Positions 1 to 64,000 of a stretch of DNA of 64,000 nucleotides are shown in pieces; within the stretch, counting starts at the first letter, position 1; the number at the start of each line of letters is the position of its first letter. This DNA comes from Rhodococcus sp. ARC_M5. GTDB taxonomy: Bacteria; Actinomycetota; Actinomycetes; Mycobacteriales; Mycobacteriaceae. Location: assembly GCF_022810405.1 (NCBI RefSeq), contig NZ_JALGQE010000007.1:1-64000 (forward strand). The letters are read 5' to 3'. The position numbers and the translations under genes were made by a program. Under the pieces are notes generated by a model. It ran no database searches. It was not told where the DNA came from and worked only from the letters and a program-made list of their open reading frames with translations.

Positions 1-175
1 ACCGTCACGCCACTGCTACGCAGTGACCAGAACGCCATCCGAACCTGATGAGAGAAACCCGGGTGAACCATCGCAAACATCCCTAATGATCAGGCACGTT
101 GCAACCACCGCTCGAATCCGCCCGTAGTCCACTACGAAGTTCCGCGCACATAGTCACACCTCGAAGGAGCACACC

Positions 176-1342
176 ATGGTTGCCAATATTTCGTTTCCTC
201 GGTTCCTCAAGCTGGGTGGCGGTGCCGTCGACGAGCTGGGGACGGTTCTCACCGACCTCGGCGTGTCACGGCCGTTGCTCGTCACCGATGCGTTCATGGC
301 CGGCAACGGCTCGGCGGATCGTCTGATGACGATCATGACCGAGGCCGGGAAGACGCCGGCACTGTTCTCGGGCACCGTTCCGGATCCGACGACCGATTCG
401 TTGGTCGCGGGACTCGAAGCGGTGCAGCAGCATTCGGCCGATTCGATCATCGGGTTCGGCGGTGGCAGTCCGATGGACACTGCCAAGGCGCTGGCCATTC
501 TCGCGGTGCAGGGCGGCAGGATGCGGGACTTCAAGGCTCCGGTGCTGTCGACCGGACCGGCCCTGCCGATCATCGCCATTCCCACCACGGCCGGAAGTGG
601 TTCGGAGGCAACTCAGTTCACCATCATCACCGACGTGGCCTCGGACGAGAAGATGCTGTGCCCCGGCCTGTCGTTCCTCCCGATCGCCTCGATCATCGAC
701 TTCGAGTTGACCATGTCGATGCCGGCTCGCCTCACCGCAGACACCGGGGTCGATGCCCTGACCCACGCCATCGAGGCGTACGTCAGCAAGAAGGCCAACC
801 CCATCTCCGACGGTTTGGCGCTCAGCGCGATTCGCACGATCGGGACGTCGTTGCTGCGGGCGTATCGGGACGGCGAAGATCGGCAGGCGCGCGAGGCGAT
901 GATGCATGCCTCGACGCAGGCGGGCATGGCGTTCTCCAATGCGAGTGTCTGTTTAGTGCACGGGATGAGTCGACCGATCGGCGCGCATTTCCATGTGGCA
1001 CACGGGCTGTCCAACGCGATGCTGTTGCCTGCTGTCACCGCATTCTCCATCGACGGGGCGCAGGCGCGTTACGCCGACTGCGCTCGTGCGCTCGGTGCGG
1101 CATCGGAAGGCGACTCCGATCAGGTCGCCGGTGGCAAGTTGCAGGATGCGATCGTCACATTGTGCCGTGAGGTGGAGGTTCCGACGCCGCAGACCTTCGG
1201 TATCGACAGGGCGAAGTGGGACGAGCTATTGCCGCTCATGGCCGAGCAGGCTCTCGCCTCGGGTAGTCCGGGCAACAATCCGGTCGTTCCGACGGCGGAG
1301 CAGATCGTCGATCTGTACCGCCAGGTGTACGCGGGAATCTAA
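176..1342 (+). CDS. Iron-containing alcohol dehydrogenase
   Basis: This is a 388-residue group III (iron-dependent) alcohol dehydrogenase, expected to interconvert an alcohol and its aldehyde with NAD(P). The cofactor-binding motif GGGSPMDTAK lies at residues 95-104. The four metal ligands of the family can be placed at D193, H197 (in GVDALTHAIEAY), H262 and H276. The length is normal for the family and the protein looks complete. An AAGGAG ribosome-binding site sits a few bases before the ATG. It is followed by a convergent amino-acid permease, so it is probably transcribed alone or with genes to the left of the window. The substrate cannot be read from the sequence. Confidence 0.9.
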   Translation: MVANISFPRFLKLGGGAVDELGTVLTDLGVSRPLLVTDAFMAGNGSADRLMTIMTEAGKTPALFSGTVPDPTTDSLVAGLEAVQQHSADSIIGFGGGSPMDTAKALAILAVQGGRMRDFKAPVLSTGPALPIIAIPTTAGSGSEATQFTIITDVASDEKMLCPGLSFLPIASIIDFELTMSMPARLTADTGVDALTHAIEAYVSKKANPISDGLALSAIRTIGTSLLRAYRDGEDRQAREAMMHASTQAGMAFSNASVCLVHGMSRPIGAHFHVAHGLSNAMLLPAVTAFSIDGAQARYADCARALGAASEGDSDQVAGGKLQDAIVTLCREVEVPTPQTFGIDRAKWDELLPLMAEQALASGSPGNNPVVPTAEQIVDLYRQVYAGI

Positions 1343-1348
1343 TCGCAC

Positions 1349-2749
1349 TCACTCCGATGCGCGGGCGGCGACACTGTCGCGCCGCGCATTTCGGCGTTGC
1401 ACCACAATTCCGCCGATCACGGTCACTGCGGCGAGGACGGCCGAGAGCAGGATCGACGACCGCTGCTCCGGCCGCACCACCATCATCACCAGGACGAACA
1501 CGATGAATCCGATGGCCAGGTAGGTCAGCCACGGATACAGCCACATCCGAACGGCAGGACGTTCGCCGTCGCGGTCGAGGTGACGCCGTAGCACCAGCTG
1601 GCTGCTGGCGATGGCGAGGTAGACGAAGAGCGCGACAGCACCCGTGGTCGCCAGCAGGTAGGTGAAGAGTTTCTCGGGCAGGATGTAGTTTCCGACCACG
1701 GCGAGGAACCCGAGCACCATCGAGGCGATCACCGCAATCCACGGCACCCCGTTCGTGGTGATCTTCTTGACCGCCCTCGGTGCGTCGCCTCGATCGCCGA
1801 GCGAATACAGCATGCGCGACGCGGTGTAGAGCGCCGAATTCAGGCACGACGCAACAGCGGTCAGAATGACGATGTCCATGATGGTGTCGGCATGCGGGAT
1901 TCCCATCTTGGACAGCACGTACTGGTACGAGCCCGTGTTCGGGTCCAGTTCGTTCCAGGGCACCAGCGCGACGATGACGAAGATGGAACCGAAGTAGAAG
2001 ATCGAAATTCGCCAGATGACCGAGTTGGTGGCGCGGGTGATGCCCTTTGCCGGGTCCTTGGATTCGGCAGCGGCGATGGTGACGATTTCCGAGCCCATGA
2101 ACGAGAACATCGTCGTCAGCATGGCCGCGATCACCGCGCCGAACCCGAGAGGCATGAATCCACCGGAGGCCCAGAGTTGGTCCACACCACTGACTTCCGA
2201 ATCGGGTAGCCATCCCAGAATGGCCGCGATCCCGAGGCCGATGAACGCGATGATCGCCACGACCTTGACCAGCGCGAACCAGAACTCGAATTCGCCGTAG
2301 TTGCCGACGCTGATCAGGTTTGTCGCGGTGAGGGCAATGACGATGAGCAGTGCCCACATCCATTGGGCTCCGCCGAGCCAGTTGGTGAGAATGGATGCAG
2401 CCGCGGTGGCTTCGACCGGGATCACCAACACCCAGAACCACCAGTAGAGCCAACCGACCGAGAAGCCGGCCCAGTGACCGAGCGCGCGAGTGGCATACGT
2501 GGAGAACGAGCCGGTGTCGGGATTGGCCGTCGCCATCTCCCCCAGCATGCGCATCACCAGGATCACGAGTGTTCCCGCGAACAGGTACGCCAGCAGCACC
2601 GCCGGGCCTGCCGTCGCGATGGCGTTGGCCGAACCCACGAACAATCCCGCGCCGATGACCCCGGCAATCGAAATCATCGTCACGTGCCGTGGTTTCAGGC
2701 TGGTACCGAGTCCTTGCTCGCCGGTGTCCGGCTTCTCCGTGATGGACAT
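1349..2749 (-). CDS. APC-family amino-acid permease
   Basis: A 466-residue secondary transporter of the amino-acid/polyamine/organocation superfamily, close to the GabP/AnsP/AroP subgroup. The N-terminus carries the family signature around VIGAGLFVGSA after a short cytoplasmic tail, and about twelve hydrophobic segments follow. The start chosen is the ATG giving MSITEKPD; an upstream in-frame extension exists but lacks family similarity. The gene ends six bases from the converging alcohol dehydrogenase. It should import amino acids or GABA by proton symport; the substrate is not determinable here. Confidence 0.88.
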   Translation of the reverse strand: MSITEKPDTGEQGLGTSLKPRHVTMISIAGVIGAGLFVGSANAIATAGPAVLLAYLFAGTLVILVMRMLGEMATANPDTGSFSTYATRALGHWAGFSVGWLYWWFWVLVIPVEATAAASILTNWLGGAQWMWALLIVIALTATNLISVGNYGEFEFWFALVKVVAIIAFIGLGIAAILGWLPDSEVSGVDQLWASGGFMPLGFGAVIAAMLTTMFSFMGSEIVTIAAAESKDPAKGITRATNSVIWRISIFYFGSIFVIVALVPWNELDPNTGSYQYVLSKMGIPHADTIMDIVILTAVASCLNSALYTASRMLYSLGDRGDAPRAVKKITTNGVPWIAVIASMVLGFLAVVGNYILPEKLFTYLLATTGAVALFVYLAIASSQLVLRRHLDRDGERPAVRMWLYPWLTYLAIGFIVFVLVMMVVRPEQRSSILLSAVLAAVTVIGGIVVQRRNARRDSVAARASE

Positions 2750-2995
2750 CCCTGAAGTTGAACATAAAATGAACGCCGACGCAGAGAGTGACCGATATGT
2801 CCAGAATGTCTGTGGGGCAGCCATTTCCACGCACATCGCAGCACAATCGATACCTCTCGATTCGTCAAAGCGGGCTCGTGATGTTCACCGTCGCGGACCT
2901 TGCGAACAGGCCGGACCGGCGGCCCGATCTCGTCCCACGGCACCGCATTCCTCAGGCTCACCGACGCGACCGACTGATCCCGGCATACTGGACCG

Positions 2996-3937
2996 ATGAA
3001 CTCCGAAGCGGGCACCATCACCGATCCGGTCACCATCGTCGGTGCGGGCATAGCCGGCGCGGCCTGTGCGCGGGTTCTTCGCGACGCAAACGTGCCGTTC
3101 CGCATCATCGACCGAGGCCGAGCTCCGGGTGGGCGGATGTCGTCGCCGGAGTTGCACGGCCGTCGCGTCGATCTGGGGGCGGGATACTTCACCGTTCGTG
3201 ATCAGGAATTTTCGACGGTGGTCGCGGACTGGGAGTCAGGCGGATTGGCGCGGCAGTGGGCCAACACGTTCGGCATCCTCAAGCCCGAGACGGCACCGTG
3301 CACCACGACCGGACCGGTTCGCTGGGCCACCCCGGGCGGGCTGCGATCGTTGGTACGAAACATGCTCGACGGCTTCGACATCCAACATTCCACCGAGTTG
3401 ACCGAATTGCCCGACGGCCACGTAGTGGTCGCCATGCCAGATCCGCAGGCAACGCGACTGACCGCAGTTCCAGATGCCGTCGACTACGAACCGGTGATCG
3501 CGGTGGCGTGCGGGTTCGACGGGCTCGACATCCCCTTCCGTGGCGCAGCGTTCGTCAACGATCATCCCGATATCGATTTTGTCGTCGACGACGGTGCTCG
3601 CCGCGGCGACGGCGCTCCGGTTCTGGTGGTGCACACCACGTCGGAGCGAGCGCAGCAGCATCTCGAGAATCCCGACGGTGCGATCGCCCCGGTTCTCGAC
3701 GCATTGCGCGAACTATCGGTCGTCTCTGCAGCACCCAGTTGGACGCACGCCCATCGATGGACGTTCGCAAAGCCTGCGTCGCAGCACGATTCCACGTGTG
3801 CGCTCGAGCAGCGCGACGGACGACTCGTCGGGTTCGCCGGCGATCAATGGTGTGCATCCGGAGCGCCCAGAGTGGAAAGCGCATGGCGTTCGGGCACGGA
3901 TGTCGGTACCGAGTTGGTTGGTCGTCTTCGGGGCTGA
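2996..3937 (+). CDS. Renalase-like FAD-dependent oxidoreductase
   Basis: A 313-residue flavoprotein with an N-terminal dinucleotide-binding motif, VGAGIAGAAC at residues 15-24, followed by an IIDRGRAPGGRM segment typical of the amine-oxidase/renalase group that contacts FAD. A second conserved stretch, RRVDLGAGYFTVRD, follows. Length and motif order match bacterial renalase-type NAD(P)/FAD oxidoreductases, which in some bacteria oxidise isomeric forms of NAD(P)H; that role is an inference here. It begins with ATG, is divergent from the permease upstream, and is followed 44 bases later by a small conserved gene on the same strand. Confidence 0.8.
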   Translation: MNSEAGTITDPVTIVGAGIAGAACARVLRDANVPFRIIDRGRAPGGRMSSPELHGRRVDLGAGYFTVRDQEFSTVVADWESGGLARQWANTFGILKPETAPCTTTGPVRWATPGGLRSLVRNMLDGFDIQHSTELTELPDGHVVVAMPDPQATRLTAVPDAVDYEPVIAVACGFDGLDIPFRGAAFVNDHPDIDFVVDDGARRGDGAPVLVVHTTSERAQQHLENPDGAIAPVLDALRELSVVSAAPSWTHAHRWTFAKPASQHDSTCALEQRDGRLVGFAGDQWCASGAPRVESAWRSGTDVGTELVGRLRG

Positions 3938-3981
3938 CGTTTGCCCTGCGTCCACCTACGACGCCGATTAGCATCTCCCCC

Positions 3982-4410
3982 GTGCTGTCCGTGAAGTCGT
4001 ACCCACGCGAATACATCGACGCCTGCCGTGCGCGCCTCGATTCTCAGCTGGCCACCTACCGTGCGGTCGCGTCGAATCGAACGACGACCACCGACGTGGA
4101 CGAGGCATTCGACGTCGCTTTCTTCAACAATCTCGTGCTGACGCTGGAGGTGTACTTCTTGCACCGGATGCGTGGGCAGGAGAAGAAGAACGGCAATCCG
4201 CTCAACGAGGTCCGGGTACTGGCCGCGTCGATGACAGCAGCAGACGACGTGATGACCAGCGATCCGACGATCAACCTCGACCCGAAGAAGAGCATTCTCG
4301 GGTACGCCGTCGGCGACACCATCGCACTCGACGAGAAGCAGTTCGTCGCATTGGCCGACGCGTACTTCGCCGAGATCGAGGCCAAGTTCGGGCCGCAGCT
4401 CGCTCCCTAA
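3982..4410 (+). CDS. Conserved hypothetical protein (142 aa)
   Basis: A 142-residue protein that I cannot assign to a named family. The reading frame is open far upstream, but only the part from the GTG at the given start resembles a real protein (VLSVKSYPREYIDACRAR); an in-frame GTG nine bases later is also possible. It is soluble, rich in acidic residues, and has a central segment, FFNNLVLTLEVYFLHRMRG, that looks helical. The stop codon interlocks with that of the convergent nitroreductase (4-base overlap). No catalytic motif is evident. Confidence 0.7.
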   Translation: MLSVKSYPREYIDACRARLDSQLATYRAVASNRTTTTDVDEAFDVAFFNNLVLTLEVYFLHRMRGQEKKNGNPLNEVRVLAASMTAADDVMTSDPTINLDPKKSILGYAVGDTIALDEKQFVALADAYFAEIEAKFGPQLAP

Positions 4411-5081
4411 TTGCTGACGAATCTCACCGTCTCGTCCAGAGGCGCTCGGTTGGTGCGGAATCCGTTGATCGGGTGAGTCTCGTCGGGATAACCGAAGGAG
4501 ATGCCGGCCACCACTTTTCGAGTCTCGGGGATGTCGAACCACTCGTGCAGAAACGGTGAGTACGCGGCCAAGGCTGCTTGCGCGATGGCTGCAAGACCGA
4601 GGCTCTGGGCGGCCAGCAGGAAAGTCTGCAGATACAACCCACAATCGACGGCGCCATACACACCGAGATCGGCATCGGTGGTGATGATGGCTGCGTGCGG
4701 GGCGTCGAACAGCTCGAAATTGCGAATGAACTGACGAGTCGTCGCCTCGGTGTCGGACTTCACCACACCGATGCTCTCGTACAGAGCGCCACCGCATTCG
4801 CGTCTGCGCGCTCGGTGCAGGGCGTTGTAGTTGGCCGGAAACGGGAAGTCCGGCTGCGGCACCCCGGATGTCACGTGCTCCACCAATGCCTCGGAGAACT
4901 TGCGGGTGGCGTCGCCCTCGGTCACGATGATCTGCCACGACTGGGTGTTGGACCACGAAGGTGTGCGCCGGGCGGCAGACAGTAGCTGTTCGAGTACCTC
5001 ACGCGAGACCTGCTTCGACAGAAACTGTCGGCACGAGTACCTCTCGTCGAGGAGTTCGGTCAGTGCTTCGTACCGGGTCAC
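4407..5081 (-). CDS. Nitroreductase family protein
   Basis: A 224-residue FMN-dependent nitroreductase-fold protein. The N-terminal FMN-phosphate-binding stretch RYSCRQF is followed by a segment ARRTPSWSNTQSWQIIV, the classic positions where this family contacts FMN, and near the C-terminus KVVAGISFGYPDE is characteristic. It should reduce nitro-aromatic, quinone or similar substrates with NAD(P)H. The start is the GTG preceded by GAGG at eight bases; a TTG 51 bases upstream would extend it without adding family similarity. It is the last chromosomal gene before the tRNA-Val island. Confidence 0.85.
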   Translation of the reverse strand: MTRYEALTELLDERYSCRQFLSKQVSREVLEQLLSAARRTPSWSNTQSWQIIVTEGDATRKFSEALVEHVTSGVPQPDFPFPANYNALHRARRRECGGALYESIGVVKSDTEATTRQFIRNFELFDAPHAAIITTDADLGVYGAVDCGLYLQTFLLAAQSLGLAAIAQAALAAYSPFLHEWFDIPETRKVVAGISFGYPDETHPINGFRTNRAPLDETVRFVSN

Positions 5082-5192
5082 GTCGTCCGCCTCGTGTCTG
5101 TGCTGTCGGGTGCGGATCGAAGGTAACACCAAGGCCGAGACGGACTGTCGGGCGAGGCACCGTCATCAGAGGGTAAGCCGAGAGTCGTGAAA

Positions 5193-5237
5193 ATGGTGGG
5201 CGCAGAGGGGTTCGACCCCCGACCGCTGGTGTGTAAA
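5193..5237 (-). repeat. attL: Left attachment-site copy (tRNA-Val 3' fragment)
   Basis: These 45 bases repeat the 3' half of the tRNA-Val(TAC) gene located at 11192-11266, from the encoded CCA through the T-arm to the anticodon loop. The only difference is one missing A in the T-loop (ttcgaccccc against ttcgaaccccc). The 5' half of a tRNA is absent, so this is not a functional tRNA. Together with the intact copy it brackets 6.0 kb that includes an integrase remnant, the signature of tRNA-targeted integration by a tyrosine recombinase. The indel indicates decay since integration. Confidence 0.9.
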
Positions 5238-5343
5238 TGGCATTCGAGCCGTCTAGTGTGTCGAGCCCCGTCCAATAACTCCAGGTCAAGACCGTCGAGT
5301 GTCCAGTAGGTCCAGTGCGTGCCGTGCCGAATTGTTGCGTCTT

Positions 5344-5371
5344 GGCACACTGGCGGCACACTGGCGGGGGT
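5344..5371 (+). repeat. Left-end tandem GGCACACTGGC repeat (putative arm site)
   Basis: Two perfect tandem copies of GGCACACTGGC followed by GGGGGT lie about 105 bp inside the left attachment copy. A closely related sequence in the same orientation lies 50 bp inside the right end (11115-11141). Paired repeats inside both ends of an integrated element are what is expected of arm-type sites bound by tyrosine integrases or excisionases. That function is inferred from position only. Confidence 0.55.
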
Positions 5372-5375
5372 TCGG

Positions 5376-5840
5376 TCAGAACGTCCAGCGCTGCGACTCG
5401 ATGAAGCCCATGAGGTTCAGAACCGGGACACCCAGCGAGTCACACACATCGGGGATCCTCGGCTTGGAGAGGTTGCCGGATCGCGTTTCCTCGGAGACGA
5501 CCACCCCGTTGCGAGCCATCGCGAGCGCAATGACGAATGGGTCACCACCGCTGCGCTTGCCTCCTGCCCTCACGAGATCGGGGTGAGCCTTCAGGATGGC
5601 CGTGGTGGCGCTCTGAACGTCGTCCTCGATCGGCACGAAAAGGCCGCTCTGTTTGTCCGCCCATTTCTTGGCGTCGTCGTCTCGCTTAGACAGCTCGTTG
5701 TTCACTTCGTCTATTGCTCGGATGTCACCGCTCGCGATGCTCGCCTCGATCTGCTCCCACAGCCGAACGAACACCGTGGGACGAAACAGGTCGCGACGGC
5801 CGTTCAGTATCGAGCTGGTGTCGAAAGAATAGGGTGCCAC
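5376..5840 (-). CDS. PIN-like DUF4411 protein, probable toxin
   Basis: A 154-residue protein with the layout of the DUF4411 PIN-fold family: an early acidic residue in YSFDTSSIL (D7), conserved acidic positions in the middle (IDEVNNEL), and GGDPFVIALAMARNG where the PIN fold normally has its third acidic residue. PIN proteins are metal-dependent ribonucleases. It starts at a GTG that overlaps the stop codon of the upstream HTH-ImmA gene by one base, so the two are translationally coupled. This pairing is a known toxin-antitoxin-like arrangement; here the PIN protein is the likely toxin. It sits just inside the left end of the island. Confidence 0.8.
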   Translation of the reverse strand: MAPYSFDTSSILNGRRDLFRPTVFVRLWEQIEASIASGDIRAIDEVNNELSKRDDDAKKWADKQSGLFVPIEDDVQSATTAILKAHPDLVRAGGKRSGGDPFVIALAMARNGVVVSEETRSGNLSKPRIPDVCDSLGVPVLNLMGFIESQRWTF

Positions 5841-7033
5841 TAACCGGCCTCACGTAACGCGGCGTTCTCGGCCAGCTTCGCGATCTGGCCGACCTTCGCG
5901 TTCAAGTAAATAGCAGCGGTATTGCTGTCGATCACACGTCTCCTGTGCGCATCCGTGACCGCGCGGACGTACCCCTTACCCAGGTCACGAACAGTGTTCC
6001 GGTACCAGTTTCCGCCTAGTGGCCGCGCCGCATCGTCCTTCTCGTACGCGGCCACGTACTCGTCGCGCCGACGTTCGTAGTACGACACAGGAACGATCTC
6101 CAACGTACTGAGCCGTCGCAAGAACGCTTCGGCGCTCACACCGAACGGTGCAGCCGCCTGCCTGAGCGCCACGTAGTCCCACGCCTCGGGCGTAGAGACC
6201 CGTGCGATCACTTCCGGTCTACCGCGCACCTGGTCCCCCGGCATGAGAACCATGGCGGCGATGGCGTTGCACCGCGCCTCCAGGCTCCGGTTCGGCGTCA
6301 CCGCCTTCGCATCGGATGTCGTATCGCACAGGCCCTCTGTGTGCAGCGCCAGGTGCGCGAACTCGTGCAGCAGCGAGAACAACCGACCCCGCGGGGCGTC
6401 GGCTCCGTTAAGTACGATCACCGGCAGCACGTCGAAGTACAGCGAGAAGGCGCGCATCTCCTCGCGCGAGACCTTGCCGCCTTTGGTGTTCAGGACGAGA
6501 ACCCCCGCCGCCTCGACAGCGGCGACCCACGTGTTGAGGAAGTCGTACGGCGTGCCGGAGGCTCCGGGAAGCGATAGAGGACCTAGGTCGAGAAGCGTTC
6601 GACGACTGCGAGCGGCAATATCGTTATCGCTGTCCGGCCCCGAGATGGGTATACGCCAGGTGAATGGGAGTTCTCTGTCTTCAGTTTCCGCCAATTCGAT
6701 AGCAAAGTCTCGCTGTGTGTGTCCGCGACGGAATTCGTCGTGCAGCGCTGGTGACCACTCCCCCTCGACTGAACCAGCGATCCTTCGGAAGTCACGCAGT
6801 GTGTCGAACTCCACGGGGGGTTCCGACAGGAAAAAGACTGCGAGCGAACGGCGGTAGACCTCCGCTGCCTTGCGAAGCTGCGCAATCGATGGCGTCGCCG
6901 TGCCGTCCTCCCATGCGGATACGCGATCGTCCGCGAGACCCAGCTTCCTGGATGCAGCCAGCTGGGACAGACCGCACGATTCCCGAGCCCACCGAAGCAC
7001 GGAGACTTCGACGGGAGCCGCGATCGAGGGCAT
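5840..7033 (-). CDS. XRE-HTH / ImmA-IrrE metallopeptidase, probable antitoxin
   Basis: A 397-residue two-domain protein. Residues about 8-62 form an XRE-type helix-turn-helix (LRWARESCGLSQLAASRKLG), and the C-terminal half holds an ImmA/IrrE zinc-peptidase motif, HEFAH, at residues 223-227. Such fusions act as repressors and protease regulators in mobile elements and pair with PIN (DUF4411) partners. The downstream PIN gene overlaps it by one base, so both should be made together and the HTH probably autoregulates the pair. It begins with ATG and is divergent from the first HEPN-motif gene across a 207-bp gap that must contain both promoters. Confidence 0.85.
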   Translation of the reverse strand: MPSIAAPVEVSVLRWARESCGLSQLAASRKLGLADDRVSAWEDGTATPSIAQLRKAAEVYRRSLAVFFLSEPPVEFDTLRDFRRIAGSVEGEWSPALHDEFRRGHTQRDFAIELAETEDRELPFTWRIPISGPDSDNDIAARSRRTLLDLGPLSLPGASGTPYDFLNTWVAAVEAAGVLVLNTKGGKVSREEMRAFSLYFDVLPVIVLNGADAPRGRLFSLLHEFAHLALHTEGLCDTTSDAKAVTPNRSLEARCNAIAAMVLMPGDQVRGRPEVIARVSTPEAWDYVALRQAAAPFGVSAEAFLRRLSTLEIVPVSYYERRRDEYVAAYEKDDAARPLGGNWYRNTVRDLGKGYVRAVTDAHRRRVIDSNTAAIYLNAKVGQIAKLAENAALREAG

Positions 7034-7240
7034 ACCCGAGATAATGCACGAAGTTAGACCCAGATGGTAGCGAGGAACCAGGCGCGGTCTGCCGCGATCC
7101 CGTTCGGCCTCCTATACCTCTTAAGCCTCATGGCGCTGGGACAGTCACCACTCGGATTCGAAGATCAGACGTCGCTGATCGTGCGTGGCGTACCGTCCAG
7201 TTGACGTGCAAGATTAGCCCCCTCGAAGTGGGGAGTCGAT

Positions 7241-7927
7241 GTGTTCGGAATCGAGGTCTCAGTGGGCGTTGCTTCCCGTCACTATCTCGCGACACAGCAC
7301 TTGTGGACTGCCCAGCACGCGGCTCGTCTATGCGGCGAGGTCGAGACGGCGTTGCGGAAGACGCAAGTCGGAAACGTCGTCGAGCACCGTTCACACGCCG
7401 TCACAGCGGTGTTGTCATCGGTGGCATATCTCGAATGCCTCGTGAACCAGGTCTTTCAGGACGTGGCAGACACCGAGCAGGGCCAGCCAAACTCCCGCAC
7501 CGAGGGCATCACCGAGGCAGCACAATCCCTAATGCGGACGCTGTGGACGGACGCCAGGCTGGACACCAAACTCACGGTCATCGACAAATATCAGCTGGCT
7601 CTTCTTTGCGTCGGAAAGCCCCGGCTCGAAACGGGTCGCGATCCCGTCCAGAGTGCGGCCCTCCTCGTCCGGCTTCGTAACGAACTAGTGCACTTCAAGC
7701 CGGAGTGGCACGACCACGCGGACGAACACCGCTTCGAAAGGCAATTGAAGAACAGGTTCGCGGACAGTCGATTGCCGGGTGATCCGTGGTTTCCAAACAA
7801 GTGCCTCGGTGCCGGGTGTGCGTCGTGGGCTTGCGACACGGCATCTGCGCTAGCGGTTGAGTGGTGGAGTCGGATGGGTCTGACATTCGATTACTCCGCT
7901 GACATGCGAGATTGGGCCAACCCGTAA
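7241..7927 (+). CDS. HEPN-motif protein of unknown family (228 aa)
   Basis: I do not recognise the family of this 228-residue protein, but it contains VRLRNELVHFKPEW, in which R146-N147 and H151 match the R-x4-6-H catalytic motif of HEPN ribonucleases. It is predicted mostly helical and soluble, with several cysteines and tryptophans near the C-terminus. HEPN domains occur in toxins and abortive-infection proteins, which fits its place in a defence-like island. The GTG start has a good GGGGAG site six bases upstream. No nucleotidyltransferase (MNT) partner is adjacent. RNase activity is an inference from the motif. Confidence 0.68.
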   Translation: MFGIEVSVGVASRHYLATQHLWTAQHAARLCGEVETALRKTQVGNVVEHRSHAVTAVLSSVAYLECLVNQVFQDVADTEQGQPNSRTEGITEAAQSLMRTLWTDARLDTKLTVIDKYQLALLCVGKPRLETGRDPVQSAALLVRLRNELVHFKPEWHDHADEHRFERQLKNRFADSRLPGDPWFPNKCLGAGCASWACDTASALAVEWWSRMGLTFDYSADMRDWANP

Positions 7928-8127
7928 TCCCGTTGTTTCGTGATGGCAACGACAGTGTCCGGGAGGCTAGTCGGCTCGCTGAAGGGGCAGGATTGCGCGG
8001 CCTCGTGAGGATGGGAACTTGTAGAAAGCTCGGCGACCGCTTTGAGAAACGAAATGGCGCAGCCAGAAGTGTTGCTGGCATCGTACCCATGCAAGCTGCG
8101 TAGATACTCCGGAAACTCCGTCGAACG

Positions 8128-9102
8128 ATGGGCAGGTGGCGCGTGAATGCTGAGCGGTCCCACAAGGCTGCATGGGGCATCGAGCGTGAGCAGCGGCTGG
8201 CTCAGCTCGAACTACTTCCGGGCAAGTACCACCACGAACGGTTCGAGGGTCTGAACCGGACATCGCGGCTGTTCGGGACGAACGGTGAAGAGCTCGTGCA
8301 CCACATCTCGACATTCGTGGGTAGACGCCAGCATGTGAACGACCTTTCCGACGAGTTCGAGCACGAGACTGTGCGCCTCTTTCACAATTACCTGGCATCT
8401 GTAGCAACACTGCGGGACGTCCAGCGCGCGACCCATCGCAAGCTCTGGCCGACACGGATTCCCGCCGAACAGCGCAGCAGCTCCTCCGACTCCAGGACGG
8501 TGTGGGAAGCCGAAACCTATGAACCGACAGTCACGAAGCTGTTCGGGGACGACGACATCAAATTCCTGTTCGACTTGCGCAACTTCACCGTTCACTATGC
8601 GGTGCCCGTGATGTCGATCGGAACTACATTCAGCCACCGCCCGCCAGCCCCGATGCGGCAAATCAATCGGGTCGACCTTCTGCGTGCAGAGCTGAACAAA
8701 TACTCCAAGTGGAGTGGTGCCGCGAAACGATTCCTGAACACCCAGAAGGGTGACGTCGAGTTCCTTCCCCTGATCGAGAAGTATCAGTCACGAGCGAGAA
8801 CCTTCTACGGGTGGTTCTGGGATCAGGTGAAGGACGCGGTTCGCACCGAGGTTGATGAGTACCACGCCAAGAGCAACGAGTTCGCCCTCTGGTTAGCCGA
8901 GGAAATGGCAACGCCGGATTGGGGCGATGACGGTATGCCAGTGCCTGGTTCGATCCGTCGCAACAGGGCGCGAGCACACGCAGCGCGATTCGCGAACGGA
9001 ACCGATGGGTGGAGAACGAATTCAGTCGAACCCAGTGGAACGGTCGCGCTGGGTGAATCCGACTGGACGCCACTACCGCCTGTGGGCAAGTATCGGCGGT
9101 GA
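8128..9102 (+). CDS. Second HEPN-motif protein of unknown family (324 aa)
   Basis: A 324-residue protein without clear overall resemblance to the preceding gene, yet it too carries an RNxxxH motif: DLRNFTVHY, with R151-N152 and H156. This is the R-x4-6-H pattern of HEPN RNases. The rest is rich in charged residues and looks helical; the C-terminus is low-complexity and probably disordered. It follows the first HEPN gene after 200 bp, so it probably has its own promoter. An alternative GTG start lies 15 bases in. The function is unknown; an antiviral or abortive-infection role is suggested only by motif and island context. Confidence 0.66.
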   Translation: MGRWRVNAERSHKAAWGIEREQRLAQLELLPGKYHHERFEGLNRTSRLFGTNGEELVHHISTFVGRRQHVNDLSDEFEHETVRLFHNYLASVATLRDVQRATHRKLWPTRIPAEQRSSSSDSRTVWEAETYEPTVTKLFGDDDIKFLFDLRNFTVHYAVPVMSIGTTFSHRPPAPMRQINRVDLLRAELNKYSKWSGAAKRFLNTQKGDVEFLPLIEKYQSRARTFYGWFWDQVKDAVRTEVDEYHAKSNEFALWLAEEMATPDWGDDGMPVPGSIRRNRARAHAARFANGTDGWRTNSVEPSGTVALGESDWTPLPPVGKYRR

Positions 9103-9128
9103 GGCTGAGCTAGTCAGTCGTAGGGCAG

Positions 9129-9926
9129 GTGCACGGTAAACGATTCCGGCGCATCACCGCATCGAATCGCGGCGCGGATCATCCGATCGTGGCGCTCGTC
9201 GCCGTCCATCCCGAGCGAGGCGAGCACGGCCTCGTGCCCCACACTGCCGTCTACGTGGATCGCCTACTGGCGGCTGGTGATGTCGTCCGTCCTGAACGCG
9301 GCCGTTACGCCGCTGCATGTTCGAGCGAACCAGCAATCCCGGCAGTGCCCGGAGGTGTCTCGCCACGCACCGTGTGCACGATGCTGACGGTACTGTCGTC
9401 GGCGTTGACGACCGCCGTCAAACGCGGTCTGATCGCTCGCAATGTCGCCCAGCTGATCGACCGCCCCTCGGTCGCTCACACGGAAATGAAGTTCTGGCAG
9501 CCCGCCGAGTCCGAGCAGTTCCGGCGACAAGTGTCAGGTGACCGGCTCTATGCGTGCTGGCTGCTGACCCTCGCCGGATGGCGGCGATCTGAGGTGCTGG
9601 GGCTGACATGGGATCGGGTTAACTTCGACGATGGGACGGTAACGGTAGCGGCCGGTCGCGTCGTCGTGAGAGGACGAGCCACCGTCATAGGCGATCCCAA
9701 GTCTGCTCGCTCGCGTCGTACCCTTCCGCTACCGGCCGACATTATGACCGCACTCCGCACTGCACGAACGAATCAGGCGCGGGAGCGACTGGCTCTCGGG
9801 TCGGGCTACGTCGATTCAGGATTCGTAGCGGTGTCAGAGGACGGCACGCCCATCCGACCCGAGACCTACTCGAAGATGTTTCGTAGGCACTGCGATGCTG
9901 CCGCGGTTTCGGTAATCCGGTTTCAC
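9129..9926 (+). pseudogene. int: Truncated tyrosine recombinase (integrase)
   Basis: The frame encodes the middle of a site-specific tyrosine recombinase: a SAM-like core-binding helix bundle (LTVLSSALTTAVKRGLIARNV), then the catalytic domain with Arg I in GWRRSEVLGLTW and the conserved Lys in GDPKSARSRRTLPLP. Similarity stops at VIRFH, the first histidine of the HxLRH box, so Arg II, the following histidine and the nucleophilic tyrosine are missing. The frame stays open to 10070 with unrelated sequence that overlaps the next gene. The N-terminus also looks incomplete. It is surely the remnant of the enzyme that inserted the island into tRNA-Val. Confidence 0.85.
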
Positions 9927-9962
9927 CTCGACGTGATGGTTGGCGTCTTGGGTTGCGCTGTT

Positions 9963-11072
9963 CTAGTTTTCGCCATCAAGATCGGCGCGAGACCTACGAG
10001 GTCGCGAAGGGGGATCGTACGTCTCGTAAGAGAGCCCCTGCTCCAAAGCACCCTTACTGAGGTGCTCTAGAAGGCGCTCCTCCTGTTCTGCTGTGAGACG
10101 TTCTGCGATTTGTACTGCCTCATCGTGAATATCTGGCACTTCCAGGAACTCAAGGATTTCGAACTTGTCGTCCTCAGTAAGCGCCACAGCAGCACTGCCG
10201 AACTGGACGTGCGGGCCTCCGCGCTCGTTAACGATCTTGCCGATCTTGAGACGACGAGTCACGAACTCACAAGCCAAGCGGTTCAAGTACACCGCGTCGT
10301 CGTCACGGTCAGTGCCATCAAGGATCTCGTTGATTCCGTGGCACGCGCTGTAGAAGCGATCTAGGAGCATCAACTCTTTTAGCGGCACTCGTCGAAGAGT
10401 TCGCACGAATCGATCGTCGTTCGTGGTTGGGGCCTTACTCGAAATGTCCGCGCCGGTGTCGTAGGTGAGCAGGTGAACCTCACGGAACGGTGTGGCGCGA
10501 AGTGCATCGCGCACGCGCTCGTTCAACAGCAAAGATGCCGAATATCTTTGCGCATTGAAATCGAGTCGGAACCAGTCGAGGACGATGAGGTTGATGTGCT
10601 GAAACTCTGTGTAGTCGTAGTTCAGTCCCGATTTTCCCTCGATGGTTTCAGCCAGGACAGCGTGGAAATCAGACCGCGTAGGGGGATGCTCGACAAGCAC
10701 GACCGGCAGGTTCTCGTGCTTGACGTTTCCGTCCTTGTCGGTCACCTTCGCGGTGGTGGCCTGCAGGCGGTCAACATCATCTCGGTGACGGTGGCGCGCA
10801 CCCTCCCACAGCGACTCCAAGTAACCGGGCATCATGTGCACCCGAGCGTGGGATCCGTCCGGGAACATCTGCGTGATCTCGACACCGAACGGTTCCGTGT
10901 CCGCGTTGGACCGCAGCGCAAAGTCGGGACGCTCCTGCTCATCGATTTCGTCGAAGTCGTCGGGCCGATATACGAACTCCAAGATGATGCGCTCATGCGC
11001 ACGTTTCCGTTCAGCGCTCGTCATACCCGCGAAGAGTTCATCTTCAGTTCCCACGCGTGGACCGTAGCGCAC
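9963..11072 (-). CDS. Hypothetical protein, possible PD-(D/E)XK-like fold
   Basis: A 369-residue acidic protein that I cannot place in a named family. Near the N-terminus E32 (IILEF), then RPDFAL (D50) and, after a short gap, FGVEIT (E65, T67) follow the spacing of a PD-(D/E)XK restriction-like nuclease core, though the usual lysine is replaced by threonine, so activity is doubtful. The remainder is mixed alpha/beta with an acidic helical C-terminus. It begins with ATG 119 bases from the tRNA-Val end of the island and runs into the broken integrase. Island position suggests a defence or accessory role. Confidence 0.6.
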   Translation of the reverse strand: MRYGPRVGTEDELFAGMTSAERKRAHERIILEFVYRPDDFDEIDEQERPDFALRSNADTEPFGVEITQMFPDGSHARVHMMPGYLESLWEGARHRHRDDVDRLQATTAKVTDKDGNVKHENLPVVLVEHPPTRSDFHAVLAETIEGKSGLNYDYTEFQHINLIVLDWFRLDFNAQRYSASLLLNERVRDALRATPFREVHLLTYDTGADISSKAPTTNDDRFVRTLRRVPLKELMLLDRFYSACHGINEILDGTDRDDDAVYLNRLACEFVTRRLKIGKIVNERGGPHVQFGSAAVALTEDDKFEILEFLEVPDIHDEAVQIAERLTAEQEERLLEHLSKGALEQGLSYETYDPPSRPRRSRADLDGEN

Positions 11073-11114
11073 GTGGCTTCTCTAACTGCGATGAAAGTGG
11101 GAGAGTCCGCATTC

Positions 11115-11141
11115 GGCACAGTCGCGGCACATAGCGGGGGT
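11115..11141 (+). repeat. Right-end GGCACA repeat (putative arm site)
   Basis: GGCACAGTCGC followed directly by GGCACATAGC and GGGGGT. It matches the tandem repeat at 5344-5371 at most positions and in the same orientation, and lies about 50 bp inside the intact tRNA end of the island. It is interpreted as the partner arm-type site of the lost integrase. Confidence 0.5.
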
Positions 11142-11191
11142 CAATCGAACCAAAGCAAGTAGGTCGCCAAGCTGCTGAGCTGCGAAAATCA

Positions 11192-11266
11192 TGGTGGGCG
11201 CAGAGGGGTTCGAACCCCCGACCGCTGGTGTGTAAAACCAGAGCTCTACCGCTGAGCTATACGCCC
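11192..11266 (-). tRNA. tRNA-Val (anticodon TAC)
   Basis: A complete cloverleaf can be folded from the reverse strand: acceptor GGGCGTA paired with TGCGCCC, D-arm AGCTCAGCGGTAGAGCT, anticodon stem CTGGT/ACCAG with loop TTTACAC (anticodon TAC), T-arm around GGTTCGAACCCC, discriminator A and an encoded CCA (75 nt with CCA). It decodes GUA valine codons. Its 3' half, from the anticodon loop to CCA, is the attachment site of the island on its downstream side; the insertion regenerated the gene, so it remains intact. Confidence 0.96.
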
Positions 11267-11271
11267 GAGTA

Positions 11272-11303
11272 CCGGTGGCCTGGGGACAACCCCGGGCCAC
11301 CGG
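11272..11303 (-). terminator. Hairpin downstream of ahpE
   Basis: The arms CCGGTGGCC and GGCCACCGG (9 bp) are extended inwards by GGGG/CCCC around a short loop. It lies between the end of ahpE and the tRNA-Val gene on the same strand. No T-run follows, so it is a terminator-like or processing hairpin rather than a canonical intrinsic terminator. Confidence 0.5.
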
Positions 11304-11353
11304 AACGCTTGGAGAAATTTATCGTGTCTGATCTCTAACTACAATTCCGCAGG

Positions 11354-11815
11354 TCAACTCACCTGAGCGAGTGCCTCCGCCCACGAAGAACTGTCGCGAG
11401 CCTCGCCGGGTCCGTTCATTTCGGCGAACCTGATGATTCCGGATTTGTCGACCACGAAGGTTCCACGATTGGCGAATCCTGCTGCGTCGTTGAAGACTCC
11501 GTAGGCCTGAGCAACCTCACCGTGTGGCCAGAAGTCCGACAGCAGCGGAAAGGTGTAACCCTGTTCTGCAGCCCAGATCTTGTGGGTAGGAGGCGGTCCC
11601 ACCGAGATTGCCAACACCGCAGTGTCGTCGTTCTCGAAGGTCGGTAGCTCGTCGCGTACTTTGCACAGCTCGCCCTGGCACGTGCCTGTGAAGGCCAGTG
11701 GATAGAACACGAGCAGAACGTTTTTCACGTCCCTGTACGACGACAACGTGACCAGTTGGTTGTTCTGGTCTTTGAGGGTGAAGTCGGGCGCAACCGCGCC
11801 AACCTCGATCGGCAT
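11354..11815 (-). CDS. ahpE: AhpE-type peroxiredoxin
   Basis: A 153-residue thioredoxin-fold peroxidase very similar to M. tuberculosis AhpE, which reduces peroxides and peroxynitrite. The peroxidatic cysteine is C46 in FTGTCQGEL. The stretches AISVGPPPTHKIWA and NRGTFVVDKSGIIRFAE are hallmarks of the AhpE group. Unusually, a second cysteine, C51, lies five residues after C46, where, as I recall, the mycobacterial enzyme has no cysteine. This C-x4-C spacing is that of a resolving cysteine in some BCP/PrxQ enzymes. It lies next to the DUF3052 gene, as in mycobacteria, and transcription runs towards tRNA-Val. Confidence 0.93.
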   Translation of the reverse strand: MPIEVGAVAPDFTLKDQNNQLVTLSSYRDVKNVLLVFYPLAFTGTCQGELCKVRDELPTFENDDTAVLAISVGPPPTHKIWAAEQGYTFPLLSDFWPHGEVAQAYGVFNDAAGFANRGTFVVDKSGIIRFAEMNGPGEARDSSSWAEALAQVS

Positions 11816-11846
11816 CTAGAACCGTCTTCCTGTGTCGAGCATCGGC

Positions 11847-12269
11847 CTACCGCTTGGTGGCAGGGGTCTTGGGCTGAACCAATCGACTTCCGATCCAGTC
11901 ACCGAGGTTTGCCGCAGAGGTCTGCGTCAATCCTGCGGTCGGGGCGGACTCGGCAATCTCACTGGGTTCGACATGACCGGACATGCCGGTCTTGGGACTG
12001 AGGACCCACACGATGCCATCGTCCGAGAGCGGACCGATCGCATCCATGAGTGCGTCGACCAGGTCACCGTCTCCGTCGCGCCACCACAGCAGTACAACGT
12101 CGATCACCTCGTCGGAATCCTCGTCGAGGGTCTCGCCACCGATCGCATCTTCTACGTCGGCGCGTAGATCATCGTCGGTGTCCTCGTCCCAGCCCAGCTC
12201 CTGTACGACCATGTCGCGAGTGATGCCAAGTTTCTGAGCGTAGTTCTGAGCGTCCGCCGCGGCGACCAC
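11847..12269 (-). CDS. DUF3052 family protein
   Basis: A 140-residue acidic protein matching the actinobacterial DUF3052 family (Rv2239c-like), with the N-terminal helix YAQKLGITRDMVVQELGWDEDTDDDL and a central DIVLLWW-like segment (VIDVVLLWWRDGDGDL). The role is unknown. The GTG start is preceded by AAGGAGG at eight bases. It sits between ahpE and the divergent aceE, as in M. tuberculosis; the 31-base gap to ahpE suggests a two-gene operon. Confidence 0.85.
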   Translation of the reverse strand: MVAAADAQNYAQKLGITRDMVVQELGWDEDTDDDLRADVEDAIGGETLDEDSDEVIDVVLLWWRDGDGDLVDALMDAIGPLSDDGIVWVLSPKTGMSGHVEPSEIAESAPTAGLTQTSAANLGDWIGSRLVQPKTPATKR

Positions 12270-12527
12270 GGTGGTGACCTCCTTGAATTGTGGGTGCAGT
12301 AGTCAAAGCGAACAGTGTTGAAGCCGTTCGCGCAAGCTGACCGCGCCGAAATTGCGTACATAAATTTCTACTGGTGGGTATCGGACCTCTGTACTACCAG
12401 AACCGGCAAGATGCGGCAGGATTGGGGAGGAATCACGAGAACGAGGAAAGTAGACCGCCGTCACAGGGGCGGGTCTACCGGGACCGGGCGCCACACCGAG
12501 CGTCCGCCACATTGAGGAGTGCACACG

Positions 12528-15347
12528 TTGTCCGAAGTGAACAGCGGCGAACGGCAGAACACATCGTCTGCAGGAAAAAAGGGCTCGGACGGCCGGGTCC
12601 GCGTCATCCGCGAGGGTGTCGCGTCGTACCTGCCCGATATCGACAACGACGAGACGAACGAATGGATCGAATCGTTCGACGGCTTGTTGGAGAGGTCCGG
12701 CCCCAACCGCGCTCGCTACCTGATGCTCAGGTTGCTCGAGCGCGCCGGTGAGCGCCGCGTAGCGCTGCCGTCGCTGACGTCGACGGATTACGTCAACACC
12801 ATTCCCACCGAGAACGAGCCGTGGTTCCCAGGCGACGAGTCGATGGAACGCCGCTACCGCGCCTGGATCCGCTGGAATGCCGCGATCATGGTGCACCGCG
12901 CGCAGCGTCCCGGCGTCGGCGTCGGCGGCCACATCTCGACCTACGCGTCCTCCGCAGCGCTCTACGAGGTGGGCTTCAACCACTTCTTCCGCGGCAAGGA
13001 CCACCCGGGCGGCGGCGACCACATCTTCATCCAGGGTCACGCCTCCCCCGGCATCTACGCCCGCGCCTTCCTCGAAGGCCGCATTCCGGCCGAGCGCATG
13101 GACGGCTTCCGTCAGGAGGCCAGCCACGTGAACGAGGGCGGCGGACTGCCGTCGTACCCGCACCCCCGCCTCATGCAGGATTTCTGGGAGTTCCCGACGG
13201 TGTCGATGGGTCTCGGCCCGATGAACGCCATCTACCAGGCCCGCTTCAACCACTACCTCAACGACCGCGGCATCAAGGACACCACCGATCAGCACGTGTG
13301 GGCCTACCTCGGCGACGGCGAGATGGACGAGCCGGAATCGCGTGGACTCGCCCACGTGGCCGCCACCGAGGGCCTCGACAACCTCACGTTCGTCGTGAAC
13401 TGCAACCTGCAGCGCCTCGACGGCCCGGTCCGCGGCAACGGCAAGATCATCCAGGAACTGGAGTCGTTCTTCCGCGGTGCCGGCTGGAACGTCATCAAGG
13501 TCGTCTGGGGCCGCGAGTGGGACTCGCTGCTGCACAAGGACCGCGACGGCGCACTGGTGAACCTCATGAACACCACGCCCGACGGCGACTTCCAGACCTA
13601 CAAGGCCAACGACGGCAGCTACGTCCGCGATCACTTCTTCGGCCGCGATCCGCGCACCAAGGAGCTCGTGAAGGATCTGTCCGACGACGAGATCTGGAAC
13701 CTCAAGCGCGGCGGCCACGACTACCGCAAGGTGCACGCTGCCTACGCCGCCGCGATGTCGCACAAGGGCCAGCCGACGGTCATCCTGGCGCACACCATCA
13801 AGGGCTACACCCTCGGCAAGCACTTCGAGGGCCGTAACGCCACGCACCAGATGAAGAAGCTGACGCTCGACGATCTCAAGACGTTCCGCGATCTCCAGCA
13901 CATCCCGATCTCGGACGAGGAACTCGAGAAGGATCCGTACATGCCGCCGTACTACCACCCCGGCCCGGATGCTCCCGAGATCCAGTACATGCTCGATCGT
14001 CGCAGCAAGCTCGGCGGATTCGTTCCCGAGCGCCGCGTCGACGTCAAGCCACTGCCGCAGCCCGGCGACGACACGTACAAGACGCTGCGCAAGGGCTCCG
14101 GCAAGCAGGAAGTCGCCACCACGATGGCGCTCGTGCGCGTCATGAAGGAGCTGTTGCGAGACAAGGAGATCGGCCACCGAATCGTGCCGATCATTCCCGA
14201 CGAGGCCCGTACGTTCGGTATGGACTCGTGGTTCCCGTCGCTGAAGATCTACAACCGCAACGGCCAGCTGTACACCTCGGTGGACTCGGAGCTGATGCTC
14301 GCCTACAAGGAGAGCTCGGTCGGCCAGATCCTGCACGAGGGCATCAACGAGGCCGGTTCGACGTCGTCGTTCACCGCAGTCGGCACCTCGTACGCCACAC
14401 ACGGCGAGGTCATGATTCCGCTGTACATCTTCTACTCGATGTTCGGATTCCAGCGCACCGGCGACGGTCTCTGGGCAGCGGCCGATCAGATGGCTCGCGG
14501 ATTCGTCCTCGGAGCGACCGCAGGTCGTACCACCCTCACCGGTGAGGGTCTGCAGCACGCAGACGGTCATTCGCTGCTCTTGGCGTCCACCAACCCGGCG
14601 GCCGTGGCCTACGACCCGGCGTTCTCGTACGAGATCGCGCACATCGTCAAGGACGGTCTGCGACGGATGTACGGCGGCACCGAAGGTGTCGAGGGCTTCG
14701 GCGGCGAGAACATCTTCTACTACATCACCCTCTACAACGAGCCGTACGTGCAGCCGGCCGAGCCGGAAAACCTCGACGTCGAGGGTCTGCTCAAGGGCAT
14801 CTACCGGTTCGCAGAGCCGCAGGAGGGCGACGGACCCGAGGCGCAGCTGTTGGCGTCGGGCGTCGGCATGGTCTCGGCCCGCAAGGCTCGTGAGCTGCTG
14901 TTCGAGGAGTGGGGCGTGCGTTCGGCCGTGTGGTCCGTCACCTCGTGGGGCGAACTGCGCCGTGACGGCGTCGACGCCGAGAAGGAGTCGCTGCGCAATC
15001 CCGGTGCGGACAAGCGCGTTCCGTTCGTCACCTCGGCCCTGGCCGACGCCAACGGTCCCGTCATCGCATCCTCGGATTGGATGCGTGCAGTTCCGGACCA
15101 GATCCGTCAGTGGGTTCCGGGTGATTACGTCACCCTCGGCACCGACGGCTTCGGGTTCTCCGATACCCGTCCGGCCGCGCGTCGGGTGTTCAACGTCGAC
15201 GCCGAGTCGATCGTCGTCGCCACGTTGTCCGCCCTCGCCGCATCCGGTGAGATCGACAAGTCCAAGGCCGTCGAGGCCGCGGAGAAGTACAAGATCGACG
15301 ACGTCACCGCGGCTCCGACCTCGTTCGCCGATACCGGTTCCGCGTAG
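12528..15347 (+). CDS. aceE: Pyruvate dehydrogenase E1 component, homodimeric type
   Basis: A 939-residue thiamine-diphosphate enzyme that decarboxylates pyruvate and passes the acetyl group to the E2 lipoyl domain. The single-chain (alpha2) type is clear from length and from segments such as [12 protein letters not shown] (Mg/ThDP-binding GDGxxxE), [20 protein letters not shown] cut short here as [12 protein letters not shown], and the transketolase-like C-terminal half. The start chosen is the TTG with GAGGAG eight bases upstream; a GTG nine bases earlier would overlap that site. It is followed by a strong hairpin and a PucR-type regulator, the same order as Rv2241-Rv2242. Confidence 0.95.
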
Positions 15348-15361
15348 GTTCCAGCCTTGAT

Positions 15362-15422
15362 CGCCCGACCCCCGTCCCACGTCGCGAAGTACGTCCATCG
15401 CGATAGGGGCGGGGGTCGGGCG
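15362..15422 (+). terminator. Large inverted repeat after aceE
   Basis: A 13-bp perfect pair, CGCCCGACCCCCG and CGGGGGTCGGGCG, separated by 35 bases, starts 15 bases after the aceE stop and ends 12 bases before the next start codon. It should terminate or attenuate aceE transcription. The right arm lies close to the ribosome-binding region of the downstream regulator, so folding could also limit its translation. Confidence 0.55.
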
Positions 15423-15434
15423 TAGGTTCTCCTT

Positions 15435-16814
15435 ATGTCCGATGCGAAGCCCGGTTCACCGGACGGTGCGTCCGCACGCGATGTATCCCGACGCGACGCC
15501 TACCGTGAGGCGTTGCGTGAATCGTTGACCTCGGACAACGAAGTGCACCTTCCGGTCGCCTCATTGGCACCCTCGCGCCAGAAGCGCGATCCCCTGCCCG
15601 ATGCCCTGCTGCGTCGCGTCAAGCAGTTCTCCGGCCGACTCTCGACCGAGGCCGTGACGACGATGCAGGGCCAACTGCCGTTCTTCGGTGATCTCGACGC
15701 AGCCCAACGAGCGAGCGTGCAGTTGTTGATTCAGACAGCTGTCGACAACTTCCTCGAGTGGCTGAAGAACCCCAACAGCGATATTCGCTTCTCGCTCGAT
15801 GCCTTCCAGGTCATTCCGCAGGACCTTGCCCGACGCCTCACGCTGCGCCAGACCGTCGACATGGTGCGGGTGGCGATGGAGTTCTTCGAGCAGTGGCTCC
15901 CGGCGCTGGCCCGCAACGATCAGCAGTTGGTGGCCCTGACCGAGGCCGTGCTGCGATACGGGCGCGAGCTCGGTTTCGCAGCGGCGTCGGTCTACGCCAG
16001 CGCCGCCGAATCACGCGGAGCGTGGGACACCCGCCTCGAAGCCCTCGTGGTCGACGCCGTGGTTCGCGGAGACACCGGCTCGGACATGCTCTCGCGTGCC
16101 GCCACGTTGAACTGGGACGCCACCGCGCCCGCGACGGTGTTGGTCGGCACTCCCCCGGACGATCGGGGCGTCTCGGTGGTCGGAACCGTGCATGCCGTGG
16201 CGCAGAAACACGGCCGCGCCGCACTGGCCGTCGTGCAGGGGACCCGGCTGGTGATGGTGGTCAGCGGTCAACTCGACGACACTGCCACGCACCGCACGTT
16301 CATCGACGACATGCTGCAGAACTTCTCGGACGGACCGGTCGTCATCGGCCCGACCACTCGCACCCTCGGCGCGGCGCACTCGAGCGCGGTGGAGGCATTC
16401 GCCGGGATGCAGGCCGTGGCGGGCTGGCGGGGCGCGCCGCGTCCGGTGCACGCCGGCGAGTTGTTGCCCGAACGCGCACTGCTCAACGACGGCGCAGCGA
16501 TATCGGCGCTGAACGATCACGTGGTCGTCCCGTTGGCGGCGGCAGGTTCGGGATTGGCCGACACCCTCGATGCGTATCTCGACTGTGGTGGAGCCGTCGA
16601 AACCTGCGCACGGCAGCTGTTTGTTCATCCAAATACCGTCCGGTATCGGCTCAAGCGCATCGCCGAGGTCACCGGTCGCGACCCCACCCACCCGCGGGAT
16701 GCGTACGTCCTCAGGGTTGCGGCAACGGTAGGTAGGTTGGCTCGAACGCATCACGAACCGGCACATCCTGCCCCATATGTCACACAGGTCACATTCGGTG
16801 AAGTAGTCACGTAA
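15435..16814 (+). CDS. PucR/CdaR-type transcriptional regulator
   Basis: A 459-residue regulator homologous to Rv2242. The N-terminal two thirds have a helical region and a GGDEF-like fold typical of CdaR; the C-terminal PucR helix-turn-helix is seen in CARQLFVHPNTVRYRLKRIAEV (written in parts: CARQLFVHPNTV and RYRLKRIAEVTG), near residues 395-430. Its place between aceE and fabD suggests that it links pyruvate dehydrogenase and fatty-acid synthesis, as proposed for its mycobacterial counterpart (FasR has a different family, so they should not be confused). The start is ATG. The 128-bp gap to fabD leaves room for a FAS-II operon promoter. Confidence 0.88.
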   Translation: MSDAKPGSPDGASARDVSRRDAYREALRESLTSDNEVHLPVASLAPSRQKRDPLPDALLRRVKQFSGRLSTEAVTTMQGQLPFFGDLDAAQRASVQLLIQTAVDNFLEWLKNPNSDIRFSLDAFQVIPQDLARRLTLRQTVDMVRVAMEFFEQWLPALARNDQQLVALTEAVLRYGRELGFAAASVYASAAESRGAWDTRLEALVVDAVVRGDTGSDMLSRAATLNWDATAPATVLVGTPPDDRGVSVVGTVHAVAQKHGRAALAVVQGTRLVMVVSGQLDDTATHRTFIDDMLQNFSDGPVVIGPTTRTLGAAHSSAVEAFAGMQAVAGWRGAPRPVHAGELLPERALLNDGAAISALNDHVVVPLAAAGSGLADTLDAYLDCGGAVETCARQLFVHPNTVRYRLKRIAEVTGRDPTHPRDAYVLRVAATVGRLARTHHEPAHPAPYVTQVTFGEVVT

Positions 16815-16942
16815 CGCCGAACCACCCTCCGGCGATAGCGGTTCCCCACGAGGCAATTTGTAGGGTTCCCACAAATTGCTTGTCGAGAGTTCATCGAGCG
16901 CGACATCACCCATTCGGCACCCGACGGTGTTCTCTTAACCCT

Positions 16943-17851
16943 GTGATTGCGTTGCTTGCGCCCGGTCAGGGCTCCCAGACTCCCGGCATGCTGTTGCCTT
17001 GGCTCGAATTGCCGGGTGCAGCAGACCGACTCGCGTTGTGGTCGAAGGCCTCCGGTCTCGATCTCGTCCGTCTCGGTACCACTGCCACCGCCGAGGAGAT
17101 CACCGATACCGCGGTGACTCAGCCCCTGGTCGTGGCGTCCGCCTTGCTCGCATTCGAAGAGATCGCATCGCGCGGCCTGTTCCCCGAAGACACCATCGTC
17201 GCCGGACACTCGGTGGGCGAACTCGCTGCGGCCGCCATTGCAGGCGTCATCTCCTCCGACGACGCAGTCTCGCTCGCCGCGGTCCGCGGCGCAGCAATGG
17301 CCAAGGCATGCGCACTCGAACCGACCGGCATGTTTGCCGTGCTCGGCGGCGACGAAGCTGCCGTACTGGCTCGCCTGGACGAGCTGGACCTCGCTCCGGC
17401 CAACGTCAATGCTGCAGGTCAGATCGTCGCAGCCGGACTGCTGACCAAGCTGGCCGAGTTGGCGGAGAGCGCGCCCGAGAAGGCTCGGGTTCGTGCACTG
17501 CCGGTCGCGGGCGCATTTCACACCAAGTACATGGCGTCCGCGGGCGACACCGTTGCCGCAGCCGCTGCCGCCATTACCCCGTCGGAGCCCACGCGGACGC
17601 TGCTGTCCAACTCCGACGGTCAGCCGGTTGCCTCGGGTGCCGACGCCCTGAACAAGCTCGCTGCCCAGGTCACTCGCCCCGTGCGATGGGATCTGTGCAA
17701 CGCCTACCTGCGTACCGCGCAGGTCACCGGACTTGTGGAACTGCCCCCGGCAGGCGCACTGGTCGGCATCGCCAAACGCGAACTGCGCGGCGTTGCCAAT
17801 CTCGGCCTGAAGACACCGGCGGACATTTCCGCAATGGCCGAGCTCGGTTAG
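16943..17851 (+). CDS. fabD: Malonyl-CoA:ACP transacylase
   Basis: A 302-residue enzyme that moves malonyl groups from CoA to the acyl carrier protein AcpM. The oxyanion motif APGQGSQ is at residues 6-12 and the nucleophile is S90 in AGHSVGE; the later GAFHTKYM carries the catalytic histidine. The GTG start gives VIALLAPGQG, which aligns with family N-termini; an upstream in-frame start at 16880 adds unrelated residues. It is the first gene of the FAS-II cluster fabD-acpM-kasA-accD6. Confidence 0.95.
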   Translation: MIALLAPGQGSQTPGMLLPWLELPGAADRLALWSKASGLDLVRLGTTATAEEITDTAVTQPLVVASALLAFEEIASRGLFPEDTIVAGHSVGELAAAAIAGVISSDDAVSLAAVRGAAMAKACALEPTGMFAVLGGDEAAVLARLDELDLAPANVNAAGQIVAAGLLTKLAELAESAPEKARVRALPVAGAFHTKYMASAGDTVAAAAAAITPSEPTRTLLSNSDGQPVASGADALNKLAAQVTRPVRWDLCNAYLRTAQVTGLVELPPAGALVGIAKRELRGVANLGLKTPADISAMAELG

Positions 17852-17981
17852 CTCGGCCCACACACTCCGCAGTCACGACACTGCGGATCGCACTTCCACT
17901 CCCCGAGTGGCAGAAATGCACAATCGCGTCTCGAAGCACATGACTTCGGCGTTCTACACAGAAGAGAAGGGAGCCACAACA

Positions 17982-18284
17982 GTGGCCAGCCAGGAAGACC
18001 TCATCGCCGGACTTGCAGAGATCATCGAGGAGGTCACGGGCATCGAACCGTCCGAGGTGACCATCGAGAAGTCCTTCGTGGACGACCTCGACATCGACTC
18101 GCTCTCCATGGTCGAGATCGCAGTGCAGACCGAGGACAAGTACGGCGTGAAGATCCCCGACGAGGACCTCGCAGGTCTGCGTACCGTCGGCGACGCCGTC
18201 AACTACATCCAGAAGCTCGAAGCGGAGAACCCCGAAGCCGCAGAAGCTATCAAGGCCAAGCTCGACGACTCCGCGAGCGAGTGA
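17982..18284 (+). CDS. acpM: Meromycolate-extension acyl carrier protein
   Basis: A 100-residue ACP. The phosphopantetheine attachment serine is S40 in DIDSLSMVE. The C-terminal extension past the usual ~80 residues, rich in Ala/Glu/Lys, is characteristic of the mycolic-acid AcpM type. The GTG start has AAGGGAG eight bases upstream; the open frame continues further upstream but has no family similarity. The stop overlaps a GTG of the kasA frame (GTGA), although kasA probably begins 12 bases later. It shuttles malonyl and acyl chains between FabD, KasA and the reductases. Confidence 0.94.
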
Positions 18285-18292
18285 CACGGCCC

Positions 18293-19543
18293 ATGACCAA
18301 CCCATCCACCGCCAACGGACGCTTCCCCAGTGTCGTCGTCACCAGCCTCGCTGCGACCACGTCACTCGCGGGTGACGTCGATGCCACGTGGAAGGGTCTG
18401 CTGAACGGCGACAGCGGAATCGGCACTCTGGAAGACGATTTCGTCGCCGAGTACGACCTGCCCGTGCGGATCGGCGGACACCTCGCGGTGAACCCGCAGA
18501 GTCTGCTCTCGCGGGTCGAGATCCGTCGCCTGAGCTACGTGGAGCAGTTGTCCACGGTGCTCGGTCGTGAGGTCTGGAAGAACGCCGGCTCCCCCGACGT
18601 CGATCCCCTTCGCCTCGGCGTGTCGATCGGCACCGGCCTCGGTGGCGGCGATTCTCTGATCGACGCCAACGACAAGATGAAGGCCGGCGGCTACCGCAAG
18701 GTGTCTCCGCTCGCAGTTCAGATGGTCATGCCCAACGGCCCCGCAGCGGTCGTCGGCCTCGAGCTCACAGCACAGGCCGGTGTCATCACCCCCGTCTCCG
18801 CCTGCTCCTCGGGATCGGAAGCCATCGCTCACGCGTGGCGGATGATCGTGATGGGTGACGCGGACATGGTCGTCACCGGCGGCGTCGAGGGATACATCGA
18901 CGCGGTTCCGATCGCCAGCTTCTCCATGATGCGGGCGATGAGCACCAACAACGACAATCCGAAGGGTGCGTCACGGCCGTTCGACAAGGATCGTGACGGC
19001 TTCGTCTTCGGTGAAGCGGGTGCGCTCATGGTCATCGAGACCGAGGAGCACGCCAAGGCACGCGGTGCAACGATCCACGCCCGCCTGCTCGGTGCCGGAA
19101 TCACCTCCGACGGGTTCCACCTCGTGGCCCCCGACCCGGAGGGCAAGGGTGCCGCGCGTGCGATGCAGCGCGCCATCGAGACCGCAGGCCTGCAGAAGTC
19201 CGACATCACCCACGTGAACGCACACGCAACGGCAACTCCCATCGGAGACACCGCCGAAGCGCTGGCGATCAACAAGGCCGTCGGAAATCACGCAGCGGTG
19301 TACGCACCGAAATCCGCTCTCGGCCACTCGATCGGTGCCGTCGGCGCCCTCGAGTCGGTTCTGACGGTGCTGGCAGTGCGTGAGGGAATCATCCCTCCCA
19401 CACTGAATTTGGAGAATCAGGATCCCGAAATCGATCTCGACGTCGTCAAGGGCGAGCCCCGCGTCGGACAGATCGACTACGCGATCAACAACTCGTTCGG
19501 ATTCGGTGGGCACAACGTAGCGCTCGCCTTCGGAAAGGCGTGA
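18293..19543 (+). CDS. kasA: Beta-ketoacyl-ACP synthase KasA
   Basis: A 416-residue condensing enzyme (KAS I/II type) of FAS-II that elongates acyl-AcpM with malonyl-AcpM. The catalytic cysteine is C171 ([10 protein letters not shown]), with the histidines in [11 protein letters not shown] and [12 protein letters not shown] and the C-terminal [10 protein letters not shown]. The ATG start gives [17 protein letters not shown], which lines up with mycobacterial KasA; the GTG 12 bases earlier overlaps the acpM stop. No kasB follows; accD6 comes next. A short hairpin lies just after the stop. Confidence 0.95.
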
Positions 19544-19547
19544 TGCA

Positions 19548-19569
19548 CTGAGTCGTCTCCTCGACTCAG
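19548..19569 (+). terminator. Hairpin after kasA
   Basis: CTGAGTCG and CGACTCAG form an 8-bp stem with a 6-base loop, five bases after the kasA stop. A second small stem (CCGTTCCC/GGGAACGG) follows at 19607-19623, before accD6. No T-tract is present. These may set the ratio of kasA to accD6 transcripts (attenuation or mRNA processing) rather than end the operon. Confidence 0.45.
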
Positions 19570-19671
19570 CGAATCTCGCTCTCGCAGTGCATGATCCGGA
19601 CCGGGGCCGTTCCCAGGGAACGGTTCCGGTTCGGGCCTCGCCCCCTCAGGGGCCCTGAAGAAGGACAAGCG

Positions 19672-21105
19672 ATGACTATTCTGGCCCCTGTCACACGATC
19701 CGGTACCTCCACCGATCCCCGCGATCCACTCGCCCGCCTCGAGAATCTGTTCGACGCCGGAACCACTGTGCCGCTGCATAATCGAGACAAATCCGGCATC
19801 CTCGCAGCGTCCGGTGAGATCGACGGCGTCCACACCATCGCTTATTGCTCCGACGCCACCGTCATGGGCGGTGCCATGGGTGTCGACGGGTGCAAGCACA
19901 TCGTCGCCGCCATCGACACGGCCATCGAGCAGCGCGCTCCGATCGTCGGCGTCTGGCACTCCGGAGGCGCTCGCCTCGCCGAGGGCGTCGAAGCTCTCCA
20001 CGCCGTCGGGCTCGTCTTCGAGGCCATGGTCCGAGCGTCCGGCCTCGTCCCCCAAGTTTCCGTCGTCCTCGGCTTCGCAGCCGGCGGCGCCGCCTACGGT
20101 CCTGCGTTGACCGACGTCGTCATCATGGCTCCCGAGGGACGCGTGTTCGTCACCGGACCCGACGTCGTCCGCAGCGTCACCGGTGAGCAGGTCGACATGG
20201 CCTCGCTCGGCGGGCCCGACACACACCACAAGAAGTCCGGCGTATGCCACATCGTCGCCGACAGCGAGATGGACGCCTTCACCCGCGCCCGCCGTCTGGT
20301 GTCCATGTTCTGCGAGCAGGGCGAATTCGACATCGCCGCCGCCGAGCACGGAGACACCGACCTCCGGGCCCTGATGCCCGAATCCAACCGTCGCGCATAC
20401 GACGTCCACCCGATCATTCACGAACTGCTGGACAACGTCGAAGGCGAATCGACCTTCGAGGAGTTCCAAGGCGGCTGGGCCCGCAGCATCGTGATCGGCC
20501 TCGGACGCATCAGCGGCCGTACCGTCGGCGTCATCGCCAACAACCCCATTCGCCTCGGCGGTTGCCTCAACTCCGAAAGCGCCGAGAAGGCAGCCCGTTT
20601 CGTGCGCCTGTGCGACGCATTCGGCATCCCTCTCATCGTGGTCGTCGACGTTCCCGGATACCTGCCCGGCGTCAGCATGGAATGGGAAGGTGTCGTCCGC
20701 CGCGGAGCAAAGCTGTTGCACGCCTTCGCCGAAGCCACGGTCCCCCGCGTCACGCTGGTGACGCGCAAGATCTACGGCGGCGCATACATCGCGATGAACG
20801 CACGCGCACTCGGTGCCACCGCGGTCTACGCCTGGCCCGGCTCCGAGGTCGCCGTGATGGGTGCCAAAGCCGCCGTCGGCATCCTGCACAAGAAGGCCCT
20901 CGCCGCAGCTCCCGAGGAGGAGCGTGAGGCACTGCACGATCGCCTGACTGTCGAGCACGAGAGCATCGCCGGTGGCGTCGAGCGTGCCGTGGCCATCGGC
21001 GTCGTCGACGAGGTCATCGAGCCGAGCAAGACTCGCAGCACGGTCGCCAAGGCACTCGCGGCTGCCCCCGCTGCGCGCGGCAACCACAAGAACATTCCGC
21101 TCTGA
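19672..21105 (+). CDS. accD6: Acyl-CoA carboxylase beta subunit (carboxyltransferase)
   Basis: A 477-residue carboxyltransferase that transfers carboxyl from biotin to acetyl-CoA (making malonyl-CoA for FAS-II) in mycobacterial counterparts. Two crotonase-like halves are visible: the N-terminal half with GVWHSGGARLAEGVEAL and GFAAGGAAYGPALTD, and the C-terminal half with VVDVPGYLPG and KIYGGAYIAMN, the oxyanion-hole glycines. The biotin-carrying alpha subunit is not in the window. The ATG has AAGGAC upstream. It closes the FAS-II cluster, in the place of Rv2247. Confidence 0.93.
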   Translation: MTILAPVTRSGTSTDPRDPLARLENLFDAGTTVPLHNRDKSGILAASGEIDGVHTIAYCSDATVMGGAMGVDGCKHIVAAIDTAIEQRAPIVGVWHSGGARLAEGVEALHAVGLVFEAMVRASGLVPQVSVVLGFAAGGAAYGPALTDVVIMAPEGRVFVTGPDVVRSVTGEQVDMASLGGPDTHHKKSGVCHIVADSEMDAFTRARRLVSMFCEQGEFDIAAAEHGDTDLRALMPESNRRAYDVHPIIHELLDNVEGESTFEEFQGGWARSIVIGLGRISGRTVGVIANNPIRLGGCLNSESAEKAARFVRLCDAFGIPLIVVVDVPGYLPGVSMEWEGVVRRGAKLLHAFAEATVPRVTLVTRKIYGGAYIAMNARALGATAVYAWPGSEVAVMGAKAAVGILHKKALAAAPEEEREALHDRLTVEHESIAGGVERAVAIGVVDEVIEPSKTRSTVAKALAAAPAARGNHKNIPL

Positions 21106-21162
21106 TCGACCGGCTTCGCTTGCGGCCCTGACCCAGCACCCAGCCCCGTCCTCCCCCGGCCG

Positions 21163-21211
21163 CGTGAATGGACCCTTGCAGCGCCCAGACGCATGTAGTG
21201 GTCCATTCACG
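21163..21211. repeat. 12-bp inverted repeat downstream of accD6
   Basis: CGTGAATGGACC and GGTCCATTCACG, perfect complements, separated by 25 bases. It lies between the convergent accD6 and cold-shock genes, so it may act as a two-way terminator. The sequence is less GC-rich than a usual terminator stem and could be a dispersed intergenic repeat; only one copy is seen in this window. Confidence 0.6.
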
Positions 21212-21288
21212 GTGGCTCAATGCGGGTTTCAGTCGCTCAGACTGCAACAAAGCCACATTGATCCACGGCGGGCGGCCGAACTACAGCG

Positions 21289-21735
21289 TCAGTTCTCGAT
21301 CCACTTGTGATCGTGAGCCAGTCGCAGCATCGCTGATCGGATGTCGAGAATCTGCGCTGCCGTCACGGTTCCGTTGGCCGTCAGGAGTGCCTCGGTCACT
21401 TCGGCAGTGAAGTCCGCCTCGGACAGCACGTCGCAGATGACGTCCTCGAGTGGCTGGTGTTCGCCGGCCGGAACGTCGTGGAACGGCACATCTGGCTTGC
21501 GTCGGGTGACCAGGGCGGTCGATGCCGGACCGTCGATGATCTGCACCTGAGTGGCCTTAAGGCCACGATCGCCGTCGACGGCAACGTATTCGACGCGAAC
21601 CCCCGGTGCCAGCAGTCGCTTGTCGAAGTCCAGATCGTTGACGTGAATGAACACGTCCTCGCCGCCCTCGTCCGGCGCTACGAATCCGTACCCCTTGAAC
21701 TCGTCGAATCGAATAACTTTTCCGGTCGACAACAT
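21289..21735 (-). CDS. Cold-shock-domain protein with C-terminal extension
   Basis: A 148-residue protein. The first ~70 residues are a cold-shock (OB-fold) domain with the RNP-1-like KGYGFV and RNP-2-like DVFIHV motifs, which bind single-stranded nucleic acid. The following ~75 residues are an acidic-to-helical extension found in actinobacterial CspB-type proteins and absent from short CspA. The ATG giving MLSTGKVIRF was chosen; a GTG four codons upstream is nearer a possible GGAG. Likely an RNA chaperone. It is transcribed towards accD6. Confidence 0.88.
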   Translation of the reverse strand: MLSTGKVIRFDEFKGYGFVAPDEGGEDVFIHVNDLDFDKRLLAPGVRVEYVAVDGDRGLKATQVQIIDGPASTALVTRRKPDVPFHDVPAGEHQPLEDVICDVLSEADFTAEVTEALLTANGTVTAAQILDIRSAMLRLAHDHKWIEN

Positions 21736-21826
21736 CGAACTCACCACTCCACGGTCGTTCCCACATGCCTACCCCAGGCACGTTCGCGAAACTACCGCGA
21801 CAGCGGATCCCCAGCAACTCTCGTAT

Positions 21827-22339
21827 CTAGCCGACGTTGCGGCTCAACCACGTCACTTCGGCTCCGGCACCACCGGTGCGGAACGGCTCGAGAGCGGCGT
21901 CCCAGTCCGAGCCGAGAGCGTGCTCCACGGCCGCGGTGAGGTTGCCCTGATTGTTCTCCATCAGGGCGCGCAGTCGCATTTCGCCGAGGACCACGTCACC
22001 GTTCGCGCTCGTCGATCCGCGCCACAGTCCCAGACCTGGAACGTGCGAGAACCGTTCGCCGTCGACGCCTTCGCTGGGATCCTCGGTCACCTCGAAACGC
22101 AGCATCTGCCACGAGCGCAAGATGCCGGCGAGGGTCGCCCCGGTGCCGACCGGGCCGATCCAATCGGTGGTAGCGCGCAGCTGCCCGTCGGAGGCCGGCT
22201 GCGCAGACCACTTCAAATTCGCACGGCAATCGAGGGCGTCGGACAACGCCCATTCGACATGCGGGCACAACGCAGCGGGCGACGAGTGGATGTACACGAC
22301 ACCCGACGTCGCTTCTGCGAATTGATTCGATCCACGCAT
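21827..22339 (-). CDS. DUF3145 family protein
   Basis: A 170-residue protein with the signature N-terminus of the actinobacterial DUF3145 family (MRGSNQFAEATSGVVYIHSS) and conserved CPHVEWALSDAL. The function is unknown. The ATG has an excellent GGAGG seven bases upstream; the frame stays open for 17 further codons without similarity. It stands alone, 91 bases upstream of the cold-shock gene on the same strand. Confidence 0.88.
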   Translation of the reverse strand: MRGSNQFAEATSGVVYIHSSPAALCPHVEWALSDALDCRANLKWSAQPASDGQLRATTDWIGPVGTGATLAGILRSWQMLRFEVTEDPSEGVDGERFSHVPGLGLWRGSTSANGDVVLGEMRLRALMENNQGNLTAAVEHALGSDWDAALEPFRTGGAGAEVTWLSRNVG

Positions 22340-22483
22340 TGCACTACCTCCAGCTTCGACGAGGGACGTCTTCCCCAACGACCTCGACATGCTTCGGCTG
22401 GCTGCAGTGAATCAACACGTATGTGTACTAGTGTGCCCCGAGTTACCCCTGTTGCGCCAGTGCAATCTGTGAACGGTCGATAT

Positions 22484-23287
22484 TCAGCCTGCCAGGACGG
22501 CGTCGGACAGTTCGGGCCACAGGGGTTTTGCCCAATCTCCGAAGGCCCGGTCGGTCAACACCACGCACGCGGTCCGCACGGCCGGATCCACCCACAGGAA
22601 CGTCCCGGCCTGACCGAAGTGACCGAACGTGGCCGACGAGTTGGCGCTTCCGGTCCAATGCGGGGTCTTCTCTCCACGTAGCTCGAACCCGAGCCCCCAG
22701 TCGCAGGGTCTGTGCGATCCGTACCCGGGCACGATCCCGTTCAGACCGGGAAACTGCACGTCTGTCGCGGACAACAGTGTCTGCGACGCCAGGAGCGTGG
22801 GCTGCAACAGCTCCGCCGCAAATGTCTTCAGGTCCGCCAAGGTGGAGCTGGCACCGTGGCCTGCCGATCCCGGCAGCGCGGTGTTCGTCATCTGCAATGG
22901 TCGGCACACGGCCTCGTCGAGGTAATCGGGGAAGGCGATGCCCGCCTCGGTTTCGATCAGTTCGGCCAGCACCTCGAACCCGGCGCTCGAATAGATCCGC
23001 TTGGTGCCGGCCGGTGCCTGAACTGTGCGTTCCCCGAACGCCAACCCCGACGCGTGCGCCAGCAGATGCCGAACCGTCGACCCTTCCGGCCCTGCGGGTT
23101 GATCCAGTTCGATCGCACCTTCCTCGACGGCGACGAGGACCGCGTATGCACTGAGCAGTTTGGTGACCGAGGCGAGCTCGTATACGCGATCGGTGTCGCC
23201 GACCTCCTCACGAACCCCGGAGTCGGTGACGACTGCGGCACTGACATGGTCGACGGGCCAGGAGGACGTGAGATCGAGGGTGGTCAC
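22484..23287 (-). CDS. Beta-lactamase-family serine hydrolase
   Basis: A 267-residue penicillin-binding-protein-like hydrolase. The SxxK motif is S40-V-T-K43 in ELASVTKLLSAY; the second motif is Y99 in RIYSSAGFEV, and GHFGQAGTFLWVD near the end occupies the place of the third (HxG/KTG) motif. There is no signal peptide, so it probably acts in the cytoplasm as an esterase or peptidase rather than as a resistance enzyme. It is divergent from the molybdopterin oxidoreductase with about 85 bases between start codons. Confidence 0.83.
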   Translation of the reverse strand: MTTLDLTSSWPVDHVSAAVVTDSGVREEVGDTDRVYELASVTKLLSAYAVLVAVEEGAIELDQPAGPEGSTVRHLLAHASGLAFGERTVQAPAGTKRIYSSAGFEVLAELIETEAGIAFPDYLDEAVCRPLQMTNTALPGSAGHGASSTLADLKTFAAELLQPTLLASQTLLSATDVQFPGLNGIVPGYGSHRPCDWGLGFELRGEKTPHWTGSANSSATFGHFGQAGTFLWVDPAVRTACVVLTDRAFGDWAKPLWPELSDAVLAG

Positions 23288-23372
23288 GATTCACGAGCCT
23301 AATTGTCGGTCGATGACGGTGCCCCGGTCCCCCGTCGGGCTACGCTCGCAGCACATGAGTGGGAGGAATGCG

Positions 23373-25508
23373 ATGTCGGTTGTGTATGGATCGTGCAATT
23401 TGTGCGAAGCGATCTGTGGTCTCGAGTTCACGGTGGAGAACGACGCGGTGACGTCCATCCGCGGTGACGAGAAGGATCCTCTCTCGCGCGGCCACATCTG
23501 CCCGAAGGCTCTGTCGCTGATCGATCTGCACGCCGATACCGATCGACTCACCACGCCGGTCAAACGTGTGGGTGAGAAGTGGGAGAAGATCGGCTGGGAC
23601 GAGGCATACGACCTCGTGATCGACGGTCTGATCTCGACGCGTGAGAAGTACGGCCGCAATGCCGTCGGCATCTATCAGGGCAACCCCAACGTGCATTCGA
23701 TGGGTGCGATGACCCATGGCATTCCCTTCACTTCGCTGCTCCGGACGCGCAATCGATACTCCGCCACCTCGCTGGATCAACTCCCGCATCAGCTCGTCGA
23801 TCACCTGCTGTACGGGCATCAATTGCTGCTGCCGATCCCGGACATCGACCGAACCGACTTCTTCCTGGTCCTCGGCGGCAATCCGATGGCGTCGAACGGC
23901 AGCATGATGACCGTCCCCGATTTCGCCAAGAGAGCGCGGGCATTGCGCAAACGGGGCGGACGGCTGGTCGTGGTCGATCCACGAAAGACCGAGACCGCGG
24001 ATATCGCGGACACACACTTCTTCGTCCGCCCCGGCACCGACGCACTGCTGCTGCTCGCGATGATCCACATCATCGTCGCCGACGGCAACGTGCGCGTGGC
24101 CGACTACATCGACGGTGCCGATCGGCTCGCCGATCTCGTCGCCGAATTCACACCGGAATCCGTCGCTCCGGTCGTCGGGATTGCTGCGGAAGAGATCTAC
24201 GCCCTGGCACGTGATTTCGCCTCGGCGAAGTCCGCGGTGGCATACGGCCGAATGGGGGTCTCGACTCAGCAGTTCGGCACCGTGTGCCAGTGGGCGATTC
24301 AGGTACTGAACATCATCACGGGCAATCTCGACCGCCCCGGCGGTGCCATGGTGACCGATCCCGCGATCGATCTGATCAAGCAGGGCATCGTCGGCCGCGG
24401 CCATTTCGACAAGTGGCGCAGTCGCGTTCGCGACCTGCCCGAGTTCGCGGGCGAATACCCCTGTTCGACGCTGGTCGACGAGATCACCACCGAGGGCAAG
24501 GACCAGATCCGCGCGATGGCTGTCCTGTCCGGTAACCCGGTGTTGTCGATGCCCGGCGGCACCACCCTGAACGACGCGTTCGCCGGTCTCGACTTCATGG
24601 TGTCGTTCGACTTCTACATCAACGAGACCTCGCGTCACGCACACGTGATTCTGCCGCCGACGATGTCTCTCGAACGTGACCACTACGATCTGATCTTCAA
24701 CTCCTTCGCGGTACACAACACCGCCAAGTACATGCCGGCGATCCTGCCCAAGCAGGCTGGAGCAAAGCATGATTGGGAGATCTTCCGAGATCTGTCGCTC
24801 CGCTACAAGAGCCGGATGGCCGGCTCGACGGTCGGTCGACTGAAGTCACGATTGACTCCGAAGAGCGTGATCAGCGAAGCGCGCCTGCGACTGTCCCCCG
24901 CTCGCACCCTGGACATCCTGCTCCGCAGTCAACGAAAAGGGTTGTCGCTCAGAAAGCTTCGAGCCAACCCACACGGTGTCGATCTCGGACCGTTGCGCCC
25001 CGGCTTCCCGCAGAAGCTGAAGACGCGGGACAAGCGCGTACAGCTGATACAGGACATCGTCGTCACCGAACTTCCCGCGCTGGTGGATCTGATGCGCTCC
25101 AGTGCAGTACCGAGCGGCGACGAGTTGTTGATGATCGGCCGACGACACCTGCGTAGCAACAACTCGTGGATGCACAACACCGCCCGGCTCACCAAAGGCA
25201 AAGCACGGCACCACCTTCTGGCCCACCCGGACGATCTTGCGCATCGCGGCATCGAGGACGGGGCGATGGTATCGGTGACTTCTGCCGCGGGAACCGTCGA
25301 CATCGAGGTGGCGGCATCGGAGAAGATGATGCCGGGTGTGGTGAGCATGCCGCACGGCTTCGGGCATCAGCGCCCCGGCGTGGAGTTGTCGGTTGCCACG
25401 ACGGTGACGGGTCCCAGTGTCAACGACATCACCGACCCCAACCGCGTCGACGCCGTCTCGGCCAACGCGATCCTCAACGGGGTTCCGGTGCAGGTCCGAG
25501 CGAAATAG
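23373..25508 (+). CDS. Molybdopterin-dependent oxidoreductase (DMSO-reductase superfamily)
   Basis: A 711-residue bis-MGD molybdenum enzyme. A [4Fe-4S] site is formed by C-x2-C-x3-C in GSCNLCEAICGLEF plus the cysteine of GHICPKA. Further along are ATSLDQLPHQ (where the Mo ligand is expected, possibly serine) and a C-terminal molydopterin-binding domain (ARHHLLAHPDDLAHRG). The ATG used has GGGAGG six bases upstream. No signal peptide, electron-transfer subunit or cofactor-biosynthesis gene is adjacent, so it is probably a soluble cytoplasmic oxidoreductase of unknown substrate. Confidence 0.88.
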   Translation: MSVVYGSCNLCEAICGLEFTVENDAVTSIRGDEKDPLSRGHICPKALSLIDLHADTDRLTTPVKRVGEKWEKIGWDEAYDLVIDGLISTREKYGRNAVGIYQGNPNVHSMGAMTHGIPFTSLLRTRNRYSATSLDQLPHQLVDHLLYGHQLLLPIPDIDRTDFFLVLGGNPMASNGSMMTVPDFAKRARALRKRGGRLVVVDPRKTETADIADTHFFVRPGTDALLLLAMIHIIVADGNVRVADYIDGADRLADLVAEFTPESVAPVVGIAAEEIYALARDFASAKSAVAYGRMGVSTQQFGTVCQWAIQVLNIITGNLDRPGGAMVTDPAIDLIKQGIVGRGHFDKWRSRVRDLPEFAGEYPCSTLVDEITTEGKDQIRAMAVLSGNPVLSMPGGTTLNDAFAGLDFMVSFDFYINETSRHAHVILPPTMSLERDHYDLIFNSFAVHNTAKYMPAILPKQAGAKHDWEIFRDLSLRYKSRMAGSTVGRLKSRLTPKSVISEARLRLSPARTLDILLRSQRKGLSLRKLRANPHGVDLGPLRPGFPQKLKTRDKRVQLIQDIVVTELPALVDLMRSSAVPSGDELLMIGRRHLRSNNSWMHNTARLTKGKARHHLLAHPDDLAHRGIEDGAMVSVTSAAGTVDIEVAASEKMMPGVVSMPHGFGHQRPGVELSVATTVTGPSVNDITDPNRVDAVSANAILNGVPVQVRAK

Positions 25509-25576
25509 CGCCCCGATGCACCGTCGAGGCGACGGGATTCTGTACGATTCTGCAGGCTCGTACCTGGTACGGGCAT

Positions 25577-25653
25577 GGGGCGGTAGCTCAGTCGGTTAGA
25601 GCCGTGGACTCATAATCCATTGGTCGCGGGTTCGAGCCCCGCCCGCCCCACCA
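25577..25653 (+). tRNA. tRNA-Met (anticodon CAT)
   Basis: A 77-nt gene including an encoded CCA: acceptor GGGGCGG paired with CCGCCCC, D-arm AGCTCAGTCGGTTAGAGC, anticodon loop CTCATAA, T-arm with GGTTCGAGCCCC. The 1-72 pair is Watson-Crick, so it is not the initiator. An isoleucine tRNA with modified C34 also has a CAT anticodon, so the elongator-Met assignment is likely rather than certain. Confidence 0.92.
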
Positions 25654-25798
25654 CGGTGCCGAGAGCCGAACCCTGATGTCCGTGCCGATTCATCGATACC
25701 TCAGCGCCATTGCGGACGTGGGATGTCCTCGATTGCGGGCAGGCTGACCGCATGCGATATTCGAGTGCGACACCACGACGAGTGGATGGAGCGCACAA

Positions 25799-26419
25799 GT
25801 GACTGCTGAGAAGTCTTCCTCGTCGGCGTCCGACCACCCACCGACGTGGAAGTTCGACTACCCGGTCGTTCACGCCGAAACTCGGGCACAGTGGCGAACC
25901 TGGCTGGCGGACAATCACACCTCGACCCGAGGCGTGTGGCTGTGTTCGTGGCGCAATACCACCGATCGACCACGCTGCCCCTACCCCGAAGCCGTCGAGG
26001 AAGCCATCTGCTTCGGTTGGATCGACTCCACGAACACCGTCTTCGACAACGAGCGCAGCCTGCAACTCTTCACGCCGCGCAGGCCCAAGAGCCAGTGGAC
26101 CCGTCTGAACCGGAAACGCGCCGCCGATATGGAGGACCGCGGCCTCATGACCGACGCAGGTCGCCGTGCCATCGCTGCCGCGAAATCCAACGGCTGGTGG
26201 ACGATTGCCGATCAGGTCGAGGACCTCCAGGAACCACTTGAGCTGACAACGGCGCTGGACAGAGATCCGAACGCTCGGAGCACCTGGGACGGCTTTCCGC
26301 CCAGTGCCCGCAAGCAGATGCTGTGGTGGGTCGTCAGCGCCGTGCGAGACGACACTCGCGCAACTCGAATCGCACACGTCGTCGCCGAGGCCGCCGCCGG
26401 TCGACGAGCCCGCGGCTGA
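25799..26419 (+). CDS. YdeI/OmpD-associated family protein
   Basis: A 206-residue soluble protein with the YdeI pattern: an N-terminal RAQWRTWLADNH segment, the central CFGWIDSTNTVFD (conserved GWID) and TPRRPKSQWTRLNRKRA, followed by a helical C-terminal repeat. The family is linked to bacteriocin or antimicrobial-peptide tolerance in some bacteria but its biochemistry is not known. The GTG start has GGAG seven bases upstream. It converges on the membrane-protein gene of the next operon. Confidence 0.8.
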   Translation: MTAEKSSSSASDHPPTWKFDYPVVHAETRAQWRTWLADNHTSTRGVWLCSWRNTTDRPRCPYPEAVEEAICFGWIDSTNTVFDNERSLQLFTPRRPKSQWTRLNRKRAADMEDRGLMTDAGRRAIAAAKSNGWWTIADQVEDLQEPLELTTALDRDPNARSTWDGFPPSARKQMLWWVVSAVRDDTRATRIAHVVAEAAAGRRARG

Positions 26420-26434
26420 GGGCGGCTACAGCGG

Positions 26435-27019
26435 TCAGATCAGCGCTGCTCTTCGGTACAGCCGCGACCAATACACCAGCAGCACAGCAGCATTCGTCCC
26501 GAACCACAGCCACGTCACGAATGCCGCCAGGACACCGGTGACGAAGAAGCCCAGTACCAATGCCACGACCCAGGCGAGAACATAGGCCACAATCGTGACG
26601 ACAGCCGCCACTGCGCACCGCCCCGGGAACTGCCGGACCGTAGCCCACGCTGCGCGGAACGGATGTCGTTGGTTGTCGGCCGCGGCCGGAAGTATCAGCA
26701 GCGCAACCAGAATCACGATGGCCGGGAGCAGCGGGAAAACTACTGCCAACGCAACGGCCACCCCGGTCAGCACTACGCACCACACCAAGACGCGCGGACG
26801 TCGCCGTGCCCGGCTCAGCGCGTCGATCGCAGTGCCGTCCACCACGTCGAGTGCCGTCGATGCGGTGATCCACAGGGCGAGTACCAGTGCCGCGGCGGAG
26901 GCCGCAACCAATCCCGCGAATCCCAGGGAGAACGTGGGTACGGGATCCCCCACCACAGTCAGCGCCTGAATCAGAGCGGACACGACCACCACGAGAGCCA
27001 GAACCGCACTCCCTTTCAC
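26435..27019 (-). CDS. Four-helix membrane protein, unknown function
   Basis: A 194-residue membrane protein with hydrophobic segments near residues 3-25, 30-52, 75-110 and 135-190 (about five to six helices in hairpins). The GTG start overlaps the stop of the upstream lipoprotein gene (GTGA), so translation is coupled. A longer open frame upstream is only the shadow of that lipoprotein gene. It is the last gene of a three-gene operon behind a Tat-exported phosphoesterase. No family recognised. Confidence 0.7.
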   Translation of the reverse strand: MKGSAVLALVVVVSALIQALTVVGDPVPTFSLGFAGLVAASAAALVLALWITASTALDVVDGTAIDALSRARRRPRVLVWCVVLTGVAVALAVVFPLLPAIVILVALLILPAAADNQRHPFRAAWATVRQFPGRCAVAAVVTIVAYVLAWVVALVLGFFVTGVLAAFVTWLWFGTNAAVLLVYWSRLYRRAALI

Positions 27020-27366
27020 GGCGCACCGACCGTCGAATTGCGGTCGAGCACGTCCTGTACGGATCCCGAATAGAGAACGTCCGTGCCGACCTTCACCTCG
27101 ACGGTGCTCGCGTCGTCCGACGTCGCCGAACCGGTGATCGCCTCGTTGTCGGTTGTCTCCCCGGCACATTCGATGTCGGCTCCGGCACCCGAGCACACCG
27201 GCGCGACCAGTATCTCGATTCCCTTCTCCAACAGCACGTCGTTGACGGCATAGCGCAGATTTCCGAGCTCGGCACCGCCGACCGGGGCGAGCGCTGCAGT
27301 CTGCGAGCATCCCGCGCAGACCATCACCGCGAATACGGCGAGAATCTTTCTGCGCAATCCGTTCAT
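27016..27366 (-). CDS. Small putative lipoprotein
   Basis: A 116-residue protein with a basic N-terminus (MNGLRRK), a hydrophobic stretch and a cysteine at about residue 20 in MVCAGCSQ, which could be lipidated, although the residue at -3 is itself cysteine rather than the usual Leu/Val. The mature part is small, acidic and has two further cysteines. Its ATG overlaps the stop of the upstream phosphoesterase (ATGA), and its own stop overlaps the following membrane-protein start. Function unknown; a surface partner of the phosphoesterase is a reasonable guess. Confidence 0.7.
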   Translation of the reverse strand: MNGLRRKILAVFAVMVCAGCSQTAALAPVGGAELGNLRYAVNDVLLEKGIEILVAPVCSGAGADIECAGETTDNEAITGSATSDDASTVEVKVGTDVLYSGSVQDVLDRNSTVGAP

Positions 27367-29153
27367 CGGCCCTGCCTCGTCTCGTAGGCGATCAGTCGCG
27401 CATGCTCGTCCAGGTGTTGTTGTTCGAGGGCGGCGTCGGTGATGCTGCTCAGATCGAACGGTGCCGGAAGGAGCAATTCGGTGTTGCGGTCCAGGCGCGA
27501 CCCTCGACGCATCAGTGGATTCTCGGCCCAGTCGTTGGCCGCCAATTCACGGCTGCGCGACGCCAGATCCAGGTACCCTCCGCTGTTTCCGGGCGTGACC
27601 GGAGACGCGTGATCGAGCACAGTCGTGAACAGCGACAGGGTCCCGTCCCGGTTGTCGACGATCTCGACCACCTGCTGCTGTTGAGGAAAGTCGATGCACG
27701 ACGCAGTCGTGATCTCCCAGAATCCGCGTCCGTCTCGCGAGTGCGCCAAAATCTGGTTCTGGTGGGTGTGGCCGTTGAGCCAGCCGATCACCACCGGATA
27801 CTTCAACAGAAGATCGACGAACTCGTCCGCGCCGTAGAGCTTCACCGACTGCCCTGGCCTCTGTGCTCGGTTCTCCAATGTCAGGCTGTTGTGGTGCGTG
27901 TAGATGAGCACCAACTTGTTCTCGGCCTGCGCTCGCTCCAATTGCCCGGTGAGCCAATCGAATTGATTTCCCGGCACCGCACCGTCGGGCCCGGCGACAG
28001 CGTTGCAGGTGTCGAGACCGAACGTGCGGATGTTCGGGGTGGGGTCTGCCACCCACCACGTCTCGCCGGAGTCGAGATTGTGCTGGGTGAAGCCGTGACC
28101 GATCGGTCCCGGCGTCGGAGTGGTCTCGAAGTGCTCCTGCATGAACTCGCGTTGTTCGAACAGGTAGCGCGACGGATCGGCCGACACCGCCCGAAACCCC
28201 GGTCGCGCACCGGCTCCTACGCCCAACGCGTCGGCCATTCGCTGTAGCGGACTGGCCGTCGACGCATAGCCGGCCAGAGCCGAGGTGGCTGTCGCTTCGA
28301 GCGTGTACGCCTTGCGACCCCCGACGGCCAGCGCATGCAGCTGCGAGGACAGGTCGAACGTGCCGAGCAACAGGGTGTCGTGATTGCCGTACACCGAGTA
28401 CCACGGCACCGGCAGCCCCACCGATTCCACGGTGCCCGACATCGCCTGCTCGAGGAGGTCGGGAAGCGTCGGGAATCCGTAGTCGCCGAACGACCCTCCC
28501 GACGGATCGCCCGGCCGATAGGCCCACTGCGCCTCCGGCCAGGCCTGAACACCCTCGAAGACGTCCGCGGAGCCGCTCGTCGGCCGAACCGGAACACCGT
28601 CGAGAACATCTATGTACCAGCGTAATTCGAGGTGCGAATGCATGTCGGCACTGTCCCCGGTGACCACGGCTGCCCCCATCGGAGCGCCGGTGACCGGGCT
28701 GATCCGCGCGTCCGCGAAGGCCTTCACCATCGCCGCGGTGACGTGCACCGTGAGCGGATCCTGCGGATGGAACGCCGAACCCCACGCGGCGTGGTCGGAG
28801 ACGATCATGGGCTCGATCCGGCCGGGCGATTGCGCGTCGATGACATGCATGTCCGACAGGTGGCCGAGGTAGAGCAACGAGCGCCGTGACTGCACCCGCG
28901 ACGCATCGGGCGCTCGTCCGAGAACGTCGAGGCGCGCGACGTACGGCTCCCCCGGCCCGGCAGCGAGCACCCGGTACTGCCCCGGCCCGTTCGCGGTTCG
29001 CAGAATCGTCTGCGCCAGCGTTCCGGTCCCGCCCGCTTCCACAGGCTGGGCGTGCGCAACGAGAGCCTGACCCAGCACGTGGGGCGCGATTCCCCACGCC
29101 GCGGCGAGAGCCCCTACTCGAGCGATGAATTGTCGACGCGACAGCCCAGCCAT
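27363..29153 (-). CDS. Tat-exported metallophosphoesterase (TIGR03767/PPA1498-like)
   Basis: A 596-residue secreted phosphoesterase. The N-terminus has a twin-arginine signal, LSRRQFIARVGALAAAW, with probable cleavage after AHA. The calcineurin-like metal motifs can be seen: LSDMHVIDAQ (D-x-H), VVTGDSADMHSH (GD), YGNHD (GNHD), and GWLNGHTHQN (GHxH). Overall order resembles the actinobacterial TIGR03767 family. The start is the ATG with GGGGAG four bases upstream. It heads a tightly overlapping operon with a lipoprotein and a membrane protein. The substrate is unknown. Confidence 0.86.
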   Translation of the reverse strand: MAGLSRRQFIARVGALAAAWGIAPHVLGQALVAHAQPVEAGGTGTLAQTILRTANGPGQYRVLAAGPGEPYVARLDVLGRAPDASRVQSRRSLLYLGHLSDMHVIDAQSPGRIEPMIVSDHAAWGSAFHPQDPLTVHVTAAMVKAFADARISPVTGAPMGAAVVTGDSADMHSHLELRWYIDVLDGVPVRPTSGSADVFEGVQAWPEAQWAYRPGDPSGGSFGDYGFPTLPDLLEQAMSGTVESVGLPVPWYSVYGNHDTLLLGTFDLSSQLHALAVGGRKAYTLEATATSALAGYASTASPLQRMADALGVGAGARPGFRAVSADPSRYLFEQREFMQEHFETTPTPGPIGHGFTQHNLDSGETWWVADPTPNIRTFGLDTCNAVAGPDGAVPGNQFDWLTGQLERAQAENKLVLIYTHHNSLTLENRAQRPGQSVKLYGADEFVDLLLKYPVVIGWLNGHTHQNQILAHSRDGRGFWEITTASCIDFPQQQQVVEIVDNRDGTLSLFTTVLDHASPVTPGNSGGYLDLASRSRELAANDWAENPLMRRGSRLDRNTELLLPAPFDLSSITDAALEQQHLDEHARLIAYETRQGR

Positions 29154-29259
29154 GGAACTCCCCGGATCATCGAGAACGGCACCACGTGCGCCTCGCATCC
29201 GACGAGGTGACTGCCTATTTTTACAGGGTGTACGGCAGCCAGGCTCGATTTCGGATCGT

Positions 29260-29727
29260 TCAGGGCACCACGGTCACCGGCCAGCGGCCGGCTTTGACCA
29301 ACCGCACCGCCACCGAACCGGCGATTCGATGGCCGGCATTCTCGGATGCGCCCACCACAACGGCGTCGGTGCGCAGTTGTTCTGCCACGGCGATCAGCCC
29401 GTTGTACGGGTCACCCTGCGCGGTGCGGAACTCCCACCGCACGTGCTCCCGGTCCCCGAATCGAGCAGCAGAGGTGCGGACGTAGTCGAGGAGTTCGTCG
29501 GCGATCTGCTGACCGGTCTCGACGAGTGAGATGCCGGCCTGGCCCCAGGAAGCGGTCGCAATGGGCTGCACGTACACCAGTACCAACAGTGACCTCTGCC
29601 GGCGAGCAAGTCCTGCGGCGTAGGCGGCGGCCCGCCAGGACGAATCGGACCCGTCGACGCCGACCACGATCGATTTCGGTCCGTCGTGGCCGTACTCGAA
29701 CCCGGTGGACTCCTGCGCATCGCTCAC
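29260..29727 (-). CDS. Universal stress protein (UspA family)
   Basis: A 155-residue single-domain Usp. It begins the fold with SIVVGVDGSDSSWRAAAYAA and ends with DAVVVGASENAGHRIAGSVA, which resembles the ATP-binding G-x2-G-x9-G-S loop but has an alanine-serine where the first glycine pair is normally found, so nucleotide binding is uncertain. It stands alone between the phosphoesterase operon and a divergent GAF-ANTAR gene. Such proteins respond to starvation or hypoxia in actinobacteria. Confidence 0.86.
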   Translation of the reverse strand: MSDAQESTGFEYGHDGPKSIVVGVDGSDSSWRAAAYAAGLARRQRSLLVLVYVQPIATASWGQAGISLVETGQQIADELLDYVRTSAARFGDREHVRWEFRTAQGDPYNGLIAVAEQLRTDAVVVGASENAGHRIAGSVAVRLVKAGRWPVTVVP

Positions 29728-29840
29728 GACCTGAGGCTACTGCCGGTACCCGCCGATTCGAACACCCCATACCGTGGCGGTACGGTTGGTTCACTTCGAG
29801 TGCTGGTCGCTCGAACATACTTATTGGACGGGAGTAGCAA

Positions 29841-30563
29841 GTGAACGACGTCTCGCAGCACGACGGCCCGTCGACGGATCCGGCTACAGTGTTCGCCGCT
29901 CTGGCCGACATCGTGTACCGAGGCAGCAGCGCCGAAGAGATCTACACCGCGATCTGCAATGCCGCTGTGCTGATCGTTCCGCACTGTGATCACGCGAGCC
30001 TGATGCTGATGCGCCACGGAAAGCCCGTCACGGTCGCGGCGTCGGACGACATCGCTCGTGTCGTCGACGACATCGAGCGCGCCACCGGCGAAGGCCCGTG
30101 CCTGGACGCGATCACCAGCGAGGCAGCACAGCTCGAGGCCGACTTCCGAACTCCCACCCAGTGGCCCGCCATGGCTCGCGGTGTGTTGAACCGCACGCCG
30201 GTGCGAGGAGCCATGGGATTCCGGCTCAACGTGGACGAGCAGAAGGTGGGCGCGCTCAACCTGTTCACCGACAAGCCGGGTGTGTTCGACACCGACAGCG
30301 CGAGCAAGGCGATCATTCTGACGGCGTTCACCGCAGTCACCGTTGCTGCGGTCATGAACGGTCAGGAAGCGTCGACTCTGCGTGACGGACTCGAGAGCAA
30401 TCGGGAGATCGGCAAGGCGATCGGCCTGATCATGGCTCTGCACGATGTGTCCGGCGACGAGGCTTTCGCTCTGCTGCGTAAGTCCTCTCAGGACCTGAAC
30501 GTCAAGATCGCCGACCTCGCAGCAACTGTCGTCGATCGGCACAGCAAGGGCTTGACCACCTGA
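29841..30563 (+). CDS. GAF-ANTAR regulator
   Basis: A 240-residue RNA-binding antiterminator candidate. A GAF sensor domain covers about residues 15-165 (with RATGEGPCLDAI) and an ANTAR three-helix domain covers 180-232 (LESNREIGKAIGLIMALHDVSGDEAF). ANTAR domains bind paired hairpins in nascent RNA to prevent termination. The GTG start has GGGAG six bases upstream. It converges on the MFS exporter gene with a 12-base gap. The signal bound by the GAF domain is unknown. Confidence 0.9.
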   Translation: MNDVSQHDGPSTDPATVFAALADIVYRGSSAEEIYTAICNAAVLIVPHCDHASLMLMRHGKPVTVAASDDIARVVDDIERATGEGPCLDAITSEAAQLEADFRTPTQWPAMARGVLNRTPVRGAMGFRLNVDEQKVGALNLFTDKPGVFDTDSASKAIILTAFTAVTVAAVMNGQEASTLRDGLESNREIGKAIGLIMALHDVSGDEAFALLRKSSQDLNVKIADLAATVVDRHSKGLTT

Positions 30564-30575
30564 TCGGTGCGCTGC

Positions 30576-32030
30576 CTACACCTTCTTCGGTAGCGCGAAC
30601 ACCAGTGCCAGCGCCACCACACTGAACGCAGCACTGACGGCCATGGCCATCGCCGCGCCGTGCAGAAAGCCGGAACCGACAGTGTCGGGACCGGTGATGT
30701 TCAGAGATCCGAACAGCACGCTGCCGATGACGGCGATACCGATCGCCGAGCCGACGCGCTGCATGGTGGAGATGACTCCGCTGGCGGCTCCCGCGTCGTC
30801 GCGATCGACGGTCGCGACGATGAACTGGGCGTTCGGTGCTATGAACGCACCGTTGCCCAGACCCGCGATGAACAGTGGAACCAACAGCGTCCAGTGCGAG
30901 ATCGTGTCGGCAGAGCTGGTCGCGAGGATGATCCACAGCCAGATCAGCCCGATCGAGACGAGAGACGCGCCGAGTATCAGAACAGTGCGACCGAGTCGGA
31001 TCGTCAGCCTGTTGCTCTGCGAGGCCGCGATGATGCTGCCGATCGCGAACGGTATCGACACCAGTCCCGACGCCAGTGCCGTGTTACCGAGCCCGGTCTG
31101 CCACAGCAGCGAGATGGTGAAGAAAATGCTGGTGAAGGCGGCGAAATAGACCAGCGCGAGGATCACACCTCCGGTGAACGCCGGACGGGTGAACAATCGA
31201 GGTGGCACCAACGGATTCTGTCCGCGGCCGGTCCGAATCACTTCCCACCAGCCGAACAGCGCGATGAGGCCGAGTCCTGCGGCAATCGTCAGGTAGGTCC
31301 ACATGGGCCAGCCCAATTCCTGGCCCTCGATCAGCGGAACGAGCAGTGCGATGAGACCTGCTGAGATGAGTACCAGTCCGAGCCAGTCGATTCCGGGGCG
31401 GGCCGCCGGCTCGGCATCGGTCTTGCTCGGGAGCAGCACTGCAGCCGCAACGAGACCGACGATTCCGATCGGCAGGTTGACCCAGAAGACGAGCCGCCAG
31501 CCGTTCTCCTCGCCGAAGGCCTGGATGATCAGGCCGCCGACGATGGGTCCGAGTGCGGTCGACACTCCGATGACCGCCCCCATGATGGCAAATGCCTTAC
31601 CGCGCACCGGCCCCGGGAACAACAGCTGGATGAAGGCGGTGACTGCGGGCACGAACATGCCGCCTGCCAGGCCCTGAACGACTCGCGCGACGACCAGTTG
31701 CAGATCGTCCTGCGCCAGCCCGCAGGCGAAGCTCGCGACGGTGAAGAGAGCGAGGCCGGTGAAGAACACCCATTTGTGGCCGATGCGATCGCCCACCTTG
31801 CCCGCCGGTATGAGTGCCAATCCGAAGGCGAGTGCGTACCCCGAGATGATCCACGACAGAACCGATTCCGACGCGTCCAACGTGGTGCTGATCGTCGGTA
31901 GTGCCACGTTGACGATGGTGGTGTCCAGCAGGGCCATGAACATGCCCAGCAGCAGAACCACGAGCGCTTTCCAGGCACGTGTGGGTACCTCGGTCGCTGG
32001 TGGAGTTGCAGAGGCAATGCCGTCGGTCAC
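30576..32030 (-). CDS. DHA2-type MFS drug exporter
   Basis: A 484-residue 14-helix multidrug/proton antiporter of the EmrB/QacA group. Motif C-like and motif A sequences can be seen: LLDTTIVNVALPTI in helix 1, GKVGDRIGHKW after helix 2, and GPIVGGLI in helix 5. The GTG start has AAGGGC upstream. A 54-residue membrane-protein ORF lies 55 bases before it on the same strand. It is 1 kb from the TetR/AfsA pair; export of a signal or antibiotic under their control is possible but unproven. Confidence 0.88.
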   Translation of the reverse strand: MTDGIASATPPATEVPTRAWKALVVLLLGMFMALLDTTIVNVALPTISTTLDASESVLSWIISGYALAFGLALIPAGKVGDRIGHKWVFFTGLALFTVASFACGLAQDDLQLVVARVVQGLAGGMFVPAVTAFIQLLFPGPVRGKAFAIMGAVIGVSTALGPIVGGLIIQAFGEENGWRLVFWVNLPIGIVGLVAAAVLLPSKTDAEPAARPGIDWLGLVLISAGLIALLVPLIEGQELGWPMWTYLTIAAGLGLIALFGWWEVIRTGRGQNPLVPPRLFTRPAFTGGVILALVYFAAFTSIFFTISLLWQTGLGNTALASGLVSIPFAIGSIIAASQSNRLTIRLGRTVLILGASLVSIGLIWLWIILATSSADTISHWTLLVPLFIAGLGNGAFIAPNAQFIVATVDRDDAGAASGVISTMQRVGSAIGIAVIGSVLFGSLNITGPDTVGSGFLHGAAMAMAVSAAFSVVALALVFALPKKV

Positions 32031-32085
32031 TGTGCTGCCCTTCGTCGTAGTCGCTGAGCAGTGTCGACCAGCCGCTGTCGGGTTG

Positions 32086-32250
32086 TCAGCCGATCATTGC
32101 CGTAGCGGCGAACACCCACGAGAGTCCTGAGGCCAGGACCACGAACGCCGAGGCGACGATTCGGCCACCCCACTGCGTCTCCACGAGAGAAGTCTCCGCC
32201 AGAGCCGTCTCCGAGGGCGCTTTCGCACCTGCCGTATTCGTCGGCGTCAT
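32086..32250 (-). CDS. Small single-helix membrane protein
   Basis: A possible 54-residue protein, MTPTNTAGAKAPSETALAET followed by one membrane helix (RIVASAFVVLASGLSWVFAA). The ATG has a GGGAAG-like site nine bases upstream. It precedes the MFS exporter on the same strand by 55 bases and may be co-transcribed. The composition and single helix favour a real gene over the longer overlapping frame at 32027-32341, which is arginine-rich nonsense. Confidence 0.5.
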   Translation of the reverse strand: MTPTNTAGAKAPSETALAETSLVETQWGGRIVASAFVVLASGLSWVFAATAMIG

Positions 32251-32324
32251 GATCCACTTCCCACCCTGCATCCGCGACCCTGGTCATTTCCGGCCGGTGG
32301 ATACCCCGGGAACCCATGCCGAAA

Positions 32325-32792
32325 CTAGTTCGCGGCAACAACCACCTCCAGCGCGTCGAGAAAGGGGTGTTGAGAGGCGAGCAGCTTTGCTCTCGCCTGC
32401 GCCAGCGGAAACCATTCGACGCGGTCGACCTCGGGAAACGACTTCATGACGCCGGATTTCGGCGGCCATTCGATCTCGAATGTGTTGCTCACCGCATTCG
32501 AGACATCGAGATCGGCCTCGACGCCGAATGCAGTGACGATCTTCCCGCCGCGTTGTCTGACGGTGCCGAGGTCGACGGGCTCGCCGGCCGGAACCTCGAC
32601 CCCGACTTCCTCCCGAAATTCCCGTTGGGCTGCCGTCCAGGAATCTTCACCATCGGTGATCAGCCCTTTGACGATCGACCAGGCTCCGTCGTCCTTGCGG
32701 GCCCAGAAAGGTCCGCCGGGATGAGCGATCAACACCTCCGGGCCAACGACACCGACGCGATACAACAGAATTCCTGCGCTCGTTTCGACCAT
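32325..32792 (-). CDS. NUDIX hydrolase
   Basis: A 155-residue Nudix-fold pyrophosphatase. The Nudix box G-x5-E-x7-REUxEExGU occupies residues 43-65 (GLITDGEDSWTAAQ then REFREEVGV). The N-terminal ETSAGILLYR and C-terminal ALEVV elements are those of the Ap4A/MutT-like group. The substrate (nucleotide sugar, Ap4A or damaged nucleotide) cannot be told. It is divergent from the TetR gene with 83 bases between starts. Confidence 0.9.
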   Translation of the reverse strand: MVETSAGILLYRVGVVGPEVLIAHPGGPFWARKDDGAWSIVKGLITDGEDSWTAAQREFREEVGVEVPAGEPVDLGTVRQRGGKIVTAFGVEADLDVSNAVSNTFEIEWPPKSGVMKSFPEVDRVEWFPLAQARAKLLASQHPFLDALEVVVAAN

Positions 32793-32875
32793 GGCCTCAG
32801 CGTGCCACCAATGTGCAGCGCTAACGTCCTCCGCGCCGCCGTGCCTCGAACCCGGCTGGCAGTTATTGTCGACCG

Positions 32876-33517
32876 ATGCAAGAGCGTGCAGCGTCCACCA
32901 GGCAGGCCGTACTCGAAGGTGCCGCGACCAGTTTCGAGAAATTCGGTTACGGCACAGCCAGTTTGAGCACCATCATCGCGTATGCCGGGGTCAGCAAAGG
33001 CGCGATGTACTTTCATTTCTCCTCCAAGGAGGAGCTGGCCCAGGCTGTCATCGACGCGCAGCTCACGATGGCTGCGACTGCCACCGCCGTCATCGTCGAT
33101 CGGACGCCCAAAGCGCTCGACGCGTTGATTCTGGTGACCAAAGAGCTGGGCCGTCAGCTGCAGACCGAGTCGATATCGCGAGGCGGCATGAGATTGACCT
33201 TGGAGTCGGCCATCGCCGACGGTCCCCACGCGGGGGCGTTCGGCGAGTGGATTGCCAAGATCGGTGATCTGGTCGCGCGGGCCCAGACGGAGGGCGACGT
33301 CGTCGACAGCGTCGACGCGATGGCCGCGGGACGGTACATCGTCTCGTTGTTCACCGGTGTGCACACGGTCTCGGAAATGCTCACCGGACGGGCCGATCTC
33401 CAGCAGCGGATGACCGAAATGTGGCAGATACTGCTACCCGGCATGGTCCCGCGTCGACGCCTTCCTCGGCTGGTTGCGCTGGCCGAGGCTCCCGTTATCG
33501 ACTGGAGCGATCGATAG
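32876..33517 (+). CDS. TetR regulator of the gamma-butyrolactone receptor type
   Basis: A 213-residue repressor. The N-terminal HTH reads TSFEKFGYGTASLSTIIAYAG then VSKGAMYFHFSSKEELAQAV; the MYFHF-SKEEL form is typical of ScbR/ArpA-type receptors, whose ligand domain binds gamma-butyrolactones and releases DNA. It converges with an AfsA-family gene, sharing 23 bases at their 3' ends. Rhodococcus jostii has a comparable gblR next to gblA; this assignment is from memory and motif, not a search. The ligand and targets are inferred. Confidence 0.8.
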   Translation: MQERAASTRQAVLEGAATSFEKFGYGTASLSTIIAYAGVSKGAMYFHFSSKEELAQAVIDAQLTMAATATAVIVDRTPKALDALILVTKELGRQLQTESISRGGMRLTLESAIADGPHAGAFGEWIAKIGDLVARAQTEGDVVDSVDAMAAGRYIVSLFTGVHTVSEMLTGRADLQQRMTEMWQILLPGMVPRRRLPRLVALAEAPVIDWSDR

Positions 33518-34409
33518 CGGCCAACCACGGTTCGGATGTAGCCGTGACCGATATCGCCGAGAGCACCTCGCCGTCGTTCTCGAACTGAATGCGATGGACG
33601 CCGTCCGTGGGATCGGTGTCGACGATCACCGAACACGGGTTGCTCCACTCCGCAAATCCCATGAACCTCACCTCGCACGTGGTGAAGTCCAGCGTCGGGA
33701 TTCCGGTTGCCATACGCAGAGCCTGCCGGGCCGCTTCGAGCATCGTGACTCCCGGCAGGTACTCGACCGAATGGTCGAACATGGCCAAGTTGCGGGGATC
33801 AGGGGCGACGACGATGCTGCCGTCGGATGTGTGGCGTGCCAGCACCACGTCGGACGGGTCGAGGCGTCCCACGGCGGAGGGCGAGACCACCTCGGTTCCG
33901 GCCGGCAGGTAACGGAAATGTGGGTCGGCCATGGTCGACTTGCGATGCTGTGAGTACACCTCAGGCCCGATGGTCCGGACGGACGCCGTCCCCGAGGCCA
34001 CGAGGTGGGTGCCGTTCAGGAGCCGCGCCGACAGCTTCATGCTGTCCATCGACTCGTCGTCGAACCTGACGTCGGTCGCGATCGACTCGGCGACGAGCGA
34101 ATCGTCGATGTCGTCGACCGACAGCGGATCGAGGATCTCGAAGCGGGAGTGCTCGATGAACACCACGTGATCGAGAGGCACGCCATGATTGACGTGACAG
34201 AAGAGGCTGATCGCCTGGCGCAGAGCCTCCGCCACCATCAAGGAGTCGTGGGTCCGACGTACCGGCGCGAACATGCGGTGCGACGTAGGGAACTGCACCG
34301 CCGCCCGATGGGTACCGTCGATGGTCTCGTAGTCGGTCAACAGAACGTCGCCCGGTGACCGCCGATGCACGAGGTGACGTGGAACGGTTGCTGCGTAACT
34401 CAAACTCAT
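33495..34409 (-). CDS. AfsA/ScbA-family gamma-butyrolactone synthesis protein
   Basis: A 304-residue protein with two AfsA hot-dog repeats. The first contains HVVFIEHSRFEILDPL; the second has the diagnostic FDHSVEYLPGVTMLEAARQA near residues 225-245. AfsA enzymes join a beta-ketoacyl chain to dihydroxyacetone phosphate, the committed step of gamma-butyrolactone signal synthesis. The ATG has AAGGGG four bases upstream, and an imperfect palindrome lies immediately before that. Its 3' end overlaps the convergent TetR gene by 23 bases. A dedicated butenolide reductase or epimerase is not next to it in the window. Confidence 0.87.
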   Translation of the reverse strand: MSLSYAATVPRHLVHRRSPGDVLLTDYETIDGTHRAAVQFPTSHRMFAPVRRTHDSLMVAEALRQAISLFCHVNHGVPLDHVVFIEHSRFEILDPLSVDDIDDSLVAESIATDVRFDDESMDSMKLSARLLNGTHLVASGTASVRTIGPEVYSQHRKSTMADPHFRYLPAGTEVVSPSAVGRLDPSDVVLARHTSDGSIVVAPDPRNLAMFDHSVEYLPGVTMLEAARQALRMATGIPTLDFTTCEVRFMGFAEWSNPCSVIVDTDPTDGVHRIQFENDGEVLSAISVTATSEPWLAAIDRSSR

Positions 34410-34419
34410 GAAGCCCCTT

Positions 34420-34437
34420 AACCCGACCGACCCGGTT
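34420..34437. promoter_or_regulatory. Imperfect palindrome upstream of the AfsA gene
   Basis: The 18-mer AACCCGACCGACCCGGTT pairs at six of nine positions about its centre and has AACC/GGTT ends. It lies 11-28 bases before the AfsA start codon, next to a T7 run. Its position fits a repressor operator for the neighbouring TetR protein, but the match to known autoregulatory elements is weak. Confidence 0.3.
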
Positions 34438-34639
34438 TTTTTATAGCACTCTCGAGCCGTCCGGATCGCCCGTTCAGTATGTCGCGGGTCGCCGACATCC
34501 CTGGCATCCGTCGCAGGGATTCATTCATTCGATATACGGCAATAGCGGTCGCGATCTGATAACCGATCCGTACTTGCAGTACCACGTATTCGGTACTTCG
34601 TCGGATCGGAGGGTGGCTCCGGTCGGTGCAGCCGGACGC

Positions 34640-34674
34640 AAAAAATCCCCGCCCAATGGAACCGGACGGGGATT
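34640..34674 (-). terminator. Intrinsic terminator of tRNA-Asn
   Basis: Read on the minus strand, AATCCCCG and CGGGGATT form an 8-bp stem with a 15-base loop, followed by a run of six T. It starts four bases after the tRNA-Asn 3' end, so it is a canonical rho-independent terminator for that gene. Confidence 0.8.
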
Positions 34675-34677
34675 GCG

Positions 34678-34750
34678 CTCCCCCACCTGGACTCGAACCA
34701 GGAACCCTTCGATTAACAGTCGAATGCTCTGCCAATTGAGCTATGGGGGA
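34678..34750 (-). tRNA. tRNA-Asn (anticodon GTT)
   Basis: A 73-nt gene on the reverse strand: acceptor TCCCCCA/TGGGGGA, D-arm AGCTCAATTGGCAGAGCA, anticodon stem TTCGA/TCGAA with loop CTGTTAA (GTT), T-arm CCTGGTTCGAGTCCAGG, discriminator G. CCA is not encoded. A terminator follows directly. Confidence 0.96.
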
Positions 34751-34910
34751 TTACTTCGCGGCGTCACACTCTCGTGCGAGCCGTTGGAAACAATAGCGCA
34801 CACCCCCTTGCTACTACCAAATCGGGTTCTGCCGAGTACCAAATCGCCCTGCTCGAGGTTCGTCGGGCAAGATGGAAGAACAGCCGCACGTTCTATGGAA
34901 GGACCTACTG

Positions 34911-35156
34911 ATGATTCGTTTGGTACTGGCGGCTGGAGCTGCGTATGTGCTCGGTGCCAAGGCAGGACGTGGCCGGTACGAGCAGATTCGGAAGACTGCG
35001 AACGCCGTCGCGTCGAGCCCGGCCACCAAGAAGGCGATCGAGGTCGGCCGTCAGAAGCTGTCCGATTCCCTGAACACCCAGCCTCGACTGGAACCGATGC
35101 AGCCGATCGACGACGAGACCCAGGTCTTCGTTCCGCGCGATCAGCTGCGGCGTTAA
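34911..35156 (+). CDS. Small conserved membrane-anchored protein (Rv2342-like)
   Basis: An 81-residue protein starting MIRLVLAAGAAYVLGAKAGRGRYEQI, with a short N-terminal hydrophobic segment containing GxxxG-type glycines followed by a basic helix; this matches the small actinobacterial gene that neighbours dnaG in M. tuberculosis (Rv2342). Function unknown. The ATG has GGAAGGA upstream; a start 39 bases earlier is possible but less similar. Its end overlaps the dnaG stop by four bases in convergent orientation. Confidence 0.78.
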   Translation: MIRLVLAAGAAYVLGAKAGRGRYEQIRKTANAVASSPATKKAIEVGRQKLSDSLNTQPRLEPMQPIDDETQVFVPRDQLRR

Positions 35157-37069
35157 CCGACCTCGGCCACACTTCCGACAGCGAGCTCGAGCAGGCTGCG
35201 GCGGTACTGCTCGAGGGCGATGAGGTCGCCGAACAACGCGTTGTAGTCGTCGGGCTTCTCCACCGGCGACATGCGCTGCAGTTTCGATTTGAGTTCGGCC
35301 ACCTGCTGACCGACCCACACTTCCTGGAGCCGCGCGAGTACGCCCGAGATGTAGCGGGTGAGGGCGTCGTCGGCCACACGCATCGGGTCGACGGCCAACT
35401 CCGTCACCAACGACACGACTACGGCGTCCTTGGCCTGTTTGGCCACGGCGTCGACCCACTCCCCTCCGCCCAAGCCTGCAGCCGTACCGCCGGCAGCGGC
35501 CACTGCGTCGCGCACAGCCGAGTACGCCGGGTGGTGGAAGCTCTCCGGCGGCAGTGAATCGAATACCGTGCCGGCCATCGCAGGCATCTGCAGCACAGCT
35601 TTGAGAGCCTCCCGCTGCGGCCACAGCGACGGATCGGTGGGGTTGGGACGCGGGGGTCCCGTGGGAGCCTCCACGGGAGCTGCCTGCCGCTTCTCGAACG
35701 GGACACGCTTACCGCTGGTGTCGCCCCGGGCACCTTTCTTCGCCTCGTCGCGCACGCGGGCGAGCACCATCGCCGTGTCGTCCCAGCCGGTCCACCCGGC
35801 GAGCTGCCGGGCGTACTCGTCCCGAAGCGACGCATCCTTGATGCGAGCAACGACGGGGACCGTTCGCTTCAACGCTTCGACGCGCCCCTCGGGCGTGTCC
35901 AGATCATGTTCTCGCAGAAGCGATTTGACAACGAAGGCAAACATCGGAGTACGTCTGGCGACGAGATCGCGAACGGCGTTGTCGCCGGACTTCAGGCGCA
36001 GGTCGCACGGGTCCATACCGTCGGGGGCGACGGCCACAAACGTCTGACCGGCGATCTTCTGATCACCCTCGAATGCCTTCATCGCTGCGGCCTGGCCTGC
36101 GTCGTCTCCGTCGAAGGTGTAGATCACCTCTCCGCGGAAGTAGCTGTCGTCCATCATCAGTCGGCGCAGCATCGCCAGGTGGTCCTCGCCGAATGCGGTA
36201 CCGCACGATGCGACCGCTGTCTTGACGCCGGCCAGGTGCATCGCCATCACGTCGGTGTACCCCTCGACGATGACGGCCTGATGCGACTTCGCGATCTCCT
36301 TGCGCGCGAGATCCAGCCCGAACAACACCTGAGACTTCTTGTACAGCATGGTTTCCGGGGTGTTGATGTACTTGCCCGGCATCGTGTCGTCGTCGAACAG
36401 CTTGCGTGCGCCGAAGCCGATGACGTCTCCACTCTGACTGCGGATGGGCCACACCAATCGGCGCCGGAAACGGTCGATCGGCGTACCGCGTTTTCCGGGC
36501 GTCGCCAACCCCGCGTCGACGATCTCTTTGGCCTCGAAGCCCTTGCCCAGCAGGTGCTTGGTGAGGGTGTCCCAGCCGTCGGGTGCGAAACCGCAGCCGT
36601 AGGCGAGCGCGGCATGGCCGTCGAAATTGCGTTCGGTCAGGTAGTCCCGCGCAGCCTGGGCGTCGGGACCACTGAGCCTGCCCGCGTAGAACTCCTGCGC
36701 TGCCGCGTTGGCGGCGATCAAGCGCGCTCGGGTGCCACGATCACGTTGAACCGATGGCCCGCCGCCCTCGTAGGAGATCGAGTAATTCAGCCGGTCGGCG
36801 AGTTGCTCGACGGCCTCGACGAACGAGATGTGCTCGATCTTCTGGAGGAAGGAGTAGGCGTCACCGCCCTCGCCGCAGCCGAAGCAGTGATAGTGACCGT
36901 GGTTGGGGCGAACGTGGAACGACGGTGATTTCTCGTCGTGGAAGGGACACAACCCCTTCATGGAGTCGCCGCCCGCGCGCTTGAGCGAGACGTAGTCGCC
37001 CACGATGTCTTCGATCCGTGTGCGTTCGCGAATGGCGGCGATGTCGCGTTCAGGAATTCGGCCGGCCAC
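35153..37069 (-). CDS. dnaG: DNA primase
   Basis: A 638-residue primase that makes RNA primers for the replication fork. The N-terminal zinc ribbon has ligands C41, H44, C62 and C65 (CPFHDEKSPSFHV and HCFGCGEGGD). The TOPRIM catalytic core is seen in VIVEGYTDVMAMHLAG and YTFDGDDAG. The C-terminal domain binds the DnaB helicase and has a proline-rich linker before it. The next gene upstream, dgt, is on the same strand with a 42-base gap. Confidence 0.96.
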   Translation of the reverse strand: MAGRIPERDIAAIRERTRIEDIVGDYVSLKRAGGDSMKGLCPFHDEKSPSFHVRPNHGHYHCFGCGEGGDAYSFLQKIEHISFVEAVEQLADRLNYSISYEGGGPSVQRDRGTRARLIAANAAAQEFYAGRLSGPDAQAARDYLTERNFDGHAALAYGCGFAPDGWDTLTKHLLGKGFEAKEIVDAGLATPGKRGTPIDRFRRRLVWPIRSQSGDVIGFGARKLFDDDTMPGKYINTPETMLYKKSQVLFGLDLARKEIAKSHQAVIVEGYTDVMAMHLAGVKTAVASCGTAFGEDHLAMLRRLMMDDSYFRGEVIYTFDGDDAGQAAAMKAFEGDQKIAGQTFVAVAPDGMDPCDLRLKSGDNAVRDLVARRTPMFAFVVKSLLREHDLDTPEGRVEALKRTVPVVARIKDASLRDEYARQLAGWTGWDDTAMVLARVRDEAKKGARGDTSGKRVPFEKRQAAPVEAPTGPPRPNPTDPSLWPQREALKAVLQMPAMAGTVFDSLPPESFHHPAYSAVRDAVAAAGGTAAGLGGGEWVDAVAKQAKDAVVVSLVTELAVDPMRVADDALTRYISGVLARLQEVWVGQQVAELKSKLQRMSPVEKPDDYNALFGDLIALEQYRRSLLELAVGSVAEVG

Positions 37070-37111
37070 GAAGGGCAGTCTAGTCCCGATCCGAGACGGG
37101 TTTCGAATCGA

Positions 37112-38386
37112 TCAACCCCAGCTGGCCTGAGCTCCGAGTGACCGCTTGTCGATCAGTTCGAGCCTGCTCTCGGTGTACGACGCGATCTGGTCGACGACCA
37201 CTCGGGTCCGTTCCGCGTCGCTGTCGGCCCGTTGCCATGCCGGCACCAGGATGGGGTCCAGTTCGCCCGGAGCCGAGCGCATCAGCCACTCGGCGACGCG
37301 GTGGATACGGTCGCGTTGACGCTCCTGGCGAATCTTGTGGCCGGCGTCGGACATCACGTACCGCAGTGCCATGGTCTTGAGCAATGCCACCTCCGACCCG
37401 ACGATCGACGGCACCACCAGATCGGCGTCGTATCGGCTCAGTGGCGCGGTGCCGTATTTCTCGTGGGTGCCCTCGATGGCAGCGGTGGCGAAGCGGCCGA
37501 CGAGCTCACTGGTCATGTGCTTGAGCGCGACGGATGCGGCGAGCGTGCCGTCGTAGCGTCCGACGGCGATGACGACGGGCATCCTCGACAGTCGGTTCGC
37601 GGCCTCGATCAGTTCGTCGACGTCGAGTCCGCGAAATTCCGAGACGCCGAGTTCGGCCAGGGCGCGTTGCTCGATCGGATCGGACAGCGCACGCAAGTCG
37701 ATTCGGGCGTCGATCACACCGTCCTCGACGTCGTGCACCGAGTACGCCACGTCGTCGGACCAGTCCATGCTCTGCGCTTCGAGGCACTTGTGCTTCTCGG
37801 GCGCGCCGTTGCGCACCCAATCCAGAATGGCCGAGTCGTCGTCGTAGGCACCGAATTTCGCTCCGGGTGCGGGCCTGATCCATGGGTACTTGGTCGCCGC
37901 ATCCAGCGAGGCTCGGGTCAGGTTGAGCCCCACACTGCGGCCGTCCGCGTCGAGGATCTTCGGCTCCAGACCGGTCAGAATGCGCAGGTTCTGCGCGTTG
38001 CCCTCGAAGCCGCCGCAATCCTGGGCCACTTCGTCGAGGGCGCGTTCACCGTTGTGGCCGTACGGCGGGTGGCCGATGTCGTGCGCCAGACCGGCAAGGT
38101 CGACCAGATCGGGGTCGCTACCCAGGCCTTCGGCGATGCTGCGGCCGATCTGCGCCACTTCGAGCGAGTGCGTCAGCCGCGTACGCGGGGTGTCTCCGTC
38201 TCGAGGTCCGGTGACCTGCGTCTTGTCCGCGAGCCTGCGCAAGGCCGCGCAGTGCAACACGCGCGCACGATCGCGAGCGAAGGCGCTTCGATGCGAGGCG
38301 TTGTCCGCCCCGGCCCGCAAGCCCGCGGTCTTCGGGGCTTCGGTGACGAATCGTTCGACGTCGTGCGCCGAGTAGGTGCCGGTCAT
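37112..38386 (-). CDS. dgt: dGTP triphosphohydrolase
   Basis: A 424-residue HD-domain enzyme that splits dNTPs to nucleoside and tripolyphosphate. The metal ligands are visible: H73 ([12 protein letters not shown]), H102-D103 ([16 protein letters not shown]) and a later D in [15 protein letters not shown]. It carries the dgt-specific R-TRLTHS stretch. It directly follows the YdcF-like gene on the minus strand with no intergenic base, and leads to dnaG, as in mycobacteria. Confidence 0.94.
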
Positions 38387-39169
38387 CTACTGGCCCGCCG
38401 TGTAGGAGAAGTCTGCCGTGAAGTGGGTCAACTGATACCAGAGCAGAGCGCCTGTCTCCCTGGCGATTCCGTGTGCCTGCGATTCTCTGGTGTAGACGGC
38501 CGGACCGGTGCGGGTGGGCGAGGTCCAGGCGTCGAGGCCTGCGTCACGCGCCATGGTTCTGGTGCGCAATGAATGCCACGGGTCGCTGACCAGCACCACC
38601 GACGACTTGCCCTGTTCTTGCAGTGTGTTGCTCACGGCCTCGATACTCCGGAGGGTGTCCGAGCCCGTCTCGACGGCGGTGATGGCGTCGGCGGGCACTC
38701 CCTGCTCGATCAGATAGTTTCGGCCCGACGCCGCCTCGGTGAACAGGTCGCCCTCCTGCTTGCCACCGACGGTGACGATCTCGGGGGCGATTCCCTGCTC
38801 GTACAGTGACGCGGCCTGGGACAGACGGGCCTCGAACACGGTCGAGGGTGTGCCGCTGTACTGCGCCGCACCGAGCACCACGATGGCGTCCGCCTTGGAG
38901 TAGTCGTCGATGCGCGCCACCTGCCATACCCGCACCGCTGTTCCTGCGACCAGTACCAACGCCATCAGCACCACTCCCGCGACCAGCCGACCGGTCCAGC
39001 GTCCGAGCGTTCCGAAGAAGCCGAGGCGCTCGGGACCGGGGTCCGGGGCATACCGATCGTCGTACGGATCGCCGTACGAATCTCGGTCGAGAGTTGAGTT
39101 CACCCCTCGAGTTTGCCAGGCCCGCGCTTCTTCGGCGGTCACGGCGCGCCTCGAACGAGCTACAGCCAC
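38387..39169 (-). CDS. YdcF/DUF218 family membrane protein
   Basis: A 260-residue protein with an N-terminal cytoplasmic tail, one membrane helix (RLVAGVVLMALVLVAGTAVR) and an extracytoplasmic DUF218 domain recognisable from KADAIVVLGAAQYSGTPS and VSDPWHSLRTRTMARDAG. SanA/YdcF relatives take part in envelope barrier functions; the activity is unknown. The GTG start has GAGG seven bases upstream and overlaps the response-regulator stop by ten bases; a GTG at 39103 is an alternative. It ends exactly where dgt begins. Confidence 0.82.
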   Translation of the reverse strand: MAVARSRRAVTAEEARAWQTRGVNSTLDRDSYGDPYDDRYAPDPGPERLGFFGTLGRWTGRLVAGVVLMALVLVAGTAVRVWQVARIDDYSKADAIVVLGAAQYSGTPSTVFEARLSQAASLYEQGIAPEIVTVGGKQEGDLFTEAASGRNYLIEQGVPADAITAVETGSDTLRSIEAVSNTLQEQGKSSVVLVSDPWHSLRTRTMARDAGLDAWTSPTRTGPAVYTRESQAHGIARETGALLWYQLTHFTADFSYTAGQ

Positions 39170-39768
39170 CCTCGATCCTCGGCCACGCGGACCGCCTCGG
39201 CCCGGGTGCTGGTACCGGTCTTTCCGATCGCCGACGACAGATGATTGCGCACCGTCCCCTCCGACAGGTGCACCGTGGCAGCGATGGAGCCGGCCGTCCC
39301 TCCCTGCGCTGCGGCGCGGAGAACTTCCTGCTCACGAGCCGTGAGCGGAGAAATGCCGTCCGTCAGAGTCTCGGTTGCCAGCGTCGGATCGACGACCCGG
39401 AGCCCCATGTGCACCCGCCGAACAGCGTCGGCCAGCTGCTTGGCTGGAGTGTCCTTGACCACGAAACCCGACGCACCCGCATCGATCGCGCGGCGCAGGT
39501 AACCCGGTCTGCCGAACGTGGTGACAATCAGCACCCTCGACTCGGGAGCGACCAAAGCCAGTTCGGCGGCGACGTCGATACCGTTCTTGCCGGGCATCTC
39601 GACGTCGAGCAGCACGACGTCGGGTCGATGTTCCAGTACGGCAGCGATCACTTCGTCCCCGCGTCCCACCTCGGCGACAACGTCCAGATCGTGCTCGAGA
39701 CCCAGCAGTGCTGCGAGCGCGCCCCGCACCAGCGCCTGATCGTCGGCCAACAGCAGTCTGATGCTCAT
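39160..39768 (-). CDS. NarL/LuxR-type response regulator
   Basis: A 202-residue two-component regulator. The receiver has acidic D9-D10, phospho-acceptor D54 in VVLLDVEMPG, and a lysine in FVVKDTP. The LuxR HTH follows (LTAREQEVLRAAAQGGT and GTVRNHLSSAIGKTG). The start ATG overlaps the kinase stop by four bases. It should control the linked ABC exporter. Confidence 0.93.
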   Translation of the reverse strand: MSIRLLLADDQALVRGALAALLGLEHDLDVVAEVGRGDEVIAAVLEHRPDVVLLDVEMPGKNGIDVAAELALVAPESRVLIVTTFGRPGYLRRAIDAGASGFVVKDTPAKQLADAVRRVHMGLRVVDPTLATETLTDGISPLTAREQEVLRAAAQGGTAGSIAATVHLSEGTVRNHLSSAIGKTGTSTRAEAVRVAEDRGWL

Positions 39769-40880
39769 TCCGCCGAAACCTCCACTCCGAAACCACCGGT
39801 CGACACCCGAGCGATCGTCAGTGAACCACCCGATGCCATCACTCGTTCACCGAGACCGCGAAGGCCGTTGCCACCGTTGTCGCTGCCGCCCTCGGCAGGT
39901 CCGACTCCGTCGTCGACGATCGAGATGCTCGACGCCGTCAGCGTCACCCGGCAGTGCCGTGCGCTCGAGTGTCGAACCACGTTGGTCACCGCTTCCCGAA
40001 GTACCCAACCGAACAGTTCTCGGTGTCGCAGCGGCACCACGTCGGCATCGCCGGGAAGGTCGGCCTCGATTCCCGCAGCGTTCAAAGCCGTACGTGCACT
40101 GGGCAGTTCGGTGCCTATATCGATCTGCCGCATTCCGCCGACGGTGCTGCGAACGTCCGCAAGCGCTTGCCGCGCAAGGGTTTCCAGTTCGGCGATCTCG
40201 ACGGCAGCTCGGGCGGGGTCGATCTCGATGAGCCTGCCGGCCAGTTCGCTCTTGACGGTGATGACGGTCAGGGAATGGCCGAGGATATCGTGCACGTCTC
40301 GGCTCATGCGCTCGCGCTCGGCCACGATGGCCAGGTCTGCCAATTGCTGCCTGGCCACGGCCAATTCGTGATTGCGTTGGAACACCTGGGTGATGCCCCA
40401 GGCCGCGGCCGCGCTGATCAGCAGCTGAAACGCGAAGAAGGTGTCGGGCTCCCAGGACGAGACGAAGCGTGGCACCGCCTCGACGAGTGCGACCATCACC
40501 ACCACCAACGCCCACGCTTGCCTGACCGGCAGGGTCATCATGGCCAGCACTGCGATATAGACGGTGGCACCGAATGCAGTGGTGTCGATCGACAGGCTCA
40601 TGAACACGGTCAGGGTGATCATGACCCCGAGCGCGATCCACGCCTGCGAAGTAGGCAGTGGCTTTCCTCGGCGGAGTCCGGTGCGGAAGCGCCAGAAGGT
40701 GGACGTGAACACCACTCCGAAGGCAACGATCGTCATGACCCCGGCAACCTTCGCCGGCGTGTGTTCCAGAGCGAGGATGTCGTTCAACGGGTAGATCAGG
40801 TACACCAGCCAGATGGCTCCGAACATCCAGCCGAACCGCCAGATCCGTCCCTCGGGAAGGTCGGCGGTGAGCGTGGTCAT
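39765..40880 (-). CDS. DesK-type sensor histidine kinase
   Basis: A 371-residue membrane kinase with about five to six helices in the first 170 residues, a short coiled coil, the HisKA_3 phospho-acceptor in SRDVHDILGHSLTVI, and an HATPase domain (REAVTNVVRHSSARHC, NGLRGLGERV). It phosphorylates the downstream response regulator. The ATG giving MTTLTADLPEG was preferred; a GTG at 40934 overlaps the upstream ABC permease stop by eight bases and is also possible. Confidence 0.9.
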   Translation of the reverse strand: MTTLTADLPEGRIWRFGWMFGAIWLVYLIYPLNDILALEHTPAKVAGVMTIVAFGVVFTSTFWRFRTGLRRGKPLPTSQAWIALGVMITLTVFMSLSIDTTAFGATVYIAVLAMMTLPVRQAWALVVVMVALVEAVPRFVSSWEPDTFFAFQLLISAAAAWGITQVFQRNHELAVARQQLADLAIVAERERMSRDVHDILGHSLTVITVKSELAGRLIEIDPARAAVEIAELETLARQALADVRSTVGGMRQIDIGTELPSARTALNAAGIEADLPGDADVVPLRHRELFGWVLREAVTNVVRHSSARHCRVTLTASSISIVDDGVGPAEGGSDNGGNGLRGLGERVMASGGSLTIARVSTGGFGVEVSAE

Positions 40881-40926
40881 GCCGCCCACGGTATCTCTGT
40901 GGGCGACATGATCAGTGGTTTCGGTC

Positions 40927-41730
40927 TCAGGCACGCGTGGTGTCTCTTCGGAACAGCAACGCAGCTCCCGAGACGAACACCGTCGCCCACACCGCCAGAT
41001 TGATCACGGCGATCAGCAACGTTCCGGTTTCGGTCCCGGCGAACGCGGCCCTGGACACGGTGGCCAGCCCGTAGAGCGGGGTGAACTGGGCCAGCATCGG
41101 GAACCAGCCGCTGTCACCGAGGGGAACGAAGAGTCCGCCCGCCAACGCCAGGAACGCCAGCACGGGTCCGAGAATCTGCATCACGTTCTCCGACGGCAGC
41201 AGGTAGCCCATGAACAGTCCGAACGCGGCGAACACCGCCGAGCCGATCCAGCCGATCAGACCGCTGACGATCCACACCCAGATCGGCATGTCCGCCCCGA
41301 GGAACTTCGCGACGACGAACACCACGACGATCGAGGCTGCACCCATCGTCATGGCCACGAGGACCTTGGTGACGATGTAGGCGACCGGCTTCAGCGGGGT
41401 CAACCGCAACTGTCGGCTCCACCCTTGCGCCCGCTCGACCGAGACCATCGCTCCCCCACTGGTGGTGGCGAGCATCGCTCCGTAGACGGCCATGCTGATG
41501 GCGATGTAGCCGGTGACGTTGCCGTGCGCGAAAGGGTAGTCGGTTCTGTAGTCGGACTGTGTGCCGAAGATGACGAAGAACACCGGCGGCATCACCAAGG
41601 TGAAGATCAGAGTTCGCTTGTTTCGGAAGAGCCTGCGAATCTCGAGTCCGAGAAAGGTCGGCGAGAAGCCGCCCCAGGCAACAGCTCTGGCAGAGGTACG
41701 GGTGGTCGTGGACGGCGTGGTCGTGGTCAT
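40927..41730 (-). CDS. ABC-2 type transporter permease
   Basis: A 267-residue six-helix permease of the ABC-2 (DrrB/NodJ-like) group, with IRRLFRNKRTLIFTLVMPPV as the N-terminal interfacial segment and helices around residues 35-55, 60-85, 105-130, 140-165, 175-195 and 235-255. Its ATG overlaps the stop of the ATPase gene (ATGA). Longer frames upstream are shadows of the ATPase gene. It forms an exporter with the ATPase. Confidence 0.92.
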   Translation of the reverse strand: MTTTTPSTTTRTSARAVAWGGFSPTFLGLEIRRLFRNKRTLIFTLVMPPVFFVIFGTQSDYRTDYPFAHGNVTGYIAISMAVYGAMLATTSGGAMVSVERAQGWSRQLRLTPLKPVAYIVTKVLVAMTMGAASIVVVFVVAKFLGADMPIWVWIVSGLIGWIGSAVFAAFGLFMGYLLPSENVMQILGPVLAFLALAGGLFVPLGDSGWFPMLAQFTPLYGLATVSRAAFAGTETGTLLIAVINLAVWATVFVSGAALLFRRDTTRA

Positions 41731-42641
41731 CGGATGCTCCCGGCGAGGTCGTTTTGTGAGTCGGTGGTCAGGGCGAGGAATGCGTCTTCGAGGTTGCGCG
41801 AGACGATTTCCAGATCGGTCGCGTGCGCTTCGTCGAGTAGGTACCGAGCCACCGCGTCGGAGTCGCGGCCGTGCACGATCACCCGATCGCCGCGAGTCTC
41901 GACGCGGTCCACCCCCGGCAGAGCCAGCAACACCGACTGGTCGACGCCGGGCAGCGTGGCGGTGACGGTGCGTCCTGCAGCCAGGTTCTTCACCTCGGCG
42001 GCGCTGCCGTCGGCGACGATCTTGCCGTGCCGCACCAGCACGATACGGTCCGCATAGGCGTCGGCTTCGTCGAGATAGTGCGTAGCGAACAGCACCGTTC
42101 GGCCGGTACTGGCGTCCTGGCGGATGGCGTTCCAGAAGTCGCGACGCCCTTCCACGTCCATGCCGGTGGTCGGCTCGTCCAGCACCAGCAGATCCGGGTC
42201 GGGCAGCAATGCGAGCGCGAACCGCAATCGCTGCTGCTGCCCGCCGGAGCATTTGGCCACTCGGCGATCGCCGATCTCGGCGATACCGGCCCGGGTGAGA
42301 ACCTCCTGCACCGACCGGGTTCGGGCGAACAGCACCGAGGTCAGCTCGACGGTTTCGCGGACGGTCAGGTCGCGAAGCAGACCGCCGGTCTGCATGACGG
42401 CCGAGATGCGGCCCTGGGCGATGGCGTCGGCGGGCGTGCCCCCGAACACCGACACCGACCCGGTGGTGGGTGTTGCCAGCCCGAGCATCATGTCGATGGT
42501 GGTCGTCTTTCCCGCTCCGTTGGGTCCGAGAAATGCGACGACCTCGCCCGGTTCGATGGACAGGCTGAGCCCGTCGACCGCCCGGACCGAGCCGTAGGTC
42601 TTGGTGACGTCTCGTAGTTCGACTGCCGTTGTTGTGGTCAT
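41727..42641 (-). CDS. ABC transporter ATP-binding protein (DrrA-like)
   Basis: A 304-residue ATPase: Walker A GPNGAGKTT, signature SGGQQQRL (first residue pair preceded by KC), Walker B LLVLDEP, and the H-loop in VLFATHYLDEAD. A ~75-residue C-terminal domain is typical of antibiotic exporters. The ATG giving MTTTTAVELRD was chosen. It heads the four-gene cluster ATPase-permease-kinase-regulator, divergent from the TPM-domain gene. Confidence 0.93.
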   Translation of the reverse strand: MTTTTAVELRDVTKTYGSVRAVDGLSLSIEPGEVVAFLGPNGAGKTTTIDMMLGLATPTTGSVSVFGGTPADAIAQGRISAVMQTGGLLRDLTVRETVELTSVLFARTRSVQEVLTRAGIAEIGDRRVAKCSGGQQQRLRFALALLPDPDLLVLDEPTTGMDVEGRRDFWNAIRQDASTGRTVLFATHYLDEADAYADRIVLVRHGKIVADGSAAEVKNLAAGRTVTATLPGVDQSVLLALPGVDRVETRGDRVIVHGRDSDAVARYLLDEAHATDLEIVSRNLEDAFLALTTDSQNDLAGSIR

Positions 42642-42769
42642 GGGACTCACTCTGCTGCGGCCGGGCGGCTTCGACCTCGTTCGAGCGTCACGATTGCGAG
42701 GTGACAACTGTCATGCATCCACATCGACCTGCTCGATCTCTGCACCGCCCAGCCGGTAGATTTCAGGCC

Positions 42770-44803
42770 ATGGCAGTCCAGCACCGGCGGCACAGCAGCG
42801 CCACAGTCCCCAGGTCGGTCCATCGATTTCGTCGTCTCGCCGCTACGGGTGCTCTGACCCTGTTCGCGGCGGTTCTGCTCGCGCCGGGGGTTGCATCCGC
42901 CGAGGCTCCCTCGCGGCTGGCCACCCAGATCACCGACAACGTCCAGGCTCTGGACCCTGATTCGCTGGCCGAGGTGCAGACCTCGGTCGACGACCTCTAC
43001 GGCAGCAGCCAGCTTCGGTTGTGGGTCACCTACGTTGCGGATTTCGACAACCTGTCGGCCGCCGACTGGGCCGAGCAGACCGCGTCGAGAAGCGATCTCG
43101 GGCAGCGTGACGTCCTCCTCGCGGTGGCGACCGTGGACCGTTCGTACTACCTGGGCGTGAATACCGGACTGTCTCAGATCACCTCGTCAGAACAGGACGA
43201 CATCCGTGTCAACGACGTGGAACCCGCACTGCGCGAGGAGGATTGGTCCGGTGCCGCTATTGCGGCAGCCGGTGCACTCGGCGACGCGTATGCCTCGAGC
43301 GGCAGCGGCGGATCGTCGGCACCGTTGCTGATCGGTGTCGGCGTGCTGGCGGTGGCGGGCGGCGGAGCTGTCGTCTACTCCTCGCGTCGCAAGAAGGCCC
43401 GCGTCGCCGCCGAGGTCGAGGCCGTGGCGAACATCGACCCGAGCGACCCGGCCGCGCTGGCCGCCTTCCCGATCGACGTCCTCGATACCCGCGCCAAGGA
43501 AATTCTGATCGAGACCGACAATGCCGTGCGCGCCAGCGAAGAGGAATTGAACCTCGCGCGAGGCGAATTCGGCGATTCCGCGGCGGCACCGTTCATCGCC
43601 GCCCACGACAACGCCAAGAAAGCGTTGGCCTCTGCCTTCGAAATACGTCAACGCCTCGACGACGCCATTCCCGAAACTCCCGACCAACGACGCGCGATGC
43701 TCGTCGAGATCATCTCCTCGTGCGGGCAAGCCGATCGCGAACTCGATTCGCGGGTGGAGGAATTCGACGGATTTCGCGACCTGGTGATGAATGCCGAGTC
43801 GCATCTCGACGAGCTCACCCAGGCGATCATCGGGTTGACGGTGCGGATTCCGCAATCCGAAACCCTGCTCGCTCAACTGCATTCGGAATTCTCCGAGACC
43901 GCACTGAAATCGATAGCGGACAACGTCACGATGGCCAAGGACCGCCTCGCGCTGGCCGAGGACAACATCGAGGCCGGCCGCAAGGCGGCTGCGCTCCCGC
44001 CCGGTAAGCAGGGTCCGGCCGTCACTGCGATTCGGACGGCCGAACGAGCCGTCGATCAGGCCAAGACACTGCTCGACGGCGTCGACCACGCACGTGACGA
44101 CATCAGGCACGCCATCGCCACCCTGCCCGACGCCATCGCGGACGTCCGCCGCGACATCGAGCAGGCCGGCACATTGACCGAACACGGTGGTGCCGAGTTG
44201 CACTCGGCGGTGACTGCGGCGCAGACGGCGTTGCAGAACGCGGAGAAGGCCCAATCCTCGGATCCTCTGGGTAGCTATACCGCCCTCGCCGAAGCCGATG
44301 CCGAACTCGAGAAGATCGTGGACGAGGCATCGGCCGAGAAGGCTGCCGAAGACCAGCTGCGGGCTCGCCTCGAGCGCGATATCGCGGCCGCTCAGGCACA
44401 GATCACCGCAGCCGCGGACTACATCTCGACCCGTCGTGGCGGCGTCGGGGCCGACGCCAGAACACGCCTGTCCGAGGCCGAACGCCACCTCGGCGCGGCC
44501 CGGCAGCTCGAACCGGAGAACCCCGACGAAGCCCTCAAGCATGCGCATGCCGCCAGCCAATTGGCCTCGCGCGCATCGCAGATCGCCCAGTCCGATGTAC
44601 AGAACTGGGAGAACCGTCACGGTCCGCGCGGTGGCAGCAGCGGCGGCAACATCGCCGGCGCAGTGCTCGGCGGCATCCTGATCAACAGCGTCCTTCGCGG
44701 CGGCGGTGGCGGCGGTGGATTCGGTGGTGGCTTCGGTGGTGGCGGGGGCTTCGGTGGAGGTGGTGGGGGCGGCGGATTCGGCGGTGGCGGCGGCCGCTTC
44801 TAG
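42770..44803 (+). CDS. TPM-domain surface protein with coiled coil and Gly-rich tail
   Basis: A 677-residue exported protein. A signal peptide of about 44 residues (hydrophobic core ALTLFAAVLLAPGVASA) is followed by a TPM (TLP18.3/Psb32/MOLO-1) domain to about residue 165, a membrane helix (LLIGVGVLAVAGGGAVVY), a long acidic helical region of some 430 residues likely to form coiled coil in the cytoplasm, and a C-terminal tail of almost pure glycine and phenylalanine. The Gly/Phe tail may phase-separate or bind envelope partners. Similar proteins occur widely in mycolata; function unknown. Confidence 0.84.
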   Translation: MAVQHRRHSSATVPRSVHRFRRLAATGALTLFAAVLLAPGVASAEAPSRLATQITDNVQALDPDSLAEVQTSVDDLYGSSQLRLWVTYVADFDNLSAADWAEQTASRSDLGQRDVLLAVATVDRSYYLGVNTGLSQITSSEQDDIRVNDVEPALREEDWSGAAIAAAGALGDAYASSGSGGSSAPLLIGVGVLAVAGGGAVVYSSRRKKARVAAEVEAVANIDPSDPAALAAFPIDVLDTRAKEILIETDNAVRASEEELNLARGEFGDSAAAPFIAAHDNAKKALASAFEIRQRLDDAIPETPDQRRAMLVEIISSCGQADRELDSRVEEFDGFRDLVMNAESHLDELTQAIIGLTVRIPQSETLLAQLHSEFSETALKSIADNVTMAKDRLALAEDNIEAGRKAAALPPGKQGPAVTAIRTAERAVDQAKTLLDGVDHARDDIRHAIATLPDAIADVRRDIEQAGTLTEHGGAELHSAVTAAQTALQNAEKAQSSDPLGSYTALAEADAELEKIVDEASAEKAAEDQLRARLERDIAAAQAQITAAADYISTRRGGVGADARTRLSEAERHLGAARQLEPENPDEALKHAHAASQLASRASQIAQSDVQNWENRHGPRGGSSGGNIAGAVLGGILINSVLRGGGGGGGFGGGFGGGGGFGGGGGGGGFGGGGGRF

Positions 44804-44820
44804 TTTCTCGACATACGCAC

Positions 44821-44857
44821 GACAGGGCCCGATCTCACGAAGAGATCGGGCCCTGTC
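44821..44857. terminator. Bidirectional terminator hairpin
   Basis: A 16-bp perfect stem (GACAGGGCCCGATCTC with its complement) and a 5-base loop acgaa, located between the converging TPM gene and glyS. Its strength and symmetrical position indicate a shared terminator, although no long T-run flanks it. Confidence 0.85.
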
Positions 44858-44872
44858 GGTTATGTGAGGCTC

Positions 44873-46258
44873 TTACGCACCGATCAGTCGAGAGGCGATG
44901 TAGCCCTCGACCTGGTCGAGAGCAACGCGCTCCTGTGCCATCGTGTCGCGTTCACGGATGGTGACGGCATGATCGTCGAGGGTGTCGAAGTCGACGGTGA
45001 TGCAGAACGGGGTGCCGATCTCGTCCTGACGACGGTAGCGGCGACCGATGGCTCCGGCGTCGTCGAATTCGACGTTCCAGTACTGACGCAGTTGCTGCGC
45101 AAGATCTTTCGCCTTGGGCGTCAGGTCGGCGTTACGCGAGAGCGGAAGCACTGCAACCTTCACCGGGGCGAGACGACGGTCCAGCTTGAGCACGACACGC
45201 TTGTCGACGCCGCCCTTGGCGTTGGGAGCTTCGTCCTCGGTGTACGCGTCGACGAGGAACGCCATCAGCGAACGCGTCAGGCCTGCGGCCGGCTCGATGA
45301 CGTACGGGGTGTACCGGGTGTCGGTGGCCTGCTCGTAGTAGCTCAGGTCCTGGCCCGACGCCTTCGAGTGCACCGAGAGGTCGTAGTCGGTGCGGTTCGC
45401 GACGCCCTCGAGCTCACCCCACGCACTGCCCTGGAAACCGAACTTGTACTCGATGTCCACGGTGCGCTTGGAGTAGTGCGACAGCTTCTCCTTGGCATGC
45501 TCGTAGAGCCGAAGGTTCTCCGGATCGATACCGAGATCGGTGTACCACTTCATGCGGTAATCGATCCAGTACTGATGCCACTCGTCGTCCTCGCCCGGCT
45601 TGACGAAGAACTCCATCTCCATCTGCTCGAACTCGCGGGTACGGAAGATGAAGTTTCCGGGAGTGATCTCGTTGCGGAAGCTCTTGCCGATCTGGCCGAT
45701 ACCGAACGGCGGCTTTTTGCGTGAGGTGGTCAGCACGTTGGCGAAGTTGACGAAGATGCCCTGCGCGGTCTCGGGACGCAGGTAGTGCAGGCCCTCTTCG
45801 TTGTCGACCGGGCCGAGGAAGGTCTTGAGCAGGCCCGAGAACGCACGCGGCTCGGTCCACGAACCCGGCTCACCGGTCTCGGGATCGCGGATGTCGGCCA
45901 GGCCGTTCTCCGGCGGGTGGCCGTGCTTTTCCTCGTAGGCTTCGATGAGGTGATCGGCGCGGTAGCGCTTGTGCGTGTGCAGCGACTCGACCAGCGGGTC
46001 GGAGAACGTCTCGACGTGGCCCGACGCCTCCCACACCTCACGAGGCAGAATCACCGAGGAATCCAGCCCGACGGTGTCGTCGCGGCTGGTGATCATGTTG
46101 CGCCACCACTGCTTCTTGATGTTCTCCTTGAGCTCGACGCCCAACGGACCGTAATCCCAGGCCGACCTGGTACCGCCGTAGATCTCGCCGCACGGGTAGA
46201 CGAGGCCTCTGCGCTTGGCGAGGTTGGCGACGGTTTCGACTTTGGACTTGGGTGCCAC
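44873..46258 (-). CDS. glyS: Glycyl-tRNA synthetase (alpha2 type)
   Basis: A 461-residue class II synthetase that charges tRNA-Gly. Motif 2 is visible in [24 protein letters not shown] (in parts [11 protein letters not shown] and [10 protein letters not shown]) and motif 3 in [14 protein letters not shown]. The C-terminal anticodon-binding domain starts near [11 protein letters not shown]. It is the archaeal/eukaryal-like dimeric form used in actinobacteria. It is divergent from smtB, as in M. tuberculosis. Confidence 0.96.
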
Positions 46259-46398
46259 TGGCGGAGCTCTCCATCTTCGGTTACATCGTGTAAGAGGTGA
46301 CGTGGGCGGTTTTCGCCCTGATCAGACTATCTGGCTCGGCGGGCGAAACCGAACAGCGGTCGAGTGCGGAAGTTGACATGCGCACCTGTGCATATCAC

Positions 46399-46417
46399 AA
46401 TGAATACGATTTGCAAT
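46399..46417. promoter_or_regulatory. Candidate Zur/SmtB operator
   Basis: An AT-rich imperfect palindrome, AATGAATACGATTTGCAAT, 27 bases before the smtB start, similar to the Fur-family 10-1-10 pattern (TGAAAAT-x-ATTTTCA). It is the only strongly AT-rich patch in the divergent region between glyS and smtB. Binding by SmtB or Zur is inferred. Confidence 0.4.
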
Positions 46418-46443
46418 AACAACAACTGCACTAACCTGAAGTC

Positions 46444-46905
46444 ATGACGTCGATCGTGCAGGGAGAGTCCGCCGGCAACGAACCGGCTACCGAAGGAGCC
46501 GCAACCGTGTCCACGGACTCGACAGTGGAAGCAAGTTCGAGCCACAGGCAGGATCCCGAGCATCCGTTGCACTCGGGCGATCCGTTCGCCGTCGCACCCC
46601 CGGCTCACATCCCGCCGAAGGAGACTCTGACTGCGGCGGGAGACATCCTGCGGGCACTCGCGGCGCCGGTACGCATCGCCATCGTGCTGCAGTTGCGCGA
46701 GTCCGAGCGGTGCGTTCACGAACTCGTCGTCGCCCTCGGTGTCACGCAACCGTTGATCAGCCAGCACCTGCGGGTACTCAAGGCAGCGGGTGTCGTGCGC
46801 GGAGAACGCAACGGACGCGAGGTCCTGTACCGATTGGTCGACGATCACCTCTCCCACATCGTCGTCGACGCCGTGGCCCACGCCGAGGAAGGCCGACACC
46901 CGTGA
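46444..46905 (+). CDS. smtB: ArsR/SmtB-family metal-sensing repressor
   Basis: A 153-residue repressor with a disordered ~55-residue N-terminal tail and an ArsR winged helix (ILRALAAPVRIAIVLQL and VTQPLISQHLRVLKAAGVV). The position upstream of zur matches Rv2358. Histidines near the C-terminus (DDHLSHIVVDAVAHAEE) supply the alpha-5 zinc site of SmtB-type sensors. Its stop overlaps the zur start (GTGA), so both are made from one message and probably repress their own promoter in a zinc-dependent way. Confidence 0.9.
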   Translation: MTSIVQGESAGNEPATEGAATVSTDSTVEASSSHRQDPEHPLHSGDPFAVAPPAHIPPKETLTAAGDILRALAAPVRIAIVLQLRESERCVHELVVALGVTQPLISQHLRVLKAAGVVRGERNGREVLYRLVDDHLSHIVVDAVAHAEEGRHP

Positions 46906-47342
46906 CCGACAAGTCCACCGATACCGCCACACCCAGACGACCCGTCGTCGTCGGTGTGCGGGCCACCAAGCAGCGCAGTGCCATCTCGGATCTGCTCGAC
47001 ACCATCGAGGAGTTCAAGTCCGCACAGGATCTGCACGACGAATTGCGCAAGCGCGGTGAGGGCATCGGCCTCACCACCGTGTATCGCACTCTCCAGACCC
47101 TCGCCGATGCCGGCACTGTCGACGTGCTCCGCACCGACAACGGGGAGTCCGTCTACCGACGCTGCTCCTCCGGTCATCACCATCACCTGGTGTGCCGTTC
47201 GTGTGGTTTCACCGTCGAGGTCGAAGGCCCCACCGTCGAGAAGTGGTCGCAGAGTGTCGCAGAGTCCAACGGCTTCAGCGACGTGAGCCACACGATCGAG
47301 ATCTTCGGCACCTGCAGTCAGTGCAGTGCTGCCGTTCGGTGA
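46902..47342 (+). CDS. zur: Zinc uptake regulator (Fur family)
   Basis: A 146-residue Fur-family repressor. The HTH is followed by the TTVYRTLQTLADAG recognition helix; the metal sites are seen in GHHHHLVCRSCG (H92-H95, C98, C101) and CSQC (C138, C141). It is the homologue of Rv2359 (FurB/Zur), which represses zinc uptake and alternative ribosomal protein genes. The start is a GTG overlapping smtB. It converges on a siderophore-binding lipoprotein. Confidence 0.93.
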   Translation: MTDKSTDTATPRRPVVVGVRATKQRSAISDLLDTIEEFKSAQDLHDELRKRGEGIGLTTVYRTLQTLADAGTVDVLRTDNGESVYRRCSSGHHHHLVCRSCGFTVEVEGPTVEKWSQSVAESNGFSDVSHTIEIFGTCSQCSAAVR

Positions 47343-47348
47343 ATCCGC

Positions 47349-48341
47349 TCAGGCGACGGCCTCTGCCACGCGAGGTACCACCGCGTCGATGGCGAACGGA
47401 ATCGACAGCACCGAGTTGTACGTGATCGCGCCACGCTGATCGGTGGACAACGGAACGATCGCGTCGCCCCGTGCGGCATCGAGCGTTCCGAAGATCGGGT
47501 TCTCCGCCACCACGTCGATGTCCTCACCGGTACCGAGATAGAGCACCAGATCCGCGTCGAGCATGGAAATGTTCTCGGCCGAGACCGGAACGAAGAAGTT
47601 GGTGCCGTCGTCCTGGGCGCGGATCGATTCCGGGACCTCGAAGCCCAGCGAGGTGACGAACGTCCCCCGCGCATCACCGGGCAGATAAGCGCCGAACTGG
47701 CCGTCGTACGGAAGCACCACTGCTGCTGTCTTACCCGCGAACTCGGGATGTTCGTTTCGAACCTGCTCGAGCGCCGCGGTGGTCTGCGTGTTCAACTCCT
47801 CGCCGCGGTCGCGTTCACCCATGGCACGAGCAATGGTGTCGGTGGCCACCTCACGATCGACGGCATAAGCGGCCGATCCTGCAGGTCGGGCCACCGTCGG
47901 CGCGATGTCACTGAGTTGTGCGTACGTCGCCTCGTCGAAACCCGCATTGAGTCCGGTGATGAGATCCGGTGCCAGAGAGGCGATCAGCTCGAAGTTCGGC
48001 TCGGACTCCGAGCCCAGCAGCGTCAACGGCGCGTCACCGACCAACTCGTCGGTCCACGGACCCAGTCCGGTCTCGTAGAACGTGTACCCGGTGTTGCCGA
48101 CGGGAACGGTGCCGAGCGCGATGACGGCATCGGCGTCGGACACCCCGAGTGTGACGATTCGGGTCGGCTTCTCCGCGATGGTCGTGCTGCCGTAGATGTG
48201 ATCGATGACGACCGGGAATGCACCGTCGGACGATGGTGCCGCCGAGTCCTCCGGGCTCTCTGTCGAACAGGCCGTCAGAGACACACCGAGGACGATCACC
48301 GCCACTGTTGCCGTCAGCATCCGGGTCCACTGCACAGTCAT
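47349..48341 (-). CDS. Iron-siderophore ABC substrate-binding lipoprotein
   Basis: A 330-residue type III periplasmic-binding protein of the FecB/FhuD group. The lipobox is LTAC at about residues 22-25, after a hydrophobic signal. The fold is visible in PTRIVTLGVSDADAVIALGT, ELIASLAPDLITG and YDGQFGAYLPG. An IdeR-type iron box lies 22 bases upstream of the start. No permease or ATPase is adjacent, so it is an orphan in this window. It interrupts the conserved smtB-zur / uppS order. Confidence 0.9.
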   Translation of the reverse strand: MTVQWTRMLTATVAVIVLGVSLTACSTESPEDSAAPSSDGAFPVVIDHIYGSTTIAEKPTRIVTLGVSDADAVIALGTVPVGNTGYTFYETGLGPWTDELVGDAPLTLLGSESEPNFELIASLAPDLITGLNAGFDEATYAQLSDIAPTVARPAGSAAYAVDREVATDTIARAMGERDRGEELNTQTTAALEQVRNEHPEFAGKTAAVVLPYDGQFGAYLPGDARGTFVTSLGFEVPESIRAQDDGTNFFVPVSAENISMLDADLVLYLGTGEDIDVVAENPIFGTLDAARGDAIVPLSTDQRGAITYNSVLSIPFAIDAVVPRVAEAVA

Positions 48342-48362
48342 CGCATCCGCCTCTACTCGAAG

Positions 48363-48381
48363 TAAGTACAGGCAAACCTTA
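48363..48381 (-). promoter_or_regulatory. IdeR (DtxR-family) iron box
   Basis: On the minus strand the 19-mer TAAGGTTTGCCTGTACTTA matches the IdeR/DtxR consensus TTAGGTTAGSCTAACCTAA at about 13-14 positions, best in its left half. It lies 22 bases before the siderophore-binding lipoprotein start, over the expected promoter, so iron-replete IdeR should repress that gene. Confidence 0.72.
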
Positions 48382-48390
48382 TCTGACCGA

Positions 48391-48810
48391 TCAGGGCAGT
48401 AGGCCTTCGCGCGCTTTCTCGACTCCGGCCAGCACCAGAATGAGCATCGTCAACATCGCCTCGTCGTCCAGACCGTTCGCTGGAAAGGTGTAGCGCAGCA
48501 ACACATCCGCGAGCTTGTCGTGGGTGTTGACCGAGATCGCGCCGAACTGCGAATCGGCATTGCGGTCGGCAACCTTCTTGTGCAGAGCTGCCTTGAGCGG
48601 CCGGTCCCAGGCCAGAACTGCAGTGAGCGAGAGCACCTCGAGTTCGGGTGAGAGTCGAACCGCACGCAGCGAGCAGAGTGCACCGGCGTAGTCGAAACCG
48701 AGCGACCCCTCGTCGCCGAGAGTCACGGTCGCGAACTGTGAGAGCGCAAGCTGGGCACGAGTCTGCAGCGAGAGTCCTTCGGCCGGCATCTCGTTCGCGT
48801 TCTCACTCAT
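48391..48810 (-). CDS. Conserved hypothetical protein (Rv2360c-like)
   Basis: A 139-residue protein located downstream of uppS, the position of Rv2360c. It has a YbjN-like mixed alpha/beta pattern ([38 protein letters not shown]) and no catalytic motif that I can see. It starts with ATG, overlapping the uppS stop by eight bases, so it is translationally coupled. Confidence 0.75.
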
Positions 48811-49621
48811 ACTTGACTCCGCCGAACCGTCGGTCTCGCGAAGCGAATTCGATACACGCCTCCCACAGATCCCGACGGTCGAAGTCCGGGAAGAGCTTCT
48901 TCTGGAACACGAACTCCGCGTAGGCGGATTGCCAGAGCAGGAAGTTCGACGTTCGCTGCTCCCCCGACGGACGCAGAAACAGATCCACGTCGGGCATGTC
49001 CGATTCGTCGAGGTACTTGGCGACGGTCGCCTCGGTGATCTTCTCGGGGTTCAGCTTGCCCGCGGCCACCTGGCGAGCGATTTCCCTTGTAGCATCGGCA
49101 ATCTCGGCACGGCCACCGTAGTTGACGCACATCGTCAGCGTCATCACGGTGTTGTGCTTCGTCAGCTCCTCGGCCACTTCCAGTTCTTTGATGACACTGC
49201 CCCACAACCTCGGTCGACGGCCGGCCCAGCGAACCCGGACGCCCATCTCGTTCATCTCGTCGCGTCGACGACGGATGACGTCGCGATTGAAGCCCATCAG
49301 AAACTTGACCTCGTCGGGACTGCGCTTCCAGTTCTCCGTCGAGAAGGCGTATGCCGACAACCACTGAACCCCGATCTCGATGCATCCGCACACGGTGTCC
49401 ATGAGCACCGCTTCACCCTGCTCGTGCCCAGCGGTCCGCGGCAATCCTCGATCCTGGGCCCACCGACCGTTGCCGTCCATCACCAGCGCGACGTGGCGAG
49501 GAATCAATTCGGGCTGCAGGATCGGCGGCCGAGCGCCCGACGGATGCGGATCGGGAGGGCGCACTGCCGACTGTTCGTCAGGCCGGGGTTGCGGCTCTCG
49601 TCGTCGAATCACGGTCCCCAT
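48803..49621 (-). CDS. uppS: Polyprenyl diphosphate synthase (UppS family)
   Basis: A 272-residue cis-prenyltransferase that extends isoprenyl diphosphates to make the decaprenyl/undecaprenyl carrier for cell-wall synthesis. The catalytic D49 is in [14 protein letters not shown]; the substrate-specific [13 protein letters not shown] and the terminal [13 protein letters not shown] segments are clear. It starts with an ATG 44 bases inside the end of recO. It corresponds to Rv2361c. Confidence 0.94.
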
Positions 49622-50411
49622 CCTGCCCGACGGTGTCGGCGAACACGGAGTCAGGTTGTGCCAGCGGCACCTGATGCGGGTGCGACCGTTCGATGAGCGG
49701 AAGCGTGCGCAGCTGTCGTTCCAGATGCCATTGCAGATGCGCCGCCACCAGTCCACTGGCCTGCTTGCGGACGGCATCGGAGGTGGTGACGGTGTAGTCC
49801 CACTCTCCCCGCTCGAGCGCAACCATCAGATCGAGAACCCCGGTCGACGGCGTCGCCGATCCCGGCGGCCGGCAATGCACACACACGGCCCCACCGGCCG
49901 CGACGTGAAACGCACGGTGCGGCCCTACCGCTGCGCACCGCGCGCAGTCGGTCAGTGCGGGAGCCCATCCGGCGAAACCCATCGCGCGCAGCAGGTACGC
50001 GTCGAGCACCAGTTCGGGAGGCCGGATGTGCTGTGCGAGGGCGCGCAGGGCACCGACGGTCAACTGATGCAGCCGCTGCGCGGGTGCATGTTCCTCGCCT
50101 GCCAGCCGTTCGGCAGTTTCGAGAACCGCGCAACCGGTGGTGTAGCGACCGTAATCGGCGACGATGTCTCCGCCGAACGCGTCGACTGTGTGCACCTGGG
50201 TGACGATGTCGAGGTTGCGACCCGGATAGAGCAGAACGTCGATGTGCGCAAACGGCTCCAGCCGCGCACCGAACTTGGATTTGGTGCGACGAACCCCTTT
50301 GGCGACGGCCCGCACGATTCCGTTTTCCCTGGTCAACAACGTGACGATGCGATCGGCCTCACCCAGCTTGTGCTGGCGCAGGACGACTGCGTTGTCACGG
50401 TATGGCCTCAC
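49578..50411 (-). CDS. recO: DNA repair protein RecO
   Basis: A 277-residue mediator that loads RecA on gapped DNA. The N-terminal OB fold is in [20 protein letters not shown]; a zinc site is indicated by CARC and CVHC in the C-terminal half. The GTG start gives [11 protein letters not shown], in line with the family. The far larger open frame upstream is antisense to the amidase gene. It overlaps uppS by 44 bases at its 3' end. Confidence 0.92.
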
Positions 50412-50483
50412 GTACTCCAGTGTCCCACGCGCGCAGCGGCGGTGACCGTTCCCGCGCTGACGAGTACTCGATACTGTGCAGGC

Positions 50484-51905
50484 GTGGATTTCCATCGGTC
50501 GACCCTCGTTGCTCAGGCCGCCGCTCTCGCGTCGGGCCGCATCACGTCGGTGCAGGCGGTAACCGCGTCGCTCGATCGGATCGAGAAGAGCCAGCCCGCG
50601 CTCAACGCGTTCCGCATCGTGCGCCGCAGCGCCGCCCTCGCCGAGGCAGCCGAGGCGGATCGGCTGCGTTCCACCGGCCACACCGCTCCCCTGCTCGGCG
50701 TTCCGATCGCCGTCAAGGACGACGTCGACATCACCGGAGAGCCGACCGCCTTCGGCTGCGCGGGTGACTTTCCGCCGGCCACCGCGGACTCGGAGGTGGT
50801 GCGCAGATTGCGTGCTGCCGGAGCCGTCATCGTGGGAAAGACGAACAGTCCCGAACTCGGTCAGTGGCCGTTCACCGGCGGCACCTTCGGGCACACCCGC
50901 AATCCGTGGCACCGCGAGCGGACGCCGGGCGGCTCCTCCGGTGGTAGTTCTGCAGCAGTGGCTGCCGAATTGGTCTCTGCTGCATTGGGTTCCGACGGTG
51001 CCGGTTCGGTGCGCATCCCGGCATCGTGGACGAATCTCGTGGGGATCAAGCCGCAACGCGGGCGCATATCGTCGTGGCCGGAGCCCGAGGCGTTCAACGG
51101 CATCACCGTCATCGGCCCGCTCGCGCGCACGGTGGCCGACGCGGCACTGCTCCTCGATGTGGTCTCGGGTAGTCACGACGGAGATCTGCATCGTCCGATA
51201 CCGCTGACCGTCTCCGATGCTGTCGGACGCAACCCTGGCTCCCTGCGCATCGCGCTCAGCCTTCGTAAGCCCTTCATCCCGACGCCGGCACCGCTGGATC
51301 CGGAGATCGCGGCGGCGGCGTACGAGATGGCCGCGGTGCTGCGATTGCTGGGACACCGAGTGGTCGTGGACGACCCCGCCTACGGAATGCTGTTGGGGCT
51401 CAATTTCCTACCCCGCTCACTGGCGGGCGTGGCGACCTGGCTCGATCGACTCCCCGATCCATCTCTCGCCGACCCGAGGACCCGAGCCAACGCCAGGAGC
51501 GGCCGGGCTCTCGCCGGAGCGCCGCTGCGCGCAGCACGCGCCGCCGAACCGCGCATCGGGCGTCGAATCGGCCGGTTCTTCGACGAGTACGACATCGTGC
51601 TCGCGCCCACGACGGCTACCCCACCGCCGCGGATCGAGGCCATCGACGGCATCTCCAACGCAGACACCGATCGGGTCATCACCGAGCACTGCCCGTACAC
51701 CTGGCCGTGGAACGTGCTGGGGTGGCCGAGCGTCAACGTGCCCGCAGGATTCACCGCCGGCGGCCTCCCCATCGGCCTGCAGTTGATGGGCCACGAATCC
51801 TCGGAGCCACTGCTGGTCTCGGTCGCCGCCCAACTCGAGAACGTCTTGCAGTGGCACCGCAAGCGCCCCGATCCCTGGTGGGCCGATGTGAGCGAAACTT
51901 CGTAG
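50484..51905 (+). CDS. Amidase signature family enzyme
   Basis: A 473-residue Ser-cisSer-Lys amidase. K78 is in PIAVKDDVD, the cis-serine in TPGGSSGGSSAAVAAEL, and the nucleophile is S175 in SDGAGSVRIPAS. It hydrolyses a carboxamide of unknown identity. The GTG start gives VDFHRSTLVA; it is divergent from recO, as amiA2 is in M. tuberculosis. The open frame upstream of the start is non-coding shadow. Confidence 0.9.
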   Translation: MDFHRSTLVAQAAALASGRITSVQAVTASLDRIEKSQPALNAFRIVRRSAALAEAAEADRLRSTGHTAPLLGVPIAVKDDVDITGEPTAFGCAGDFPPATADSEVVRRLRAAGAVIVGKTNSPELGQWPFTGGTFGHTRNPWHRERTPGGSSGGSSAAVAAELVSAALGSDGAGSVRIPASWTNLVGIKPQRGRISSWPEPEAFNGITVIGPLARTVADAALLLDVVSGSHDGDLHRPIPLTVSDAVGRNPGSLRIALSLRKPFIPTPAPLDPEIAAAAYEMAAVLRLLGHRVVVDDPAYGMLLGLNFLPRSLAGVATWLDRLPDPSLADPRTRANARSGRALAGAPLRAARAAEPRIGRRIGRFFDEYDIVLAPTTATPPPRIEAIDGISNADTDRVITEHCPYTWPWNVLGWPSVNVPAGFTAGGLPIGLQLMGHESSEPLLVSVAAQLENVLQWHRKRPDPWWADVSETS

Positions 51906-51981
51906 CGCACTACGAGGCAGGAGTGGAGCCTGCGGAACGACCGGTGGGGCCAGTCGTGCACGTGCGGCGAAGCCGCTCCGG

Positions 51982-52902
51982 TCAGAAGCCGAGCTTGCCC
52001 ATCTGCTTGGGGTCGGTCTGCCAGTCCTTCGCGATCTTGACGTGCAGGTCCAGGTAGATCCTGGTGCCGAGCAACTTCTCGATCTGCAGTCGCGACGCCG
52101 TGCCGACCTCTTTGAGTCGTGAACCGCCCTTGCCGATGATGATCGCCTTCTGGCTCGATCGCTCGACGTAGAGGATTGCGTGCACGTCGAGCATGTTGTC
52201 GTGGCCCTCGCGGGGCACGACCTCCTCGATGACGACGGCCAACGAGTGGGGCAGCTCGTCCCGGACGCCTTCGAGCGCGGCTTCACGGATGAGCTCGGCC
52301 ATGAGGATCTCTTCGGGCTCGTCCGTCAATTCGCCGTCGGGGTAAAACGCCGGTCCCGGTGGGAGTTCGGAGGCCAGCAGGTCGACGAGCTTCTCGATCT
52401 GCTCGCCCGATTCGGCCGACACCGGGATGACGTGCGAATTCTCGCCGAGCAGCTTCGACAGCGACATCAGCTGCTGTACGACGCGTTCCTTCTTGACCTT
52501 GTCGATCTTGGTCACGATCCCGACGAGCGTGGTCTTGGGCGCGATGTGCCGCACCTGTTCGAGGATCCACCGGTCACCGGGCCCGATCTTCTCGTCCGCG
52601 GGGATGCAGAGTCCGATGACGTCGACCTCGGAGTAGGTGTCCTGCACCAGATCGTTGAGGCGTTGCCCCAGCAGCGTTCTCGGTCGGTGCAGGCCCGGGG
52701 TGTCGACCAGGATCAGCTGGGCGTGCTCGCGGTGCACGATGCCGCGAATGGTGTGCCGCGTCGTCTGGGGACGCGAGGACGTGATGGCGATCTTCGATCC
52801 CACCAGTGCATTGGTCAGTGTGGACTTGCCGGTGTTGGGTCGGCCTACGAAACAGACGAATCCGGATCGGAACTCACCGTTGTTCTGCTCGGACAAGAGC
52901 AC
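51982..52902 (-). CDS. era: GTPase Era
   Basis: A 306-residue GTPase for 16S rRNA maturation and 30S assembly. G1 is GRPNTGKST (residues 20-28), G3 DTPG, and G4 TKID; the C-terminal KH domain has IGKGGSRLKEVGTASR. It starts ATG ten bases after the CNNM gene stop and is the fifth gene of the phoH-ybeY-cnnm-era series. Confidence 0.96.
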   Translation of the reverse strand: MLLSEQNNGEFRSGFVCFVGRPNTGKSTLTNALVGSKIAITSSRPQTTRHTIRGIVHREHAQLILVDTPGLHRPRTLLGQRLNDLVQDTYSEVDVIGLCIPADEKIGPGDRWILEQVRHIAPKTTLVGIVTKIDKVKKERVVQQLMSLSKLLGENSHVIPVSAESGEQIEKLVDLLASELPPGPAFYPDGELTDEPEEILMAELIREAALEGVRDELPHSLAVVIEEVVPREGHDNMLDVHAILYVERSSQKAIIIGKGGSRLKEVGTASRLQIEKLLGTRIYLDLHVKIAKDWQTDPKQMGKLGF

Positions 52903-52911
52903 CTCCAGATT

Positions 52912-54234
52912 TCAGTGTTGGCGAGTGGCGTCGGACGAGTCGTCGTCCTCGGTGGATTCTTCGTCGGGTTCGATCTTTTCGACCAGCACCGTGGTGATGC
53001 GGACGCGCCCCTTGGGGTCGGCTCCGCCTTCGCCGCGCAGCAGCAGTCCGTGGGTGATCACCTGCGATCCGGGCAACGGTACTCGGCCGAGTTCGTAGCC
53101 GAGGAGTCCGCCGACGGTGTCGACTTCCTCGGATTCGATCTCGATGTCGAAGATCTCGCCGAGGTCCTCGAGTGGCACCCGGGAGGACAATCGATAGCGC
53201 CCGTCGTCGAGTTCCTCGATGGGGGCAACCTCGTCGGAGTCGTATTCGTCCGCGATCTCGCCGACGATTTCCTCGATGACGTCCTCGATGGTCACCAGGC
53301 CCGCAATGCCTCCGTACTCGTCGACGAGCAGAGCCATGTGGTTGCGATCGCGCTGCATCTCGGCGAGCAGACTGTCCAGCGCCTTGGAATCGGGAACGAA
53401 GACGGCCGGACGCATCAACTCGGACACCTGCACTCCGCGGCCACCGTCGGTGGAGTAGTACGTCTGCTGCACAAGGTCTTTGAGGTACACGACGCCGACG
53501 ACATCGTCCACGTTCTCCCCGATCACCGGGATGCGGGAGTGTCCGCTGCGCACGGCCAACGACGTGGCCTGGCCCGCCGACTTGTCCGACTCGATCCACA
53601 CCATCTCGGGGCGCGGGACCATGACCTCACGGGCGGAGGTGTCACCGAGCTCGAACACCGACTGGATCATCCGCCGTTCGTCGTCGGCCACGACGCCGCG
53701 TTCGCGAGCCATGTCCACCAGTTCTCGGAGTTCTATCTCGGAGGCGAAGGGGCCGTTGCGAAATCCCTTACCTGGGGTGATCGCGTTACCGATGAGGATG
53801 AGCAGTCTGCTGATCGGGCCGAGGAGCCACCCGAGCGCGCGTAGCGGCAACGCGGCCGCCAACGCGATCGAGTACGCGTTCTGCCGCCCGAGGGTTCGCG
53901 GACCGACACCGATCACGACGTAACTGACCAGCACCATGGCCACCGCGCTGATCAGCAAGGCCGTGGTGGAGTCGATCAGCTGTGTCAGACCACCCGCGAG
54001 CAACACGGTGCCGCCGATCTCGCACAGGATGCGCAGCAGCACCATCAGATTGACGTAGCGCGGGCGGTCGCCGACCACGACGACGAGGCCGGTGGCACCG
54101 GGCCGCTCGTCTTTGACCATGTCGTCGATGCGCGCCCGCGAGACCGTGTTCAGTGCAGAGTCGACCGCAGCGAACAGGCCTCCGAGAGGGACGAGAAGGA
54201 CGGCGAAGACGATGAGCGCAACAGCACTGCTCAC
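52912..54234 (-). CDS. CNNM/CorC-family hemolysin-like protein
   Basis: A 440-residue membrane protein with the DUF21 (CNNM) transmembrane domain (about three to four helices in the first ~180 residues), two CBS domains ([16 protein letters not shown] and [17 protein letters not shown]) and a C-terminal CorC/HlyC domain. Relatives carry out Mg or Co transport, and actinobacterial ones sit next to ybeY and era. It ends ten bases before era. Confidence 0.9.
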
Positions 54235-54274
54235 GCGCTACGACCCCGTACTTCCAGCTGTTCGACGACGCAGA

Positions 54275-54817
54275 TCATCGATCGTGTCCGTCGACGAAAC
54301 CGGCCTTGCCGAGGAGCCGGGCATCGCGGGCGGCCTGTTCGGCGGCCTGCTCCGCTCGCCTGGCATCCTCGTACCATTCGGCGAGCAGACGGTTCTGCAG
54401 CTCGAACATCTCCTTCTCTTCGTCCGGCTCGGCATGGTCGTAACCCAGCAGGTGCAGTACACCGTGCACGGTCAACAACGCCAGCTCGTGCTCGAGCGAA
54501 TGGCCTGCCGCAGCAGCCTGATCCGCGGCGAACGACGGGCACAGCACGATGTCGCCGAGCATCGCCGGTCCGGGCTCGGGGGCGTCGGGACGACCGCCCG
54601 GCTCCAGCTCGTCCATCGGGAACGACATCACGTCGGTGGGGCCGGGCAGATCCATCCACCGCATGTGCAGATCGGCCATCGTGGCGGAATCCACCAGCAC
54701 CATCGACAGCTCCGCGGCGGGATGCACGTCCATGCCGGCGATCGCGAACCGTGCGACCGAGACCAGCTCGGGTTCGGAGATGTCCATCCCCGACTCGTTG
54801 GACACTTCGATACTCAT
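54275..54817 (-). CDS. ybeY: Endoribonuclease YbeY
   Basis: A 180-residue RNase for 16S 3'-end maturation. The zinc triad H118, H122 and H128 is in [11 protein letters not shown]. The C-terminus is extended and rich in Ala/Glu, probably disordered. It lies 53 bases after phoH and 40 bases before the CNNM gene, consistent with one operon. Confidence 0.93.
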
Positions 54818-54870
54818 CTAGCCACTACCCACGCTCTCGTTGCCTGCATCTGTCGGTCCGTCTGCCTGAA

Positions 54871-55914
54871 TCATCTTCTCGCCGAACGCGGTCCACCGGT
54901 GCGGCGTTGCGCGCGGTTGGGAATGACGCCTTCCGACGTCGACTCGAACCGCTCGTACGCGTCGACGATCTCCGAGACCAAGCGGTGCCGCACCACGTCG
55001 CTGCTGGTGAGCTGCGCGAAGTGGATGTCGTCGACGTCGGTCAGGATCTCGGACGCCGCACGCAGTCCGGATCGCGCACCTCCCGGAAGGTCGACCTGGG
55101 TCACGTCACCCGTGACGACGATCTTCGATCCGAATCCGAGTCGAGTCAGGAACATCTTCATCTGCTCGGCGGTGGTGTTCTGCGCTTCGTCGAGGATGAT
55201 GAACGCGTCGTTGAGTGTGCGACCACGCATGTACGCAAGGGGCGCGACCTCGATGACCCCGGCCTGCATCAGCTTAGGGATCGCTTCGTCGTCCATCATG
55301 TCGTGCAGCGCATCGTGCAGTGGGCGCAGATAGGGGTCGATCTTCTCGTGCAGGGTTCCGGGGAGGAAGCCGAGCCGCTCCCCCGCTTCCACGGCCGGAC
55401 GCGTCAGGATGATGCGACTGACCTGTTTGGTCTGCAATGCCTGGACGGCCTTCGCCATCGCGAGGTACGTCTTTCCGGTACCCGCGGGCCCGATACCGAA
55501 CACGATGGTGTTGGCGTCGATCGCATCCACGTATCGCTTCTGATTCAGAGTCTTCGGCCGAATCGTCTTACCGCGGCGCGAGAGGATGTCCAGGCTCAGC
55601 ACCTCGGCCGGAGAATCGGCCACGCCCTCGGTGAGCATGGCTATCGATCGGCGCACCGCATCGGGAGTCAGTGGCTGAGCGCGCTTGGCCAGCGCGGCCA
55701 ACTCGGAGATCACCCGTTCGGCCAGCGCCACATCCGCCACTTTTCCGGTGAGCGTCACGGCGTTTCCTCGTACGTGGATATCTGCCGTCAGCATCTGCTC
55801 GAGCGCCCGCAGGTTCTCGTCGGACTGTCCCAGCAGTGGCATCACTGCTTCGGGGGCGAGTTCCAAAGTGGACCGAACGTCACGCTCGGCGGGAAGTTCG
55901 CTGTGTTCACTCAC
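54871..55914 (-). CDS. phoH: PhoH-family ATPase
   Basis: A 347-residue P-loop ATPase/helicase. Walker A is GPAGTGKT at residues 142-149; Walker B is FIILDEAQNT. An N-terminal KH-like region covers residues about 18-75. It corresponds to Rv2368c (phoH1) and begins the phoH-ybeY-CNNM-era operon. Confidence 0.93.
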   Translation of the reverse strand: MSEHSELPAERDVRSTLELAPEAVMPLLGQSDENLRALEQMLTADIHVRGNAVTLTGKVADVALAERVISELAALAKRAQPLTPDAVRRSIAMLTEGVADSPAEVLSLDILSRRGKTIRPKTLNQKRYVDAIDANTIVFGIGPAGTGKTYLAMAKAVQALQTKQVSRIILTRPAVEAGERLGFLPGTLHEKIDPYLRPLHDALHDMMDDEAIPKLMQAGVIEVAPLAYMRGRTLNDAFIILDEAQNTTAEQMKMFLTRLGFGSKIVVTGDVTQVDLPGGARSGLRAASEILTDVDDIHFAQLTSSDVVRHRLVSEIVDAYERFESTSEGVIPNRAQRRTGGPRSARR

Positions 55915-56007
55915 GTGGTGGCTATGGCCTGCTCTCTGGTGTCGGCTTCTCGGACGTGCACTCGCTACGGATCGAGTTTAACGCCGCAGGGACGATGCGC
56001 ATTCCCA

Positions 56008-56763
56008 TTACTTGCTGGTGGCACCGATCACGGCATCGAGCGAGAGCGCCCAACACCGGGAATCGGGATCGAGGAAGGCGAAGTGGTCCTCGCCCGGAAC
56101 GATCGCCAGCTCCGCGTCGTCCCCGGCGGCGCGCGCCAGCGCGACGTACCGTTCGCTCTGCGCCGCCGGAACCTGGATGTCCTCGGATCCGTGCAGGGCG
56201 ATCGTCCGGATGCCGATGGGTACACGCGCGGCCGGCGAGGCCGATCGGTACAGGTCGGGATCGTCCTCGTACCGGGCCTGCAACAGCGCCTCGACCGCCG
56301 GGTTGGTGCGTCCCGACGCACCGCGCGGTTCGAGATCGAGAACGCCGGCCTGCGAGACGATGCGCGACGGGCGGACCTTCGTGCCGGTCTCACCGCCGAG
56401 CCACACTGCCAGGTGGCCTCCAGCGGAGTGCCCGATGACGCGCACGTCGTCGACACCGACCGGGGCGTGCTGCTGCAGTTCCCCGGCGACCACGTCGAGT
56501 GCCGCGGTCACATCGGACTGCATTTCCGGCCAGTGCCCGCCTGCGCCGACGCGTCGATACTCGATGTTCCACGCCACCGCGCCGGCTCCGGCGACGGCCC
56601 GGGCGAACTGGGTGCCCAGATTGGATCCGTACTGACCGCTCCAGAACCCACCGTGCACCACCACGACCACCGGCGTCGTGTCCTCCATCGGCTCGGCCGG
56701 CAGGTAGAGGTGCCCGAACTGCTCCGGGTGCTCGCCGTAGGCGATCTTGATTCGCGCGCTCAT
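56008..56763 (-). CDS. Alpha/beta hydrolase (carboxylesterase-like)
   Basis: A 251-residue hydrolase. The oxyanion motif is HGGFW; the nucleophile serine is in VIGHSAGGHLAVW, and the His in EDHFAFLDP. The ATG overlaps the rsmE stop (ATGA), so it is translationally coupled to a housekeeping RNA methyltransferase. No equivalent lies at this position in M. tuberculosis as I recall it. Substrate unknown; similarity to kynurenine formamidase-type esterases is likely. Confidence 0.85.
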   Translation of the reverse strand: MSARIKIAYGEHPEQFGHLYLPAEPMEDTTPVVVVVHGGFWSGQYGSNLGTQFARAVAGAGAVAWNIEYRRVGAGGHWPEMQSDVTAALDVVAGELQQHAPVGVDDVRVIGHSAGGHLAVWLGGETGTKVRPSRIVSQAGVLDLEPRGASGRTNPAVEALLQARYEDDPDLYRSASPAARVPIGIRTIALHGSEDIQVPAAQSERYVALARAAGDDAELAIVPGEDHFAFLDPDSRCWALSLDAVIGATSK

Positions 56764-57533
56764 GCGTTCTCGAAGTCCGGCGGAAGTTGCGTCCACCGCG
56801 AGGTCAGGACGCCCAGCGCGCCGAGGGCCACGGCTCCCGCCGTAGAGGTCCGCAGCACCGTCGGACCGAGAACCACCGGGGTTGCACCCGCCTCGGTCAG
56901 AGCGGTGACCTCCCTGTCGTCGAGCCCGCCTTCGGGTCCGACGATGATCGCGACCTCGGGCACCGAGGCGAACGGCAGGTCCCGAAACGACGTGGTGGCC
57001 GCCTCGTGCAGCACGGCGACGATTCCGCCGCGCTCCACGACGCCGCGCACGAGGGCGTAGATCTCTCGCGAATCCTGCAGCTCGGAGACCTCGGGGATGT
57101 AGGCCCGACGCGATTGCTTGGCCGCCTCCGACGCGGTACTGCGCCACTTCGCGACGCCCTTGGCTGCCTTCGGGCCCTCCCACCGTGCGACGCAGCGAGC
57201 CGACTGCCAGGGCACGACGGCATCGACGCCCGCCTCGGTGGCCAGCTCGACCGCCAACTCCGACCGATCCGCCTTCGGCAATGCCTGCACGAGGGTCACG
57301 GCCGGAGTGGGACGCGGCATCTCGCTGCGCGAGTGCACGGTCAGTTCCAGTCGATTCTTCTCCGCGGCGACGACGACCGCGTCGGCCAAGCCACCTGCTC
57401 CGTCACCGAGCAACACCCGCTCACCGACGCGGATGCGTCGCACGGTCGCGGCATGGTGCCCTTCCTTGCCGTCGAGCACCGCCAACTCTCCGACGTTCGG
57501 CAGGGGCGAGAGATAGAAGACCGTGGGGGCCAT
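56760..57533 (-). CDS. rsmE: 16S rRNA m3U1498 methyltransferase
   Basis: A 257-residue SPOUT methyltransferase. The N-terminal PUA-like domain (EGHHAATVRRIRVGERVLLGDG cut to HHAATVRRIRVGERV) is followed by the knot with IIVGPEGGLDDREV and LGPTVLRTSTAG. It modifies U1498 of 16S rRNA. It starts just after dnaJ with a three-base gap. Confidence 0.94.
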   Translation of the reverse strand: MAPTVFYLSPLPNVGELAVLDGKEGHHAATVRRIRVGERVLLGDGAGGLADAVVVAAEKNRLELTVHSRSEMPRPTPAVTLVQALPKADRSELAVELATEAGVDAVVPWQSARCVARWEGPKAAKGVAKWRSTASEAAKQSRRAYIPEVSELQDSREIYALVRGVVERGGIVAVLHEAATTSFRDLPFASVPEVAIIVGPEGGLDDREVTALTEAGATPVVLGPTVLRTSTAGAVALGALGVLTSRWTQLPPDFENA

Positions 57534-57536
57534 CGA

Positions 57537-58694
57537 TCAGCGACCGCTGAATGCTTCCCGCAACCGCGAGAACAGGCCGCCGCTGTGCGCGGAACCGGTG
57601 GTGACGACCTCCGCCGAGTCGCGGTCGCGCATCGACCTGAGCTGTTCGAGCAGATGGGTCTGCTTGCTGTCGAGCTTGGTCGGCACGATGACCTCGAGGT
57701 GCGCGTGCAGATCGCCACGAATGCCCGACCGCAGCTTGGGCATTCCGTGACCACGCAGTACCGTCGTCGAATTCGGTTGCGTGCCTTGTTCGATCGAGAT
57801 CTCGGTGGGTCCGTCGATGATCGCATCGATGTTGACCGAGGTGCCGAGGGCGGCGTCGACCATCGGGACGCGGACGGTGCAGTGCAGATCGTCACCGTCG
57901 CGCACGAACACCTCGTGCTGCTGTTCGACGATCTCCACGTACAGGTCTCCCGCGGGTCCGCCGCCGGGACCGACTTCGCCCTGCGATGCCAGTCGGATCC
58001 GCATGCCGTTGCTCACGCCGACCGGCACCTTGACCGAGATGTCGCGACGCGACCGGACGCGACCGTCGCCACCGCATTTGCGGCAGGGGTCGGGGATGGT
58101 CTCGCCTGCACCGCGGCAGGTGGGGCAAGGACGGCTGGTCATGACCTGGCCGAGGAACGAGCGCTGCACCGACTGCACTTCTCCGGCACCGCCGCAGGTG
58201 TCGCAGCGAACCGGCTTGGAGTCGCCGTTGGTACCCGAGCCGGTGCACAGGTCGCACAGGATCGCGGTGTCGACGGTGATGTGCTTGGTCACGCCGGTGG
58301 CGCACTCGTCGAGGGTGAGCTTGGTCCGCAGCAGTGAATCCGCTCCCGGCTGTACTCGGCCCTTCGGCCCGCGCTGGGAGCCGCCCGCGCCCCCGCCGAA
58401 GAACGCCTCGAACACATCTCCCAGGCCGCCGCCGAATCCGGCTCCACCGAATCCACCGCCGCCGCCTCCGCCGCCCTGCTGCAGCGGGTCGCCGCCCAGG
58501 TCGACGATGCGACGCTTCTCCGGATCGGACAGCACCTCGTACGCGGTGGAGATCTCCTTGAACCGGGCCTGCGCGGCCTCGTCCGGGTTGACGTCCGGGT
58601 GCAGTTCTCGCGCCAGTTTGCGGTAGGCGCGCTTGATCTCCTGGTCCGTCGCCTGCTGGCCGACGCCCAAACTCCCGTAATAATCCCGTGCCAC
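57537..58694 (-). CDS. dnaJ: Chaperone DnaJ (DnaJ2 type)
   Basis: A 385-residue DnaK co-chaperone. The J domain has LHPDVNPDE; a Gly/Phe-rich linker follows; four zinc CxxCxGxG repeats are visible ([32 protein letters not shown]). It is the hrcA-linked DnaJ2 rather than the dnaK-operon DnaJ1. A 97-bp gap separates it from hrcA upstream. Confidence 0.95.
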
Positions 58695-58791
58695 GTCGTC
58701 TCTTTCGTCCTAGAAGATGAATCTCGTTCGTTGCTGCTGTGTGCGGCCGCCCATGCCCCGCGGCCGTCGATCGATTCGGTTCTCGCTCGTC

Positions 58792-59835
58792 TCAGCGTTC
58801 GGCCAGGACCTCGCCGATGTACCTGGCAACCGCAGCGACCGACGCAATTGTTCCTGGGTAGTCCATTCGGGTCGGCCCGAGAACACCCATTCCTCCGAGG
58901 ACCATGCCAGCCGACCCGTATCCGGTGGAAATCACCGACGTCCCACGCATTTCCTCGACCTGCGTTTCCTCGCCGATCCGCACTGTCACGGTGCGGGTGT
59001 CCTGCGTCACGGCGAGCAGTTTGAGCACCACCACTTGCTCTTCCAGCGCCTCGAGTACCGCCCTGAGCGATCCGGGAAACCCCGCGTCGCCGGCGAAGTC
59101 CGCCGCGTTGCGCGTCAAGTTCGCCGTACCGCCGAGAACCAGACGTTCTTCGGGATGCTCGACGAGCGATTCCACCAGCACCGTTGCCGAGCGAATCATG
59201 GCGTCTCGTAGCGCGGGTGGCGCGTTCTCGGCGAGTTCGGCCACTGCGGCCGATGCTGCCGCCAGCCGCTTGCCCTCGAGCGCGCCGCCGAGCAGACGCC
59301 GCAGCTGCGCCAGATTCTCGTCGTCGATCACATCACCGAGTTCGACGATGCGCTGATCGACGCGACCCGAGTCGGTGATCAGCACCAGCAGCAGCCGAGC
59401 CGGGGTGAGCGCTACCACTTCCAGGTGGCGCACCGAGGACGCCGACAGCGTGGGGTACTGGACCACGGCGACCTGACGGGTCAACTGAGCCAGCAACCGG
59501 ACGCCGCGTCGCAACACGTCGTCCAGGTCGACGCCGTTCTCGAGAAACTCCAGGATGGCGCGACGCTCGGCCGCGGAGAGCGGCTTGACGTCGGCAATCC
59601 GATCGACGAACTGCCGGTAGCCCTTGTCGGTCGGCACCCGGCCGGAACTGGTGTGCGGCTGGGCGATGTACCCCTCGGCCTCGAGTACGGCCATGTCGTT
59701 GCGCACTGTCGCACTGGACACTCCGAGGCTGTGACGCTCGACCAGGGCACGTGAACCGACCGGTTCCTGGGTGGACACGTAGTCCGCCACGATCGCTCGT
59801 AGAACCTCGAACCGCCTGTCGTCGGTGCTCGACAT
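58792..59835 (-). CDS. hrcA: Heat-shock repressor HrcA
   Basis: A 347-residue repressor with an N-terminal winged helix ([19 protein letters not shown] and [14 protein letters not shown]) and a GAF-like dimerisation domain. It represses groEL/groES-type genes through CIRCE elements in other loci. No CIRCE match was found at its own promoter. The ATG has GGAGG upstream. Confidence 0.95.
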
Positions 59836-59968
59836 CGGTGCCCACCTCCGTTCTCGTTTCCAATCGTCGCTCGAGTCTAGTAGCCGGCGAACGCATGCTC
59901 GTGCAAGGCCTTACTGTGGTCCGAGTGGAAACTGTCTTTCGATTCGACCCAGCGGCCACGGGCTCGCG

Positions 59969-60274
59969 ATGATCTTCAAAGGTGTGCGTGACGGAAAGCC
60001 GTACCCCGAGCACGGTCTGTCCATCAGAGACTGGTCGAGAATCCCGCCACGGCAGCTGCGTCTGGACGAGATCGTCACCACCACCAAGGTGCTCGAGCTC
60101 GACAGGTTGCTGTCCGAGGACTCCACCTTCTACGGCGATCTGTTCCCTCATGCGGTGCAGTTCCGTGGTGTCGTCTATCTCGAGGACGGCTTGCACCGCG
60201 CAGTGCGTGCGGCTCTGCGCAATCGAACAGTGTTGCACGCCAGGGTGTTCGACTACGACGCCCTCGGCGCCTGA
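59969..60274 (+). CDS. Conserved hypothetical protein (Rv2375-like)
   Basis: A 101-residue protein that begins MIFKGVRDGKPYPEHGL and ends with a basic helix (LHRAVRAALRNRTVLHARV), close to Rv2375 of M. tuberculosis, which also lies beside hrcA. Some automatic annotations call such proteins VapB-like, but no toxin partner is next to it. The ATG was chosen from family similarity; its ribosome-binding site is weak. Divergent from hrcA. Confidence 0.72.
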   Translation: MIFKGVRDGKPYPEHGLSIRDWSRIPPRQLRLDEIVTTTKVLELDRLLSEDSTFYGDLFPHAVQFRGVVYLEDGLHRAVRAALRNRTVLHARVFDYDALGA

Positions 60275-60314
60275 GGGTACGGAGGCCCGAGAACCGCGGC
60301 ACCGGACAGATCGG

Positions 60315-61526
60315 TCAGGCGGCTGCGATACTGCGCACCACCGCGTCGGCCAGCAATCGGCCGCGATCGGTGAGCACGAGCCGTTCCCCGCGGCGCACCA
60401 TCAACCCGTCCGTCACACTCTGCTCGGCGGCAGCGCGCTCGGCCGGCCCCAGCAGAGCCATCGGCACTCCCGAGCGGAGCCGCACGGTCAACATCAGCTC
60501 CTCCAGGTGTCTGTCCTCGGCGCTGAGCAGTTCGCTGCCGTGCACCGGTAGGTGGCCTGCGGCGAGCCGATCGGCGTACGCGGCCGGGTGCTTGACGTTC
60601 CAGAACCGGGTGCCACCGATGTGGCTGTGTGCACCGGGTCCCGCGCCCCACCAGTCGCCGCCGTCCCAGTAACCGATGTTGTGACGGCACTGCGCCGCAG
60701 CGTCGGTGGCCCAGTTCGACACCTCGTACCAGGACAGGCCCGCGGCGTTCAACGCCGTGTCGATGCGTTCGTATCGGCTCGCCAGTACGTCGTCGTCGGG
60801 TGCCGGCAGCTCACCGCGTCGAACCTTGCGTGCCATGGCGGTGCCGTCCTCGACGATCAGTGCGTAGGCCGAGACGTGGTCGACGCCTGCCTCGAGCACC
60901 GCGGCGAGAGACTGATCGAGGTCGCTGTCTCGCTCGCCAGGGGTGCCGTAGATGAGGTCGAGGTTGACGTGCTCGAACCCGGCCGCGCGAGCCTCCTTGG
61001 CCGCAGCGACCGCGCGACCCGGTGTGTGGGTGCGATCGAGCACGGCGAGCACATGTGGTGCAGCGGACTGCATTCCGAGCGAAATTCGAGTGAAGCCCGA
61101 GTCTCGGAGCCGGTCGAAGAATTCCGGCGACGTCGATTCCGGGTTGGATTCGGTGGTCACCTCGCCGCCGTCGGTCACACCGAAACTGGACCGGACCGCA
61201 CCCAGGACGTCGGCCAGACCGTCGCCCCCGAGCAGTGACGGTGTGCCGCCGCCGACGAAGACGGTGTCCGCCGTCGGCACGCGACCCGTACCGGCCTGGA
61301 TCAGCCCCGCCGCGGTGTCGAGTTCGCGTCGCAGGCCCTCCAACCAGGATTGCGGAGACGCCGACGTTCCCAATTCACCCGCCGTGTAGGTGTTGAAGTC
61401 GCAGTACCCGCACCGAGTGGCGCAGAACGGAACGTGCACGTAGATCCCGAACGCCCGATCCCCCACCCCGTCGAATGCCTCGACCGGCAGCTCGAAGGTG
61501 GACGGGACGGGCACGACGGTATTCAC
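60315..61526 (-). CDS. hemW: Radical SAM heme chaperone HemW
   Basis: A 403-residue radical SAM protein that inserts heme into target proteins. The C-x3-C-x2-C cluster is C35-C39-C42 in HVPFCATRCGYCDF. FVGGGTPS and ISLGMQS are family motifs; the absence of the extra cysteine of HemN and the C-terminal extension support HemW over HemN. The GTG start is followed by VNTVVPVPSTF. Convergent with the Rv2375-like gene. Confidence 0.92.
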   Translation of the reverse strand: MNTVVPVPSTFELPVEAFDGVGDRAFGIYVHVPFCATRCGYCDFNTYTAGELGTSASPQSWLEGLRRELDTAAGLIQAGTGRVPTADTVFVGGGTPSLLGGDGLADVLGAVRSSFGVTDGGEVTTESNPESTSPEFFDRLRDSGFTRISLGMQSAAPHVLAVLDRTHTPGRAVAAAKEARAAGFEHVNLDLIYGTPGERDSDLDQSLAAVLEAGVDHVSAYALIVEDGTAMARKVRRGELPAPDDDVLASRYERIDTALNAAGLSWYEVSNWATDAAAQCRHNIGYWDGGDWWGAGPGAHSHIGGTRFWNVKHPAAYADRLAAGHLPVHGSELLSAEDRHLEELMLTVRLRSGVPMALLGPAERAAAEQSVTDGLMVRRGERLVLTDRGRLLADAVVRSIAAA

Positions 61527-61644
61527 GATCTCCAGTCTCCCAGAGTCCAGGTCCGCCCGATCCCACTCGCCCTGCCAGCCTATTCACCGCAAAATCGGGG
61601 TAAATAGCCGCCGCGGTCGTCTGTCGCCCCGATGACGTGGCACA

Positions 61645-61746
61645 ATGGCTCCCGTGACCGACTCAGGAATTCGACTCGTGGCGCGCCGCCATGTCGATCT
61701 CGGCCGTGTCTGCAGTGCGTCGTGTCGACACACGACCGGCTGCTGA
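61645..61746 (+). CDS. Cysteine-containing leader peptide
   Basis: A 33-codon ORF upstream of sulfite reductase: MAPVTDSGIR then LVARRHVDLGRVCSASCRHT then TGC-stop. It matches the actinobacterial leader-peptide pattern R-H-V-D-L-x-R..CSA.C found before sulfur-assimilation genes. Three Cys codons occur, the last directly before the stop. A GTG nine bases inside the ORF could also start it. It probably senses cysteinyl-tRNA shortage by ribosome stalling, adjusting sirA-cysH expression. Confidence 0.72.
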   Translation: MAPVTDSGIRLVARRHVDLGRVCSASCRHTTGC

Positions 61747-61862
61747 CCAGCCCTCCTTCGAGCACGTCCATTCGATCCACCGGTTCCCCACTGTCCTCGA
61801 GAGCGCAATCGCCTGCGCTGTCGTCCCGGGTACCGGCCAGCACACAGATGCAGGAGCAATGC

Positions 61863-63581
61863 ATGTCGTCGACCAGCGACGCGACCACCGACGCTGCCCC
61901 CGTTACACCACGGGAGCGCACGCCACGGCCGACCAAGCGTCGAGCCGAGGGACAGTGGGCACTGGGATACCGGGAGCCACTGAACGCCAACGAGCAGTCC
62001 AAGAAGGACGACAACCCGCTCAACGTGCGTGCCCGCATCGAGAACATCTACTCCAAGCAGGGGTTCGACAGCATCGACAAGGGCGACCTCCGCGGCCGCT
62101 TCCGTTGGTGGGGCCTTTACACCCAGCGCGAACAGGGTTACGACGGCACCTTCACCGGTGACGACAACATCGACCTGCTCGAGGCCAAGTACTTCATGAT
62201 GCGCATCCGCTGCGACGCGGGCGCACTGAACCTGGAGCAGCTGCGCGTCCTCGCCGGCATTTCCCAGGACTTCGGCCGCGACACCGCCGACCTCTCCGAT
62301 CGGGAGAACGTCCAGTTCCACTGGATCGAGGTGGAGAACGTCCCCGAGATCTGGCGTCGCATCGAAGCGGTTGGCCTGAAGACCACCGAGGCATGCGGCG
62401 ACTGCCCACGCGTGGTGCTCGGGTCCCCGCTCGCGGGCGAGGCGGTCGACGAGATTCTCGACCCCACCTCCGCCATCGACGAGATCGTCGAGCGCTACAT
62501 CGGCAAGCCCGAGTACTCCAATCTGCCGCGCAAGTTCAAGACGGCGATCTCGGGCCTGCAGGACGTGGTGCACGAGGTCAACGATTGCGCATTCATCGGT
62601 GTGAACCATCCCGAACACGGACCGGGGCTCGACCTCTGGGTCGGCGGCGGACTGTCCACCAACCCCATGCTGGCGCAGCGGGTCGGTGTCTGGATCCCGC
62701 TCGACGAGGTGCCGGACGTGTGGGAAGGCGTCGTCTCGATCTTCCGTGACTACGGCTACCGTCGACTTCGTACCAAGGCGCGCCTGAAGTTCCTCATCAA
62801 GGACTGGGGCATCGAGAAGTTCCGCCAGGTCCTCGAGGACGAGTACCTGCACCGCAAGCTCATCGACGGCCCGGCTCCCGAGAAGCCCGCTCGGCCCCGC
62901 GATCACGTCGGGATCCAGAAGCTCAAGAACGGGCTCAACGCCGTCGGTGTCGCTCCCATCGCGGGTCGCGTCTCCGGCACCATCCTCGCCGCCGTCGCCG
63001 ACGCCGCCGAGAAGGCCGGGTCGGATCGCGTGCGGTTCACGCCGTACCAGAAGCTGATCGTCCTCGACGTTCCTGACGAGACGCTCGAGCAGTTGATCTC
63101 CGACCTCGATGCGCTGGGCCTACCGGCCCGGCCCTCGCACTGGCGCAAGAACCTGATGGCATGCAGCGGCATCGAGTTCTGCAAGCTCTCGTTCGCCGAA
63201 ACCCGCAAGCGTTCACAGGTTCTCGTACCGGAGCTCGAAGAGCGCCTGTCCGACATCAACAGTCGACTCGACGTTCCGATCACGATCAACATCAACGGCT
63301 GCCCCAACTCGTGCGCACGGTCGCAGATCGCCGACATCGGGTTCAAGGGTCTGCTGGTCGACGACGGGGCCGGGAATCAGATCGAGGGTTTCCAGGTTCA
63401 TCTCGGAGGCAGCCTCGGACTCGACAGTGCCTTCGGCCGAAAGTTGCGCCAGCACAAGGTCAACAGCTCCGAGCTGGGAGATTACATCGACAGAGTGGTG
63501 CGCAATTTCGACAAGCACCGCGAGGACGGCGAACGGTTCGCTCAATGGGCCGTGCGAGCAGACGAGGCGGATTTGCGATGA
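61863..63581 (+). CDS. sirA: Ferredoxin-dependent sulfite reductase
   Basis: A 572-residue siroheme/[4Fe-4S] enzyme that reduces sulfite to sulfide with electrons from ferredoxin. The cluster ligands are C434, C440 (ACSGIEFC) and C480, C484 (NGCPNSC). Y86 (WWGLYTQRE) and C178/C181 (ACGDCPR) are at the places of the Tyr-Cys cross-link of mycobacterial SirA, which separates sulfite from nitrite reductases. The ATG has CAGGAG six bases upstream. The stop overlaps the cysH start (ATGA). Confidence 0.94.
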   Translation: MSSTSDATTDAAPVTPRERTPRPTKRRAEGQWALGYREPLNANEQSKKDDNPLNVRARIENIYSKQGFDSIDKGDLRGRFRWWGLYTQREQGYDGTFTGDDNIDLLEAKYFMMRIRCDAGALNLEQLRVLAGISQDFGRDTADLSDRENVQFHWIEVENVPEIWRRIEAVGLKTTEACGDCPRVVLGSPLAGEAVDEILDPTSAIDEIVERYIGKPEYSNLPRKFKTAISGLQDVVHEVNDCAFIGVNHPEHGPGLDLWVGGGLSTNPMLAQRVGVWIPLDEVPDVWEGVVSIFRDYGYRRLRTKARLKFLIKDWGIEKFRQVLEDEYLHRKLIDGPAPEKPARPRDHVGIQKLKNGLNAVGVAPIAGRVSGTILAAVADAAEKAGSDRVRFTPYQKLIVLDVPDETLEQLISDLDALGLPARPSHWRKNLMACSGIEFCKLSFAETRKRSQVLVPELEERLSDINSRLDVPITININGCPNSCARSQIADIGFKGLLVDDGAGNQIEGFQVHLGGSLGLDSAFGRKLRQHKVNSSELGDYIDRVVRNFDKHREDGERFAQWAVRADEADLR

Positions 63582-64000
63582 GTACCAGGCTGAATTTGAC
63601 GGTAGAGGAATTGAAGGACATCGCCGAGCGCGGTGCCCGCGAACTCGACGGGGCGAGCCCACTGGAGCTGTTGCAGTGGACCGAGGACAACTTCGGTAAC
63701 GACTTCATCGTTGCCTCCAACATGCAGGACGGGGTTCTCGTTCACCTCGCTGCACAGGTCCATCCCGGCGTGGACGTGTTGTTCCTCGACACCGGCTACC
63801 ACTTCGCCGAGACCATCGGAACGCGCGACGCCGTCGAGGCGGTCTACGGCGTGCACGTGGTCAACGCCCGCGCCGAGAAGACTGTGGCGGAACAGGATTC
63901 GATCGAGGGCAAGGACCTGTTCGCCCGCGAGCCCAACCGGTGCTGCGCGATGCGCAAGGTCGCCCCTCTGAAGAAGGAACTGGCGAACTACAGCGCCTGG
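63578..64000 (+). CDS. cysH: Phosphoadenylyl/adenylyl-sulfate reductase (partial)
   Basis: The first 141 codons of a thioredoxin/ferredoxin-linked sulfonucleotide reductase, cut by the window end. It starts MSTRLNLTVEELKDIAERGA, overlapping the sirA stop. VASNMQDGVLVHLA and FLDTGYHFAETI form the nucleotide-binding site; C122-C123 in RCCAMRKVAPL is the double cysteine that, with a later pair, ligates a [4Fe-4S] cluster in APS reductases. It makes sulfite for SirA. Confidence 0.93.
   Translation, partial: MSTRLNLTVEELKDIAERGARELDGASPLELLQWTEDNFGNDFIVASNMQDGVLVHLAAQVHPGVDVLFLDTGYHFAETIGTRDAVEAVYGVHVVNARAEKTVAEQDSIEGKDLFAREPNRCCAMRKVAPLKKELANYSAW

Follow-up and report, generated by a model that had tools for sequence, protein, structure and literature searches.

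The islet and its attachment sites

The analysed window, 64,000 nucleotides of DNA from Rhodococcus sp. ARC_M5, contains an intact tRNA-Val(TAC) gene on the minus strand at positions 11192 to 11266 (ARAGORN; Rfam RF00005, 69 bits). The 3' half of this gene is partially duplicated on the same strand at positions 5193 to 5237, across ~6 kb of DNA, and this duplicate constitutes the far attachment-site copy. The copy inside the tRNA gene, which served as the integration target, spans positions 11191 to 11236 of the minus strand. The two form a direct repeat, far above chance, that is identical in 45 of 46 alignment columns, the remaining column being a one-base gap, which confirms the duplication bracketing 6 kb that had been described in the earlier note. 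In the 5.4-Mb genome, the tRNA-Val(TAC) region gave only these two matches. A direct repeat of a tRNA 3' end and variable occupancy of the site in relatives, both of which characterize genomic islands at tRNA genes, were found here, and insertion of a 6-kb islet into tRNA-Val(TAC) is supported at the sequence level. The islet is a mosaic with blocks common to two other genomes. Like known tRNA-anchored islands and defence hotspots, it has a 3' tRNA repeat, an integrase gene, and variable DNA in relatives, but it is very small (6 kb) and mosaic and its integrase is destroyed. The idea of another tRNA islet within the window was rejected: the tRNA-Asn 3' end has no second copy, and the tRNA-Met 3' end has only short or 78% partial matches, tRNA-Val among them.

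Gene content of the islet

The cargo corresponds to that given in the earlier note, i.e., a PIN protein, an XRE-ImmA protein, two proteins with an Rx4H motif, an integrase fragment, and the protein encoded at positions 9963 to 11072. The first two genes lie on the minus strand. The gene at positions 5376 to 5840 encodes a VapC52-like DUF4411 PIN-domain toxin (Pfam DUF4411, E value of 4.5e-35), which aligns with PDB entry 9vzy_D over residues 4 to 154 (1.1e-65) and keeps the catalytic Asp (D7 in the aligned YSFDTS stretch). Its GTG start and the stop codon of the antitoxin gene (positions 5840 to 7033) overlap, giving an antitoxin-then-toxin order. The VapB52-like antitoxin is predicted to contain an XRE helix-turn-helix domain (E value of 2e-9) and an ImmA/IrrE metallopeptidase domain (Peptidase_M78, E value of 1.8e-15; both Pfam), and it aligns with 9vzy_A over residues 8 to 395 (1.9e-180). 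The zinc ligands H223, H227, and E252 (H223-E224-x2-H227), the Cys-switch residue C236, and the F82-R83 pair are all retained. Among the best 19 other ImmA homologues that were fetched, 17 are adjoined by a PIN gene.

Both sequence hallmarks of VapBC52-type toxin-antitoxins, a DUF4411 PIN domain with its Asp and an XRE domain combined with HEXXH, Cys switch, and FR, are thus present, and based on the near full-length match of both proteins, the pair is assigned to this type. VapBC52 of Mycobacterium tuberculosis (Rv2515c-Rv2514c; PDB 9vzy and 9vzz) is a tRNA-cutting toxin held by a self-cleaving antitoxin that is triggered by single-stranded DNA (PMC13273310). The islet pair shares with it HEXXH, the Glu, the Cys switch, FR, and the PIN Asp; it differs in being located in a tRNA islet together with two HEPN-motif genes and in being known here from its sequence. 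The pair also resembles RosmerTA (RmrT/RmrA) in having an ImmA-domain antitoxin with an adjacent toxin gene, here the overlapping PIN gene, and the toxins of RosmerTA are varied. However, the antitoxin matched the PADLOC RmrA models with at most 58 bits (best model, E value of 1.7e-16, profile positions 5 to 269 of 363), compared with 423 bits for the RmrA of another islet, L138, and the PIN toxin had no match to any PADLOC model at an E value of 1. The same negative result was obtained at this threshold for all of the six islet proteins except the ImmA antitoxin.

HEPN-motif protein 1 (228 amino acids; positions 7241 to 7927, plus strand) is encoded divergently from the antitoxin and contains an Rx4H motif in which R146, L149, and H151 are invariant, and N147 nearly so, among 23 aligned sequences. 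Seven of these 23 family members weakly match the Pfam family HEPN_RiboL-PSP (PF18735; best E value, 0.0067), and the protein of the window is not among the seven. HEPN-motif protein 2 (324 amino acids; positions 8128 to 9102, plus strand) also has an Rx4H motif, with R151, N152, and H156 invariant among 37 aligned sequences. No HEPN family occurs among the Pfam matches of these 37 members at an E value of 1, which lowers the probability of HEPN membership for this protein only in part, since some HEPN families are absent from Pfam. The conserved Rx4-6H pattern of the HEPN superfamily is present in both proteins. As in described HEPN RNases (PMC3710099), both families have Rx4H, a polar residue after the Arg, and invariant acidic residues upstream, but no sequence in either family alignment matched a Pfam HEPN model convincingly, and neither family has a fixed partner, such as a nucleotidyltransferase, beside it: a crude ORF caller and BLAST revealed no recurring operon partner in 11 loci of family 1 or 17 loci of family 2. 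Merging the two families was rejected, as the profile comparison gave a probability of 3% and aligned the motif stretch alone. A search of the PDB for solved relatives of these two proteins and of the 9963-to-11072 protein returned nothing credible. Both HEPN-motif proteins of the islet probably act on their own as metal-independent RNases.

Both families are sparse, being found in 12 and 13 of 401 genomes, respectively. Relatives of the two proteins lie inside islets bracketed by tRNA 3'-end repeats at 6 of 28 loci, versus none of 40 controls, and at one of five loci added later. In two of these islets, a family 1 gene has RmrA or PDC-M32A next to it; in L138, a 3.1-kb islet pairs a family 1 gene with the RosmerTA-type antitoxin RmrA mentioned above. 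In both copies in genome G076, a neighbour of ~200 amino acids precedes the family 1 gene, and a protein resembling it by eye lies ~1.7 kb from the family 1 gene in the islet of G003; these cases are too few to establish a partner.

Downstream of HEPN-motif gene 2, the plus-strand ORF at positions 9129 to 10070 had been taken as a broken integrase. The remnant was verified, but it occupies only approximately positions 9255 to 9926 and not the whole ORF. This internal fragment of a tyrosine integrase is 78% identical over 224 amino acids to an integrase in a related genome (G017) and matches the phage-type family PHROG 1 (E value of 9.9e-31). It lacks ~168 N-terminal residues relative to its closest relative and ends at the second catalytic box, so both the N-terminal part and the C-terminal catalytic part are missing. 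The first ~44 residues of the ORF were rejected as protein, because DNA identity (80% to 88%) exceeds protein identity in that frame (53% to 67%) and the reading that is conserved runs along the minus strand. This segment belongs to an antisense 3' fragment of another island gene (approximately positions 9114 to 9255, minus strand), located just after HEPN-motif gene 2; it is 87% identical over 142 nucleotides to the DNA that immediately follows HEPN-motif gene 1 in the tRNA-Leu islet of G003. With both integrase ends gone, the islet has no functional integrase of its own and is a fixed remnant rather than an active island. Its own integrase being lost, it would now be immobile unless an integrase acts in trans, and such mobilization by another integrase is conceivable.

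The PD-(D/E)XK motif consists of PD followed by (D/E)-x-K. The remaining gene (positions 9963 to 11072, minus strand) encodes an uncharacterized protein of 369 amino acids and possibly a nuclease of this type, in which E27, P49-D50-F51, G63-V64-E65, T67, and K147 are invariant among 20 aligned sequences. P49-D50 and E65 agree with the motif, but T67 stands where a Lys is usual; the pattern fits only partly, and the nuclease-fold label proposed earlier was not substantiated. The protein had no match in Pfam, PDB, PADLOC, NCBIfam, or PHROGs. Outside the genus, bracketing by tRNA repeats was not seen around relatives of this gene: a search there yielded a single one, whose contig of 15 kb has no tRNA gene.

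The tRNA-Val(TAC) site in related genomes

Comparison of the locus in 35 relatives identified tRNA-Val(TAC) as an integration hotspot at which relatives carry different DNA, and the six genes without flanking repeats were not common to them, in agreement with the proposed insertion. Further partial tRNA copies occur at this gene in four of the 35 relatives. Only one of the 35 relatives, G021, carries an islet cargo gene here (the 9963-to-11072 gene), and three (G003, G006, and G011) have only distant integrase pieces (31% to 34% identity). The outer flank of the window resembles the DNA directly after the tRNA gene of G022 and G033, which is also matched by the DNA of G023 outside its own element. 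G010 was rejected as a clean empty site: its tRNA-nitroreductase gap is only 175 bp, yet its flank is unlike that of the window (168 of 500 shuffles were as good). For this reason, G022, G033, and G023 were used as the empty-site comparison. As a raw count, PADLOC candidate models matched 4 of 14 hotspot cargo proteins tested in relatives, and the other 10 had no match. A flavin-oxidase and transporter block, named by reading of the sequences, is common to five relatives at the hotspot, and part of the variable DNA there looks like ordinary host genes.

Possible role of the islet

We consider the islet to be a small mosaic whose role is probably phage defence by RNA damage. Its entry at the tRNA gene and the loss of its integrase can be read from the repeat and the truncated gene; defence is the likeliest role that we infer for it. 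A tyrosine recombinase, the presumed agent, would have inserted the islet into the 3' half of tRNA-Val(TAC), where the later loss of the islet's own integrase would have fixed it. At rest, the antitoxin would block the PIN tRNase, as in VapBC52. Single-stranded DNA from phage replication or DNA damage could then induce self-cleavage of the antitoxin, and the freed toxin would cut tRNAs and halt growth; self-cleavage and tRNA cutting have both been shown for the M. tuberculosis relative. The HEPN-motif proteins may add further infection-triggered RNA cleavage, and the 9963-to-11072 protein may attack DNA. The reading of the whole cargo as an anti-phage island in the earlier note is well founded for the PIN/XRE-ImmA pair only, through the VapBC52 match. 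For the others, defence is suggested by the motif, the patchy distribution, and the company in the case of the HEPN-motif genes and by a partial motif and the location in the case of the 9963-to-11072 gene. The cargo may be kept for its own value, as the note supposes. In the VapBC52 study, overexpressed toxin protected Mycobacterium smegmatis from phage D29, a point for defence, and coexpression of toxin and antitoxin did not, a point against it. The missing PADLOC matches of five of the six islet proteins and of 10 of the 14 hotspot proteins, and the seemingly ordinary host genes at the hotspot, also speak against defence, and the four PADLOC matches at the hotspot speak for it.

VapBC52 has further been linked to tolerance of copper and to survival within the host. 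These reported roles count against defence too and would suit a general stress module answering DNA damage or metal stress, as would activation of the antitoxin by single-stranded DNA, which DNA damage generates too. Such a module unrelated to phages is nevertheless improbable, as HEPN-motif family 1 occurs in islets together with RmrA and PDC-M32A and the mobility of the parts would favour conflict with mobile elements. Toxin-antitoxin pairs often stabilize islands, and the pair might merely stabilize a decaying element, the rest of which is functionless passenger DNA; the broken integrase, the antisense gene fragment, and the mosaic joins are signs of such decay. However, five ORFs have approximately the length of their relatives and contain no stops, and the HEPN-motif families turn up again in other islets, as passengers free of selection would be less likely to do; this explanation appears unlikely.

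That the islet is what remains of a prophage or phage satellite in the tRNA gene it normally uses, the cargo having persisted by chance, is in our view quite unlikely. Full-length integrases between two tRNA-end copies occur at this same tRNA gene in G026 and G020, the integrase fragment is of a phage-type family, PHROGs are matched by the antitoxin (E value of 5.1e-40), the PIN protein (3.9e-19), and, weakly, HEPN-motif protein 2 (0.0016), and three phage records contain distant ImmA relatives. No structural, packaging, or replication gene was found in the islet with Pfam and PHROGs, though, and the six proteins had no match to phage structural or transfer families, which bears out the earlier statement that such genes are lacking. 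A phage origin was rejected because both HEPN-motif proteins and the 9963-to-11072 protein had no match in 50,697 phage records at an E value of 1e-5, and a plasmid origin was rejected because no plasmid closely matches the islet as a whole. Distant relatives of single islet genes do occur on plasmids.

Here, a VapBC52-type pair, a kind described from M. tuberculosis, is carried by a mobile islet of an environmental actinobacterium, a setting that a defence role may fit better than a purely pathogenesis-related one. The islet is of a known kind; its novelty lies in the solo HEPN-motif cargo that recurs. Two HEPN-motif families are named here, neither of which is matched above its cut-off by any curated model used, and since both are found again and again in small tRNA islets, they are concrete candidates for anti-phage systems of one gene each. 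More tentatively, and with considerable doubt, both might be RNases, as yet undescribed, that defend Mycobacteriales against phages as single genes with no dedicated antitoxin, move about in minimal islets that occupy many tRNA genes and a flavodoxin-like gene, and replace each other at sites common to both. An ImmA protease encoded nearby may control family 1, a hint of which is the pairing of this family with RmrA in L138.

Borders of the islet and the tRNA-Val(TAC) hotspot

The intact tRNA-Val(TAC) gene (positions 11192 to 11266, minus strand) shares a direct repeat with the opposite border of the islet, 11191 to 11236 pairing with 5193 to 5237 at 45 of 46 identical alignment columns, the other column being a gap. 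The tRNA region has only two matches in the whole 5.4-Mb genome, and these are the two repeat copies. The duplicated tRNA half brackets the listed ORFs, all present between the copies, as the earlier note had proposed. The G+C content is 60.7% in the islet interior, 63.0% on its left side, and 65.0% on its right side.

The genus search comprised 37 genomes, including the window's own, of which 36 have a peroxiredoxin with at least 79% identity; G017 (690 contigs) gave distant peroxiredoxin matches only. In each of the 35 relatives, the DNA beyond the peroxiredoxin gene (at most 20 kb per genome, and 2.1 kb in G018) contained the tRNA. In 13 relatives the peroxiredoxin was at least 94% identical to that of the window. 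Twelve of them, all but G008 (none within 20 kb), also have the nitroreductase gene that lies at the far border of the islet in the window. The distance from the tRNA to the nitroreductase gene in the 12 relatives ranged from 175 bp (G010) to ~9.3 kb. Matches to islet proteins between the two genes were seen for the 9963-to-11072 protein in G021 and for a distant integrase piece in G003, and the DNA of the 12 relatives contained no others at an E value of 1e-6. A block adjoining the nitroreductase gene, which resembles a flavin oxidase gene and a transporter gene, is common to five of the 12 (G003, G022, G023, G024, and G033), and one hotspot gene is common to G013 and G030. The hotspot DNA of the relatives is partly not foreign, and because the relatives share such blocks and genes, host genes may also have been lost from this site in the lineage of the window.

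Four of the 35 relatives (G023, G026, G020, and, at 88%, G027) have partial tRNA copies of their own. The integrases of G026 and G020 are 79% identical to each other; the elements in question (locus L043 of G026, 580 to 8225, and locus L054 of G020) carry full-length integrases at the same tRNA-Val(TAC), with 44- and 45-nt repeats, and are possible sources of integrase in trans. When 14 cargo proteins hand-picked from crude ORF lists were compared with PADLOC, four of 10 tRNA-Val hotspot proteins of relatives and none of a further set of four matched at an E value of 0.01 or better, these being raw counts. The matches were to PDC-S19 (strong), PDC-S60 (partial), and an NYN nuclease and PDC-S31 (both weak).

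On inspection by eye, the DNA just outside the partial tRNA copy of G023 matches the sequence that immediately follows the tRNA in G022 and G033, which is the pattern predicted by insertion at this tRNA. The outer flank of the window resembles G033, G022, and G023, with 5, 16, and 5 of 500 shuffles, respectively, being as good. At the other 12 of the 15 places compared, at least 78 of 500 shuffles were as good, and two of these comparisons (G014 and G003) were invalid, as the search anchor fell upstream of the tRNA. G010, which has the shortest site, did not match the window flank as an empty site (168 of 500 shuffles as good). The comparison of this locus across Rhodococcus suggested in the earlier note therefore gave good empty-site evidence for the hotspot and modest evidence for the window's own islet.

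Mosaic composition and the broken integrase

The tRNA and the 9963-to-11072 gene form one block common to the window and G021 (84% identity over 1,338 nt), which ends near position 9979; beyond it, the two sequences have no further match before the left flank, save the repeat itself. The integrase ORF of the window aligns with residues 251 to 474 (numbered from the preceding stop) of the G017 integrase at 78% identity, that copy itself being cut by a contig end. The ~168 residues between the likely ATG of the G017 integrase and the start of the alignment are missing from the window, and the alignments to the integrases of loci L190 and L191 end at the same point, where the second catalytic box begins. 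This integrase query had no second match in the window genome at an E value of 0.001, a search that covers integrases of this kind. Between HEPN-motif gene 2 and the integrase piece, 142 nt (9114 to 9255) are 87% identical to the DNA just after the family 1 gene in the tRNA-Leu islet of G003 (locus L137, 10349 to 10490). The stretch reads as a protein C terminus on the minus strand, i.e., an antisense 3' gene fragment; the same sequence also occurs in loci L196 and L197. The G021 block, the integrase piece, and the G003-like 142 nt indicate that the islet was assembled from three or more blocks. Insertion of the islet and its immobility by its own means are well supported by the tRNA repeat, the hotspot, the flank comparison, and the dead integrase, which is broken as the earlier note had described.

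Cargo proteins

The PIN toxin (5376 to 5840) and the XRE-ImmA antitoxin (5840 to 7033) match the two chains of PDB entry 9vzy over nearly their whole lengths (E values, 1.1e-65 and 1.9e-180). This structure and 9vzz are of VapBC52 (PMC13273310). The antitoxin gene is followed by the overlapping toxin gene. In alignments read by eye, VapBC52 antitoxin residues H216, H220, E245, and C229 correspond to H223, H227, E252, and C236 of the window antitoxin, F75-R76 corresponds to F82-R83, and D6, mutated in that paper, corresponds to D7 of the PIN protein. According to the same paper, self-cleavage of the VapBC52 antitoxin is induced by single-stranded DNA and the toxin cuts tRNA, including all five phage D29 tRNAs tested; Mycobacterium smegmatis overexpressing the toxin survives D29 infection, and cells coexpressing toxin and antitoxin were unprotected. 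ImmA homologues were detected, many by weak matches, in 60 of 401 Mycobacteriaceae genomes, and a PIN gene adjoins the homologue in 17 of the 19 best other loci; four of those pairs are 66% to 67% identical to the window's. The pairing of COG2856-XRE fusions with PIN toxins was pointed out in 2009 (PMC2701414), and the ImmA-domain antitoxins of RosmerTA have been linked to phage defence (PMC10440598).

The family of the 9963-to-11072 protein was found in 2 of the 401 Mycobacteriaceae genomes and 2 of 298 genomes of the order, the window's own being counted in both. Its invariant residues (E27, PDF at 49 to 51, and GVE at 63 to 65, with T67) resemble a putative PD-(D/E)XK site; lysine is usual in that motif at the position of T67.

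In family 1, the relatives of HEPN-motif protein 1 (7241 to 7927, plus strand), R146, L149, and H151 are invariant in all 23 aligned sequences; Pfam HEPN_RiboL-PSP matches weakly in seven of the 23, the window's protein not being among these. In family 2, the relatives of protein 2 (8128 to 9102, plus strand), R151, N152, and H156 are invariant in all 37 aligned sequences, and no Pfam HEPN family fits the 37 members. The Rx4-6H motif is described as an RNase signature (PMC3710099). Families 1 and 2 occur in 12 and 13 of 401 genomes, respectively, the window's included, with one degraded fragment among the former and one match of only 47 residues among the latter. Distant family 1 relatives are on six plasmid records, two of them halophilic archaeal and two from Streptomyces (NZ_CP111039.1, NZ_CP019286.1, and NZ_CP117710.1 are plasmids of these hosts).

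The earlier note had read the cargo as anti-phage. A defence role is likely for the PIN/ImmA pair, given the VapBC52 match, plausible for the HEPN-motif genes, and no more than possible for the 9963-to-11072 protein. A literature search by titles and abstract starts, in which subscription journals were sparsely covered, returned no description of these HEPN-motif families or this hotspot among the matches listed.

HEPN-motif genes in tRNA-bracketed islets

Neither family has a constant neighbour gene in the loci compared. A locus was counted as bracketed when the gene lay between a tRNA and a copy of that tRNA's 3' end on the same strand, the window's own islet being excluded. The family 2 sample comprised 17 of 23 named loci, some with partial genes or at contig ends, six distant loci outside Mycobacteriales (L085 to L090) having been omitted; four were bracketed, by Val(TAC), Ala(CGC), Pro(GGG), and Gly(TCC). 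The bracketing tRNA in Nocardia australiensis is the same tRNA-Val(TAC) as in the window. Of 11 family 1 loci (13 matches minus the window and a degenerate fragment), two were bracketed, by Leu(CAA) and Gly(CCC). Under the rule applied to controls these counts were unchanged, and 0 of 40 evenly spaced stretches from eight genomes were bracketed (Fisher P = 0.003), and a tRNA lay within 8 kb of 11 of 28 loci versus 5 of 40 controls (P = 0.012), comparisons made post hoc with the pattern already seen and with controls drawn from fewer genera than the loci. Eleven further family 2 loci (13 matches minus the window and the 47-residue one) consisted of six duplicates and five new loci, one of them a 4.8-kb contig; one of the five was bracketed, by Leu(CAA).

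The 3.1-kb tRNA-Gly(CCC) islet of G352 (locus L138, 7420 to 10569) has by ORF sorting two clear genes, a family 1 gene and a convergent XRE-ImmA gene whose product scores 423 bits as RmrA, the RosmerTA antitoxin, in PADLOC; no integrase was seen in it. The tRNA-Leu islet of G003 holds a family 1 gene and a PDC-M32A candidate, and PADLOC gave no match for three other proteins of this islet or one protein of the L078 islet. A family of ~200-amino-acid proteins occurs near family 1, directly upstream in L112 (5286 to 5891) and L114 (5250 to 5867), i.e., twice in G076; a look-alike without Pfam or PADLOC matches lies 1.7 kb from the family 1 gene in G003 (L137, 12086 to 12694).

A flavodoxin-like gene, so named from our own reading, is another shared address, with family 1 in G328 and family 2 in Nocardia abscessus at the same place. 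Family 1 follows this gene in L106/L139 (G328) and L109/L142 (G079), and family 2 is found in L068 (N. abscessus). The other border in G328 has a diverged repeat of the 3' end of the flavodoxin-like gene (68% over 172 to 173 nt).
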